Source: Gemmatimonadaceae bacterium (lineage in GTDB: Bacteria; Gemmatimonadota; Gemmatimonadetes; Gemmatimonadales; Gemmatimonadaceae). Taken from it: 40,979 bases of DNA. Under the pieces are notes generated by a model. That model was not told where the DNA came from. It did not search any database and worked only from the letters and a program-made list of their open reading frames with translations. The position numbers and the translations under genes were made by a program. The stretch is taken from the NCBI GenBank assembly GCA_016741895.1, contig JACVCT010000004.1, positions 6,751 to 47,729 of the forward strand, read 5' to 3'. Of this stretch, positions 1 to 40,979 are shown piece after piece (the stretch's first letter is position 1; the number at the start of each line of letters is the position of its first letter).

Positions 1-2
1 CC

Positions 3-98
3 TCAATGCCCCAGATCGAATGGACCCCTGCGCAGCAGGCGAACGCAGCGCCCCGGGGGCGGGGTCCCCCGCGGCAGCCCGGGGGCGCCCGCGCATGA
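3..98 (+). CDS. C-terminal end of an unidentified protein (partial)
   Basis: The frame starting at base 3 is open from the window edge to a TGA and reads ...MPQIEWTPAQQANAAPRGRGPPRQPGGARA. The basic, Pro/Gly-rich tail looks like a protein C-terminus, but only about 31 residues are visible and the GC-rich tract would give open frames by chance. No family can be assigned. If real, it is the gene immediately left of the recombinase and probably belongs to the same mobile element. Confidence 0.3.
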   Translation, partial: SMPQIEWTPAQQANAAPRGRGPPRQPGGARA

Positions 99-359
99 GG
101 TGGCGAGGCTGAGGGCGCCCCGCCCCCCCCCTCGCTCCCCGGCCCCCATGGCTGCCCAGGGTCGGGGGCGGGTACACCCGCGGCTGGCCGGGGTCCGATG
201 GCCGCGGGTGGTTGGTCGCTGACCCCGCCGTCAATCCCGCCACGCGCGCGGGCTACATGGCCACGCTCCCGGACATCGAGCCGCCCGCCCACGTCGCGAG
301 GTTGCCTGTGTGGTGCACGACCGCCCCCACCACGTCGGCGGCCGAATGACGCGAACCGT

Positions 360-560
360 CATGGCCTGTGTGCAGCACAGGGACGAGCAGAAATCGGCTG
401 CTCTGCACAAGTGGTTGTACAGCTGGCACTTGGCGAGGGAGCCGTGTGCATCAGAGAGCACTGTCTCCATCGGCGTGAATGTTCTCTCTGGTGCACACGG
501 CTCGGCCGATTCTGCGCAAGTGTATGTCCTGTCTGCAGATCCGCGACGCTCTGCGCAGAC
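360..560. other. Repeat-rich folded region upstream of the recombinase
   Basis: This non-coding stretch holds several inverted repeats. CCTGTG-tgcag-CACAGG lies at 365-381 and GAGCAG-N7-CTGCTC at 385-403. A 20-bp arm pair (439-458 with 484-503) has one G/T-type mismatch and a 25-nt loop. An outer pair, GCAGAAATCGGC (387-398) with GCCGATTCTGC (505-515), matches except for one inserted base. The perfect palindrome TCTGCGCAGA is at 550-559. A short direct similarity (TCTGCRCAAGTG) occurs near 402 and 511. The adjoining stretch 99-359 is very G/C-rich with no convincing gene. The region could be a structured RNA, a recombination site or an operator array; nothing in the sequence decides between these. 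Confidence 0.5.
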
Positions 561-596
561 CCATCGTCGTTCGATTGCACACAGGGGGCGACGCTG

Positions 597-3116
597 ATGC
601 CGCTCTCACCACAATACGCCCCGCGCGCCGAGAATTCGGCATTGATCCGGGCCGCACTGATCGACCTCTGGGCCAGCGGGATGTCGGTGGCGTTCGCGGC
701 GGTGGAGACCTATCTCGCCTCGAAGGGGACGCCGCTGAGCAAGCCCACGGTGGCAACGCAGATTCGCACGTGGAAGCTGGCAGGCTTGGCCGAGACGACC
801 GCTGCCCCACGCGGGACCGGAGAGAGACTTCATACGCTGCGGCTCGGCGGCCTGAAGACGGCCACCGCGACGCTGCGCACCGTGGTCGAGTTTGCGTTGA
901 CCAGGGAAAGCGGGTTCCCATCGTGGGCCCACGCGAACCTGCGCACCGCGCTGCGTCTCGTGCTCGAACTACCACCCGGGGCGGACCTGCCGACGCTCCT
1001 CACCGCCGCCGAGGCGGTACCCCCTGCCCGCCTGCGTGATCTGCCTGAGCGGCTCCTTTCGCTGGCCGCATCACGCGGGCTGACGAGGCGAGTCGCGACC
1101 AATCTGGAGAGCGTGTTGCGGCGCGCGCTGCGTTGCGCCGCCGAGCACAACCGGATCCCGTTGGTGTTTGTTGTGCACGACACCGATGCGGCGTGGGACG
1201 CGCTGCGCTGGGCGTTCTTCGGGGCCGACTCCAAGGTGCCGCCGCGCTCGCGGCCTACGTACCGCCGCGCGTTCACGCGGTTCTGGCAGCACATCACGGT
1301 CTTGTTGGCGGATCCTGTCCACGGTCGGCCCAACGTCACCTTCGAGGACGTCACGCCCACCGACGTGGCACTCCTCAAGCGGCATCTCCGTCGTTCCGGG
1401 AAGGCGTGGCTGTACCAGCAAATTCAGCACACGCTGCGGTGGATCGGTAAGACGCACGGTACGGGGCCCTACGGAGGGGCGCGGTCGTCATCGACCGACG
1501 CGGTGTATCTCACCCCCGAAAATCGGTCTCGGGAAGCAGGGACGCTTGGTAGTTGGCCCGCGCTGATCCGGCTCTTTGAGGAACATGGTTTTGGCCCCGA
1601 GTGGCTCGAGTTCCTCGCGTGGTATCGCGACTATTCCACACTCCCGGACGCTGACCTCGCCGCCAACGCGGAGCAGTTCCCCGTTCGCCCCACCAAGCGG
1701 CACCTCGCGCCGGGCACGGTAGTCCGGCGTCACTTTGCGCTGCGGGCATGGTGCGGAATGGCCCGAATAGTCCTCGACAAAGATCCCGCCGATCTCACGC
1801 TTCAGGATGTGTTCGGCGACAGCGCGCGACTGATCGGCGAGAAGTTCAAGACATGGTGGGCTGCGCGCGCCGATGCGGGTGAGGTCACCGACGCGACGAG
1901 CGGGGGCCTGACGACCGTCCTGGTGAGCGCGGCGATGGTGGCACGAGCCCTGTGTGATCGCGCCGCGCACCAACGAGGGGCGCGGCCTGCGGCCGGGAAG
2001 GGGGCGAGCCTTCTCGAGTGGGAGCGCGGTCTACGCACCGCTGAGGAAGAAGCCTACTTCCGAGGCTACCAGGCGCTCACCGCGCAGGCGGATCAGCTGG
2101 AAGAGAAGCGAAAGACGTCGGAATCGGGGCACGTTCACACGACCGCCAAGGATGTCGTGCGCATGATCCGGCAGACGCCGCCCCAATGGTGGCAGCAGGT
2201 GCTGGACGCGATGCTGGCTGAGGTGCAAGCGGGGGTCGCGAAGGGGCGCTCCGGGATGAAGTTTTACCGGCTGGTCAGCGCGACGTATCTGCTCGGATTT
2301 GTGATCTCGACGGGGCTCCGCCGTGGTGAGCTCGCGCACGTGCGGATTGGCGCCTACGTCAACCGCAAGGGGGAGCGAGTCGACCGACAATACGGCCCGG
2401 GCAATCGCGCAGCTCGCGTTGTGAAACTCCGAGCAGTGGACCGGAAGAACCGGCGACAGCACATCGCATGCGTTCGCGAACGCTTCTGCCCGCTGTGGTT
2501 GGAGACCCTGTACCTCGACAAGGCGCGCCCGTTCTTTCTGGCCAAGGGGCAGCAAGAGCATGACTGGTTGTTCGTCAATACCAGCGGCGCGCCGTACGGG
2601 TGCATCAACGAGACCGATTCAGGGCAACGCACCGCGGAAGACATGCATCGGTCCACCACCCGAAAGCTGATGCTGACCAAGACGTTTCAGCAGCAGGTGG
2701 CAAGGGCCGCCGCGCGCATTGGGCTGCCCCTGCCTGACGAGATTCACGAATTCGGTTTCCATGCTGTCCGCAACGTGTTCGCGTTTCTGCTGTTTCAGAC
2801 GCCCGGGCATGGGGTCACTGCGGCGGCGAACTGGTTGGGCGACCGCACGGCGACCGTTGAGGGCACCTACGCCGAGGTAGACGGCACTTTGGTTGATGTG
2901 TCCACCTGTCGAGACCTCGTCCTGGCGCTCCCGACGGAGGTGGTTGCTGCGAACGGAGAGAGCGCGGAGACGGCAATAAACGCCCCCCGTGGCCTGACCA
3001 GTACCTCCAGCGGGGAAACGACGGAGGAGGCGCTCATGCGGTTGTTGGGGACCTTCACCGGCCGCGACGTCAACACCCGGCAATTGGATCTGATCAAGGC
3101 CGTCCTGACGCAATAG
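597..3116 (+). CDS. Large tyrosine recombinase/integrase-like protein (839 aa)
   Basis: Predicted DNA strand-exchange enzyme of the mobile element. The C-terminal catalytic core is recognisable: box I TGLRRGE (Arg about residue 575), box II FHAVRN (His 722, Arg 725) and a terminal GTYAEV whose Tyr 758 would be the nucleophile. The usual Gly-His before the Tyr is Gly-Asp here (LGDRT). The roughly 500-residue N-terminal part is much longer than in lambda-type integrases (300-450 aa in total) and is probably a DNA-binding region of unknown type. The ORF track opens at 198, but the translation before residue 134 is Cys-rich, unlike protein, and covers the folded region. ATG 597 follows an AGGGGGCG ribosome site. 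A hairpin lies 37 bases after the stop. Confidence 0.8.
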   Translation: MPLSPQYAPRAENSALIRAALIDLWASGMSVAFAAVETYLASKGTPLSKPTVATQIRTWKLAGLAETTAAPRGTGERLHTLRLGGLKTATATLRTVVEFALTRESGFPSWAHANLRTALRLVLELPPGADLPTLLTAAEAVPPARLRDLPERLLSLAASRGLTRRVATNLESVLRRALRCAAEHNRIPLVFVVHDTDAAWDALRWAFFGADSKVPPRSRPTYRRAFTRFWQHITVLLADPVHGRPNVTFEDVTPTDVALLKRHLRRSGKAWLYQQIQHTLRWIGKTHGTGPYGGARSSSTDAVYLTPENRSREAGTLGSWPALIRLFEEHGFGPEWLEFLAWYRDYSTLPDADLAANAEQFPVRPTKRHLAPGTVVRRHFALRAWCGMARIVLDKDPADLTLQDVFGDSARLIGEKFKTWWAARADAGEVTDATSGGLTTVLVSAAMVARALCDRAAHQRGARPAAGKGASLLEWERGLRTAEEEAYFRGYQALTAQADQLEEKRKTSESGHVHTTAKDVVRMIRQTPPQWWQQVLDAMLAEVQAGVAKGRSGMKFYRLVSATYLLGFVISTGLRRGELAHVRIGAYVNRKGERVDRQYGPGNRAARVVKLRAVDRKNRRQHIACVRERFCPLWLETLYLDKARPFFLAKGQQEHDWLFVNTSGAPYGCINETDSGQRTAEDMHRSTTRKLMLTKTFQQQVARAAARIGLPLPDEIHEFGFHAVRNVFAFLLFQTPGHGVTAAANWLGDRTATVEGTYAEVDGTLVDVSTCRDLVLALPTEVVAANGESAETAINAPRGLTSTSSGETTEEALMRLLGTFTGRDVNTRQLDLIKAVLTQ

Positions 3117-3153
3117 AGCGGGTGGGCCTATCGCGGTCGAGCGAATGGCGGCC

Positions 3154-3179
3154 GACGCGGCCAACTGTGAGGCCGCGTC
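3154..3179 (+). terminator. Hairpin after the large recombinase
   Basis: Perfect 9-bp stem GACGCGGCC with loop AACTGTGA and partner GGCCGCGTC, 37 bases after the stop codon. There is no T-run, so if it terminates transcription it does so without a classical U-tract. Confidence 0.5.
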
Positions 3180-3267
3180 ACCACGTAAGCCATCCGACGT
3201 TCGCGCGTCATCGTGCGGCCGCCCCGCCTGCGATGGCGCCCCCCGCACCACCCGCCTACGCTGCCCG

Positions 3268-3282
3268 GCGCCCACTTGGCGC
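3268..3282 (+). promoter_or_regulatory. Shared upstream hairpin element, copy 1
   Basis: GCGCC-CACTT-GGCGC, ending 27 bases before the start of the sigma-like gene at 3310. Nearly the same sequence in nearly the same position precedes its paralogue at 4623. The downstream leader is also similar (CGGAGTTCCGT against CGGAGTTTCG next to the ATG). It may be an operator or a 5'-UTR hairpin. Confidence 0.5.
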
Positions 3283-3309
3283 GCAGGACACCGAGACGCG
3301 GAGTTCCGT

Positions 3310-3936
3310 ATGACGCAACGAACCTCGAATCCCTTCCCCATCATTGTCCTCACCCTGCCCTCGGCCGTCGAAGCGCTGTGGATCGCGGCGCTGCTCGCGG
3401 CGTATGGCTCGACGGCGGAGGTACGGCTCCATGGGCGGACGAGCTTTCTACATTGCGCGCAGTGGGCGTTTTACGGGCTGCTGTGTCGCACCACCGGCCC
3501 GCGCGTGTCGCTCTCGTTTCTGCAGCGAATCACGGCACGGGCAGCAGCACGGATGTTGGAGCGCTGGGCGCAGTACCCGTGCGGCCCGCTGGCTTCGTTC
3601 CTTGGGCAGATGCAATGCGCGCTCGATGACGTGATGTTCGGCCAGGGGGAGGCAAGCGCCAATGTGGACAGCACATCCGCCGGAGGCGTACTCACCACGC
3701 TTACGAGAGACGATCAGCGGATGCTGATCGACCGCGTGCGAGGCCGCCTGGCGCCCAACGTGCTCACCGAGTTGATGATCAGAGTCGAGACCGGGGGCGC
3801 ATCCGACACCTCCACGGGTCACACGTCACCCGCGCTGCAGCAGGCGGTGTGTGACCTTGAGTGGGCGCTTCTTGGCGGTATCAGTTATGAACTCGGGCTG
3901 CCGATTCACGAAGAGCGGGCGATGAGGGCGGCATAG
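3310..3936 (+). CDS. Sigma-factor-like protein, paralogue 1 (208 aa)
   Basis: No named family recognised with certainty. The N-terminal half aligns without gaps to the protein at 4623: I count 27 identities over 70 residues, including a shared R-T-x-x-RVS segment and a following IT-x-x-A-x-x-R-x-L-x-x-W. The C-terminal part (GVLTTLTRDDQRMLIDRVRGRLAP...) also matches it. The two-helical-block layout, with a block reading like '...R..L...V...L.P.E..', resembles regions 2 and 4 of a small sigma factor, but region 4 is degenerate and no clear -35-reading helix is visible. The sigma assignment is inference. Start ATG 3310 has GGAG upstream; the open frame extends to 3145 without protein-like composition. 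Confidence 0.6.
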   Translation: MTQRTSNPFPIIVLTLPSAVEALWIAALLAAYGSTAEVRLHGRTSFLHCAQWAFYGLLCRTTGPRVSLSFLQRITARAAARMLERWAQYPCGPLASFLGQMQCALDDVMFGQGEASANVDSTSAGGVLTTLTRDDQRMLIDRVRGRLAPNVLTELMIRVETGGASDTSTGHTSPALQQAVCDLEWALLGGISYELGLPIHEERAMRAA

Positions 3937-3957
3937 CTGCTCACGGTGCCGGTGGCG

Positions 3958-4383
3958 CTAGCCGCGAGGTGGGTCATGGGTGGGCGAGGCGGGCAAGTCT
4001 GACTCCTCGCCCACGTGACTCAGCAAATCGTACACAACCGGGTTCAACACCGTCCATCGGTACGGAAGGTTCAGGAGCCGGGCCACCGCGGCGGCGACCG
4101 AGCGCGACCTCGAGATTCCGGCATCGCACGACAACACCAGTCGCCGGCGTCGCACGTGACGCGACACGAACGCGACGATTCGTCGCGCGTCCTCAATGCA
4201 TATGGAGCGTGCGTCAGGACGAGATGCCGCGAGGCTGCCAGTATCGTCAAACACCAGCGCCAACACCTCGATCCAACCCGCCCGCTGCGGTGCCGTCCTG
4301 CGCCCCGGCGTACTGATCGTGATCAGCACTTCGTCCACCACGGGTGTGTACCTCGCGAGCTTCGGCGCACTGAGCACTCGCAT
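3958..4383 (-). CDS. CX5R protein phosphatase (tyrosine/dual-specificity type, 141 aa)
   Basis: Predicted cysteine-dependent phosphatase. The signature CDAGISR (Cys 86 to Arg 92) followed by SRSVAAAVAR is the P-loop of the protein tyrosine phosphatase superfamily, with Cys as nucleophile and Arg binding phosphate. An upstream Asp pair (FDDTG, about 46-47) could supply the general acid. The fold and length match the short stand-alone family that starts like MRVLSAPKLARYTP..., so I chose the ATG at 4383. An in-frame ATG at 4473 (MSLLPRS) and an open frame to 4608 are alternatives. It is transcribed against its neighbours and ends 21 bases from the convergent sigma-like gene. The substrate is unknown; a partner kinase is not visible in the window. 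Confidence 0.75.
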   Translation of the reverse strand: MRVLSAPKLARYTPVVDEVLITISTPGRRTAPQRAGWIEVLALVFDDTGSLAASRPDARSICIEDARRIVAFVSRHVRRRRLVLSCDAGISRSRSVAAAVARLLNLPYRWTVLNPVVYDLLSHVGEESDLPASPTHDPPRG

Positions 4384-4584
4384 CTGCAATACACCGCTCT
4401 GCCCTTCCTCGATGTCCCCGACATAGCCGTCGGTGGCAAGGCGTCTGGGCAGAGATCGGGGTAGCAGGGACATGCCTTCAAGGTGACACGCGTTTGGTGC
4501 GCTGGCTACCCAACGCGGAACAGCCCCGAGCTCGCTGGCGCTGCGATCATCCGCGCCCCCTGCCGGACCGCCACAGTCTGTTCC

Positions 4585-4599
4585 GCGCCCGCTTGGCGC
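4585..4599 (+). promoter_or_regulatory. Shared upstream hairpin element, copy 2
   Basis: GCGCC-CGCTT-GGCGC, ending 23 bases before the ATG at 4623. See copy 1 at 3268; the spacing and flanking leader are conserved. Confidence 0.5.
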
Positions 4600-4622
4600 C
4601 GAACACACACTACGGAGTTTCG

Positions 4623-5234
4623 ATGAGAACCATCACTCAACGTCAGGTCACTGGCCTGGCCCCGTTGCAGGCGCTCTACGTCGCCGCCCTGATCGCGGTC
4701 TCCGGCTCGTCCGAACGCGTTCGCCGTGTCGCTGCACACGCATTCGAGCATAGCGTCATCGCCGCGATCTGGGGATTTCTCGCCCGTCACACGGAAGCGC
4801 GCGTGTCGTGGCTCCGTCTCGCCTCGATCACGCACGAAGCGACCAGACGCTTTCTTCACGATTGGCCACGGACCACGACGATCAGTGTCGAATCGATGAT
4901 GGCCGTGCTGGAGCAATGCACGCACACGGCCGCGTTCACGGTCACGGCGATGCCGGCCGCGGTTGAGCCTGCTGGCCATCTCGGAGTGCTGACGCTTCTC
5001 TCACACGAAGAGCGTGTCCAGCTGCTGCAGTCCGTTCAAGCGGCGCTCACGCCCGCTGAGCTGTGCGTGCTGCACGCGGTGATCGAAGACGAACAAGATG
5101 GCATCCGACTTCGCTTGGACGCGGACATGAACGTCACGGGTGCCATTGAACGCCTGGAATCGCTGCTCCTCGGGGCGTGCACCTACACGCTCGGCACGCC
5201 GACGGCCATCGCGAACGGACGTCTCGCCGCATGA
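4623..5234 (+). CDS. Sigma-factor-like protein, paralogue 2 (203 aa)
   Basis: Paralogue of the gene at 3310: the first 70 aligned residues match without gaps, and the C-terminal GVLTLLSHEERVQLLQSVQAALTPAELCVLHAV lines up with its counterpart. The second block resembles sigma region 4 (helix with R..LL..V...L.P.E...L, then ...VTGAIERLESLLLG) more clearly than in paralogue 1, which supports the idea of a degenerate sigma or anti-initiation factor. The role is inferred from layout only. ATG 4623 follows CGGAGTTTCG (GGAG site); the ORF-track start at 4494 would add non-protein-like sequence covering the upstream hairpin. RmuC begins 75 bases downstream on the same strand. Confidence 0.6.
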   Translation: MRTITQRQVTGLAPLQALYVAALIAVSGSSERVRRVAAHAFEHSVIAAIWGFLARHTEARVSWLRLASITHEATRRFLHDWPRTTTISVESMMAVLEQCTHTAAFTVTAMPAAVEPAGHLGVLTLLSHEERVQLLQSVQAALTPAELCVLHAVIEDEQDGIRLRLDADMNVTGAIERLESLLLGACTYTLGTPTAIANGRLAA

Positions 5235-5309
5235 TGCCAACGGTGGGCGGCGGTTCGACGGGCACGGCGATCACGCCGCTCATCGGCAATACCACTACAA
5301 CGAAGGGAG

Positions 5310-6824
5310 GTGACGCGTAGCAGAACTGCCTTGATCCACTATCCTTGCCTTCGTCGGGCCGCCACGGACCGACCCACTCTTCAACCAGGAGTCACATTCG
5401 ATACGTCGATCAACACAGTCCCTACCGTTGTGACATGGGCGCTGGCCCTCGCGTTCATCGTCGGCATGGTGGTCCTGGTCCTGTTCGCCAGAATGCTGAT
5501 GTCGAAGCATCGCGAAGAACGCGTTCGTCTTCTTGCGGAGGCAGAGGGGGCACGAACGCGCGCAGAGGCGGTGGCCCTCGAGCGTGCACAGCTCGACGCG
5601 CAACTGCGCGCCACCCGCGAGGCCGCAGACGCGCAGCGAGATGCCGTCCAGCACCTGTCGGCCGAACTCGGCGAACGCCTGCTGCAGCAACAGGCCAGCG
5701 CCTTCGAGGCAACCACTGCAGCGCTCGAACGCCGCGCGAATTCGGAGAGCGAGGCGATCCGCGCCGCCTATGAGGCGGCGACCGCCGAGCGGAACGAACG
5801 TTTACACGTCGAGCTTCAGCCGGTGCACGAGACGCTGCAGAGGCTGGCCGACACCTCCGTCGCCACCGACACCCGCAGCGCGGCGGAGTTCTCGCGTCTG
5901 GTTACGCTCGTACAAGGTCTCAACGACGAGCACCGTGCGCACCGGGAGGAGACGCGCAAGTTGCAGGACACTTTGCGCGTATCGCAGGTACGCGGCCGGT
6001 TTGGTGAGTGGACGCTGCAGCGCGCGCTGGAGGCGGCCGGTCTCCAAGAGCGCGTGCACTACGTGCTGCAGCCCACCCTGCGCGATGAGGAGGGACTGTT
6101 CCGGCCCGACGCCGTGCTGTTGCTGCCGCAGGGCCGCGCCATTGTCATCGACAGCAAGGCGCCGTTACAGCACCTGCTCGACGCCCAGAACGCGTCAACG
6201 CAGAGCGAGAAGACCGCGCTGCTCGACCGCCATGCCAAGGCACTGCGCACGCATATCGATCAACTCGCGAGCAAGGCATACGCCGCACGCGTGGCGGCGG
6301 TCGTCCCGGATCGGGTGCTACTCGACGGCGTGCTGCTCTTCGTGCCGGCCGATGCGGTGCTGGATGCGGCCTACCGCCGCGATCCGAAGCTGGTGCAGCA
6401 CGCGCTCGGGCAGCATGTGCATTTGGTGTCGCCGGCCTCGCTGCTGCTCGCGCTCAGTGCGGTGGAGCAGTTGTGGCGACAGGACGGGCGTGATCAGCGG
6501 GCGGCGGAGATCGAGAAGATCGGGGCCGATCTGCTGGGCCGCCTGAGTGTTGTGCTCGGGCATGTGAGCCACGTGCAGCGTGCGTTGAGCGACTGTGTGG
6601 CGGCCTACAATGCGCTCACCACGTCGCTGGAATCTCGACTCCTCCCCATCGCGCGACGGATGGAGGAGCTGGGCGTTCGCACGCGTGAGCCCATGCCCAC
6701 CATCGGCGAGATCGACACGGTGCCACGCGAGTTGGGGCCGCGCCTCAGCCGTGCGCTGGTCTCTCCGCAAACGGACGTCACCACGACGTCCGTTGCCTCC
6801 GACGACACGCCCGCCGCCGCCTGA
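5310..6824 (+). CDS. rmuC: RmuC-family DNA recombination protein (about 504 aa)
   Basis: RmuC proteins limit inverted-repeat-driven rearrangements and carry a PD-(D/E)XK-type nuclease-like core. Visible here are a membrane segment at about 41-60 (WALALAFIVGMVVLVLFA), a long Ala/Glu/Arg-rich coiled coil to about 225, and the family core with GRFGEWTLQRALEAAGL (229-245) and VIDSKAPL (279-286), whose Asp and Lys are the presumed catalytic pair. Length is typical. The GTG at 5310 overlaps the GGGAGG ribosome site, so true initiation may be a few codons later, for example TTG 5331. It sits between sigma-like genes inside the mobile element, an unusual location for a gene normally found as a chromosomal single copy. 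Confidence 0.85.
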   Translation: MTRSRTALIHYPCLRRAATDRPTLQPGVTFDTSINTVPTVVTWALALAFIVGMVVLVLFARMLMSKHREERVRLLAEAEGARTRAEAVALERAQLDAQLRATREAADAQRDAVQHLSAELGERLLQQQASAFEATTAALERRANSESEAIRAAYEAATAERNERLHVELQPVHETLQRLADTSVATDTRSAAEFSRLVTLVQGLNDEHRAHREETRKLQDTLRVSQVRGRFGEWTLQRALEAAGLQERVHYVLQPTLRDEEGLFRPDAVLLLPQGRAIVIDSKAPLQHLLDAQNASTQSEKTALLDRHAKALRTHIDQLASKAYAARVAAVVPDRVLLDGVLLFVPADAVLDAAYRRDPKLVQHALGQHVHLVSPASLLLALSAVEQLWRQDGRDQRAAEIEKIGADLLGRLSVVLGHVSHVQRALSDCVAAYNALTTSLESRLLPIARRMEELGVRTREPMPTIGEIDTVPRELGPRLSRALVSPQTDVTTTSVASDDTPAAA

Positions 6825-6857
6825 CGCGGCGCCCCCCGTTGTGATCACCCACGCTGT

Positions 6858-6882
6858 GGCCCCGGCCGTGGTGGCCGGGGTC
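6858..6882 (+). terminator. GC-rich hairpin between rmuC and the third sigma-like gene
   Basis: CCCCGGCC-GTGGT-GGCCGGGG plus flanking weak pairs, 34 bases after the rmuC stop and 20 bases before ATG 6903. No T-run follows. It may terminate rmuC, or act as a leader hairpin of the next gene as in the two paralogues. Confidence 0.5.
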
Positions 6883-6902
6883 CATTCACGCAAGGAGACC
6901 TC

Positions 6903-7598
6903 ATGGAAAAGCGCAATTCTCACCGGCAGCGCGCAGCACGTACGCCTCTTGATCTGTTCCTGTCGCACGGCGCGGGCGTATTCTTCCTCTTCTTGATGTC
7001 GCAGTCAGCGCCGTACTCGGATGCGCGCGCTGCAGCGAGCGCCTTACATCAGGTGATCGAGGAGCGCGTGCGCGCGTATCTCGCACAACTGCTCTTGTCT
7101 GTCGAAATGGATGCGTTCAATCGTGAAGCGCTCATCCAGTCAAGGACCCAGCTCGCTACTGCTCGCGTCGTTGCACGCCTCTCCCGGTGTGCGAGTCGCA
7201 GTCAGCACGATTTCGCTCGCTGGCTCGAATGCCAAATCGCTGATGCGGTAGAAGACGGTGATGACCAAGACCCGCACGGTGGGTCGGCGGCGCTGGCGCC
7301 CACCTCGGTTGTGTCGAGTTCGTGGGCGCTCCACCAGCTCCCGATTGCGCGCGCAGAGCGAGACACGCTCGTGGCTGCGGTGCTGGCTCTGTTGCTGCCG
7401 GCCGAGCGCGAAATCCTGCTCGCTATGGCGCATCCTCGGGTCACGTGGGCTCAAGCCGCACATTCGATGGGGCTCACGATGTTCGAGGCCAAGCAGTTGT
7501 ACACACGGGCCCAAAGTCGGGCGAGTGAGATTGCCGTACAACTCGCCGTGAAGGCCACTGGCGCCAGTAACACCGGGCCAGAGGCGACGGCTGCGTGA
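6903..7598 (+). CDS. Sigma-factor-like protein, possible third family member (231 aa)
   Basis: The C-terminal block (residues about 140-215) reads like sigma-70 region 4: ERDTLVAAVLALLLPAEREILLAM followed by TWAQAAHSMGLTMFEAKQLYTRAQSRA, a helix-turn-helix pattern seen in ECF factors. The N-terminal half has the helical spacing of a region 2-like block (ALHQVIEERVRAYLAQLLLS...) but no strong core-binding signature. Similarity to the genes at 3310 and 4623 is weak and mostly positional, so membership of the same family is inference. Start: AAGGAG lies 8 bases before ATG 6903. The first 30 residues include a hydrophobic FLSHGAGVFFLFLM stretch, so initiation at the internal Met (MSQSAPYSD) is possible. 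A perfect hairpin terminator follows. Confidence 0.6.
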   Translation: MEKRNSHRQRAARTPLDLFLSHGAGVFFLFLMSQSAPYSDARAAASALHQVIEERVRAYLAQLLLSVEMDAFNREALIQSRTQLATARVVARLSRCASRSQHDFARWLECQIADAVEDGDDQDPHGGSAALAPTSVVSSSWALHQLPIARAERDTLVAAVLALLLPAEREILLAMAHPRVTWAQAAHSMGLTMFEAKQLYTRAQSRASEIAVQLAVKATGASNTGPEATAA

Positions 7599-7703
7599 CA
7601 ACCCTGAACATCCCGGGCGCTGTGTAATCAGAGCGAGCGTACGTGCGGGCAACCATTCGGATGTCGACCGCTCGTGTCGCGGAAGCCCACAACGTGCGCT
7701 GGA

Positions 7704-7737
7704 GACGAGCCTTGGGCCGGTCGGCCCAAGGCTCGTC
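7704..7737 (+). terminator. Strong hairpin after the third sigma-like gene
   Basis: A perfect 16-bp inverted repeat (arms 7704-7719 and 7722-7737, GACGAGCCTTGGGCCG and its complement) with almost no loop. No T-run. The 320-bp gap 7599-7918 holds this hairpin, the one at 7840, and nothing else I can support. Confidence 0.65.
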
Positions 7738-7839
7738 GTGTACCCGCCTCCGCCCGCTCGCATTCGCGTGGCGTTCACTGTCTGATTCGTTGATCGGCGG
7801 CTGCGCCTACCGCCTGTAGGCCCCGGGTGCCACAACACA

Positions 7840-7862
7840 GCGGGCCCGCATGGCGGACCCGC
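7840..7862 (-). terminator. Hairpin downstream of the minus-strand HTH-like gene
   Basis: On the minus strand GCGGGTCC pairs with GGGCCCGC around a 7-nt loop, with one G-T pair. It lies about 57 bases after the stop of the gene at 7919-8419. No T-run. Confidence 0.4.
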
Positions 7863-7918
7863 CGCATTGTCGTCTCCGTCACCGTCGTACTCGTGATCCC
7901 ATTCGTCGATCAGGCGAT

Positions 7919-8419
7919 TTACGCCCGCGACGGCGGCTCTTGATCAGGATCCGCGAACCACGTTCCGTCGTCACGCTGGCGCAGCCCGGCTCGGCGGCCC
8001 ATCGCAGCAAGATACTCGAGCCAGAGGCCACGCCCCTCCTCCCCGAGGGAGGCAAACAGCTCCTCCGGCGTGGACACATCGAGTTGCTGCGACACGAAGA
8101 TCGCGAGGTGTTCCGTATGCCACGCGTTCGCCCCCGGCGGCGGCGCCCCGAGCCGTACCCGCCAGTAGATCTGCGAAGCACGCCCCGCCTCCTCCGGGAA
8201 CCCCTCGGCGTTCAGGTGCTCGAGCTGAGCGCGCAGCATGCCCTCGTGGTCCATCGGACTCTGTGCCAGGCGCCGGTCGGCCTCCCAGGTCTGCGCGACG
8301 GACGTCGCGATGCCGACCAGCTCTGCGCATGTGCGGATGCTCTTCCCCTGCTCGCGCAATTTGCTGAACTGGTCGCGCTTGTTTCGGTATTCCCTATCGT
8401 TCGCTGGCGGTCGCCCCAT
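7919..8419 (-). CDS. Small HTH-like protein of unknown function (166 aa)
   Basis: Not recognised. The N-terminus (MGRPPANDREYRNKRDQFSKLREQGKSIRTCAELVGIATSVAQTWEADRRL) has the pattern of a basic arm followed by a helix-turn-helix, like small-terminase or Cox-type DNA-binding domains that start MGRPP. The rest is acidic to neutral and helical (MLRAQLEHLNAEGFPEEAGRASQIYWRVRLG..., then TEHLAIFVSQQLDVSTPEELFASLGEEGRGLWLEYLAAMGRR). ATG 8419 has GGGAGGCGAGG upstream at normal spacing. It is the only minus-strand gene in the second half of the element and is divergent from the 8578/8787 genes, so it could be their regulator. That is inference. Confidence 0.6.
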   Translation of the reverse strand: MGRPPANDREYRNKRDQFSKLREQGKSIRTCAELVGIATSVAQTWEADRRLAQSPMDHEGMLRAQLEHLNAEGFPEEAGRASQIYWRVRLGAPPPGANAWHTEHLAIFVSQQLDVSTPEELFASLGEEGRGLWLEYLAAMGRRAGLRQRDDGTWFADPDQEPPSRA

Positions 8420-8541
8420 CGAACCTCGCCTCCCAATTGAACATCCCCGATGAACGGCGGCATGCCGTCAGTCGGGAAAATAGCGAGCGCGTCTGACAGA
8501 ACCGAGGGTGTGGGCGGATGGGGATACCGCTTCCCCTCGTG

Positions 8542-8550
8542 TACCGGTTT
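8542..8550 (+). repeat. TACCGGTTT motif, copy 1
   Basis: TACCGGTTT followed 18 bases later by TACGCT, which sits 6 bases before ATG 8578. The second copy is at 8751. It may be a promoter or operator site; see the finding on this pair. Confidence 0.35.
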
Positions 8551-8577
8551 GCGTCGGGCATGCGGTACGCTCGACGC

Positions 8578-8790
8578 ATGAGCCTATCGATTCTGCGCGC
8601 GACGTTCGTGCGCTTCGCCACCTCCACCGTGCCGCCCGCCGCCCTATGCGCGTCAGCGCCAAACGACGCGGTGGCGTCCGCCGCTGCGCACCTCACGGCG
8701 GGTGTGCCAGAGCGAAGGATTACCCCCGTGCAGGGGTTGGCCGAGATCTGTACCGGTTTCGCTGCGGCGTACGATAGGCTGCCATCATGA
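8578..8790 (+). CDS. Possible small ORF overlapping the next start (70 aa)
   Basis: MSLSILRATFVRFATSTVPPAALCASAPNDAV... has no recognisable family. Support is limited to an ATGA overlap with the start of the gene at 8787 (suggesting coupling) and fairly GC-rich third codon positions. Without a ribosome site, the TACGCT just before the ATG would imply a leaderless message. It could equally be a chance frame across an intergenic region of 367 bases (8420-8786). Confidence 0.25.
   Translation: MSLSILRATFVRFATSTVPPAALCASAPNDAVASAAAHLTAGVPERRITPVQGLAEICTGFAAAYDRLPS
8751..8759 (+). repeat. TACCGGTTT motif, copy 2
   Basis: Second copy of TACCGGTTT, followed after 13 bases by TACGAT and then ATG 8787. 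ACCGGT is self-complementary, as expected of a dimer-binding site. Confidence 0.35.
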
Positions 8791-9404
8791 ACACAGCGAT
8801 CCTTCACGGCGAGTATGTGGTACTCCCCACGACGCTCGTACCGTCCATGTTGGCGGACGCGGCCTCCATGGTGGCGGATTCGGCCACCCTGACGGTGCAG
8901 AGCTATCAGCAAGCGATGCTGATGCTCGTGCGGTGGTACGAGGCGGGGCAGCTGGCGGGCCGTGGCGCCCCTGCCACGCCCCCCGGAGGAGGTGCACCGT
9001 CGCCGGTCGCTATCGCCCCCGATCACGCCGCCGTCGTGCCCAGCACGCTGCTCGTGACGAAAGCGCCAGAAGCGCCGACGACGAGCACGGCGCCCGCGGT
9101 GGCGCTCGCGACGGCGTCGAACGCCTCCGCGCCTGCCCCGTCGTCAGCGAAGACGGTGGAGCCGGAAGCGCCCCTGTGTGAAACTGCCAAGGCGGAGGCG
9201 GAAACGGCGAAATCGATGGAGCAGCCGGTAACGGAGGCTCCAGCGACATCGCCGCGCCGCCGCATCGCCCGCCCTTTCCTGCCGGCATCGTCGCCCCCGC
9301 CCGAGGCTACCCCACCCTGCGACGCGCTCGGCCACGCGGCCCGTCAAGCGATCTCGCATCGCATCGGCCCCGACGTGACTGATCCTGGCGCGCAGGCCCC
9401 CTGA
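8787..9404 (+). CDS. Ala/Pro-rich protein of unknown function (205 aa)
   Basis: Not recognised. Residues 1-55 (MNTAILHGEYVVLPTTLVPSMLADAASMVADSATLTVQSYQQAMLMLVRWYEAGQLAGRG) look like a short folded, mostly helical module. Residues 60-165 are a low-complexity Ala/Pro/Thr/Ser linker, and the end (RRRIARPFLPASS...) is basic. This resembles an adaptor with a disordered arm. It is followed after 12 bases by the 600-aa recombinase on the same strand, so the two are probably co-transcribed and it may be an accessory factor for integration or excision (inference). The ribosome site is weak. Confidence 0.55.
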   Translation: MNTAILHGEYVVLPTTLVPSMLADAASMVADSATLTVQSYQQAMLMLVRWYEAGQLAGRGAPATPPGGGAPSPVAIAPDHAAVVPSTLLVTKAPEAPTTSTAPAVALATASNASAPAPSSAKTVEPEAPLCETAKAEAETAKSMEQPVTEAPATSPRRRIARPFLPASSPPPEATPPCDALGHAARQAISHRIGPDVTDPGAQAP

Positions 9405-9416
9405 GCGAGAGTCCTC

Positions 9417-11219
9417 ATGCCCCGTCCTCGTAAGCTCCTCAGCCACACCACCCATCTGCCGGATGGGCGTCGGATCGTACTCGAAGAACGTCGCAATCGG
9501 CGCCCCCAGGCCCGCTGGTGGGATCCCGAAAAGCAGGGCTATCACCGCGTATCGCTTATGACTGTGCCGCACCTTAACAACGGGATTACACGCCAGCTCT
9601 GCCCGACAATGATCGCGAGGGCGCTCGAAGAGGCCGCTGCGCGGTTACCGAATCCCAACGCGCGACCGCGCGTTACCGTCGATGACGCTCTGCATGCGGC
9701 GCTTGAGGGCGACGCGAAGAAAGAACGGAGGAAGGGCAGCGAACAGCAGCAGGAGTGGAGCCGCGCGCGCGCGGAGCTTCAGGCCGTGCTGACGGTGCCG
9801 ATCCCGGTGGAGGAGTTGCTCCCGCAACACCTCACGCTGGTCGCGCGGTCCGCCCTGCTCCGAGTATCGGCGGGGTGCTCCCTTGACGATTGGGGGCACT
9901 CTATTGATGCGATTGGCAGCCCCGCCACGGCCGCACTGTCCTCGATCCAATGGATCGAACAGATGCAGCAGATGTTGCGCTCCGTATACGCGACCGCCCT
10001 CGAATCCGCCGATCCGGACAGGCGCCGCACCCCCGGACTCCCGTGGGCGGTCCGCTGCGCCGAGGTTTTGCGCGCCGCCCTTCGTCAGGCCGGGCAGCAT
10101 CCCGACTTCGCCCGACTGCAGCACTTCTCGCTGTCGAAGGACATGATGGTCGCGCTGGCCAACGAGGCAGAGGACTGCGGGATTGACCTCCCAGACGGTC
10201 CGGCGCGGCCGAGATACGAGGAGAAGGCCGCGCGTGGCCTGTTCCGGTTGCTCCGCGATCCGCGGTGGCGGCTGCTCAGCCTGCTCTCGCGCACCAAGCG
10301 GGGCCGTGTTGGTGCGCTCGAGATCACGCGAGCCACCCTCCAGGTCCGCAAGGGCGAGCTGGTAGTGCGGCAGTGTGTCGGCGGCCAGAAAAACCCGAAC
10401 CAGTTCTTGCACACCCCCATCGCCCCGGCGGCCGCGCAGATGGTGCAGCACGTGCTGCTCACGCACTACGCCGATGCGGAAGCACAGTACCAAGACGACG
10501 GCACCGACTACGCGTTGTTCGACGGGTGGACGTGGGACGGTCGGACGCTGACGGCCAGCGCCTCGACGAAGTTCGTGGATGTGGATCCGCGACTGCTGTT
10601 ACTACTCGAGATTGGCGCGGAGGCGCGCTGGGAGCAGCAGATCCGCCTTCACCGTCGGGATCTCCTGACATCCGGGGCAACTTTCTTGACCAGCGAAGTC
10701 GGGCTCGGCGACAACAAGCGCTCCGGCACGCGCCCCCTCTCGGCGACCGCGTTGGAGGCCCTTGGGTTTGAACTGGAGTACGGCTACCTCGCCGAGCTCG
10801 AACAGGCCTTTCGCCGCGGGGAGATCAAAGACTACCCGCTGTTCGCCGGCAAGGAGTTCAACGGCGGCGTCATCCCGTGGCGTGGCGACGCCCTGGCCCC
10901 GATCCACGCCGATGTCCTCAAGCGGTGGAACAAGCGGCTCGAACAGGCCCTCGGCCTCACGTCCGTGGACGGATTGGGCTTCCGTGGGTGGCGGCGCCGG
11001 TTGGCGGATGTTTACGAGCGCTGGGCGACGAGCGCGCGGGTCAAAGACATGATCATGGGCCACAAGCAGGTGAAGGTGAATTTCAACGGCGGCTCGACGC
11101 GCGAGGTGGTGTATCTCGACATCCGCGACGAAGCCCTGACCACGGAAGCCATGCGCTTGCTGCAGCACGCCCGTACGCAGTGGGCACTCACTGGTGAGGC
11201 GCCGCCGACGAGCACGTGA
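9417..11219 (+). CDS. Divergent tyrosine recombinase (600 aa) beside tRNA-Pro
   Basis: Probable integrase of the element. The last third has a degenerate catalytic core: SRTKRGRVGALE (Arg about 295) in place of box I, then GFRGWRRRLADVYERW...VKDMIMGHK and TREVVYLDI, with Tyr 566 as candidate nucleophile. The box II His is replaced by Arg (R523-G-W-R526). A 220-residue insertion separates box I from box II. Its stop is followed by a strong hairpin and then, about 200 bases on, by the 3' end of tRNA-Pro, the usual arrangement for tRNA-targeting integrases. ATG 9417 was chosen; GAGAG lies just upstream. The low similarity to classical integrases leaves activity uncertain. Confidence 0.65.
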   Translation: MPRPRKLLSHTTHLPDGRRIVLEERRNRRPQARWWDPEKQGYHRVSLMTVPHLNNGITRQLCPTMIARALEEAAARLPNPNARPRVTVDDALHAALEGDAKKERRKGSEQQQEWSRARAELQAVLTVPIPVEELLPQHLTLVARSALLRVSAGCSLDDWGHSIDAIGSPATAALSSIQWIEQMQQMLRSVYATALESADPDRRRTPGLPWAVRCAEVLRAALRQAGQHPDFARLQHFSLSKDMMVALANEAEDCGIDLPDGPARPRYEEKAARGLFRLLRDPRWRLLSLLSRTKRGRVGALEITRATLQVRKGELVVRQCVGGQKNPNQFLHTPIAPAAAQMVQHVLLTHYADAEAQYQDDGTDYALFDGWTWDGRTLTASASTKFVDVDPRLLLLLEIGAEARWEQQIRLHRRDLLTSGATFLTSEVGLGDNKRSGTRPLSATALEALGFELEYGYLAELEQAFRRGEIKDYPLFAGKEFNGGVIPWRGDALAPIHADVLKRWNKRLEQALGLTSVDGLGFRGWRRRLADVYERWATSARVKDMIMGHKQVKVNFNGGSTREVVYLDIRDEALTTEAMRLLQHARTQWALTGEAPPTST

Positions 11220-11266
11220 ACTCACGTGGCGCTCCGCGCGGCATGACCGAAGTCAGGAACAAAACA

Positions 11267-11301
11267 GAACGGGGGGCGGCCATGATGGCCGCCCCCCGTT
11301 C
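11267..11301 (+). terminator. Strong terminator-type hairpin after the 600-aa recombinase
   Basis: GAACGGGGGGCGGCC pairs perfectly with GGCCGCCCCCCGTTC around a 5-base ATGAT loop, 48 bases after the stop. No T-run. Confidence 0.65.
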
Positions 11302-11340
11302 GTATGCTCCGTACAGTCGATCAGTGCGTTCGGTGGTACC

Positions 11341-11394
11341 CAACGTCGCCCGCAACGTCGCCCACCGATTTTCTGCTTGGCGACGTGGTGTCGC
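11341..11394. repeat. Short direct and inverted repeats between integrase and tRNA-Pro
   Basis: CAACGTCGCCC occurs at 11341-11351 and again at 11353-11363 (12-bp period). GCGAC-GTGGT-GTCGC forms an inverted repeat near 11380-11394. Position and arrangement would suit integrase arm-type sites. This is inference. Confidence 0.4.
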
Positions 11395-11425
11395 TAAGTC
11401 AAACTGTTTGAACTACTTACCCAAG

Positions 11426-11499
11426 TCGGGACGGCGGGATTTGAACCCGCGACCCCCTGAACCCCATTCAGGTGCGCTACCGGGCTGCGCTACGTCCCG
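11426..11499 (-). tRNA. tRNA-Pro (anticodon GGG)
   Basis: The reverse complement folds as a full cloverleaf: acceptor CGGGACG/CGTCCCG, anticodon stem CCTGA/TCAGG around loop ATGGGGT (anticodon GGG), T-arm GCGGGTTCAAATCCCGC and discriminator A. The CCA end is not encoded. Its 3' end faces the recombinase gene, marking this as the likely integration site of the element to the left. Confidence 0.95.
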
Positions 11500-11658
11500 T
11501 CACCGCAACTCGGCCGTGGCCAAGCAGTTGGTGAACAGACTGAAGAACGTAACCGGGTGACACCTCCCAAACCAGCCCCCGACGCAACTTCCACCCGGTC
11601 GGCTCAGCCCAACCGCCTGGGACTCTGAAACCGCCACCTCCAAGGCCCCGTCCGGCAT

Positions 11659-11687
11659 TTGACATTCTGCACCGCCGTTCCGATTCT
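11659..11687 (+). promoter_or_regulatory. Promoter of the CsgG-domain gene
   Basis: TTGACA (11659-11664), 17-base spacer, GATTCT (11682-11687). The ATG follows 9 bases later, so the message is very short-leadered or leaderless. Confidence 0.5.
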
Positions 11688-11696
11688 CTGAGAGTC

Positions 11697-12512
11697 ATGC
11701 CCCGTCCGTATCTGCTGTTCCTGACCCTACTCGGCCTGCTCCCGGCCGCTGCCTCCCTGCCCCACCGCCCTGCCACACCCGGCGTGGAGGCGGCTGCCCG
11801 TGGCGCGCGCAAGACCGTCGCCATCCTCAACTTCGACAACAACACAGGCAAGAAGGACTACGACCACCTGGGTCAGGGCATGGCCGCCATGCTCACCACC
11901 GACCTCTCGGCGGTGGAGGACATCCAGTTGCTCGAGCGCCAGCGCCTGGCCGAGGTGACGAAGGAAATCGACCAGCAGCGGAGCCGCTACTTCGACTCCA
12001 CCACCGCCGTGAAGGTGGGCCGCCTCACCGGCGCGCAGTACATCGTGATCGGCTCACTGGCCGCTGTCGATCCGCAGCTCCGCATCGACACGCGCGTCGT
12101 GCGCGTGGAGACCGGCGCCATCGTCAAGACGGCTCGCGTCACCGGCAAGCAGGAGGAGTTCTTCGACCTGCAGCAGCGCCTCGCGCGACAGCTTGTCAAG
12201 GATCTCGACATTGCGCTCTCGCCCGACGCCGACACGCGACTTGCCGCACAGCAGCAGAAGAGCCGCGTGGACGAACTCGATGCCATGGTGCGCCTCTCCA
12301 ACGCCATGAATCTGGCGGACGCGGGCGACTACGGCGCCGCGACGCTCAAGATCGCCCCCGTGGTGGCCCGCTATCCCAACAGCACCTTCGTCAAGCTGAC
12401 ATCCGACGAGATCAAGCGCCGGGCTGCACGCAACAGCGAACAGAAGGCCAAGACGCTCATCAACGACGGCGTCAACAAGCTGATCAAGAAGATCCCGCCA
12501 GCGCCGCGTTGA
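11697..12512 (+). CDS. CsgG-domain secreted protein (271 aa)
   Basis: A signal peptide (MPRPYLLFLTLLGLLPAAASLP) is followed by a CsgG/HfaB/FlgO-type domain: KTVAILNFDNNTGKKDYDHLGQGMAAMLTTDLS, LLERQRLAEVTKEI and a TGAQYIVIGSL strand (about residues 40-125). CsgG itself is an outer-membrane secretion channel, but many stand-alone domains of this kind act in the periplasm with unknown roles. There is no lipobox Cys at the cleavage site. The C-terminal 90 residues are helical and Lys-rich, like a TPR-type tail (NAMNLADAGDYGAATLKIAPVVARYPNSTF). It converges with the histidine kinase gene and overlaps it by 29 bases, so the two ends share sequence on opposite strands. Confidence 0.8.
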   Translation: MPRPYLLFLTLLGLLPAAASLPHRPATPGVEAAARGARKTVAILNFDNNTGKKDYDHLGQGMAAMLTTDLSAVEDIQLLERQRLAEVTKEIDQQRSRYFDSTTAVKVGRLTGAQYIVIGSLAAVDPQLRIDTRVVRVETGAIVKTARVTGKQEEFFDLQQRLARQLVKDLDIALSPDADTRLAAQQQKSRVDELDAMVRLSNAMNLADAGDYGAATLKIAPVVARYPNSTFVKLTSDEIKRRAARNSEQKAKTLINDGVNKLIKKIPPAPR

Positions 12513-15500
12513 CCGCGCGGCGCAGCGTCGCCAGCGCCACCGGCTTGTCGAGCACCGCCATCACGCCAATGGCCGCCACACGCTCAGGCGACAGACGGTT
12601 GCTGAAGCCGGTGAGAATCAGCACCGGGAGCTCCGCGCGCAGCGCGTGGATCTGTTCCGTGAGCATGTCACCGGTCATGCCCGGCATGGTCTGGTCAGTG
12701 ATCACAAGATCCACGGCAAACGGCTGATCACGCACAAAGGCCAGCGCCGCCTCCGGCGCGGTGAACACGTGCACGACATGCCCCGCGTGCTGCAGCGCGC
12801 GCTCCACCACCGCCGCCACGCCCGGTTCGTCGTCCACCACCACCACACTGGTGCCGGCATGGGGGCTGGTTTCCAACACCCCATCGTCATTCTCGTCCGA
12901 TCCATCATCGGTGACCGGCACATCGAATTCGCCGCTCACCACCAGTGAAGGGCGCAAGTCCTCGCCGCCCGCAGCGGCTGCAGCCGGCAGCTCGTCATCG
13001 ACGTCCACCACCAGATCGGGGTCGAGATCGTCGTCGAACAGGCCGTCAATGCTGGCCGCGGGGAAGGTGAGCTCGAAGGTGGAGCCCGCGCCCGGTGTAC
13101 TGAACACTTCCGCGCGGCCGCCGTGCGACACCACGATGCCATGCACCACCGCCATGCCGAGGCCCGTCCCCTCGCCGGTCGGCTTGGTGGTGAAGAAGGG
13201 CTCGAAGATGCGTTGCCGCACTTCTTCACTCATGCCGTCGCCGGTGTCCCGCACCTGCAGCACCACCACCGTGCCGGTGGGTGCCGGCTGCCCTTCGGGC
13301 ACCGTCCGCGTGCTCAACGCCAGCGTGATGGTGCCCGTGACCTTCTGCCGCAGCGCATACTCGGCGTTCGACACGAGATTGAGCAGCAGCTGCTGCAGCT
13401 GCGTGGGATCACCCTGCACCAGATGCGCATGATCGGCGCCGGTGGTCACCAGCTGCACCGTGCGCGGCACCATGCGCCGCAGCAGCGGCTGCAGGTCGAG
13501 TACGAGACGCGACAGGTTGACGTACTCCCGCGTGGGAGTCGACCGCCGGCTGAAGGTGAGGATCTGGCGCACGATGTCACGTGCACGGTCACTGGCGTCG
13601 AGAATGGCGCCCAGGTGATCGGCATTGCTGCGCCCCTTGCGCAGCGCCGTCCGCGCCAACTCGGCGTTGCCACGAATGACCCCAAGCAGATTGTTGAAGT
13701 CATGCGCCACGCCGCCGGCCAGTGTGCCGAGGGACTCGAGCTTCTGGGCCTTGCGCACCTGCTCCTGGAACCAGGCCCGCTCCGCCTCGGCCTGCCGTTC
13801 GCGCTCGAGCAGTCGCTGCGTACTGCTGCGCAACGTGGCCATGCGCCACTGATACGCGCCGGTCAGAATGAGCGCCACCAACGCACCATACGTGACCAGC
13901 GCCGCCGGCGACTCATACACCGGCACCTGCATGCTGAAATGCCGCAGGATCGGCCCGTACTCTCTGCCGGCCCAGTCGTACGCCCATACCGTCAGCGTGT
14001 AGCGACCCGCCGGCAAGTCGTGATAGTAGCGGTCGGGCACATCCAGCCACTCACCGCCCAGCGAGTCGACGGCCACGCGCGGTGTGGTGAGCCGGCCCTC
14101 GGAGAGCTGAACGCGAAACCGCGTCAGTTCCTCACGGTGATAGGTGAGCAGCGACGGCTCCACATGGATGTCATTGTCCGTCGGCATGAGCACGTCACCG
14201 TCCTGCACCTCACGTCCATCCGCCTGCACGGTCATGCGCAGTGTCAGACGGGCCGGTGACAACTGCGCGGCACGCGCCACATCCACCACGCCCAGCCCGA
14301 AACCGGTCCCCACCCACAGCAGATCATCGTGACCGGACGCAGCCAATGCAGAGATGGCATTGGCCGGCAGACCATCGGCGTCTGCCACCTGCGACAGAAT
14401 TCGCCAGGCATCCACGGACGCCGCGGACACATCGAAGAGCGCCAGACCGGCAAACGTCCCCACCGCCAGACGGCCGTTGCCAAGGCACATGAGATCGGTG
14501 GCGCCGAGATTGGTGAGCACGCGCCGGAGACGCAGCGGCAACACGCGCCATGGACCCGCATCGTCGAGACGGCGCCAGTGCACCCCGCGCTCCGTGTCGA
14601 ACGCGAAGAGGTAGCCGGAGGTGCTTGCCCCACTGGTGCACACACGCCGTACGCGCCCGAGCCCGAGCGGACTGGCCAGTGCCGGCAAGGTGTCCACTCG
14701 TGCACCGTCGCGCCGCAGCGTCGTGACGGCGTGGAGGCGCCCCAGATACAGCACCCGCGCACCGGCCTCGATGCCGGACGCCAGTGCGGTCACCGGCCCG
14801 TTCACGCTCAACGGCAGCCGCATCCAGCGCATCCCACTCCAGCGATAGACGCCATCGTCCGTGCCTGCCATCAGGGCATCGACGCCTTCGGCGTCGACCA
14901 CGCGACGCAGCTGATGCACCCGCCGTCCGTCGAGCCCTGCCGTCATGGGCACGAAGGCGCCACCGTCGAAACGCCAGGGCACCCCTTCGGCAATGGCCAC
15001 GGGCACGGCCACCGGAACGGCCATGGTCTCGCGCTGCACCGCAGTGGGCCCTGCCAACGCAGGAGGTGCCAGCGACACACGCAGCAACTCACTCACCACA
15101 CCACGCGCACTGCCCGCTTCGAAGCCGAAGCGCCGCCGCTCACCGCCCGCCCCGAGGCGCAGCAAACCGCTGTCTTGGGTTGCCACCCAGAGCACGTCGC
15201 GTCCATCGCTGCCTCGCTCGGCCGCCACCGCGTTCACATACGGCGACGCACGCTCGGGCCAGACCGCCACGCCGGCGGCCACGCCCTGCGACAGGCGTAC
15301 GAGATACGCACCGCGCGCCGCCGCATACACCGCCGATCCGCCCCCATGGCCCGGCAGATGCCGCAGCATCGTGATGGAACCGTGTGTGTCCGACAAGCGC
15401 GTGGACACCGGGTGCCAGGTGGCGCCATCCCATCGGACAATCCGTCCGTCGTCAGTGCCCACCCACAGGCTGTGCCCGGGCCGGCCTGCGCCCACTGGGG

Positions 15501-16416
15501 CCGCGTCGGGCACCACCTCCACGCGATACGCATTGTCTGGCGACCCGGGCAGCCGCTCAAAGCGCTCGCCCTCAGCATCGCGCCGCAGGCGGAACACGCC
15601 ACCGGCCCCCGCCGCATACAACTCCGATCCCGTGTCTCCAGGCAGCGCAACCAGATGCTCCACGCTCGCCGCCGTCAGGCCGTCGGGCGCCGCAAACACC
15701 CGCCATGCGCCGCGGTGCAGTCGCGCCACGCCGCCGCGCGCGCTGCCCACCCAGAGTTCTGCTGCACCGTCCGGCGCCGTGCCTTCCGCCAGCATGAGAG
15801 CGAGCGGCGAAAACGTCGGGGGAAGCGTCAGTGGTTCAAAGGCCGATCCGTTGAAGCGCGATACCCCGCGCGACGTCCCCACCAGCACGCGCGGTCCGCC
15901 ATCCACGGCCTCGCTCTCGATGATGCTGAAGACCGTGCCACCGGCCAGCCCGTCGCGCTCCTGAAACACAAGTACACGGCCGTCAGGCGCGCGATACACG
16001 AGACCATTGCGCGTACCCATCCAGCGACCGCCGTCGGCCCCGAGCCACAGGGCTCGCACCTGCTGCCGCTCGAACTCGGGCGGCAGGGCCTCCCGACGCC
16101 ACTGCGCTCCCGCATAGGAAAACACGCCATCGTCGGTGGCCAGCCATGGCACACCGGCCGGGTCGAGCGCCATCGCAAAGACCGTGGAGGCCCGCAGTCC
16201 CGACGCAGCATCGAAACGGCGCTCCGCGAGCGCGCGCAGTGCATGTCCGCTGGGCACCACCTGCGCGAGACGCGACACCGAGGGAGGCTGCGCGGCGGGT
16301 GCTGCAGCCTCCTGCGCGTGCAGCGCGGCCAACGGCACCGCCGCCACTGCACAGACCACCGAACAGACAACCGCCGCGCGCAACACGCGCCGCATGCGCG
16401 AGGCCTGCGACATCAT
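12484..16416 (-). CDS. Hybrid sensor histidine kinase with propeller sensor (about 1310 aa)
   Basis: Predicted membrane sensor of the two-component-propeller class. In order: signal peptide ending ...LAALHAQ; about 650 residues of Reg_prop-like repeats (GVPWLATDDGVFSYAGAQW, WMGTRNGLVYRAPDG and so on) forming a periplasmic beta-propeller; a Y_Y_Y-like domain (WLDVPDRYYHDLPAGRYTLTVWAYD); a membrane helix (ALVTYGALVALILTGAYQW); a HisKA domain with phospho-acceptor His in GGVAHDFNNLLG; an HATPase with N-box NLVSNAEYAL and G-boxes DTGDGM and GEGTGLGMAV; and a C-terminal receiver with VVDDE, phospho-acceptor Asp in LVITDQTMPG and Lys in LDKPV. All key residues are present. No DNA-binding domain, so output needs a partner not seen here. 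I placed the start at ATG 16416; GTG 16455 would overlap ppk2. Confidence 0.9.
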   Translation of the reverse strand: MMSQASRMRRVLRAAVVCSVVCAVAAVPLAALHAQEAAAPAAQPPSVSRLAQVVPSGHALRALAERRFDAASGLRASTVFAMALDPAGVPWLATDDGVFSYAGAQWRREALPPEFERQQVRALWLGADGGRWMGTRNGLVYRAPDGRVLVFQERDGLAGGTVFSIIESEAVDGGPRVLVGTSRGVSRFNGSAFEPLTLPPTFSPLALMLAEGTAPDGAAELWVGSARGGVARLHRGAWRVFAAPDGLTAASVEHLVALPGDTGSELYAAGAGGVFRLRRDAEGERFERLPGSPDNAYRVEVVPDAAPVGAGRPGHSLWVGTDDGRIVRWDGATWHPVSTRLSDTHGSITMLRHLPGHGGGSAVYAAARGAYLVRLSQGVAAGVAVWPERASPYVNAVAAERGSDGRDVLWVATQDSGLLRLGAGGERRRFGFEAGSARGVVSELLRVSLAPPALAGPTAVQRETMAVPVAVPVAIAEGVPWRFDGGAFVPMTAGLDGRRVHQLRRVVDAEGVDALMAGTDDGVYRWSGMRWMRLPLSVNGPVTALASGIEAGARVLYLGRLHAVTTLRRDGARVDTLPALASPLGLGRVRRVCTSGASTSGYLFAFDTERGVHWRRLDDAGPWRVLPLRLRRVLTNLGATDLMCLGNGRLAVGTFAGLALFDVSAASVDAWRILSQVADADGLPANAISALAASGHDDLLWVGTGFGLGVVDVARAAQLSPARLTLRMTVQADGREVQDGDVLMPTDNDIHVEPSLLTYHREELTRFRVQLSEGRLTTPRVAVDSLGGEWLDVPDRYYHDLPAGRYTLTVWAYDWAGREYGPILRHFSMQVPVYESPAALVTYGALVALILTGAYQWRMATLRSSTQRLLERERQAEAERAWFQEQVRKAQKLESLGTLAGGVAHDFNNLLGVIRGNAELARTALRKGRSNADHLGAILDASDRARDIVRQILTFSRRSTPTREYVNLSRLVLDLQPLLRRMVPRTVQLVTTGADHAHLVQGDPTQLQQLLLNLVSNAEYALRQKVTGTITLALSTRTVPEGQPAPTGTVVVLQVRDTGDGMSEEVRQRIFEPFFTTKPTGEGTGLGMAVVHGIVVSHGGRAEVFSTPGAGSTFELTFPAASIDGLFDDDLDPDLVVDVDDELPAAAAAGGEDLRPSLVVSGEFDVPVTDDGSDENDDGVLETSPHAGTSVVVVDDEPGVAAVVERALQHAGHVVHVFTAPEAALAFVRDQPFAVDLVITDQTMPGMTGDMLTEQIHALRAELPVLILTGFSNRLSPERVAAIGVMAVLDKPVALATLRRAVNAALAGSS

Positions 16417-16429
16417 GTGCAGCACCGGG

Positions 16430-17299
16430 TCAGCGAAAATCACGGGCCGCCTCACGCACGGCGTCGGGCATGGTGGGATAGTGCAGCGGCAGGGCCTCCA
16501 TGGCGCGCATCAGCACGTCGGCAATGAGCAGATTGCGCACGGTCTTGTTGTCCGACGGCACCACGTACCACGGCGCCGCTGCCGTGCTGCAGCGCGTCAG
16601 CGCCTCATGATACGCCTCGGTGTACTCGGCCCAGCGCGCGCGGTCCTCGATGTCCTCAGCGCGGAACTTCCAGTTCTTGCGCGGGTCGTCGAGCCGCGAG
16701 GTGAGCCGCTCGTGCTGCTCGTCCTGTGAGACGTGCAGAAAACACTTGCAGATGACCACGCCGTTGGCGTGCAGCAACTCCTCAAAGGCGTTGATGTGCG
16801 CGTAGCGGCCGCGCCAGACCGTCTCCGGAGCCAGGCGTCGAACACGCACCGCCAGCACGTCTTCATAGTGCGAGCGATTGAACACCCCGACCTGCCCGCG
16901 TGGCGGCACCGCCTGATGCACACGCCAGAGAAAGTCGTGACGCAGTTCGAGTGGCGTGGGAGGCCCGAAAGCCGTCACCCGCACACCGGTGGGATTGAAC
17001 GCCCCGCAGACCGTCTTGATGACGCCGTCCTTGCCCGAGGCATCGCGTCCCTGCAGCACCAGCAGCACCGCATGGCGCCCATCGGCAAACAGCGCGTCCT
17101 GCAGCGCCTCGAGCCGGCCAAGGCGCTGCGAAAGCGCCGCCTCGATCTCCTTCTTGTTCGCGGCGCCGGACACCCGCGCCGCGGCATTGCCCAGATCGAG
17201 CGGCGCGGTGGGATTGACCGGCACTACCGGCGTGAGGCCCACACTGGTCAGGGAGACCAGCGCCTTGTCTGAACGCGCGTGCTGCGAAGGAGCCGTCAT
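16430..17299 (-). CDS. ppk2: Polyphosphate kinase 2 family protein (289 aa)
   Basis: Transfers phosphate between polyphosphate and nucleotides in the cytoplasm. Family marks: P-loop GRDASGKDG (84-92), Walker B-like VGVFNRSHYEDV (137-148), and the lid-type basic region LDDPRKNWKFRAEDIEDRARW, ending with WYVVPSDNKTVRNLLIADVL. One-domain length fits class I PPK2. The ORF track extends to 17659 but that part is out-of-frame sequence of the transporter gene. ATG 17299 overlaps the transporter stop (ATGA), so the two are translationally coupled. The kinase gene follows after 13 bases, giving a three-gene minus-strand run. Confidence 0.9.
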   Translation of the reverse strand: MTAPSQHARSDKALVSLTSVGLTPVVPVNPTAPLDLGNAAARVSGAANKKEIEAALSQRLGRLEALQDALFADGRHAVLLVLQGRDASGKDGVIKTVCGAFNPTGVRVTAFGPPTPLELRHDFLWRVHQAVPPRGQVGVFNRSHYEDVLAVRVRRLAPETVWRGRYAHINAFEELLHANGVVICKCFLHVSQDEQHERLTSRLDDPRKNWKFRAEDIEDRARWAEYTEAYHEALTRCSTAAAPWYVVPSDNKTVRNLLIADVLMRAMEALPLHYPTMPDAVREAARDFR

Positions 17300-18216
17300 G
17301 CGGTGAGATGGGGTTCGTAGGGTTCCATGTGAATGAGCACACCCGCCGCCGCGGGCAGCTGTCTGCGAATGGCCCCCTTCACCCGACCGGAAAGAATATG
17401 CGCCTCGTGCAGCGTCATGGACGGATCGGCCTGCACGTGAATGTCCACGTAGAACGCGGTGCCGGTCTTCCGCACCTTGAGCTTCTCGATGGCCAGCACG
17501 CCACTGGTGCCCAGGGCCGCCTCGCTGATGCACGACAGCACCGCCGGGCCGGGGGCGCGATCCATCAATTCGTGCAGGGCCCGACGCAGCAGCAGCATGC
17601 CATTCACCGCGATGATGGTGGCCGCCACGAGCGCGGCCCAGTCGTCGGCCACCTCCCACCCTTCACCGCCAACCACGGCGGCGGTGATGCCAACAAATGC
17701 CGCAAAGGAACTGATGGCATCCGAGCGATGATGCCAGGCGTCGGCCGTGACCGCCGTACTGCCCGACGCCGCACCGGCCGACGCCACCCGCTTGGCCAAG
17801 GTCTCTTTGACCACGATCACCACCAGCAGCACGACCAGCGTCCAGGGCGCGGGCGCATGATGCGGTGTGCGGATCTCGCGAATGGCCTCCACCGTGATGC
17901 CGGCCGCCGCGCCAAACATGAGCGCGGCCACCACGGCCCCCGCCAACGCCTCGGCCCGGCCGTAGCCAAAGGGGTACTGCGCGTCCGGGTCTCGACTGGC
18001 AATGCGCAAACCGCCCCAGACTACCAGCGACCCCACCATATCCGTGGCACTCTCGATGGCATCGGCCACGAGGGCGTAGGCGTTGCCCAACAGACCCGCC
18101 ACCAGCTTGATGACCGCCAGACCGGCGTTGACCAGCAGGCCCACCTGCGCCAGACGCTGGGCGTTGGGCAGAGGCGGCGAGACCGGGGACGTTGGTGGGT
18201 GGGGTGATGCCGTCAT
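17296..18216 (-). CDS. Cation diffusion facilitator family transporter (306 aa)
   Basis: Inner-membrane divalent-cation/proton antiporter. Six hydrophobic segments are visible, starting with VGLLVNAGLAVIKLVAGLL. Metal-site motifs are NAYALVADAIESATDMVGS in TM2 (Asp pair, with Asn where many zinc exporters have His) and DAWHHRSDAISS in TM5 (HxxxD). The C-terminal cytoplasmic domain (VLAIEKLKVRKTGTAFYVDIHVQADPSMTLHEAH) is typical. The His-poor TM2 site hints at a metal other than zinc, but that is inference. ATG 18216 was chosen over the GTG at 18243. It is divergent from the acyltransferase gene with 54 bases between starts. Confidence 0.85.
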   Translation of the reverse strand: MTASPHPPTSPVSPPLPNAQRLAQVGLLVNAGLAVIKLVAGLLGNAYALVADAIESATDMVGSLVVWGGLRIASRDPDAQYPFGYGRAEALAGAVVAALMFGAAAGITVEAIREIRTPHHAPAPWTLVVLLVVIVVKETLAKRVASAGAASGSTAVTADAWHHRSDAISSFAAFVGITAAVVGGEGWEVADDWAALVAATIIAVNGMLLLRRALHELMDRAPGPAVLSCISEAALGTSGVLAIEKLKVRKTGTAFYVDIHVQADPSMTLHEAHILSGRVKGAIRRQLPAAAGVLIHMEPYEPHLTA

Positions 18217-18270
18217 TCCCTGCAATATGTCACCACAGACCACGCGAGGGACCGGTTACATTTCCCGTGC

Positions 18271-19209
18271 ATGGCCGAATCATCCCCCGCACGTCGCCCC
18301 ACGCTGGCGCATCGTCTCGAATACGCCGCCACACGCGGCGCCGTCGCGGCCCTCCGCCTGCTGGGCTGGCGTGGCGCCAGTTGGGTGGGAGGACGGCTGG
18401 CCCGCTTTGCCTACCGGCCACTGGGCATCCGCCGGGGCGTCGTGGAACGCCAGATCGCGGCGGCCTTTCCGGATCTGTCGCCCGCCGACGTGCAACGTCT
18501 GGCCGAACGCTCCTACGACAACCTGGGCCGCACCTCCATCGAGGCCGCCATTCTCCCCGGCACCTCACGCGAGGATCTGCTCGCGCGCGTTGAACGCGTG
18601 AGTGGATGGGAACACGTGGAAGCCGCTCTCGCCAAGGGGCAGGGCATCATCTGCGTCACCGGGCACCTCGGCAACTGGGAACTGGGTGGGGCCTTCGTGG
18701 CCGCCCGCGGCGTACCCATTGATGCCGTGGCGCGCGGCATGGCCAATCCGATCTTCGAAGCCTATGTCACGCGCACGCGCCACGACATCGGCATGACGGT
18801 CATCCACGACAAGGACGCCGTGCGCCGCACGCCGCGCGCCCTGCGGGACAACCACCTCGTGGCCTTCCTCAGTGATCACGACGCACTCGGACTGGCCAGC
18901 ACCTTCGTGCCCTTCTTTGGTCGTCCGGCCAAGACGCCGCGCGGACCGGCGGTGTTTGCCCTGCGCTTCGACGCGCCCGTGCTGTTCATGGTCTTCGTGC
19001 GCCTGCCCAGCGGACGCTACGCCTTCGAGTGTGAACCGGTGGTTGTGGAGCGCACGGGAGACCGCGAGCAGGACATCGACGCCATCGTGCGACGCTACAC
19101 CGTCATGCTCGAGGCCAAGGTGCGCGAATACCCCGAGCAGTACTTCTGGCAGCACCGGCGCTGGCGCCGCCAGCCGCCCGACACGCCCGCGCATTTGCGT
19201 GAACCCTGA
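18271..19209 (+). CDS. LpxL/HtrB-type lysophospholipid acyltransferase (312 aa)
   Basis: Predicted inner-membrane-associated lipid A late acyltransferase. The catalytic HX4(D/E) motif is GHLGNWE (131-137). Other family blocks: ERSYDNLGRTSIEAAILPG upstream, then VARGMANPIFEAYVTRTRHDIGM, the substrate-binding FLSDHDALGLASTFVPFFGRPAKTPRGPAVFALR and the C-terminal YPEQYFWQHRRWRRQP. Length is usual for the family. Its presence implies lipopolysaccharide or a related acylated lipid. MtgA follows 12 bases later on the same strand, an envelope-biogenesis pair. Confidence 0.9.
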   Translation: MAESSPARRPTLAHRLEYAATRGAVAALRLLGWRGASWVGGRLARFAYRPLGIRRGVVERQIAAAFPDLSPADVQRLAERSYDNLGRTSIEAAILPGTSREDLLARVERVSGWEHVEAALAKGQGIICVTGHLGNWELGGAFVAARGVPIDAVARGMANPIFEAYVTRTRHDIGMTVIHDKDAVRRTPRALRDNHLVAFLSDHDALGLASTFVPFFGRPAKTPRGPAVFALRFDAPVLFMVFVRLPSGRYAFECEPVVVERTGDREQDIDAIVRRYTVMLEAKVREYPEQYFWQHRRWRRQPPDTPAHLREP

Positions 19210-19221
19210 CATGTGTCCCGC

Positions 19222-20001
19222 ATGAGCCCTCGTCGCAAGCGCGACAGCGCCGGCCGCACGACGGGCGCACGGCGCCGCGTCGGGTGGCGTCTCTGGCTGC
19301 GTCGCGCCGCCATGGCCCTTGGCGTGTTTCTCCTGCTGCCCGTGCCGGCCATTCTGCTGTTTTCCGTGGTGGACCCGCCCATCACGGCGGTCATGCTGGC
19401 CCGCGCCGGCAGCCGCCTCATGGACGGCACCCGACCCGTCTTTCCTCGTCACACCCCGGTGTCGCGCGCGCAGCAGTCGCCGCGCCTGCGCCGCGCCGTG
19501 CTGGCCTCGGAAGACGACCGATTCTACCTGCACTTCGGCATCGACACGCTCGAACTGCGCAAGGCGCTTGAACGTCGTCGCCAGGGCGGGCGTCTGCGTG
19601 GCGCCAGCACGCTCACGCAGCAGGTGGCCAAGAACATCTTTCTCTGGAATGGCCGCTCCTACGTCCGCAAGGGTCTCGAGGTGTACCTCACGCTCTGGCT
19701 CGAACTGCTGCTGAGCAAGGAGCGCATCCTCGACCTCTACATCAACCTGGCCGAGTGGGGCCCCGATGAGTTCGGCGCGGAAGCGGGAGCGCAGCGGCAC
19801 TTCCGCAAGAGTGCGGCGGCGCTCACGCGTGAGGAAGCCGCGCGCATGGCGGCCATTCTGCCCGCACCACGCCGCTGGTCGCCAAAGGGCAACATCGCCA
19901 CACGCCGGGCGGCCGTCATTCTTGAGCGCATGAACTACCCGGCGCCGCGTGAACTGCCGGAAACGTCACCGTCATCACGTCGCCGCGCGCAACGTCGCTA
20001 G
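19222..20001 (+). CDS. mtgA: Monofunctional peptidoglycan glycosyltransferase MtgA (259 aa)
   Basis: Polymerises lipid II into glycan strands at the inner membrane. An Arg-rich N-terminus is followed by one membrane helix (AAMALGVFLLLPVPAILLFSVV, about 26-47). The GT51 motifs are EDDRFYLHFGID (catalytic Glu of ED-x-x-F-x-x-H-x-G), GASTLTQQVAKNIFLW, RKGLEVYLTLWLELLLSKERILDLYINLAEWG and REEAARMAAILPAPRRWSP. No transpeptidase domain. ATG 19222 was chosen; a GTG at 19213 would add three residues. Confidence 0.93.
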   Translation: MSPRRKRDSAGRTTGARRRVGWRLWLRRAAMALGVFLLLPVPAILLFSVVDPPITAVMLARAGSRLMDGTRPVFPRHTPVSRAQQSPRLRRAVLASEDDRFYLHFGIDTLELRKALERRRQGGRLRGASTLTQQVAKNIFLWNGRSYVRKGLEVYLTLWLELLLSKERILDLYINLAEWGPDEFGAEAGAQRHFRKSAAALTREEAARMAAILPAPRRWSPKGNIATRRAAVILERMNYPAPRELPETSPSSRRRAQRR

Positions 20002-20064
20002 CGTCGACGGGTACCACGACCTACACTCCTTCGTATCCTCCCGCTTTTCACCAGCGTGACTGCC

Positions 20065-21138
20065 ATGCGTTCTGTGCGTTTCGTTTCAACCGGTCTGCTG
20101 TCCGGTGCCCTGCTCACCACCGCGCTCGTGCCGTCGCTTTCGGCGCAGCCCAACACCACCGGCAGTGGCGCTGGGAGTGCCGCGCGCACTTCGGGTTCGG
20201 CAGCCAAACCAGCTTCCGCGAAGTCCGCCACGGCCGACACCGGCCGCAAGAAGGTGCGTGGTTCACTCGGCCCGCAGGCCGGTGACCGACACATGGCCTT
20301 CCGCGACGCCGGCAGCGACGCCGACTCCCTCTGGCCGCCCAAGATGCCGGCGCCCCTGCCCGGCTCCATTCTCCCCGCGAAGCGCATCATTGCCTTCTAC
20401 GGCAATCCGCTCAGCCGCCGCATGGGCATTCTTGGCGAGTTCGATCCGCCGGAGATGATGCGCAAGCTGGATGCCGAGGTGGCGGCGTGGAACAAGGCCG
20501 ATCCGGCGCACCCGGTGCAGCCCGCCATGCACCTCATTGCCATGGTGGCCAACCCGCACCCCGGTCCCAGCGGCAAGTACCGCACCCGCATGGACAGCTC
20601 GCTCATCGAAAAGGTGTACGGCTGGGCGAAGAGCAAGAACGCCATCATGTTCGTGGACCTGCAGGTGGGTCAGAGCACGCTACGTGACGAACTGCCGTGG
20701 ATCGAGAAGTTCCTCGTGCGCCCCGACGTGCACCTGGGCATCGACCCCGAGTTCTCCATGAAGAACGGCGGCATCCCCGGCAAGCGAATCGGTACCTACG
20801 ACGCCGCCGACATCAACTACGCCATTCGCTACCTCGCCAATCTCGTCGAGAAGCACAACCTGCCGCCCAAGATTCTGGTCGTGCATCGCTTCACGCCCAA
20901 GGGCGTGACCAACGCCAAGGACATCAAGCTCGATCCGCCCGTGCAGGTGGTCATGCACATGGACGGATTCGGGGCGCCCTGGCTCAAGCGCGACACCTAC
21001 TGGCGTGACATCAAGAAGGAACCGGTGCAGTTCACGGGCTGGAAGCAGTTCACGAAGCTCAAGAACGACAAGCCGGCCACTTCACGGGAAGAGATCTTGC
21101 GGCTCTGGCCGGTGCCGCTGTACATCCAGTTGCAGTAA
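20065..21138 (+). CDS. Secreted TIM-barrel-like protein of unknown function (357 aa)
   Basis: A signal peptide (RFVSTGLLSGALLTTALVPSLSAQP) is followed by a roughly 60-residue Ser/Ala/Lys linker, then a folded domain from about 100: KRIIAFYGNPLSRRMGILGEFDPPEMMRKL, AMHLIAMVANPHPGPSGKYRTRMD, NAIMFVDLQVGQST, VHLGIDPEFSMK...IPGKRIGTYDAADINYAIRYLANLV and PPKILVVHRFTPKGVTNAKDI. The alternating strand-helix pattern with conserved Asp/Glu/His at strand ends looks like a glycoside-hydrolase-type barrel. Similar secreted proteins are known in actinobacteria without an assigned activity. The enzyme role is not established. ATG 20065 is preferred to GTG 20056. Confidence 0.65.
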   Translation: MRSVRFVSTGLLSGALLTTALVPSLSAQPNTTGSGAGSAARTSGSAAKPASAKSATADTGRKKVRGSLGPQAGDRHMAFRDAGSDADSLWPPKMPAPLPGSILPAKRIIAFYGNPLSRRMGILGEFDPPEMMRKLDAEVAAWNKADPAHPVQPAMHLIAMVANPHPGPSGKYRTRMDSSLIEKVYGWAKSKNAIMFVDLQVGQSTLRDELPWIEKFLVRPDVHLGIDPEFSMKNGGIPGKRIGTYDAADINYAIRYLANLVEKHNLPPKILVVHRFTPKGVTNAKDIKLDPPVQVVMHMDGFGAPWLKRDTYWRDIKKEPVQFTGWKQFTKLKNDKPATSREEILRLWPVPLYIQLQ

Positions 21139-21190
21139 GCCTCACTCACCCGCGACGCTTGCCCGTCGCTTCCCCGCCTCCGGAGTGCGC

Positions 21191-22120
21191 ATGCCGAAGC
21201 CTGATGACGTGTCCCACAGCCGCCGTCATCTGGTCTCCGGCCTCGGCGTCACGCTGGGGGCGGCGGCCGTTGTGGGACCGGCGTTTGCGGCACCGGCCCT
21301 CGCGGCCGCGTCGTCGGACAGGTCTTTGGAGGCCTCGTCGCTGCCCGCGGAGCGCCCCCTGATGGCCGGACGGCTCAGGCAATCGGTGGCGCGCTGGTGT
21401 TTTGCGCGCACGCCCATTCACGACCTGTGCCGCGAAGCCAGGCGCATCGGCCTCGTGGGCATCGACCTGCTGGGCCCCGAGGAGTGGAGCATCCCGGCGC
21501 AGTACGGCCTCGAATGCACCATGGGCAACAGCTGGGGCAGCATTCCCGTGGGCTTCAATCGCCTCGAGCACCACGACAAGCTCGTGAATGACGGGACTCC
21601 GTACATCGCGCGCGCCGCAGCCGCCGGCGTCAAACGCATCGTGGTGTTCAGCGGCAATCGCAACGGTCTCGCTGACCGCGAAGGCATTGCCAATTGCATT
21701 GCGGGGCTCAAGCGCCTCATGCCCGTCGCCGAGCAGCATGGCGTGGTGTTGTGCATGGAGATGCTCAACAGCAAGGTCGACCACAAGGACTATCACGCCG
21801 ACCACACCGCCTGGGCGGTGGCCGTCGCCGAAGGCGTGAACAGTCCGTCGTTCCGCCTGCTCTACGACATCTACCACATGCAGGTCATGGAGGGCGATGT
21901 GATTGCGACCATCGGCCGAGCGTGGCCATGGATTGCGCATTTCCATACCGCCGGCGTGCCGGGGCGGCACGAGATTGGTGATGCACAGGAGCTCAACTAT
22001 CGCGCCATTGCGCGCGCGATTGCCGATCGCGGATACGAGGGAGTGTTCGCACATGAGTTCATGCCGGAGAAGGCGGGGTTCGAGACGTTGGGGGAGGCGG
22101 TACGCATCTGTACGGTCTGA
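21191..22120 (+). CDS. Tat-exported hydroxypyruvate isomerase-like TIM-barrel protein (309 aa)
   Basis: A twin-arginine signal (SRRHLVSGLGVTLGAAAVVGPAFAAPALA) is followed by a xylose-isomerase-like barrel close to the Hyi family: CREARRIGLVGIDLLGPEEW, GVKRIVVFSGNR, VLCMEMLNSKVDH (metal Glu), FRLLYDIYHMQVMEGD (metal Asp), IAHFHTAGVPGRHE (His) and GYEGVFAHEFMP (Glu). These match the metal-binding set of hydroxypyruvate isomerases. Export with a cofactor-loaded fold is consistent with a Tat signal. The substrate is likely a small sugar or keto-acid but unproven. ATG 21191 has CGGAG 6 bases upstream; the ORF-track start at 21005 lies in the previous gene. Confidence 0.85.
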   Translation: MPKPDDVSHSRRHLVSGLGVTLGAAAVVGPAFAAPALAAASSDRSLEASSLPAERPLMAGRLRQSVARWCFARTPIHDLCREARRIGLVGIDLLGPEEWSIPAQYGLECTMGNSWGSIPVGFNRLEHHDKLVNDGTPYIARAAAAGVKRIVVFSGNRNGLADREGIANCIAGLKRLMPVAEQHGVVLCMEMLNSKVDHKDYHADHTAWAVAVAEGVNSPSFRLLYDIYHMQVMEGDVIATIGRAWPWIAHFHTAGVPGRHEIGDAQELNYRAIARAIADRGYEGVFAHEFMPEKAGFETLGEAVRICTV

Positions 22121-22220
22121 CTGCGGTCGGGGTCGGGGTGCGCCATCCGCAGTTCTGGGCTCTGGGCTGTGGGTTGTGAGTGGGAGTGGTGCGGCGGGGG
22201 GCATCACGTGATTCGCCAGA

Positions 22221-22268
22221 CCCAGACCCAGACCCAGACCCAAACCCAGACCCAGACCCAAACCCCGA
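22221..22268. repeat. Hexanucleotide repeat (CCCAGA/CCCAAA)8
   Basis: Eight units of CCCAGA or CCCAAA in perfect 6-base register. The minus strand reads GGG-N3 eight times, a strong G-quadruplex pattern. It lies in the 374-bp gap 22121-22494 between the isomerase-like gene and blaI. The rest of that gap holds GC-rich, repeat-like CAGCCCA sequence near 22360 and the blaI promoter. Confidence 0.9.
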
Positions 22269-22439
22269 CTCCGACCTGGACCTCTGCCCGGACCCCGACC
22301 GCCCGTTCCACCGGCGTCGCGTAAACGCGAGAGCCCCCGCCGCCACACCACTCAAACGCACAGCCCACAGCCCACGGCGCAATGCAGTGGACGGCGCAAA
22401 CCGGTGTACCGCGCCCCGCCGTTACTACTGACTTTCCCG

Positions 22440-22484
22440 TTGACAACCGTCCCTGCCCGCCCCATACTACGGAAGAACCCGTAG
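22440..22484 (+). promoter_or_regulatory. Promoter and dyad operator of the first blaI operon
   Basis: TTGACA (22440-22445), 17 bases, CATACT (22463-22468). Overlapping and following is the perfect dyad CTACGG-N6-CCGTAG (22467-22484), placed where a BlaI dimer would block initiation. BlaI-family operators are usually dyads with TACA/TGTA-like half-sites; autoregulation is inferred. Confidence 0.6.
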
Positions 22485-22494
22485 CCACGCACCC

Positions 22495-22872
22495 ATGTCC
22501 GACCTCCACTTCCCCCCGCGCGAACTCGCCGTCATGTCCGTCCTCTGGCGCCTCGGCTCTGCCACCGTCGCCGAAGTCCGCGAATATCTCGACGAAGACC
22601 TCGCCTACACCTCCGTGCTCTCCGCCCTCCAGATCCTCGAGGACAAGGGCTACGTGCGGCACGAGGCCGAAGGCCGCGCCTACCGCTACATCCCCACCGT
22701 CGCGGCCGACAAGGCCGGCCGCAGCGCCATCACGCGCATCAAGGACGCGATCTTCCAGGGCTCCGCCGAACGCCTGTTCGCGCAGCTCGTCGCCGATCGC
22801 CGACTGAGTCGGGAGGAACTCCAGCGCATGCGTGAACTGCTGGCCGAACGACTGGGAGACGACGATGCCTGA
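22495..22872 (+). CDS. BlaI/MecI-family transcriptional repressor (125 aa)
   Basis: Winged-helix repressor: PPRELAVMSVLWRLGSATVAEVREYLDEDLAYTSVLSALQILEDKGYVRHEAEGRAYRYIP (about 7-66), then a helical dimerisation tail (RLFAQLVADRRLSREELQRMRELLAERLGD). In BlaI proteins the partner M56 protease inactivates or releases the repressor when a signal is sensed. The partner gene starts 8 bases before this stop (overlap at 22865), so the pair is coupled. An operator-like dyad sits at its own promoter. Confidence 0.93.
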   Translation: MSDLHFPPRELAVMSVLWRLGSATVAEVREYLDEDLAYTSVLSALQILEDKGYVRHEAEGRAYRYIPTVAADKAGRSAITRIKDAIFQGSAERLFAQLVADRRLSREELQRMRELLAERLGDDDA

Positions 22873-24466
22873 GACGATGCCTGAACTGTTCCTGCTCCCG
22901 TCATCCGCGGGCGTGTTTGCCTGGCTGCTGACCTGGCTGGTCACCGCCACGCTCATCTCGTTCAGCCTGGCCGGCTTGGCGCTCCTGCTCGAGCGCGTGC
23001 TGCGTGGACTCGTGCCGGCGCGCCTGCTCTGGGCTGGCGCCATGGCGGTCGCGCTTGCGCTGACATTGACACAGCCGCTGCGCAGGTCGCCGCTGACCGC
23101 ACCATCCGCTGCCCGCGTCGCGCTGCCACTTCGCCTCGAACCAACGCCTGTTGCGCCGTCGCCCTTCGAGCGCGCGCTGAACACGCTGCGGGCTGCCGCG
23201 ACCACACTGCCTTCGGCATTCAGCAACACCGGTTCGGCCGTCGCGCAGCAGCTGCGCGATGGGCTGACGCGTACCTCACCCCTCGTGCAAGGCACCGTGC
23301 AAGGCGGTCTGCTGCTGGCCTGGCCACTCGCGTCGTCGCTGTTGGCTGTGCTGCTGTTCGCGAGCTATCGCCGTCAGCGCCGCCTTCTGGCCAACGCACC
23401 CATGGCCCTGGTCAACGCGCAGCCCGTGCGGCTCAGTGGCGACTTCGGTCCCGCCGTGGTGGGGCTGCGGCGTCCCGACATCGTGCTGCCGGAGTGGCTG
23501 CTTTCACGAAGCACACGTGAGCAGCAGTTGGTGGTGGCGCACGAACGCTCGCACGTGGAGGCGGGTGACCATGTCCTGCTGCTCGCCGCCAACGTTGCCG
23601 TCGTCCTCATGCCGTGGAACGCCGCGCTCTGGTTCATGGCCTCGCGGCTGCGTCTGGCCATCGAACTCGATTGCGACGCCCGTGTGCTCGCACAACTGGC
23701 GGCCCCCCGCGAGTACGGTCAGTTGCTCATTGAACTCTCGGCCGCCCTGCAACCCGCGCGTCGTCTGCATGCTGTGCCTGCCTTTTCCTACCGCGCGTCC
23801 CACCTCGAACGGAGACTGCATACCATGACCGCACGCCCTGTCCGCTTCCGTCAGGCCCGCCGCATCACTGGCATCCTCATGGCCACCGCCACGCTGGCCG
23901 TGGCCTGCAAGGCCGAATTGCCCACCGCCACGGATGTCGCCGCCATGGACGTGGCCAGCGCACAGCGCAAGGCCGTGGCCTTCACCGGTCAGTCGGATGA
24001 CGCGCGGTACTTCGTCAACGGCGTCGAGACCAGCAAGGCGGACGCCATGAAGATTTCGTCCGACCGCATTGCCACCATCGAGGTACGCAAGAGCGACAAG
24101 GGCGAACAGCTCATGTTCGTGGCCACCACGGATGCCAGCAAGACAGCCGGCTTCTCGGCCATCGAGGACACCCGCACCGACACGGCCGCCAGGAACGTCA
24201 TACGCCTCCGCCGCGCGGACAGCGGCGTCGTGACCTTGCGTGCCTCCACCGACAGCAGCCCCACGCGCATTCGCCTGTCGTCAAAGGCCAGTACCGGTCC
24301 CACGCCGCTCTTCATTCTCGACGGCAAGCGCGTCGACGAAGCCGCCATGAATCGCCTCGCGCCCTCGACCATCGAATCCGTGGAAGTGATCAAGGGCGCG
24401 GCCGGTGTGGCGCTTTACGGCAACGATGCCGCGAACGGCGTCGTCGTCATCAAGACCAGGCGATAA
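22865..24466 (+). CDS. M56 (BlaR1-like) metalloprotease with TonB-plug-like tail (533 aa)
   Basis: Membrane zinc protease predicted to inactivate the adjacent BlaI. The N-terminal half has membrane helices (FAWLLTWLVTATLISFSLAGLALLL; ARLLWAGAMAVALALTL; LLLAWPLASSLLAVLLF) and a cytosolic-type M56 domain with zinc motif HERSH (226-230) and ELDCDARV downstream. After a Cys-containing hydrophobic helix (ITGILMATATLAVACKAE) comes a roughly 180-residue extracytoplasmic part ending in PLFILDGKRVDEAAMNRLAPSTIESVEVIKGAAGVALYGNDAANGVVVIKTRR. This matches the end of TonB-dependent-receptor plug domains, where classical BlaR1 has a penicillin-binding sensor. ATG 22865 was chosen over the track start. Confidence 0.85.
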   Translation: MPETMPELFLLPSSAGVFAWLLTWLVTATLISFSLAGLALLLERVLRGLVPARLLWAGAMAVALALTLTQPLRRSPLTAPSAARVALPLRLEPTPVAPSPFERALNTLRAAATTLPSAFSNTGSAVAQQLRDGLTRTSPLVQGTVQGGLLLAWPLASSLLAVLLFASYRRQRRLLANAPMALVNAQPVRLSGDFGPAVVGLRRPDIVLPEWLLSRSTREQQLVVAHERSHVEAGDHVLLLAANVAVVLMPWNAALWFMASRLRLAIELDCDARVLAQLAAPREYGQLLIELSAALQPARRLHAVPAFSYRASHLERRLHTMTARPVRFRQARRITGILMATATLAVACKAELPTATDVAAMDVASAQRKAVAFTGQSDDARYFVNGVETSKADAMKISSDRIATIEVRKSDKGEQLMFVATTDASKTAGFSAIEDTRTDTAARNVIRLRRADSGVVTLRASTDSSPTRIRLSSKASTGPTPLFILDGKRVDEAAMNRLAPSTIESVEVIKGAAGVALYGNDAANGVVVIKTRR

Positions 24467-24487
24467 CACGACACATGGAGCGGGGGG

Positions 24488-24880
24488 CTAGTACGCCACC
24501 CGCTCCACGTCGGTGCCAACAAAGGCCTCACCCACAGCCAGCACCGGCTCACCACTCTCGATGGCCAGCGCATAGGCCATGCAGTCGCCGAATCCCAGCG
24601 CCGCCGCATGACGGCCTGCACCGAATGTGCGCGCGGCCTCACGCGCCCGGTGGGCCTGTGATTCGGTGAACGGCAGCACCGTCACCTCGAGTTCGCGCAG
24701 CAGGGCATCGAGCTCGAGGTCCACGCCACCCTGCCGCTCACCCAGCAGCAGCAGCGCCGCATCCACCACCGTGGCCGCAGAGATGGCCCGCACCGGCGCC
24801 CGCATGATGGCCGTGTGCAGCAGCGACGCATCGGCCTCGTTGCGCCAAAGCGCCCGCAGCGCTGACGTGGTCAGAATCAC
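24488..24880 (-). CDS. vapC: VapC-type PIN-domain toxin with altered first active-site residue (130 aa)
   Basis: PIN ribonuclease of a type II toxin-antitoxin pair. Family blocks: MILTTSALRALWRNEADA, APVRAISAATVVDAALLL, LPFTESQAHRAREAARTFG, LGFGDCMAYALAIESGEPVLAVGEAFVGTDVERV. The later acidic residues (D in GDCMAYA, D in GTDVER) are present, but the first catalytic Asp of the usual (V/I)-D-(T/S)-S-A start is Thr (LTTSA). Activity may therefore be reduced or lost. The GTG start overlaps the vapB stop (GTGA). Confidence 0.88.
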   Translation of the reverse strand: MILTTSALRALWRNEADASLLHTAIMRAPVRAISAATVVDAALLLLGERQGGVDLELDALLRELEVTVLPFTESQAHRAREAARTFGAGRHAAALGFGDCMAYALAIESGEPVLAVGEAFVGTDVERVAY

Positions 24881-25107
24881 GCGCCAGCCTCCGTCACCCT
24901 GCCCGCTTCAGGATACGCACGAATGCGCTCCTGAATGCGCTCGATGCGCGCCCACGACTTCTCCACCGCGCCAAGGCGGCGCAGGCGTTCACGTGTGAGC
25001 CGCTCGCGCACCGCGTGCTGGATGGTGTCGGTGATGGTCTCACCGGTCAGGTCCGCCAGCTCCCTGATGAGCTTTTCGGCGTCAGGACTCTTGAGGTTGA
25101 TGGCCAT
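24877..25107 (-). CDS. vapB: VapB-type antitoxin (76 aa)
   Basis: Short ribbon-helix-helix antitoxin: MAINLKSPDAEKLIRELADLTGETITDTIQHAVRERLTRER matches the rv0623/VapB type used with PIN toxins. The C-terminal part (ARIERIQERIRAYPEAG) should wrap the toxin. Such antitoxins repress their own promoter. ATG 25107 was chosen because the family begins MAxNIKxxEAExL; the track start is five codons earlier. A -10-like GATAAT ends 6 bases before this ATG. Confidence 0.9.
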   Translation of the reverse strand: MAINLKSPDAEKLIRELADLTGETITDTIQHAVRERLTRERLRRLGAVEKSWARIERIQERIRAYPEAGRVTEAGA

Positions 25108-25113
25108 GGTGGA

Positions 25114-25142
25114 ATTATCCATGCCGGTCCACCAGTCAACAA
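25114..25142 (-). promoter_or_regulatory. vapBC promoter
   Basis: On the minus strand, TTGTTG(ACT) followed after 17 bases by GATAAT. The VapB ATG is 6 bases further, implying a leaderless message. Confidence 0.45.
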
Positions 25143-25158
25143 GGGTCTGCTCCCGTGG

Positions 25159-26970
25159 TCAATCCTTCCTGGTTTCGAACCCGAACGGCTGCTGCACGAG
25201 CTGCTTCACGGGCTGACCGCCATTCCTCGCCGGCGTGAAGCGTGCGCTCGGCAGGAAGTGTTCGACGGCCGCCGAAAAGAGCGAGTCGGTGGAGCGCAAG
25301 ACGCGGATGCTGCCAGGAACAACCGTTCCGTCCACATCCACCACGAATTGCGCCAGCACCTCGCCGTTCAGACCACGCGCTCTTGCTTCGACGGGATACG
25401 CCGGGCCGCGGCTGCCGGGCGCAAACATCGCCGGCACTTCAACCTCGAAATCGAACAGCGCACGACCCGCTGCCCCCTGCGCACTGTCCGCTGCCGGTCG
25501 GGCTTGCACCGCTGGACGGGCCGACGCGCCTGCCCTGCGCGCCGCATTGAGTGAATCGAGGCGGGCGCGTGAAAGTGAATCCGCCCGCGCGCTGATCCGG
25601 ACCACTGACGCCGAACCATCGAGGCGGAACGAAAACGGCTGCTGCACGAGCTGCGCCATCGGCTGTTGCTGACGCATGGCCGGCAGGAACCGCATGTCGC
25701 GCAGTGCGGTCACGACGGTTTGTGCGAGCTCGGGATGTTGCGCCAGCAGCACCTTGATGGATTCGCCCCGCACACTGCCGTTTGCCTCCACGACAAACTG
25801 CACGAGCACGTCACCCTGCACGCCCTGCGTCCGCAACGAGTCCGGGTACCGTGGCCCCGACGTGCCCGGGGCCAGGACCGCCGGCTTGTCCACCTGAAAG
25901 TCGAAGTACACGCCAGCGCGCGACGGCTGCGACGCCACCGAATCGGAGGCGGGGCTCACGGCGCTGTCAGCAGCGGCAGACGGCAGCACCTGCGGCACGG
26001 CAGGCCCTGCGAGGTTGCCGGCGATCTGCCGCGAGCAGGCGGCATTGAGCAATCCGAACGTGATGGCCGCCACCGCCAACTTTGCCAGCGGACTCTTGAG
26101 GGGCATGGGGGATGTCATGGCACGCATTCTCCTGGAAAGTTGTGAAGCGGAAGGGACAAGCAAGGGCGCGAGATGCGGCGTGTACTGCGGACGATGCCGC
26201 ATGTGCGCAATGAGCAGCAGCAGGCGCGGATACTGCGATGCGGCATCGGGATGGGCCCTGAGCGTCCGTGCATCGCAGTCGATTTCCATGGCCAGACGCA
26301 TGCGCTGCGTCATCCACCAGATCACAGGATTCCACGGGGTGATCATCGTGGCGAGTACACCACCCCACACCAGCCATGGATCGCCCGCGCGCCGATGTTC
26401 CAGCTCATGATGCAGCACAAGGCGCTGCAATCGCTCATCCAGTTCCCACAGCCACTCCGGCATGAGCAGCGATGCGCGCCCCACACCAATCACGGCCGGT
26501 CCGACATGCTGCGTGCGCAGCACGGTCTCACCGAGCAACACATCCCTGCGCGCCGCGCGCTGAGCACGGCGCAACACCATCGCCCCGCGCAGCACGAGAC
26601 CGGCCATCACGAGCGACAGCACGCCCCACACGGTGGCTACGGTTGCCACGGGTGACAGACTGGACACCGTCCACACGCGCTCCGGAGCCGGCGTCAGCAC
26701 AGCGGACGGCCCCACGGCAACGGCAGCCGCTGGCGGCTCGTACGGATGCACCACCCATTCCGGCGCGATGCGCGGCATCATGAACCAGCCCAAGACCGGC
26801 CAGATCACTGCCAGCGCGAGCATGCCCGCCCAGAGAAACCGGCGCGGCCGCCCGAATGAGGCCACCAGCAATTCGGCAGCAAGAACCGACAGGCCGACGA
26901 GCGCCGAGAACGCCAGGCTCGCACCCAACCACGTGAGTACCACAGTCCAGGTGACTGACACGTCGCTCAT
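25159..26970 (-). CDS. M56 (BlaR1-like) metalloprotease with two TonB C-terminal domains (603 aa)
   Basis: Same class as the gene at 22865. Membrane helices in the first 130 residues and M56 zinc motif HELEH (188-192) with MEIDCDARTL downstream; a Cys-ended hydrophobic helix (LAVAAITFGLLNAACS) leads to the exported half. That half holds two copies of a TonB C-terminal fold: GPRYPDSLRTQGVQGDVLVQFVVEANGSV...LVQQPFSF and GPAYPVEARARGLNGEVLAQFVVDVDGTV...LVQQPFGF. The start overlaps the stop of the upstream blaI (ATGA-type), giving a repressor-protease operon. The ligand is unknown; no penicillin-binding sensor domain is present. Confidence 0.87.
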   Translation of the reverse strand: MSDVSVTWTVVLTWLGASLAFSALVGLSVLAAELLVASFGRPRRFLWAGMLALAVIWPVLGWFMMPRIAPEWVVHPYEPPAAAVAVGPSAVLTPAPERVWTVSSLSPVATVATVWGVLSLVMAGLVLRGAMVLRRAQRAARRDVLLGETVLRTQHVGPAVIGVGRASLLMPEWLWELDERLQRLVLHHELEHRRAGDPWLVWGGVLATMITPWNPVIWWMTQRMRLAMEIDCDARTLRAHPDAASQYPRLLLLIAHMRHRPQYTPHLAPLLVPSASQLSRRMRAMTSPMPLKSPLAKLAVAAITFGLLNAACSRQIAGNLAGPAVPQVLPSAAADSAVSPASDSVASQPSRAGVYFDFQVDKPAVLAPGTSGPRYPDSLRTQGVQGDVLVQFVVEANGSVRGESIKVLLAQHPELAQTVVTALRDMRFLPAMRQQQPMAQLVQQPFSFRLDGSASVVRISARADSLSRARLDSLNAARRAGASARPAVQARPAADSAQGAAGRALFDFEVEVPAMFAPGSRGPAYPVEARARGLNGEVLAQFVVDVDGTVVPGSIRVLRSTDSLFSAAVEHFLPSARFTPARNGGQPVKQLVQQPFGFETRKD

Positions 26971-27416
26971 CGTCCCCCCCGCTTGGACGGCCCTGAACCG
27001 CGACGTGTCGCGTTCGCGGGAGTCGAGCGACCGCCGACCTCATTCGACGTCTTGGCGTCCACCGCCGCCAGTGACCGCGCCAATTCCTGCAATTCTTCGG
27101 CGGAGAGCTCTTCATCGTGCACGAGCTGCGCCAACAGCGCCTTGGGCGAACCGCCGAAGAAGCTGTGCAGCACACGCGACAACGCGTTGCGCTGCGCCGA
27201 TTGCTGCGCGACCACGGGGAAGTAGCGATGCGCCCGGCCCTCCTCCTCCCGTCGCACGAAACGCTTGGTTTCGAGATTGCGGAGGATGGTGAGGATGGTG
27301 GTGTAGGCCAGCGGATCGCCCACCGCCTCACGCACTTCGCTCACCGTACCCGACCCCAATCGCCAGAGCGCCGCCATCACGTCCAGCTCGCGCTCGCCCA
27401 ACGGTGCATCCGTCAT
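26967..27416 (-). CDS. BlaI/MecI-family transcriptional repressor, second copy (149 aa)
   Basis: Winged-helix repressor: LGERELDVMAALWRLGSGTVSEVREAVGDPLAYTTILTILRNLETKRFVRREEEGRAHRYFPVV, followed by a dimerisation helix region (LLAQLVHDEELSAEELQELARSLAAV). The C-terminus is extended by a basic tail (ATRRGSGPSKRGGR) not seen in the first copy. ATG 27416 has GGAGG at good spacing. Its promoter overlaps a perfect 16-bp inverted repeat, the expected self-operator. Confidence 0.92.
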   Translation of the reverse strand: MTDAPLGERELDVMAALWRLGSGTVSEVREAVGDPLAYTTILTILRNLETKRFVRREEEGRAHRYFPVVAQQSAQRNALSRVLHSFFGGSPKALLAQLVHDEELSAEELQELARSLAAVDAKTSNEVGGRSTPANATRRGSGPSKRGGR

Positions 27417-27448
27417 GTCGCCTCCGTCGCCCGCAGGTCTCAAGTACC

Positions 27449-27484
27449 AGGCCGATAGTACTAACGTTTTAGTACTATCGGCCT
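27449..27484. promoter_or_regulatory. Perfect 16-bp inverted-repeat operator of the second blaI operon
   Basis: AGGCCGATAGTACTAA, 4-base spacer CGTT, then its exact complement. Each arm contains TAGTACTA, itself a palindrome. The -10 of the minus-strand promoter lies inside the right arm. Confidence 0.8.
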
Positions 27485-27502
27485 AGTAGACAATCCTGTC
27501 AA
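27474..27502 (-). promoter_or_regulatory. Promoter of the second blaI operon
   Basis: Minus strand TTGACA (27497-27502), exactly 17 bases, GATAGT (27474-27479). The -10 is embedded in the operator, so repressor binding would exclude polymerase. Confidence 0.65.
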
Positions 27503-27510
27503 GCCCGGAC

Positions 27511-28704
27511 TCAGCGCATCAGGCTGTCCCGCACCGTCGCCCGGTTGCTCCGGTACGGCAGATACCCCCGGCCCCAGTCCACCCCGATCACCTCTAGCCA
27601 CATGCGCGGGCCGTCCACGTGCACCACCACGAAGTGGTAGGCATTGTCCCCCGGCTCCATGCCCGGCTTCACCAGATGCTGCACCCGCACCGAGTCCGCC
27701 ACGCCGGCCCGCAGGTAGGGACGCAGATCCGGTTCACCCTGATAGCTGTAGAGCGGCGCCCCGCCACCACCACTCACCAGCTGATCCATGCGCTGCCACT
27801 CGCCACGCGCATCCTTCCAGCGCTCCACCCAATGCTCGAAGAAGTGCTCGTGCCCCGTCAGCAGCATGGTCACGCCATGCTTGCGGAACATGGGCATGTA
27901 GCGCTCGCGCACCGCAGCGGTTGGGCGTTCGACAATGGCACCACCATGCGGCCCCGACGAATACGCCGGATGGTGAAAGAACGCGATCACGTGCTGATAG
28001 CGCGCGCGATCGAGCCCGGCCAGCTGGGCCTCCACCCAGGCAAATTGCGTGGAGTCCTCGGCAATGTTCGAATCAAACGCGAGCACGAACACGTTGCCGT
28101 AGCCGAAGGCATAGGTGGGATAGCCCGTCAGTCGCCGCGTCGCGCCATCGGGCGGAATGAGTTGACCGACCGCGCGCAGGTAGTTGCGCAGCCCCTCGGC
28201 ACGACCGGCGTTGGCCAGATCACCCGATGAGGTCACATCATGATTGCCGGGCGCGAGAAAGTACGGCACGCCGCCCTCGGTGGTGAGCCGGTTGATGAGG
28301 CCCACGAAACTCACGTTCCACTGCTTCGGGTCGCGGCCGTTCACCACCGCGTCGCCACTCTGCAGTATGAACCGCACCGGATCGGGCCCACGCTCCATTT
28401 GTGTCATGGTGCGCAGCATCTGATCCACCACCAGCGAGTGTTCGTACTGCTCCTGCACGCCATCTCGCCGCCCGCGCGTGTCGCCATACGCAATGAACGA
28501 AAAGCGCGTAACGCCGGCACTCGCTGCCTCGCTGGGCAGAGGCAGGCGCGGCTGCGCGATGCTGACGACGCTGTCGGCGCCGCGGGGTGCCGGATTCTGC
28601 GCCGCTGCCGGGGCCGCTGCCGCCCACGACGTGAATGCCGCGAGCGCCACGAGCGGGAGCGCCATGCCGCACGTGGACCGCTGAGTTTCAGGGGGATTGG
28701 ACAT
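27511..28704 (-). CDS. Secreted calcineurin-like metallophosphoesterase (397 aa)
   Basis: Two-metal phosphoesterase. A signal peptide (ALPLVALAAFTSWAAAAPAAAQ) is followed by the motif series FIAYGDTRG, LQSGDAV, APGNHDV, AFFHHPAYSSGPHGG and LLTGHEHFFEHW, the standard ligands of the superfamily. The C-terminal part (VRVQHLVKPGMEPGDNAYHFVVVHVDG) is a small beta region as in exported purple-acid-type enzymes. The substrate is not apparent. ATG 28704 (MSNPPETQ) was chosen; upstream residues of the track ORF are not protein-like. The second blaI promoter lies just beyond its stop. Confidence 0.85.
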   Translation of the reverse strand: MSNPPETQRSTCGMALPLVALAAFTSWAAAAPAAAQNPAPRGADSVVSIAQPRLPLPSEAASAGVTRFSFIAYGDTRGRRDGVQEQYEHSLVVDQMLRTMTQMERGPDPVRFILQSGDAVVNGRDPKQWNVSFVGLINRLTTEGGVPYFLAPGNHDVTSSGDLANAGRAEGLRNYLRAVGQLIPPDGATRRLTGYPTYAFGYGNVFVLAFDSNIAEDSTQFAWVEAQLAGLDRARYQHVIAFFHHPAYSSGPHGGAIVERPTAAVRERYMPMFRKHGVTMLLTGHEHFFEHWVERWKDARGEWQRMDQLVSGGGGAPLYSYQGEPDLRPYLRAGVADSVRVQHLVKPGMEPGDNAYHFVVVHVDGPRMWLEVIGVDWGRGYLPYRSNRATVRDSLMR

Positions 28705-28957
28705 GCCCCAATTGGCACAGCGGCCCGGCGCTGCGCAATTCCCGGGCTGCCTCAGCCGCGCATCACCCCTGCCACAATTGTGTGATCTCCATCCCAGGAG
28801 CGACGAGGCAGACGCCCGGCTGCTCTTGCGCGTCGCTGCCGGTCCAGGCACAATGCAGCAGTGATCAGATGACGCACTCCGCGTTTCGTAATGCGCGCAG
28901 CGTGGATTGCGCCGTTGAACAAGCAGCACACATGCCCTCAATGTTGGAGCGACTGAC

Positions 28958-30100
28958 ATGGCTGTCCGTACCATGATGTTTATCGATGGCACCTGGCTGG
29001 CGGTGACCGCCATTCGCATGGCAGAGCAACTGGGTTATGGCAAGCGAGTGGGTGGGCCCTTGCGTTTCGGTGCCCTGCCCCTGCTCTGCGCAGAGCACGT
29101 CGCACGACAACTACCCTCCGGCGATTCGCTCGACGTGGTCCGCACACACTACTTCGCCTCCATTGCCACCAACTACGACCCGGCGGACGATGACGCCGTG
29201 CAGCGGCGCAGCGAGTTCTTCGATGGGCTGCGTCGGCAACACCGCTACGAAGTCTACCGCTACGACGTCGACTACCGAGGCGGTCGTGTGCGACGCTCGC
29301 AGCGCCCCGACGACCAGACCTTCGAGCCGCGCGAAAAGGCCGTTGACGTTGGTCTCGCCACCGCCCTGCTGGAAATGACGGCCCTCTCGGCCTTTGACAT
29401 TGCCATCGTCGTGGGCGGCGATCGCGACTTCGTGCCGGCGCTGCAGGCGGTGCGGCGGCTGGGCAAGCGCGTGGCCATCGTGTCGGCGCGCGGCAGTTGC
29501 CCACGCGAGTTTTTCGACCCCAATGATGCGCTGCGCCTCAGGGATTTCGATCCCATCTGGCTCGACGATCTCTGGACCCAGCTCGTCGTAACGCCCGAAG
29601 TCGGCGACATCGAAGTTGCGCAGCCTGCGGCGTATCCTCTGGCCGACCTCCAAACGGGCAGCACAGAGAGCACAGCGCCGGACACCGCCACCGTCGCGCA
29701 GCTCAGCACGGCGGCCGAGGGCATCATGGCGCTGGTCACCAAGGTGCACCCCACCGGTTACGCCTTCGCGCGTGACGACGAGGGACTCGACTACTACTTC
29801 CGCCGCGAGGACCTCCAGGACAGCCACACCTTCGACGAACTGTCCACCTGGAAGACGCGGGTGCATCTCACCCTTTCGGCCAGCGCAAGACCCGGAAATG
29901 CCGGGCGTGCGCGCGCCGTCACCATTGCCCAGCAACTGACCAACGCCGTACGGCCGCCTGCACCGGCCGCCCCCTCAATCGCGCCGGCCTCGCGTACGGC
30001 CTCGCGTACGGCCTCACGCGACGAGACATCGATGCTGGCTCCCATGGCCGACGTCTGGGACGCCGATCCCTTCGCCGCGCCGTCTCGCCGCGCCATCTGA
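28958..30100 (+). CDS. NYN-domain ribonuclease fused to a cold-shock-like domain (380 aa)
   Basis: The N-terminal NYN (LabA/DUF88-type PIN-like) domain has the acidic nuclease residues in MMFIDGTWL (Asp 10), REKAVDVGLATALLEM (Asp 130) and VVGGDRDFVPAL (Asp 155, Asp 157). Residues about 254-322 (GIMALVTKVHPTGYAFARDDEGLDYYFRREDLQDSHTFDELSTWKTRVHLTLS...NAGRARAV) match an OB-fold cold-shock domain. The fusion suggests an RNA-binding RNase. A short Ala-Ser-Arg-Thr repeat (ASRTASRTASRDE) links to an acidic tail. ATG 28958 has TTGGAG upstream. The 253-bp gap before it holds no supported gene. Confidence 0.85.
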   Translation: MAVRTMMFIDGTWLAVTAIRMAEQLGYGKRVGGPLRFGALPLLCAEHVARQLPSGDSLDVVRTHYFASIATNYDPADDDAVQRRSEFFDGLRRQHRYEVYRYDVDYRGGRVRRSQRPDDQTFEPREKAVDVGLATALLEMTALSAFDIAIVVGGDRDFVPALQAVRRLGKRVAIVSARGSCPREFFDPNDALRLRDFDPIWLDDLWTQLVVTPEVGDIEVAQPAAYPLADLQTGSTESTAPDTATVAQLSTAAEGIMALVTKVHPTGYAFARDDEGLDYYFRREDLQDSHTFDELSTWKTRVHLTLSASARPGNAGRARAVTIAQQLTNAVRPPAPAAPSIAPASRTASRTASRDETSMLAPMADVWDADPFAAPSRRAI

Positions 30101-30142
30101 CGAAGGCTGACAAACCCGTGGCCCGTTAAGGTCCACACGGTG

Positions 30143-30180
30143 CGGGCTGCCGCAGCTGCCATCTGCGCTGCGGCAGCCCG
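30143..30180. terminator. Bidirectional hairpin between convergent genes
   Basis: Perfect 13-bp arms CGGGCTGCCGCAG and CTGCGGCAGCCCG with a 12-nt loop, midway between the NYN gene and the minus-strand VOC gene. No T-run. Confidence 0.6.
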
Positions 30181-30186
30181 TGTCGT

Positions 30187-30588
30187 TCAATGCGACGTCG
30201 TCAGTTGGGCGATCTGCAGCAGGTTGCCGCAGGTATCGTCCAGCGTGGCCACAATGACGGGCCCCAGATTGGTGGGGGGCTGCGTGAATCGCACACCCAG
30301 CCCGCTGAGCCGTTCGTATTCGGCCTGCACGTCATCCACCCCGAAAGACGTGAACGGGATGCCGTCTTCCACGAGGGCCTGCTTGAAAGGCCGCGCGGCC
30401 GGGTGGGAATCCGGCTCGAGTGACAACTCTATCCCGTTGGGTGCATCGGGCGACACCACCGTCAACCAGCTCACCTCACCCATCGGGATCTCGGTCTTCT
30501 TCACGAATCCCAACACGTCGGTGTAGAACGCCAGCGCCTTGCGCTGGTCGTCCACCATCACACTCATCACGTGCATGCGTAGGCTCAT
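30187..30588 (-). CDS. VOC (glyoxalase/bleomycin-resistance fold) protein (133 aa)
   Basis: Single vicinal-oxygen-chelate domain protein: MHVMSVMVDDQRKALAFYTDVLGFVKKTEIPMGEVSWLTVVSPD, SFGVDDVQAEYERLSGLGVRFTQPPT and VATLDDTCGNLLQIAQL. Metal-ligand positions are His 6 and Glu 54 (GIELSL), with the last usual Glu replaced by Gln or absent, so it may be a binding protein rather than an enzyme. It is coupled by an ATGA overlap to the ArsR-type regulator upstream, a common pairing in which the regulator controls the VOC gene. Confidence 0.9.
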   Translation of the reverse strand: MSLRMHVMSVMVDDQRKALAFYTDVLGFVKKTEIPMGEVSWLTVVSPDAPNGIELSLEPDSHPAARPFKQALVEDGIPFTSFGVDDVQAEYERLSGLGVRFTQPPTNLGPVIVATLDDTCGNLLQIAQLTTSH

Positions 30589-30875
30589 CGCGCTTTCCTC
30601 TTGTCACTGGGGAGTGGCCATCGCTCGACGATGGCGCGGAGGGGGGAGGTGTCGAGTCGGTGGTACTTGCAGCGACCCTCGCGACGGGTGTGCACGAGCC
30701 CCGCGCGTTCGAGCACCTCGAGATGCTGTGATACCGCCTGCCGTGTCAGCGCCAACCCATGCTTGACACTGAGGCGCGTACAGATCTCGAACAGCGTCTG
30801 CTCATCCCGCTCGGCCAACTCATCAAGAATCGTGCGACGCACAGGCGCCGACAGCGCCTCGAACACATCCGACAT
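30585..30875 (-). CDS. ArsR-family winged-helix regulator (96 aa)
   Basis: MSDVFEALSAPVRRTILDELAERDEQTLFEICTRLSVKHGLALTRQAVSQHLEVLERAGLVHTRREGRCKYHRLDTSPL is a full ArsR-type winged helix; the recognition helix is TRQAVSQHLEVL. No CxC metal site of ArsR/SmtB sensors is present, so it probably senses something other than metal. ATG 30875 was chosen. TTGACA (30903-30908) and CATATT (30881-30886) on the minus strand end 5 bases before it, implying a leaderless message. Confidence 0.9.
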   Translation of the reverse strand: MSDVFEALSAPVRRTILDELAERDEQTLFEICTRLSVKHGLALTRQAVSQHLEVLERAGLVHTRREGRCKYHRLDTSPLRAIVERWPLPSDKRKAR

Positions 30876-30880
30876 ACCCC

Positions 30881-30908
30881 AATATGCAAGCTGCGACTTG
30901 CCTGTCAA
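30881..30908 (-). promoter_or_regulatory. Promoter of the arsR-VOC operon
   Basis: Minus strand TTGACA, 16-base spacer, CATATT, then five bases to the ATG. Confidence 0.6.
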
Positions 30909-30936
30909 TCCCCGTCCATCAGCCCGCGCAACCTTC

Positions 30937-30970
30937 GGGCCCGGACGCGAGACCCGTCGCGTCCGGACCC
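30937..30970 (-). terminator. Hairpin after csoR
   Basis: GGGCCCGGACGCGA pairs with TCGCGTCCGGACCC around GACCCG with one mismatched pair, just beyond the csoR stop. It would end the copper operon. No T-run. Confidence 0.6.
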
Positions 30971-30980
30971 GTGCACAGGT

Positions 30981-31313
30981 TCACCGGCTGTGCTTGTACA
31001 TCATCTCCAGCAGCTCATCGTACATCACGTTGGCTTCCGCCTCGCCGGAGCGGATGGCCGTGGCGGCACAGTGCTTGAGATGATTGCGCATCAGCTCACG
31101 CCCCACCGCGCGCAGCGCCTCGTGCACCGACGAGATCTGCGTCATGATGTCGCCGCAGTAGCGGTCCTCTTCCACCATCTTCTGGATGCCGCGCACTTGC
31201 CCCTCGATGCGCCGCAGCCGCTTGAGATTGCGCTCCTTGATATCGGCATCCACCGCGTGTGCCTTGCGCTCTGCAGTCGGCGCCGCGTCCACGACCTCAT
31301 GCGATTCGTGCAT
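30981..31313 (-). CDS. csoR: CsoR/RcnR-family metal-sensing repressor (110 aa)
   Basis: All-helical copper-responsive repressor: [53 protein letters not shown]. The Cu(I) ligand set Cys (RYCGD), His and Cys (RNHLKHC) is present. It lies last in the operon and overlaps the end of copA by 17 bases. Its likely operators are the two dyads at 34512-34554. Confidence 0.92.
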
Positions 31314-33732
31314 GTCGCAACCTCAAGCTGTTGGTAACCACACTGACGGAGCTGAACGCCATCGCAGCGCTGGCCAGAATGGGACTGAGCAGCAGACCGA
31401 ATGCCGGGTACAGCACACCCGCCGCAATCGGAATGCCGATGACGTTGTAGATGAACGCCCAGAACAGGTTCTGCTTCATCGTGCGCATGGTGCGACGCGA
31501 CAACTCCACAGCCTGCGCCGCCGCGCGCAGATCCCCGCGCATGAGCACCACATCGCCCGCCTCCACCGCGATGTCCGTGCCCGTGCCGATGGCCATGCCC
31601 ACATCGGCCTTGGCCAGCGCCGGTGCATCATTGATGCCGTCGCCCACCATGGCCACCACCTGCCCCGTGCGCTGCAGGCGTTCGATTTCGGCCACTTTGC
31701 CGTCGGGCAGCACTTCGGCCACCACACGGTCGATACCCGCAGCCCTGGCCACCGCCTCCGCGGTGCGCCGATTGTCGCCCGTGAGCATCACCACCTGGAG
31801 GCCCAGCGCATGGAAGCGCGCGATGGCCTCACGCGAGCTGGCCTTGATGGGGTCGGCCACGGCAATCACCGCCGCCAGCGCGCCATCCACCGCCACGTAC
31901 ATGGGGGTCTTGCCCTCACTCGCGAGACGCTCGGCATCACCCGACAGCGGCGACACCTCCACCGCGTAGTCCGCCATGAGCGTAGCGTTGCCAACCGCCA
32001 GCGCCAGCCCGTCCACCACACCAATGGCGCCACGCCCCGTGAGCGACTCGAAGGCCTCGGGCACCGACAGCGCCGTGCCGCCATCGCGTGCGTGCCGCAC
32101 AATGGCATCGGCCAGCGGATGTTCGGACAGCGTCTCGAGTGAGGCCACGAGCTGCAGCACGCGCGCCGTGTCCATCGTGATGGATGGTGCGGCCACGAGG
32201 TCCGTGACCGTCGGCCGACCTTCAGTCACCGTGCCCGTCTTGTCGAGCACAATGGTGCCCAGGTCACCGGCACGCTGCAGTGCCTCACCACCCTTGATCA
32301 GCACACCAAGCTCCGCGCCCTTGCCCGTGGACACCATGACCGCCGTGGGCACCGCGAGCCCCATGGCGCAGGGGCAGGCAATGATGAGTACCGCCACCGC
32401 CGCCGCAAAGGCACGCACGGCCGGCGCCGTATCGGCCGCCACATACCACACCACAAACGTGGCGATGGCCAGTGACAGCACCACCGGCACGAAGATGCCG
32501 CTGATGCGATCGGCCAGTTTCTGAATGGGCGCCCGACTGCCCTGCGCATCGCGCATCAGCTGCACGATGCGCGCCAGCACACTGTCGGCACCCAGCGTCG
32601 TGGCCCGGTACTGAAAGGCCCCCGTGCGATTGATCGTGCCGCCAATCACCGTGTCACCGGCGCGCTTGGCCACCGGCAGCGACTCGCCCGTGAGCATGCT
32701 TTCGTCCACCGCGCTTTCACCGGAGAGCAGCACCCCATCCACCGGCACCCGCTCACCCGGACGCACGATCACCGTCTCACCCGGCTCCAGCGTGTCGATG
32801 GGCGCATCAACCTCCACCTCGCGACCGTCCACATCCTGGCGCAGCACCCGCGCCGTCTTGGGTTGCAACTGCACCAGCGCACGCAGCGCCGACGCCGTCT
32901 GCTTCTTGGCGCGCGCTTCAAACGCGTTGCCCGTGAGAATGAGCGCAATGATGATGATGACGGCCTCGTAGTACACATCGGGCGCCACACCACGTGACGT
33001 GAAGAACGTGGGCGCCACCGTGGCCAGCACCGAGTACACGAAGGCCGCGCCGGTGCCCACCGCCACCAGCGTGTTCATGTCCGCCGAATGATGACGGAAG
33101 GCCGCCCAGGCCCGCGTGTAGAAGTGCCGGCCCGCCCAGGCCATCACGCCCAGCGTCACCAGCAGCAGACTCCACGAAATCACCGACGCGGGGATGGCAT
33201 AGAGCCAGGGCATCACCGCGCGCAGCGCCGGCGACAGCGACTCCATGGCCCAACGCATGAACGGGTCGGCCACCACGCCGGTATGCGCATGCCCTCCCGC
33301 CATGTCCGATACGCCCGGCGCCATGAGCGGCATGGACACGATCATCGCGATCACGCCGGCGACGCCGCTCACGATGGCTTTGCGACGCAGCTCCGTGAAC
33401 TCTTCGGCCGAGGCGCGATCGCGCGCTTCCTGCTCCTCGAAGGCCGTCTGATCCGGCGAGGCCAGTTGCGCGCCGTAGCCGGTGGCTTCGATGGTGCCAA
33501 CGAGACGCTCCGCCGACACCTGGCGCGGGTCGAAGCGCACCGTGGCCGTCTTCATCATCAGGTTCACGTTGGCGTCGGTAACGCCCGGCTGCTTCTCGAG
33601 CGCACGTTGCACGCGGGCCGAGCAGGCGGCGCAGGTCATGCCCGACACCGGGATGCGCACCGTCTCGCTGGCGCCCGCATCGCGCGTGGCGTCAGCCGCA
33701 TTGTTGTTGATGGCTGTGGCTGTGGTACTCAT
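31297..33732 (-). CDS. copA: Copper-exporting P-type ATPase CopA (811 aa)
   Basis: Cu(I) efflux pump of the inner membrane. One N-terminal heavy-metal domain ([18 protein letters not shown], CxxC), then membrane helices, actuator [11 protein letters not shown], the metal-channel CPC in [14 protein letters not shown], phosphorylation DKTGTVTEG, nucleotide-domain HP in [11 protein letters not shown], hinge [10 protein letters not shown], and C-terminal helices with [18 protein letters not shown] and [11 protein letters not shown] His-containing loop (MAGGHAHTG) lies between early helices. ATG 33732 has GGGAG at 6 bases. Part of a CopZ-cupredoxin-CopA-CsoR operon. Confidence 0.96.
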
Positions 33733-33776
33733 GGGTTCTCCCTGCATCCTGCGCGCCGTGGCGCGCGGTTGCACAC

Positions 33777-34205
33777 TCAGTCAGTGACGACCAGTGTGCC
33801 GCGGAGCATGCTCATTCCGCAGGTGAAGTCGTAGCGTCCCGCCTTCGGCGGCGTAACCTCAACGACCGTGCGCTTGCCACTGGGGAGGAACTTGCGAATG
33901 CCGAACTCCGGGAAGACCACTTCCTCGGAGCAGCTGCCGCTGTCCCGTCTGTCGAACACCAGGCGCAGCGGGCGCCCGGCCTCAACCTGTAACACGGCGG
34001 GGCTGTAGCCGCCGTCCACCACGATGGTGTGCTCCGTGGGTCCGCTCGGCACCGTCTCCCTGGCCGAGGCCGAACCTGGCGACGAGGCGGCGACAGGCAT
34101 CGCCACCGGCACCGGCGTCCGACCGGCAAGGAAGAAGTACCAGTTCACCCACGCAATGGCGGCGAGCCCCGCGCCAATCACGAGCCAGTCCGTTCCGTTG
34201 ATCAT
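33777..34205 (-). CDS. Membrane-anchored cupredoxin-like protein (142 aa)
   Basis: One N-terminal membrane helix ([20 protein letters not shown]) and a Greek-key cupredoxin domain: [83 protein letters not shown]. Candidate copper ligands are Cys in SGSCSEE and the Cys/Met cluster CGMSM. Proteins of this kind sit beside CopA and probably pass or buffer copper in the periplasm. Gaps of 33 and 44 bases to its neighbours fit one operon. Confidence 0.85.
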
Positions 34206-34238
34206 GGGTCGTCTCCGTGTGCCTGATGGCGTGTGCGG

Positions 34239-34457
34239 TCAGTTGGCGGTGGCGGTATAGCCCGCGTCACTCACCGCTTCAGCGATGGCCGAAGGCGACA
34301 CCACGTTGGGGTCGTACTGCACCGTGGCGGAGCCGATGGCCACCTGTTCCACGGTCACGCCCTCGAGCTCACCAAGCGCGCGCTTGACGGACATGACGCA
34401 GTGGCCGCAGGTCATGCCAGTGATGTTCAGGGTGGTGCGATTGCTCGTGCTGCTCAT
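34239..34457 (-). CDS. copZ: CopZ-like copper chaperone (72 aa)
   Basis: A single heavy-metal-associated domain: LNITGMTCGHCVMSVKRALGELEGVTVEQVAIGSATVQYDPNVVSPSAIAEAVSDAGY, with the Cu-binding MTCGHC. It delivers Cu(I) to CopA or to CsoR. First gene of the operon. ATG 34457 was chosen; the track start at 34565 would run through the promoter and operators. Confidence 0.93.
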   Translation of the reverse strand: MSSTSNRTTLNITGMTCGHCVMSVKRALGELEGVTVEQVAIGSATVQYDPNVVSPSAIAEAVSDAGYTATAN

Positions 34458-34511
34458 TGCCTGGGTCTCCAGATAGGGTTCTGCTGCGGTGTGCAGCGGC
34501 GACAGGATCTG

Positions 34512-34554
34512 ATACCCTGCCCGGGTATATAATGGCATACCCCCCAGGGCTATG
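34512..34554 (-). promoter_or_regulatory. Two CsoR-type operator boxes
   Basis: Box 1 ATACCC-TGCCC-GGGTAT (34512-34528) and box 2 CATACCCC...GGGCTATG (34536-34554, one mismatch). These G/C-centred dyads with TA-rich ends match the known CsoR operator form. They cover the -10 to start and the -35/-10 spacer respectively, so two repressor tetramers could block the promoter. Confidence 0.7.
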
Positions 34555-34558
34555 TCAA
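34529..34558 (-). promoter_or_regulatory. Copper operon promoter
   Basis: Minus strand TTGACA (34553-34558) and CATTAT (34529-34534) with an 18-base spacer; ATTATA one base downstream would give 19. Confidence 0.65.
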
Positions 34559-34576
34559 TAGCCACATCCCGGACAA

Positions 34577-34610
34577 AGAAAAAAGGGCGGCCTCCGCGAA
34601 GTAGACCGCC
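34577..34610 (-). terminator. Intrinsic terminator ahead of the copper operon
   Basis: On the minus strand GGCGGTCT pairs with AGGCCGCC, followed by CTTTTTTCTTT. It is one of only two hairpins in the window with a true T-run and would end transcription from the serine hydrolase/OMP region before the copper promoter. Confidence 0.8.
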
Positions 34611-34707
34611 GTACTTCCCTCGCGCCGGCCGACGTGGAGATCGATTGAAGCGTCCGATTGGGTTTGGCAGTTTCTACTAACCGTAGCCTTCAGGACATCG
34701 TCCCTTC

Positions 34708-35079
34708 TCAGCGTCCAAACCTGACCGCGGCATAGACGCCAGTGACATGGCGACCATCGGTCAATCGGAGGAAGTGAACTGAGAAGCGCGGACCGACGCT
34801 GCGCAAAGTGCCGATGTTGGCCCGAACTCCACCACCAAGAAGGTTGCCGTCAAATGCGGCCACGCCGACCGTCGGCCCCACGGCCATTCCCCAAGTCCGC
34901 CGGGTGGACGTTGGCGAATACAGCATGGTCCCCTCGGCGATGTAGCCAGCGCTTGTACACGCATCTCCGCATCCGCCAGCTCGAACGCCAAACGACGCGA
35001 GACCCTCGAGAATCCCATGTAGGGGGATACGGTTGGTGACAGCGGCTACGGCAGCGTCGAAACTACTCCCTGCGACCAA
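34708..35079 (-). CDS. Outer-membrane-like protein fragment of unknown function (up to 123 aa)
   Basis: No family recognised. The sequence reads like the end of a beta-barrel: alternating polar/hydrophobic strands GMAVGPTVGVAAFDGNLLGGGVRANIGTLRSVGPRFSVHFLRLTDG and a terminal VTGVYAAVRFGR. There is no signal peptide; the only start is a TTG inside the end of the serine hydrolase gene (17-base overlap), and the first residues look like mid-protein. It may be a 5'-truncated remnant whose front half was replaced when the hydrolase arrived. Base composition is less GC-rich than in the core regions. Confidence 0.45.
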   Translation of the reverse strand: MVAGSSFDAAVAAVTNRIPLHGILEGLASFGVRAGGCGDACTSAGYIAEGTMLYSPTSTRRTWGMAVGPTVGVAAFDGNLLGGGVRANIGTLRSVGPRFSVHFLRLTDGRHVTGVYAAVRFGR

Positions 35080-36469
35080 CCAGTTTGGACAGCAGCATCT
35101 GCACGTCTGACCTGTAGGGATCGCCGTTCCGCGGCACGCGTTGCATTCTCACGACGACAAGATTGTGGTCGGGAACGACCTGTATGTCTGTGTTGAGATA
35201 CCCCAGCGCGGCGAATCGTCGCTCATCTGGCATCGCCGTCCACCAAAGCAGGCCGTACTCGGGATTCAGTGCTTGCGACGGCAGAACACTCTTGTTGATC
35301 CATTGTTCATCGACAATGCGGCGTCCCAACCACACTCCGCCCCGTGCTACCATTGCGCCAATGCGAGCCAACTCGCGTGGCGTGGTAATCATGTCTGCAT
35401 ACGTCCACGCGTGCATCTTTTCGTCCACCATGAGTCGCGTGTGTCTCAGACCAAGCGGATCAAACAATCTCCTCCTCGCATATTGGTGGATCGGTTCACC
35501 AGCAACCTTGTCCAGAATTGGCGACAGCAACTGAACACCCTCGTTGCTATATGCCCAGGTGGAGCCAGGCTCAAATGCCGGCGTTAACGCGCGTACAAAG
35601 GGGTTCTTGTCCCGGGAGAACCCAACGCTCTTCGCTGCTGGGAGTGTAGGCAAGCCTGAAGTCATTGACATGAGATGTCGAATTGTGACGCGCCCTCTGG
35701 CCCCAGCACACCAGTCCGCAAGGAAGCTGCAGACTCGTTCATCAATCGAGCTCAGCTTGCCATCAGCGACCAACATGCCAACCAGCAATCCCGTGATGGA
35801 CTTTGTTGCTGACATCGCATGCATGGGCTCCTTGTAGTAAGGCCCGTACCACTCTTGAACAATCCGTCCCTTGTGAACGACGAGACATGCATCCGCCGCA
35901 GACCGGGAGCACAGGTCACGATGCTGCAGCAGCACGACCGTGTCCAAGCCCGTTGAACCAGGAGCGACCCTGGGCAAGAATCCATCATCACTGGTTGAAG
36001 GTGGCAGAGCGTACGGCTCCGTCGAAACCCGGTTCGCCAGAGGGCCTGTTCGCGTTTGCGGCGCGGCGCGACTGGCAAGCGCGACTCGCACGGTGTCCAG
36101 ATGTTTCGCATAGACGTCGGCGATTGAGCTTGCCCGACATTCCCGATCATAACGTTTGATTGCCACAGTCGCGTTCGCGTTTTTTCCTTGTGCCCACTGA
36201 GCGAAAGTCACGCCGGCCATTGTTTGGCACTTGGCCCGCTCTGAGGACCATCGAAAACCACTACGAAGTGATTGCTGCCCTCGGCGTACTGCCTCACCAT
36301 ATTCCCTGAGCCTGATGTATTGCCAGACCATCGATTCGGTGCTTGTGTTGCTTCGCATTGCCGACTGTGCTACTGCTGAGGAGCAAACCATGGTCTGTCC
36401 AAAGCATAGACAGACCAGTGCAAGAATCATCGAGCCTCGCCATTCTGAGGGTTCGTGATTTGAGTTCAT
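35063..36469 (-). CDS. Serine hydrolase, class C beta-lactamase fold (468 aa)
   Basis: A signal peptide (MILALVCLCFGQTMVCSSAVAQ) is followed by about 120 residues of helical (TPR-like) sequence and a beta-lactamase/penicillin-binding-type domain. Catalytic motifs are SATK (SMSATKSITGLL, Ser nucleophile and Lys) and YSN (AYSNEGVQLLSPIL); a GLPTLP loop and PEYGLLWWTA follow the family. Activity could be esterase, peptidase or beta-lactamase; sequence alone does not decide. ATG 36469 was chosen. It ends the pair with the S41 protease (17 bases between them). Confidence 0.85.
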   Translation of the reverse strand: MNSNHEPSEWRGSMILALVCLCFGQTMVCSSAVAQSAMRSNTSTESMVWQYIRLREYGEAVRRGQQSLRSGFRWSSERAKCQTMAGVTFAQWAQGKNANATVAIKRYDRECRASSIADVYAKHLDTVRVALASRAAPQTRTGPLANRVSTEPYALPPSTSDDGFLPRVAPGSTGLDTVVLLQHRDLCSRSAADACLVVHKGRIVQEWYGPYYKEPMHAMSATKSITGLLVGMLVADGKLSSIDERVCSFLADWCAGARGRVTIRHLMSMTSGLPTLPAAKSVGFSRDKNPFVRALTPAFEPGSTWAYSNEGVQLLSPILDKVAGEPIHQYARRRLFDPLGLRHTRLMVDEKMHAWTYADMITTPRELARIGAMVARGGVWLGRRIVDEQWINKSVLPSQALNPEYGLLWWTAMPDERRFAALGYLNTDIQVVPDHNLVVVRMQRVPRNGDPYRSDVQMLLSKLVGRRE

Positions 36470-36486
36470 GCGTCGTGCGGCTCTTG

Positions 36487-38349
36487 CTAGCACTGTGAGT
36501 TGAGATAACAGTTGAAGGATCCTGCATCGCCATCGTAACGCCAGCGCGTGACTTGGGGGTCGAGCCGGAACGGCCGCCGAAGAACATGACGAACTCCTGC
36601 CTCAAGCACTTCATCCACACCGTCTCGAAGTCCTTGAATCGTGGGATGCACCGTGAGATCTCGATGGACGCCAACCCCCTGGGTCACCCTGCGGTCTGGA
36701 TAGTACACGCCAAGTCCGCTGAACGTCACTGCCAATCCACCGGGCAGTGAGAGTCGCACAACGTTCCCATCAGCTCCCGCTGTTTGACTTCCCACGACGA
36801 CCACCCGAGGGGAGGCTTGCATGAGCATTGTCGAGTACTCCGCGGCGCTCTGCGTCAGCTCGTCAACCAGGACGAGTACATGACCAGTATAGGTTGGCTC
36901 CAATGGGGAGATCACGCGTGTGAGTATCCACGTGAAGGTACCGGGGTTTGCAATATCCGGACCGCTAAGAAGTGCAGCGGCGATGGTATCATCTACGAAG
37001 TGTCGCGCAAGCAACCATGCGGCCGTGTCACTCGGGTAGCTGCGCATGTCGACGACAAAGAGCTCTGAGCCCGCCGCCGCGCGAGTATACTGACCCACCT
37101 GTTCCGCGCGTGCCTTTGAACCACGAAGGTACGCCACCTCAGGAGTAAGCATCCGGAATGTAGGTCCCATCAACTCGTGATCATGAAGGGCACCTCCCCA
37201 AGAGCGCTTCGGCATCGACCGGCCCACAGAAACTGTATCGATCTGAGCATCTCGACGGATTACTACTGACGTCTCTCCAGGTTGCCCATTCGCCAGAGCA
37301 GAAGCGATCTCACGACTCAGAGCGGCATCGTTGGACGCTCCAAAGAAGGGCTCCCAAAGACCTTTGGTGGTACCGGGCGCACGTCCATCAAGTTCAACAA
37401 TCACGTCGCCCGCGCGGACGTCCGCGTGCCCAGTGCCTGTGTCAGCAAGTACACGACTGACAATCAACTGGCCATTGAGCCAACGCAGAACAAGCGGGAG
37501 CCTAGATGATCCGCCAGGTGGCTGAAAGTGAAAGGCGTTCACCAGGTTTGCGTGACCATCCTTGAGACTTGCGGCGAGTCGTACCAGAACTTTGGCATAG
37601 GCTTCATCGTCACTGGCGGACCACAGCTGCGGCATAAACTCTTTTAGGAGTGCCAGCTGACCTTTCTCCAGCTGCGTGCGATACGGATACCAGTACTCAA
37701 CTGCGTTCCAGAATCGCGCGAGCGCCAGCAAGCGCAGATCACGCGGTACAGGATGGATATCGTAGCTCTCCTCGTTCACGAACGTGATGTTTCCGAGGGA
37801 GGATTTCCTTGCAAAGGATTGCCCTACTCCAGCCCAACGGTTGACATACACGCTCTTCAAACGCTTCGCGGTTGACGCGCTCAAGAGTGTTGTATCCTCA
37901 AGCCACGCAAGGTCCGGCGCCTGCGCTACGTCCGTTGGTGCTCGCGCGCAGGGCTGACATGATGTCGGATCGCCGAGCTTGTCTAACCATTGAGACACCT
38001 GCGTTCCCAATTGCTCGATGGGATCCGGTGCAAGAAGCAGAGGCCTCAGGCTTGCTCGAAATTCCGTGTCCCATTCAACGTCCCGGTCCGTCCAGGTCAT
38101 CTGGTTCGATGACAACGACTTGACCAAGGAGTCCGCGCTATTGTTCGGCGGCGCAGACCTCCCAGCGATGGCAGGGTGGTGGTACTTGAGAAAGCCCCAG
38201 ACGCGAGTAAGCCCGACTAGCGCCTCAACTTGATGGGAGCCAACATCGCCGAGATCATCAATTGATCTCACTTGTGCCGTTGGTCGCGAGGCATCGCAAC
38301 CGGCGATCAAGAATGTCAACACCAGTGCAAGAACGGCCTTGGCAATCAT
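36487..38349 (-). CDS. S41-family serine peptidase, lipoprotein (620 aa)
   Basis: A lipoprotein signal (MIAKAVLALVLTFLIAGC, lipobox IAGC) is followed by a helical region (LTRVWGFLKYHHP..., LARFWNAVEYWYPYR) typical of S41 peptidases of the tricorn/CtpA-like type, a PDZ-like block (IVSRVLADTGTGHADVRAGDVIVELDGR) and the protease core VVDMRSYPSD, HVLVLVDELTQSAAEYSTMLMQ (Ser nucleophile), VVVVGSQTAGADGNVVRLSLPGG. The catalytic Ser is followed by AAEY as usual. The substrate is unknown. It is first of a two-gene unit with the serine hydrolase. Confidence 0.87.
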   Translation of the reverse strand: MIAKAVLALVLTFLIAGCDASRPTAQVRSIDDLGDVGSHQVEALVGLTRVWGFLKYHHPAIAGRSAPPNNSADSLVKSLSSNQMTWTDRDVEWDTEFRASLRPLLLAPDPIEQLGTQVSQWLDKLGDPTSCQPCARAPTDVAQAPDLAWLEDTTLLSASTAKRLKSVYVNRWAGVGQSFARKSSLGNITFVNEESYDIHPVPRDLRLLALARFWNAVEYWYPYRTQLEKGQLALLKEFMPQLWSASDDEAYAKVLVRLAASLKDGHANLVNAFHFQPPGGSSRLPLVLRWLNGQLIVSRVLADTGTGHADVRAGDVIVELDGRAPGTTKGLWEPFFGASNDAALSREIASALANGQPGETSVVIRRDAQIDTVSVGRSMPKRSWGGALHDHELMGPTFRMLTPEVAYLRGSKARAEQVGQYTRAAAGSELFVVDMRSYPSDTAAWLLARHFVDDTIAAALLSGPDIANPGTFTWILTRVISPLEPTYTGHVLVLVDELTQSAAEYSTMLMQASPRVVVVGSQTAGADGNVVRLSLPGGLAVTFSGLGVYYPDRRVTQGVGVHRDLTVHPTIQGLRDGVDEVLEAGVRHVLRRPFRLDPQVTRWRYDGDAGSFNCYLNSQC

Positions 38350-38452
38350 GGAATCCTATCGGAAAAGGAGAGGGGAGTTGAACGTTTCCCAAACCCAATG
38401 TGTTGCGACACGATGGCTGTGGCCAGATTCTCCAGATCCACATCGACGGTGG

Positions 38453-38478
38453 GCGCGGTGCCTCCGGCGGCACCGCGT
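38453..38478 (-). terminator. Hairpin after yhaV
   Basis: GCGGTGCC pairs with GGCACCGC around TCCGGC, starting two bases beyond the toxin stop. No T-run. Confidence 0.45.
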
Positions 38479-38480
38479 GC

Positions 38481-38993
38481 TTATCGGCCCTTGTCGGGGA
38501 GCGGCGCGTGCAGCGTTTTCGCCCCGGCCACCAACGCGCCCCACGTCTCCGGCACTTCGCCGCGTGAGAGCATCCCGGCGAACATCTGATAGGGGTCGGA
38601 CGTCGCTCCGTCCTTTCGAAGTGTCTTCTCATCGTTCAGCCACGTCAGCACGATGAGCTGATGGGTGGAGCTGAAGCGATAGAACAAGCGAAGGCGCCCA
38701 AGGAACTTCACCCGGCGCCATGCGCTGAGGTTGGCCTTGAGCCGGTAGTCTGCTGCGTTCGGATCGCGTGCGATGTGGTCCCTCAACAGACGCACCAGCG
38801 CGGCGAGCACGGTGGCCTCCGGAGTTGACAGAGGACCCGTGGGGCTGGCCACGCGCTGTGCGGCGACGGTGGTGATCAAGGCGCGCCAGCGCTCGTCGAA
38901 GTCCGGCCACGCCACGAATGTCCAGCCATTGAGCACGAGAGGCGCCGCTTGCGGCGGCGCCTCCTTTGCTTTGGCACGCTTACGAGCCGGCAT
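38481..38993 (-). CDS. yhaV: YhaV-family toxin (170 aa)
   Basis: RelE-superfamily mRNA interferase of a type II pair. The family core is clear: LNGWTFVAWPDFDERWRALIT at the start, then WRRVKFLGRLRLFYRFSSTHQLIVLTWLNDEKTLRKDGATSDPYQMFAGMLSRGEVPETWGAL (about 92-153), closely following E. coli YhaV. A basic, Ala/Pro-rich N-terminal extension of about 20 residues is additional. It lies 27 bases after the antitoxin gene on the same strand. A strong hairpin (AGGCGCCGC/GCGGCGCCT, 38940-38962) within its first codons could slow toxin translation (inference). Confidence 0.92.
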   Translation of the reverse strand: MPARKRAKAKEAPPQAAPLVLNGWTFVAWPDFDERWRALITTVAAQRVASPTGPLSTPEATVLAALVRLLRDHIARDPNAADYRLKANLSAWRRVKFLGRLRLFYRFSSTHQLIVLTWLNDEKTLRKDGATSDPYQMFAGMLSRGEVPETWGALVAGAKTLHAPLPDKGR

Positions 38994-39020
38994 GCTGGCC
39001 TGCTCGACCGAGGAGATCCG

Positions 39021-39398
39021 TCACGGGAGCTCGAAGTCGTCCGGGAGACGGTCGCGGTCGAGGTCGACCCGCATTCCCGCGATGAGCGCTTCCGCGAGCT
39101 CAAACTCGCGCATCGACATCTCACGCAAGAGGTTCGGCTGCTCGATCATAGCCCGCTCGCTCCAGGCGAGATACGCGGCGGCGACGGGATCGATGTCGTC
39201 TGCGCCATCGCCAACACGCCCCTTCGCGGGAGCCGGCGTGCGCGGCCGCAACAGGATCGTGCCCGCGCCGAGGTAGGCGGCCTCGAAGCTGCCCTCATGC
39301 AACTCGGGGTGCGCTTGAAAGAGCGCGGCGTCCATCCGATAGCCGCGTGAGTTGCCGATCTGCGCCGGGCTGGCGCTGTAGGTCTCGATCTTGGGCAT
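39021..39398 (-). CDS. AbrB-like antitoxin of the YhaV pair (125 aa)
   Basis: Placed upstream of yhaV, as PrlF is in E. coli. The N-terminal part (MPKIETYSASPAQIGNSRGYRMDAALFQAHPELHEGSFEAAYLGAGTILLRPR) has the swapped-hairpin AbrB pattern of IGNSRGYRxD...; the C-terminal half (AMIEQPNLLREMSMREFELAEALIAGMRVDLDRD) is acidic and helical, suited to neutralise the toxin. It does not look like PrlF beyond the fold, so this is a different antitoxin class on a YhaV toxin. The partnership is inferred from order and spacing. Confidence 0.8.
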   Translation of the reverse strand: MPKIETYSASPAQIGNSRGYRMDAALFQAHPELHEGSFEAAYLGAGTILLRPRTPAPAKGRVGDGADDIDPVAAAYLAWSERAMIEQPNLLREMSMREFELAEALIAGMRVDLDRDRLPDDFELP

Positions 39399-39414
39399 GA
39401 AGGTTCCGACTTGA

Positions 39415-39434
39415 CGTTATAACCAACGTAATAA
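39415..39434. promoter_or_regulatory. AT-rich operator of the toxin-antitoxin operon
   Basis: ACGTT-N6-AACGT overlapping GTTAT-N10-ATAAC, including the palindrome GTTATAAC, 17 bases upstream of the antitoxin ATG. TATAAC can serve as a minus-strand -10, placing the operator over the promoter. AT-richness contrasts with the surroundings. Confidence 0.6.
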
Positions 39435-39530
39435 CAATCGGCCGTTCCCGCTAGCCACTGGAGGTAGCGCACGGCCACGTCATTCAATTGGGCCCGGAAA
39501 CTTGCGCGACGTTTGGTGTGATCACAAACG

Positions 39531-39554
39531 AAAAAAGCACCCGTTTCCGGGTGC
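39531..39554 (-). terminator. Intrinsic terminator of tRNA-Gly
   Basis: GCACCCG-TTTC-CGGGTGC, followed on the minus strand by TTTTTT. It is the second hairpin in the window with a true T-run, placed 40 bases after the tRNA 3' end. Confidence 0.85.
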
Positions 39555-39593
39555 CTTTGACGTAACCGCAATTCCGACTTCGAGTTGTGCGAG

Positions 39594-39666
<73 letters not shown>

Positions 39667-39779
39667 GAAGCGCGGCCAACCGCACCGCGTTCCAACGCAC
39701 AAGCTACTCCCGCCGCCCCGCCCCGGTAAAGGCCCTGCCGACCACCGCCTCGGCGGCAGCCACTCAGCCGGCAAGCCGC

Positions 39780-40496
39780 TCAGCGCCGCTGCCGCAGCAC
39801 AAACTCCAGCGAGGCGCCGTTCTCGAGGCGTGCCGTCACCCGCACCACCCCCTCGGGGAGCGTGGCCTGCGGCATGGTCACCCGAACTGAGGCCGTGCCC
39901 GCAACCGTGGTCCGCACATTGTCCGTCTCGAGCACGCCGGCCGAGGTCTGCCAGCGCACGAGGGTATTGGCCACGGGATTGAGGTACGTGTCCTGCGCGC
40001 GCACCACCAGCGGCGCCGATAGGGCAGCGGCCGCAAGCTCCTGATTGTCGCCCTCCAGCAGCTCAAAGGTCGTGGGGGCCAGCGCACGCGCCGTGGCAGA
40101 AATGCGCAACGAGTCGCCGGTGACGAGCAGCGCGGCCAGCACCTGCGTGCCCGCCGTGCGCCCCAGCACCCATGAGGTGCTCGCGCGCCCCAGGGAATCC
40201 GCGGCACTGCTCGAGAAACCCACGGTGCCGCCGCCACTGCGCACCGCCCACAACACCACGGCACCGGGCAGCGGCCGGCCGTCCTGATCACGCACGGTCA
40301 CGCTGGGCAGGGTCGGCACGGCAGAGCCCACGTTGGCGACCTGGCCGTCCACACCGGCGCCCATGACCAGCGACGTGGGAATGCGCCCACTGGGCGTGTC
40401 CGTCCCCGTGCTGGAGTTGCAGCCCGTCAGCACGACGCCAAACAGCACGCTTGCCGCGCACACCATCGCCCACCGTCCAATGTTCGCCTGCTGCAC
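39780..40496 (-). CDS. Lipoprotein with bacterial Ig-like domains (238 aa)
   Basis: A lipoprotein signal, MVCAASVLFGVVLTGC (lipobox LTGC), is followed by two Ig-like (Big-type, invasin/intimin-like) domains: LPSVTVRDQDGRPLPGAVVLWAVRSGGGTVGFSSSAADSLGRASTSWVLGRTAGTQVLAA, and APLVVRAQDTYLNPVANTLVRWQTSAGVLETDNVRTTVAGTASVRVTMPQ. The family is common on the surface of this kind of bacterium; ligands are unknown. GTG 40496 has GAGG at good spacing; ATG 40466 and the track start at 40556 are alternatives. The tRNA-Gly gene follows. Confidence 0.82.
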   Translation of the reverse strand: MQQANIGRWAMVCAASVLFGVVLTGCNSSTGTDTPSGRIPTSLVMGAGVDGQVANVGSAVPTLPSVTVRDQDGRPLPGAVVLWAVRSGGGTVGFSSSAADSLGRASTSWVLGRTAGTQVLAALLVTGDSLRISATARALAPTTFELLEGDNQELAAAALSAPLVVRAQDTYLNPVANTLVRWQTSAGVLETDNVRTTVAGTASVRVTMPQATLPEGVVRVTARLENGASLEFVLRQRR

Positions 40497-40550
40497 TGCC
40501 ACCTCGTGTTTCTGGACCCGGCCGACGGCCCGAATGGCCTCGGCGATATC

Positions 40551-40612
40551 ACACATCGCACATCGCGTGTTTCACATCGCGTACCGCACATCGCGCGACG
40601 TACATCACGCGC
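40551..40612. repeat. Degenerate CACATCGCR short repeats
   Basis: CACATCGC-type units recur about five times (for example CACATCGCACATCGCGTG and CACATCGCGTACCGCACATCGCGCG), with no constant period. They fill part of the 356-bp gap 40497-40852 between the lipoprotein gene and the insertion sequence; I see no gene in that gap. Confidence 0.55.
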
Positions 40613-40852
40613 CGCACACCACGCTCACGCCAACACGCATCGACACACTGAGCCCTACCCCGCGAGACCACATCCATGCCACAGCACACGGCAACCAGCC
40701 TGTTCAATCGCCTACGTCGTGCGGCGTATGGATCGAATCCGCCAATGGTCAGAACGTGTGCCCGCTGCCTCACGCGTCCGAGCGACGAAACCGTGAGGAG
40801 GTGCATCCTGGGCGCCGCGCAGGAATCGACACTGACCGAGTGCCGCCAACGA

Positions 40853-40979
40853 GAGGGTGTCGGAAATTCTGTGTATGAGCCATAACTCTGTATCACGACG
40901 GAGGATGGATGGCTCGACGGAAGAAGACCGCAGATCCCACGCTGGCGGCGTTGCCCGAGGGGTTGATTGATCAGCTGGC
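40853..40979 (+). mobile_element. Left end of an IS256-type insertion sequence (truncated by the window)
   Basis: GAGGGTGTCGGAAATTCTGTGT at about 40853 resembles IS256-family terminal inverted repeats (GGGTGTC-x-x-AATTCTGTG-type ends), and the ORF that follows starts like a transposase. The right end and target duplication lie outside the window. Confidence 0.6.
40909..40979 (+). CDS. IS256-type transposase, N-terminus only (partial)
   Basis: MARRKKTADPTLAALPEGLIDQLA is visible before the window ends. The basic start and the LPEGLIDQL helix fit IS256-family transposases, which begin similarly before an 'ALVERALxxEL' block. GGAGG is placed 4 bases before the ATG. The call rests on 23 residues plus the terminal-repeat-like sequence upstream. 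Confidence 0.55.
   Translation, partial: MARRKKTADPTLAALPEGLIDQL

What the first reader, a model, noticed from the sequence alone, without database searches (positions are those of the whole stretch)
3310..7598. Small family of sigma-factor-like proteins repeated within one element
Paralogues 1 and 2 align ungapped with 27 identities over 70 residues and both end in a block resembling sigma region 4. The third member has the clearest HTH. Two or three degenerate sigma-like proteins in about 4 kb is unusual and could form a cascade or a set of sigma-like adaptors.
Basis: partly seen in the sequence, partly recalled or inferred. Interest (0 to 1): 0.68.

Follow-up and report, generated by a model that had tools for sequence, protein, structure and literature searches.

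The report
Sigma-like partners of island RmuC nuclease
A mobile island in a Gemmatimonas genome carries a membrane-anchored nuclease-family gene (rmuC) that in every related island is followed by a protein descended from RNA-polymerase sigma factors but lacking their polymerase-gripping motif, plus two still more eroded relatives upstream, which together look like an undescribed regulated nuclease module, possibly for phage defence.

Summary
The three ORFs are real and at the stated coordinates. Members 1 and 2 are clear paralogues (30% identity, 179 residues ungapped, E 4e-17). Member 3 has no BLAST match to them, but its family is sigma-derived: profile match to this genome's own ECF sigma factors (E 6e-10, shuffles never close), and its model finds ECF sigma factors first in the PDB. 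Members 1/2 match member 3's family only remotely (profile score 29 against 12.6±2.4 for shuffles), with the same helix order minus one HTH helix. A sigma cascade is not supported: across nine member-3 loci the region-2.2 core-binding signature is gone (D 0/9, Q 1/9, F 0/9), while region 4 is kept. The island ends at the 3' end of tRNA-Pro, where the closest relative compared instead carries a Hhe-type defence gene. Best reading: an RmuC nuclease module analogous to Shield, controlled by sigma-derived proteins. Function is inferred, not shown. A 15-bp dyad lies upstream of all three member-1/2-type genes; the longer pattern holding it occurs nowhere else in 395 genomes.

The parts
597..3116 (+). 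IntA: 839-aa tyrosine-recombinase-like protein at the left of the island genes
   Evidence: weak Pfam Phage_integrase E 4e-4; no close relative in the genus, only one weak partial match
3268..3282 (+). dyad GCGCCCACTTGGCGC in the leader of P1
3310..3936 (+). P1 (member 1), 208 aa, eroded sigma-like paralogue
   Evidence: 30% identity to P2 over 179 aa, E 4e-17; remote profile match to the P3 family
3958..4473 (-). protein-tyrosine-phosphatase-like gene (C-x5-R signature CDAGISR), recurrent neighbour of the module
   Evidence: 56% identical copy next to P3 in L034; PHROG 5614 E 1e-8; the L034 copy hits Pfam Y_phosphatase only weakly, E 0.0065
4585..4599 (+). dyad GCGCCCGCTTGGCGC in the leader of P2
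4623..5234 (+). P2 (member 2), 203 aa, eroded sigma-like paralogue; homologue in L031/L072 also directly upstream of rmuC
   Evidence: model
5310..6824 (+). island-borne second RmuC: N-terminal membrane helix, intact GE..PD..DSK nuclease motif
   Evidence: Pfam RmuC E 1.4e-74
6903..7598 (+). P3 (member 3), 231 aa, ECF-sigma-derived protein with region-4 HTH and degenerate region 2.2
7919..8419 (-). small HTH protein of the island (also in L031)
8787..9404 (+). 205-aa protein preceding IntB (also in L031)
9417..11219 (+). IntB: 600-aa putative recombinase of a family found beside tRNA-Pro in several genera
   Evidence: no family-library hit of its own; role inferred from location of relatives
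11425..11499 (-). tRNA-Pro(ggg); its 3' end is the right border of the island
   Evidence: synteny with four relatives stops there

Best explanation
The finding is part of a mobile nuclease module. Its core is a membrane-anchored RmuC (PD-(D/E)xK nuclease family) plus P3, a protein descended from an ECF sigma factor. P3 keeps the sigma fold and the region-4 helix-turn-helix but has lost the region-2.2 signature that grips core RNA polymerase, so it most likely no longer acts as a promoter-directing sigma factor. Most likely it binds DNA and/or RmuC and restrains or triggers the nuclease, as downstream accessory proteins do in Shield systems. P1 and P2 are further-eroded paralogues without a complete HTH; they are probably protein-binding modulators, and their expression is tied to a conserved 15-bp dyad in their leaders. 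The module travels as cargo of tRNA-targeting islands, and its likely role is defence against phage or other incoming DNA. Shown by sequence: family relations, linkage, loss of motif, island border, dyad. Inferred: nuclease activity, regulation by P3, defence role.
For: P3 follows rmuC in 9 of 9 loci, with gaps of 78-112 bp where measurable. In 30 Gemmatimonas genomes the intact extra rmuC occurs in 7 loci of 6 genomes, exactly those with P3. Seven of 8 island RmuCs form one clade, 100/98, apart from canonical RmuC. Nuclease motif intact in the eight island copies, membrane helix in the window copy. P3 family aligns to own-genome ECF sigmas at E 6e-10, score 67 against 11.8±1.5 shuffled; sigma factors top the PDB fold list; region-2.2 D/Q/F lost, region 4 kept. 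P1/P2 remotely match P3. Island border at tRNA-Pro; the same site in the closest relative compared holds Hhe/PDC-S37. Shield paper: RmuC-domain ShdA is a membrane-bound DNA-degrading antiphage protein with partners encoded downstream, one of which restrains it (PMC10270631).
Against: No experiment. The defence role rests on analogy and on a hotspot shared with a defence gene. PADLOC's RmuC model does not discriminate. P1/P2 occur in only two genomes, so they are not part of the conserved core. The P1/P2-P3 link is weak (hhalign probability 18%) and the fold search of P2 found nothing. Models rest on three sequences each.
Confidence: 0.5

Rival explanations
1. P3 is still a working alternative (ECF-type) sigma factor, controlling the island's own genes; P1 and P2 act on it as anti-sigma or decoy proteins, so the set is a small transcription switch.
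For: Sigma fold over regions 2 and 4; region-4 residues and region-2.3 WL kept; a unique dyad lies in front of P1 and P2.
Against: Core-binding signature lost in all nine loci. The dyad is not in front of rmuC or P3, and it is a palindrome, unlike the two-part promoters of ECF sigmas.
Confidence: 0.2
2. The genes serve the mobile element itself: RmuC limits DNA rearrangement or helps processing during integration, and P1-P3 are regulators of excision.
For: Large recombinase-like ORFs lie upstream of rmuC in several islands and tRNA genes lie beside several; E. coli RmuC is known for limiting inversion of short inverted repeats (PMC10270631).
Against: rmuC-P3 is linked to unrelated recombinases in different islands, while IntB relatives occur without rmuC or P3; the L029 and L030 loci show no recombinase nearby.
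Confidence: 0.2
3. P1 and P2 are not related to P3 or to sigma factors; they are a separate all-helical family that happens to lie next to the rmuC-P3 pair. (This can hold together with the other explanations.)
For: No BLAST match; hhalign probability only 18%; no sigma match by profile or fold.
Against: Score 29.2 against 12.6±2.4, 0 of 60 shuffles; the best two matches of 117 proteins are P3 proteins, in long collinear alignments; same helix order in both models.
Confidence: 0.25

Closest known systems
Shield antiphage system (ShdA with ShdB-ShdE; PMC10270631)
   Same: Membrane-anchored RmuC-domain protein in addition to canonical RmuC, with partner genes encoded downstream, on mobile or defence-like loci
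   Different: Shield was reported only in Pseudomonas; its partners are described as metallopeptidase-like (ShdB) or of unknown fold, not sigma-derived. Direct sequence comparison with ShdA was not made here.
ECF sigma factors (sigma-70 group 4)
   Same: P3: regions 2 and 4, HTH core residues, helix order
   Different: Region 2.2 core-binding signature lost; a hydrophobic N-terminal helix in all members; always next to rmuC
Canonical chromosomal RmuC
   Same: RmuC domain and nuclease motif
   Different: Island RmuC forms a separate clade, is an extra copy, and has the P3 partner
RmuC associated with defence reverse transcriptases (PADLOC RTasRmuC)
   Same: Sequence match E 4e-36
   Different: No reverse transcriptase was recognised here; canonical RmuC matches the model just as well

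Membership tests
ECF sigma factor (P3) | Homology over sigma regions 2 and 4 | tested here: met
   hhalign E 6e-10 over residues 44-211; PDB fold hits
ECF sigma factor (P3) | Region 2.2 core-RNAP binding signature (AED..Q..F) | tested here: not met
   D 0/9, Q 1/9, F 0/9
ECF sigma factor (P3) | Region 4 HTH core residues | tested here: met
   L, L, R, A, G, A kept in 9/9; region 4 superposes on SigL at TM 0.80, 2.0 Angstrom
ECF sigma factor (P3) | Binds RNA polymerase and directs promoter-specific transcription | not testable with these tools
   needs biochemistry
ECF sigma factor (P1, P2) | Detectable homology to sigma regions 2 and 4 | tested here: not met
   profile score 14.9, within shuffles; no significant fold match
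Member-3 (P3) family, for P1 and P2 | Profile-level homology to P3 | tested here: inconclusive
   0 of 60 shuffles, best two of 117 proteins, but hhalign probability 18%
RmuC family (5310-6824) | RmuC domain with GE..PD..DSK motif and N-terminal membrane helix | tested here: met
Shield | Membrane-anchored RmuC-domain protein with downstream partner | tested here: met
   system features from PMC10270631
Shield | Sequence relation to ShdA and to ShdB-ShdE | not tested
   those sequences were not fetched
Shield | Antiphage and DNA-degrading activity | not testable with these tools
   needs experiments
tRNA-integrated genomic island | Recombinase next to a tRNA 3' end, with synteny of relatives breaking there | tested here: met
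   the recombinase role of IntB is inferred
tRNA-integrated genomic island | attL/attR direct repeats | tested here: inconclusive
   none found; the left end may lie beyond the contig

The most novel reading that the evidence does not exclude
A new nuclease (probably antiphage) module in which sigma factors were converted into dedicated regulators of an RmuC nuclease: one copy keeps the DNA-binding domain but not the polymerase-binding surface, and further copies lost the DNA-binding domain as well, with a private operator or leader element.
Probability: 0.35. Interest if true: 0.8.

Novelty: new variant of a known kind. Interest (0 to 1): 0.55.

Why it matters
It would extend RmuC-based defence beyond Pseudomonas and show sigma factors repurposed as polymerase-independent regulators of a nuclease. 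It gives a directly testable two-gene system, present also in G043 (one contig of 4,636,964 bp, a length I recall as that of Gemmatimonas aurantiaca T-27), where the role of RmuC partners could be studied.

Tried and rejected
Pairwise BLAST of P3 against P1/P2: nothing. Single-protein Pfam, NCBIfam and PADLOC scans of P1-P3: nothing; PHROG scans gave only insignificant hits, among them a sigma factor at E 0.34 for P3. Viral-contig scans and plasmid tblastn with P2- and P3-type proteins: no relatives. PADLOC RTasRmuC as evidence of a reverse-transcriptase defence system: rejected, canonical RmuC hits it equally. attL/attR repeats of the tRNA: none. Large upstream recombinase-like proteins as one conserved family: not supported. 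A first residue-mapping table was misregistered and was replaced. In the RmuC tree, rows L098-L100 are probably wrong-frame extractions (branch 8.19) and are ignored. Rfam: chance hits only. Dyad as a stable RNA hairpin: folding z-scores mixed (0.0, -3.2, -1.5), so RNA element versus DNA operator is left open.

Full report
OBSERVATION. The three ORFs lie where stated: P1 3310-3936, P2 4623-5234, P3 6903-7598, all on +. P3 has no BLAST match to either. The window genome has no further copies of P2-like genes.

WHAT P3 IS. Homologues of P3 were found in eight further loci of related genomes, giving alignment A1. Seven of nine members hit Pfam Sigma70_r4, best E 3.4e-6, and solved sigma factors top the PDB sequence search (SigF, E 0.0011). 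As an internal standard I collected ECF sigma factors from the same genome. The P3 profile aligns to them over both region 2 (residues 44-116) and region 4 (150-211) with Prob 96.6 and E 6.3e-10; score 67 against 11.8±1.5 for 60 column shuffles and 16.3 for the reversed profile. The AlphaFold model has low overall confidence (pLDDT 64, pTM 0.41), with well-predicted helices in both domains. Nearly all of its best PDB fold matches are sigma factors, mostly ECF. No hit reaches E 0.001 and whole-chain superposition is poor, as expected if the domain placement is uncertain, but the isolated region-4 domain superposes on SigL region 4 at TM 0.80, 2.0 Angstrom.

WHAT P3 HAS LOST. At positions conserved in this genome's ECFs, all nine P3 proteins keep the region-4 core (L, L, R, A, G, A in 9/9) and eight of nine keep each of the region-2.3 W and L, but the region-2.2 signature that binds the polymerase clamp is gone: D 0/9, Q 1/9, F 0/9 (the role of that signature is established knowledge of sigma region 2.2). 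P3 is therefore sigma-derived but unlikely to be an ordinary sigma factor.

P1 AND P2. Only one further homologue was found, in genome G067 (L031 7377-7985), directly upstream of rmuC. Their profile matches the P3 profile with score 29 against 12.6±2.4 for shuffles, none of 60 reaching it; among 117 proteins the two best matches are P3 proteins, in long collinear alignments. The helices run in the same order in both models, except that P2 has a loop (157-168) in place of the first HTH helix. A direct match to sigma factors is absent by profile and by fold. I read P1/P2 as probable, more eroded relatives of P3; hhalign's own probability is only 18%, so this step is not proven.

CONTEXT. Between P2 and P3 lies rmuC (5310-6824). 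In all nine P3 loci an rmuC reading frame ends just upstream of P3 (gaps 78-112 bp where measurable; in L032 only the last part of rmuC is on the contig). Of 30 Gemmatimonas genomes, 29 have at least one rmuC; the intact extra copy occurs in seven loci of six genomes, exactly the loci that carry P3 (a 126-bp fragment in G061 is the only other second match). Seven of eight island RmuCs form one clade (100/98), apart from the canonical ones. The nuclease motif GE..PD..DSK is intact in the eight, and the window copy has a strong N-terminal hydrophobic helix. Between the window and G067, RmuC is 84% and IntB 79% identical, but P3 only 49% and P2 30%, so the partners evolve much faster than the nuclease. 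A C-x5-R phosphatase-like gene lies between P1 and P2 on the other strand (3958-4473) and recurs next to P3 in the otherwise different island L034.

ISLAND. IntB (9417-11219) lies beside tRNA-Pro(ggg). It hits no protein family; its recombinase role is inferred from relatives that lie beside tRNA-Pro(ggg) in G067 and elsewhere in the family, there with other cargo. Synteny with four relatives stops at the 3' end of tRNA-Pro, within two bases. At the same site the closest relative compared, G048, carries a DUF4011-helicase-nuclease that matches PADLOC Hhe and PDC-S37 (E 3e-260 and 0), and G056 a Fic protein. This makes a defence role plausible by association only. The left border and att repeats were not found.

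DYAD. The sequence CTGN4GCGCCCRCTTGGCGC occurs three times in 395 genomes of the phylum sample, each time just upstream of a P1/P2-type gene; the reversed pattern gives three scattered hits, which is the chance level. The element is better conserved than the proteins it precedes and lies at nearly the same distance from the start codon. Flanking bases partly extend the dyad differently in each copy. Operator or RNA leader cannot be decided with three copies.

MECHANISM. Best-supported: a Shield-like RmuC nuclease module (PMC10270631: membrane-bound RmuC-domain ShdA degrades DNA and protects against phage; partners are encoded downstream; ShdB restrains ShdA) in which a former sigma factor, P3, took the partner role, with P1/P2 as further modulators. 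Shown: homology, linkage, motif loss, island border, dyad. Inferred: nuclease activity, control by P3, defence. Confidence 0.5. Rivals: P3 as a residual sigma factor (0.2), a role in element mobility (0.2), and P1/P2 unrelated to P3 (0.25; this one can hold together with the others).

Noticed in passing
3958-4473 (-) and L034 about 10080-10560 (-): A C-x5-R protein-tyrosine-phosphatase-like gene recurs beside the rmuC-P3 module in two otherwise different islands (56% identity), matching PHROG 5614 of unknown function.
   Followed up: partly
3268-3282 and 4585-4599; also L072 upstream of 7730: The dyad GCGCCCRCTTGGCGC stands in the leaders of P1, P2 and the G067 homologue; the longer pattern holding it is found nowhere else in 395 genomes. 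Operator or RNA element unknown.
   Followed up: partly
597-3116; L033 5758-8124; L034 5321-7687; L035 2929-5274: Very large ORFs (781-839 aa) precede rmuC, directly or with P1/P2 between, in four islands; two have weak tyrosine-recombinase Pfam matches, and apart from L033/L034 they are not detectably related to each other.
   Followed up: partly
L174 4753-10065 (G048) and L177 2755-4263 (G056): The tRNA-Pro(ggg) site holds a Hhe/PDC-S37-type defence gene or a Fic gene in relatives, so it looks like a defence hotspot of the genus.
   Followed up: partly
L028 543-1796 (window contig, left of the window): One ORF joins a piece of a type I restriction R subunit to a peptidase M48 domain; it may be a truncated gene or an assembly artefact.
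   Followed up: no
L155 4990-6621 (G000:C27): A second IntB homologue (about 70% identical) lies elsewhere in the window's own genome, near transposase-like genes and without rmuC or P3.
   Followed up: partly
L033 10480-11500 (-) and L034 10040-11560 (-): A roughly 310-320-aa open frame with an HTH-like segment (DTLDKIAKDH.VTRQTLHAWVRA) lies between P3 and the integrase in both tRNA-Gln islands.
   Followed up: no
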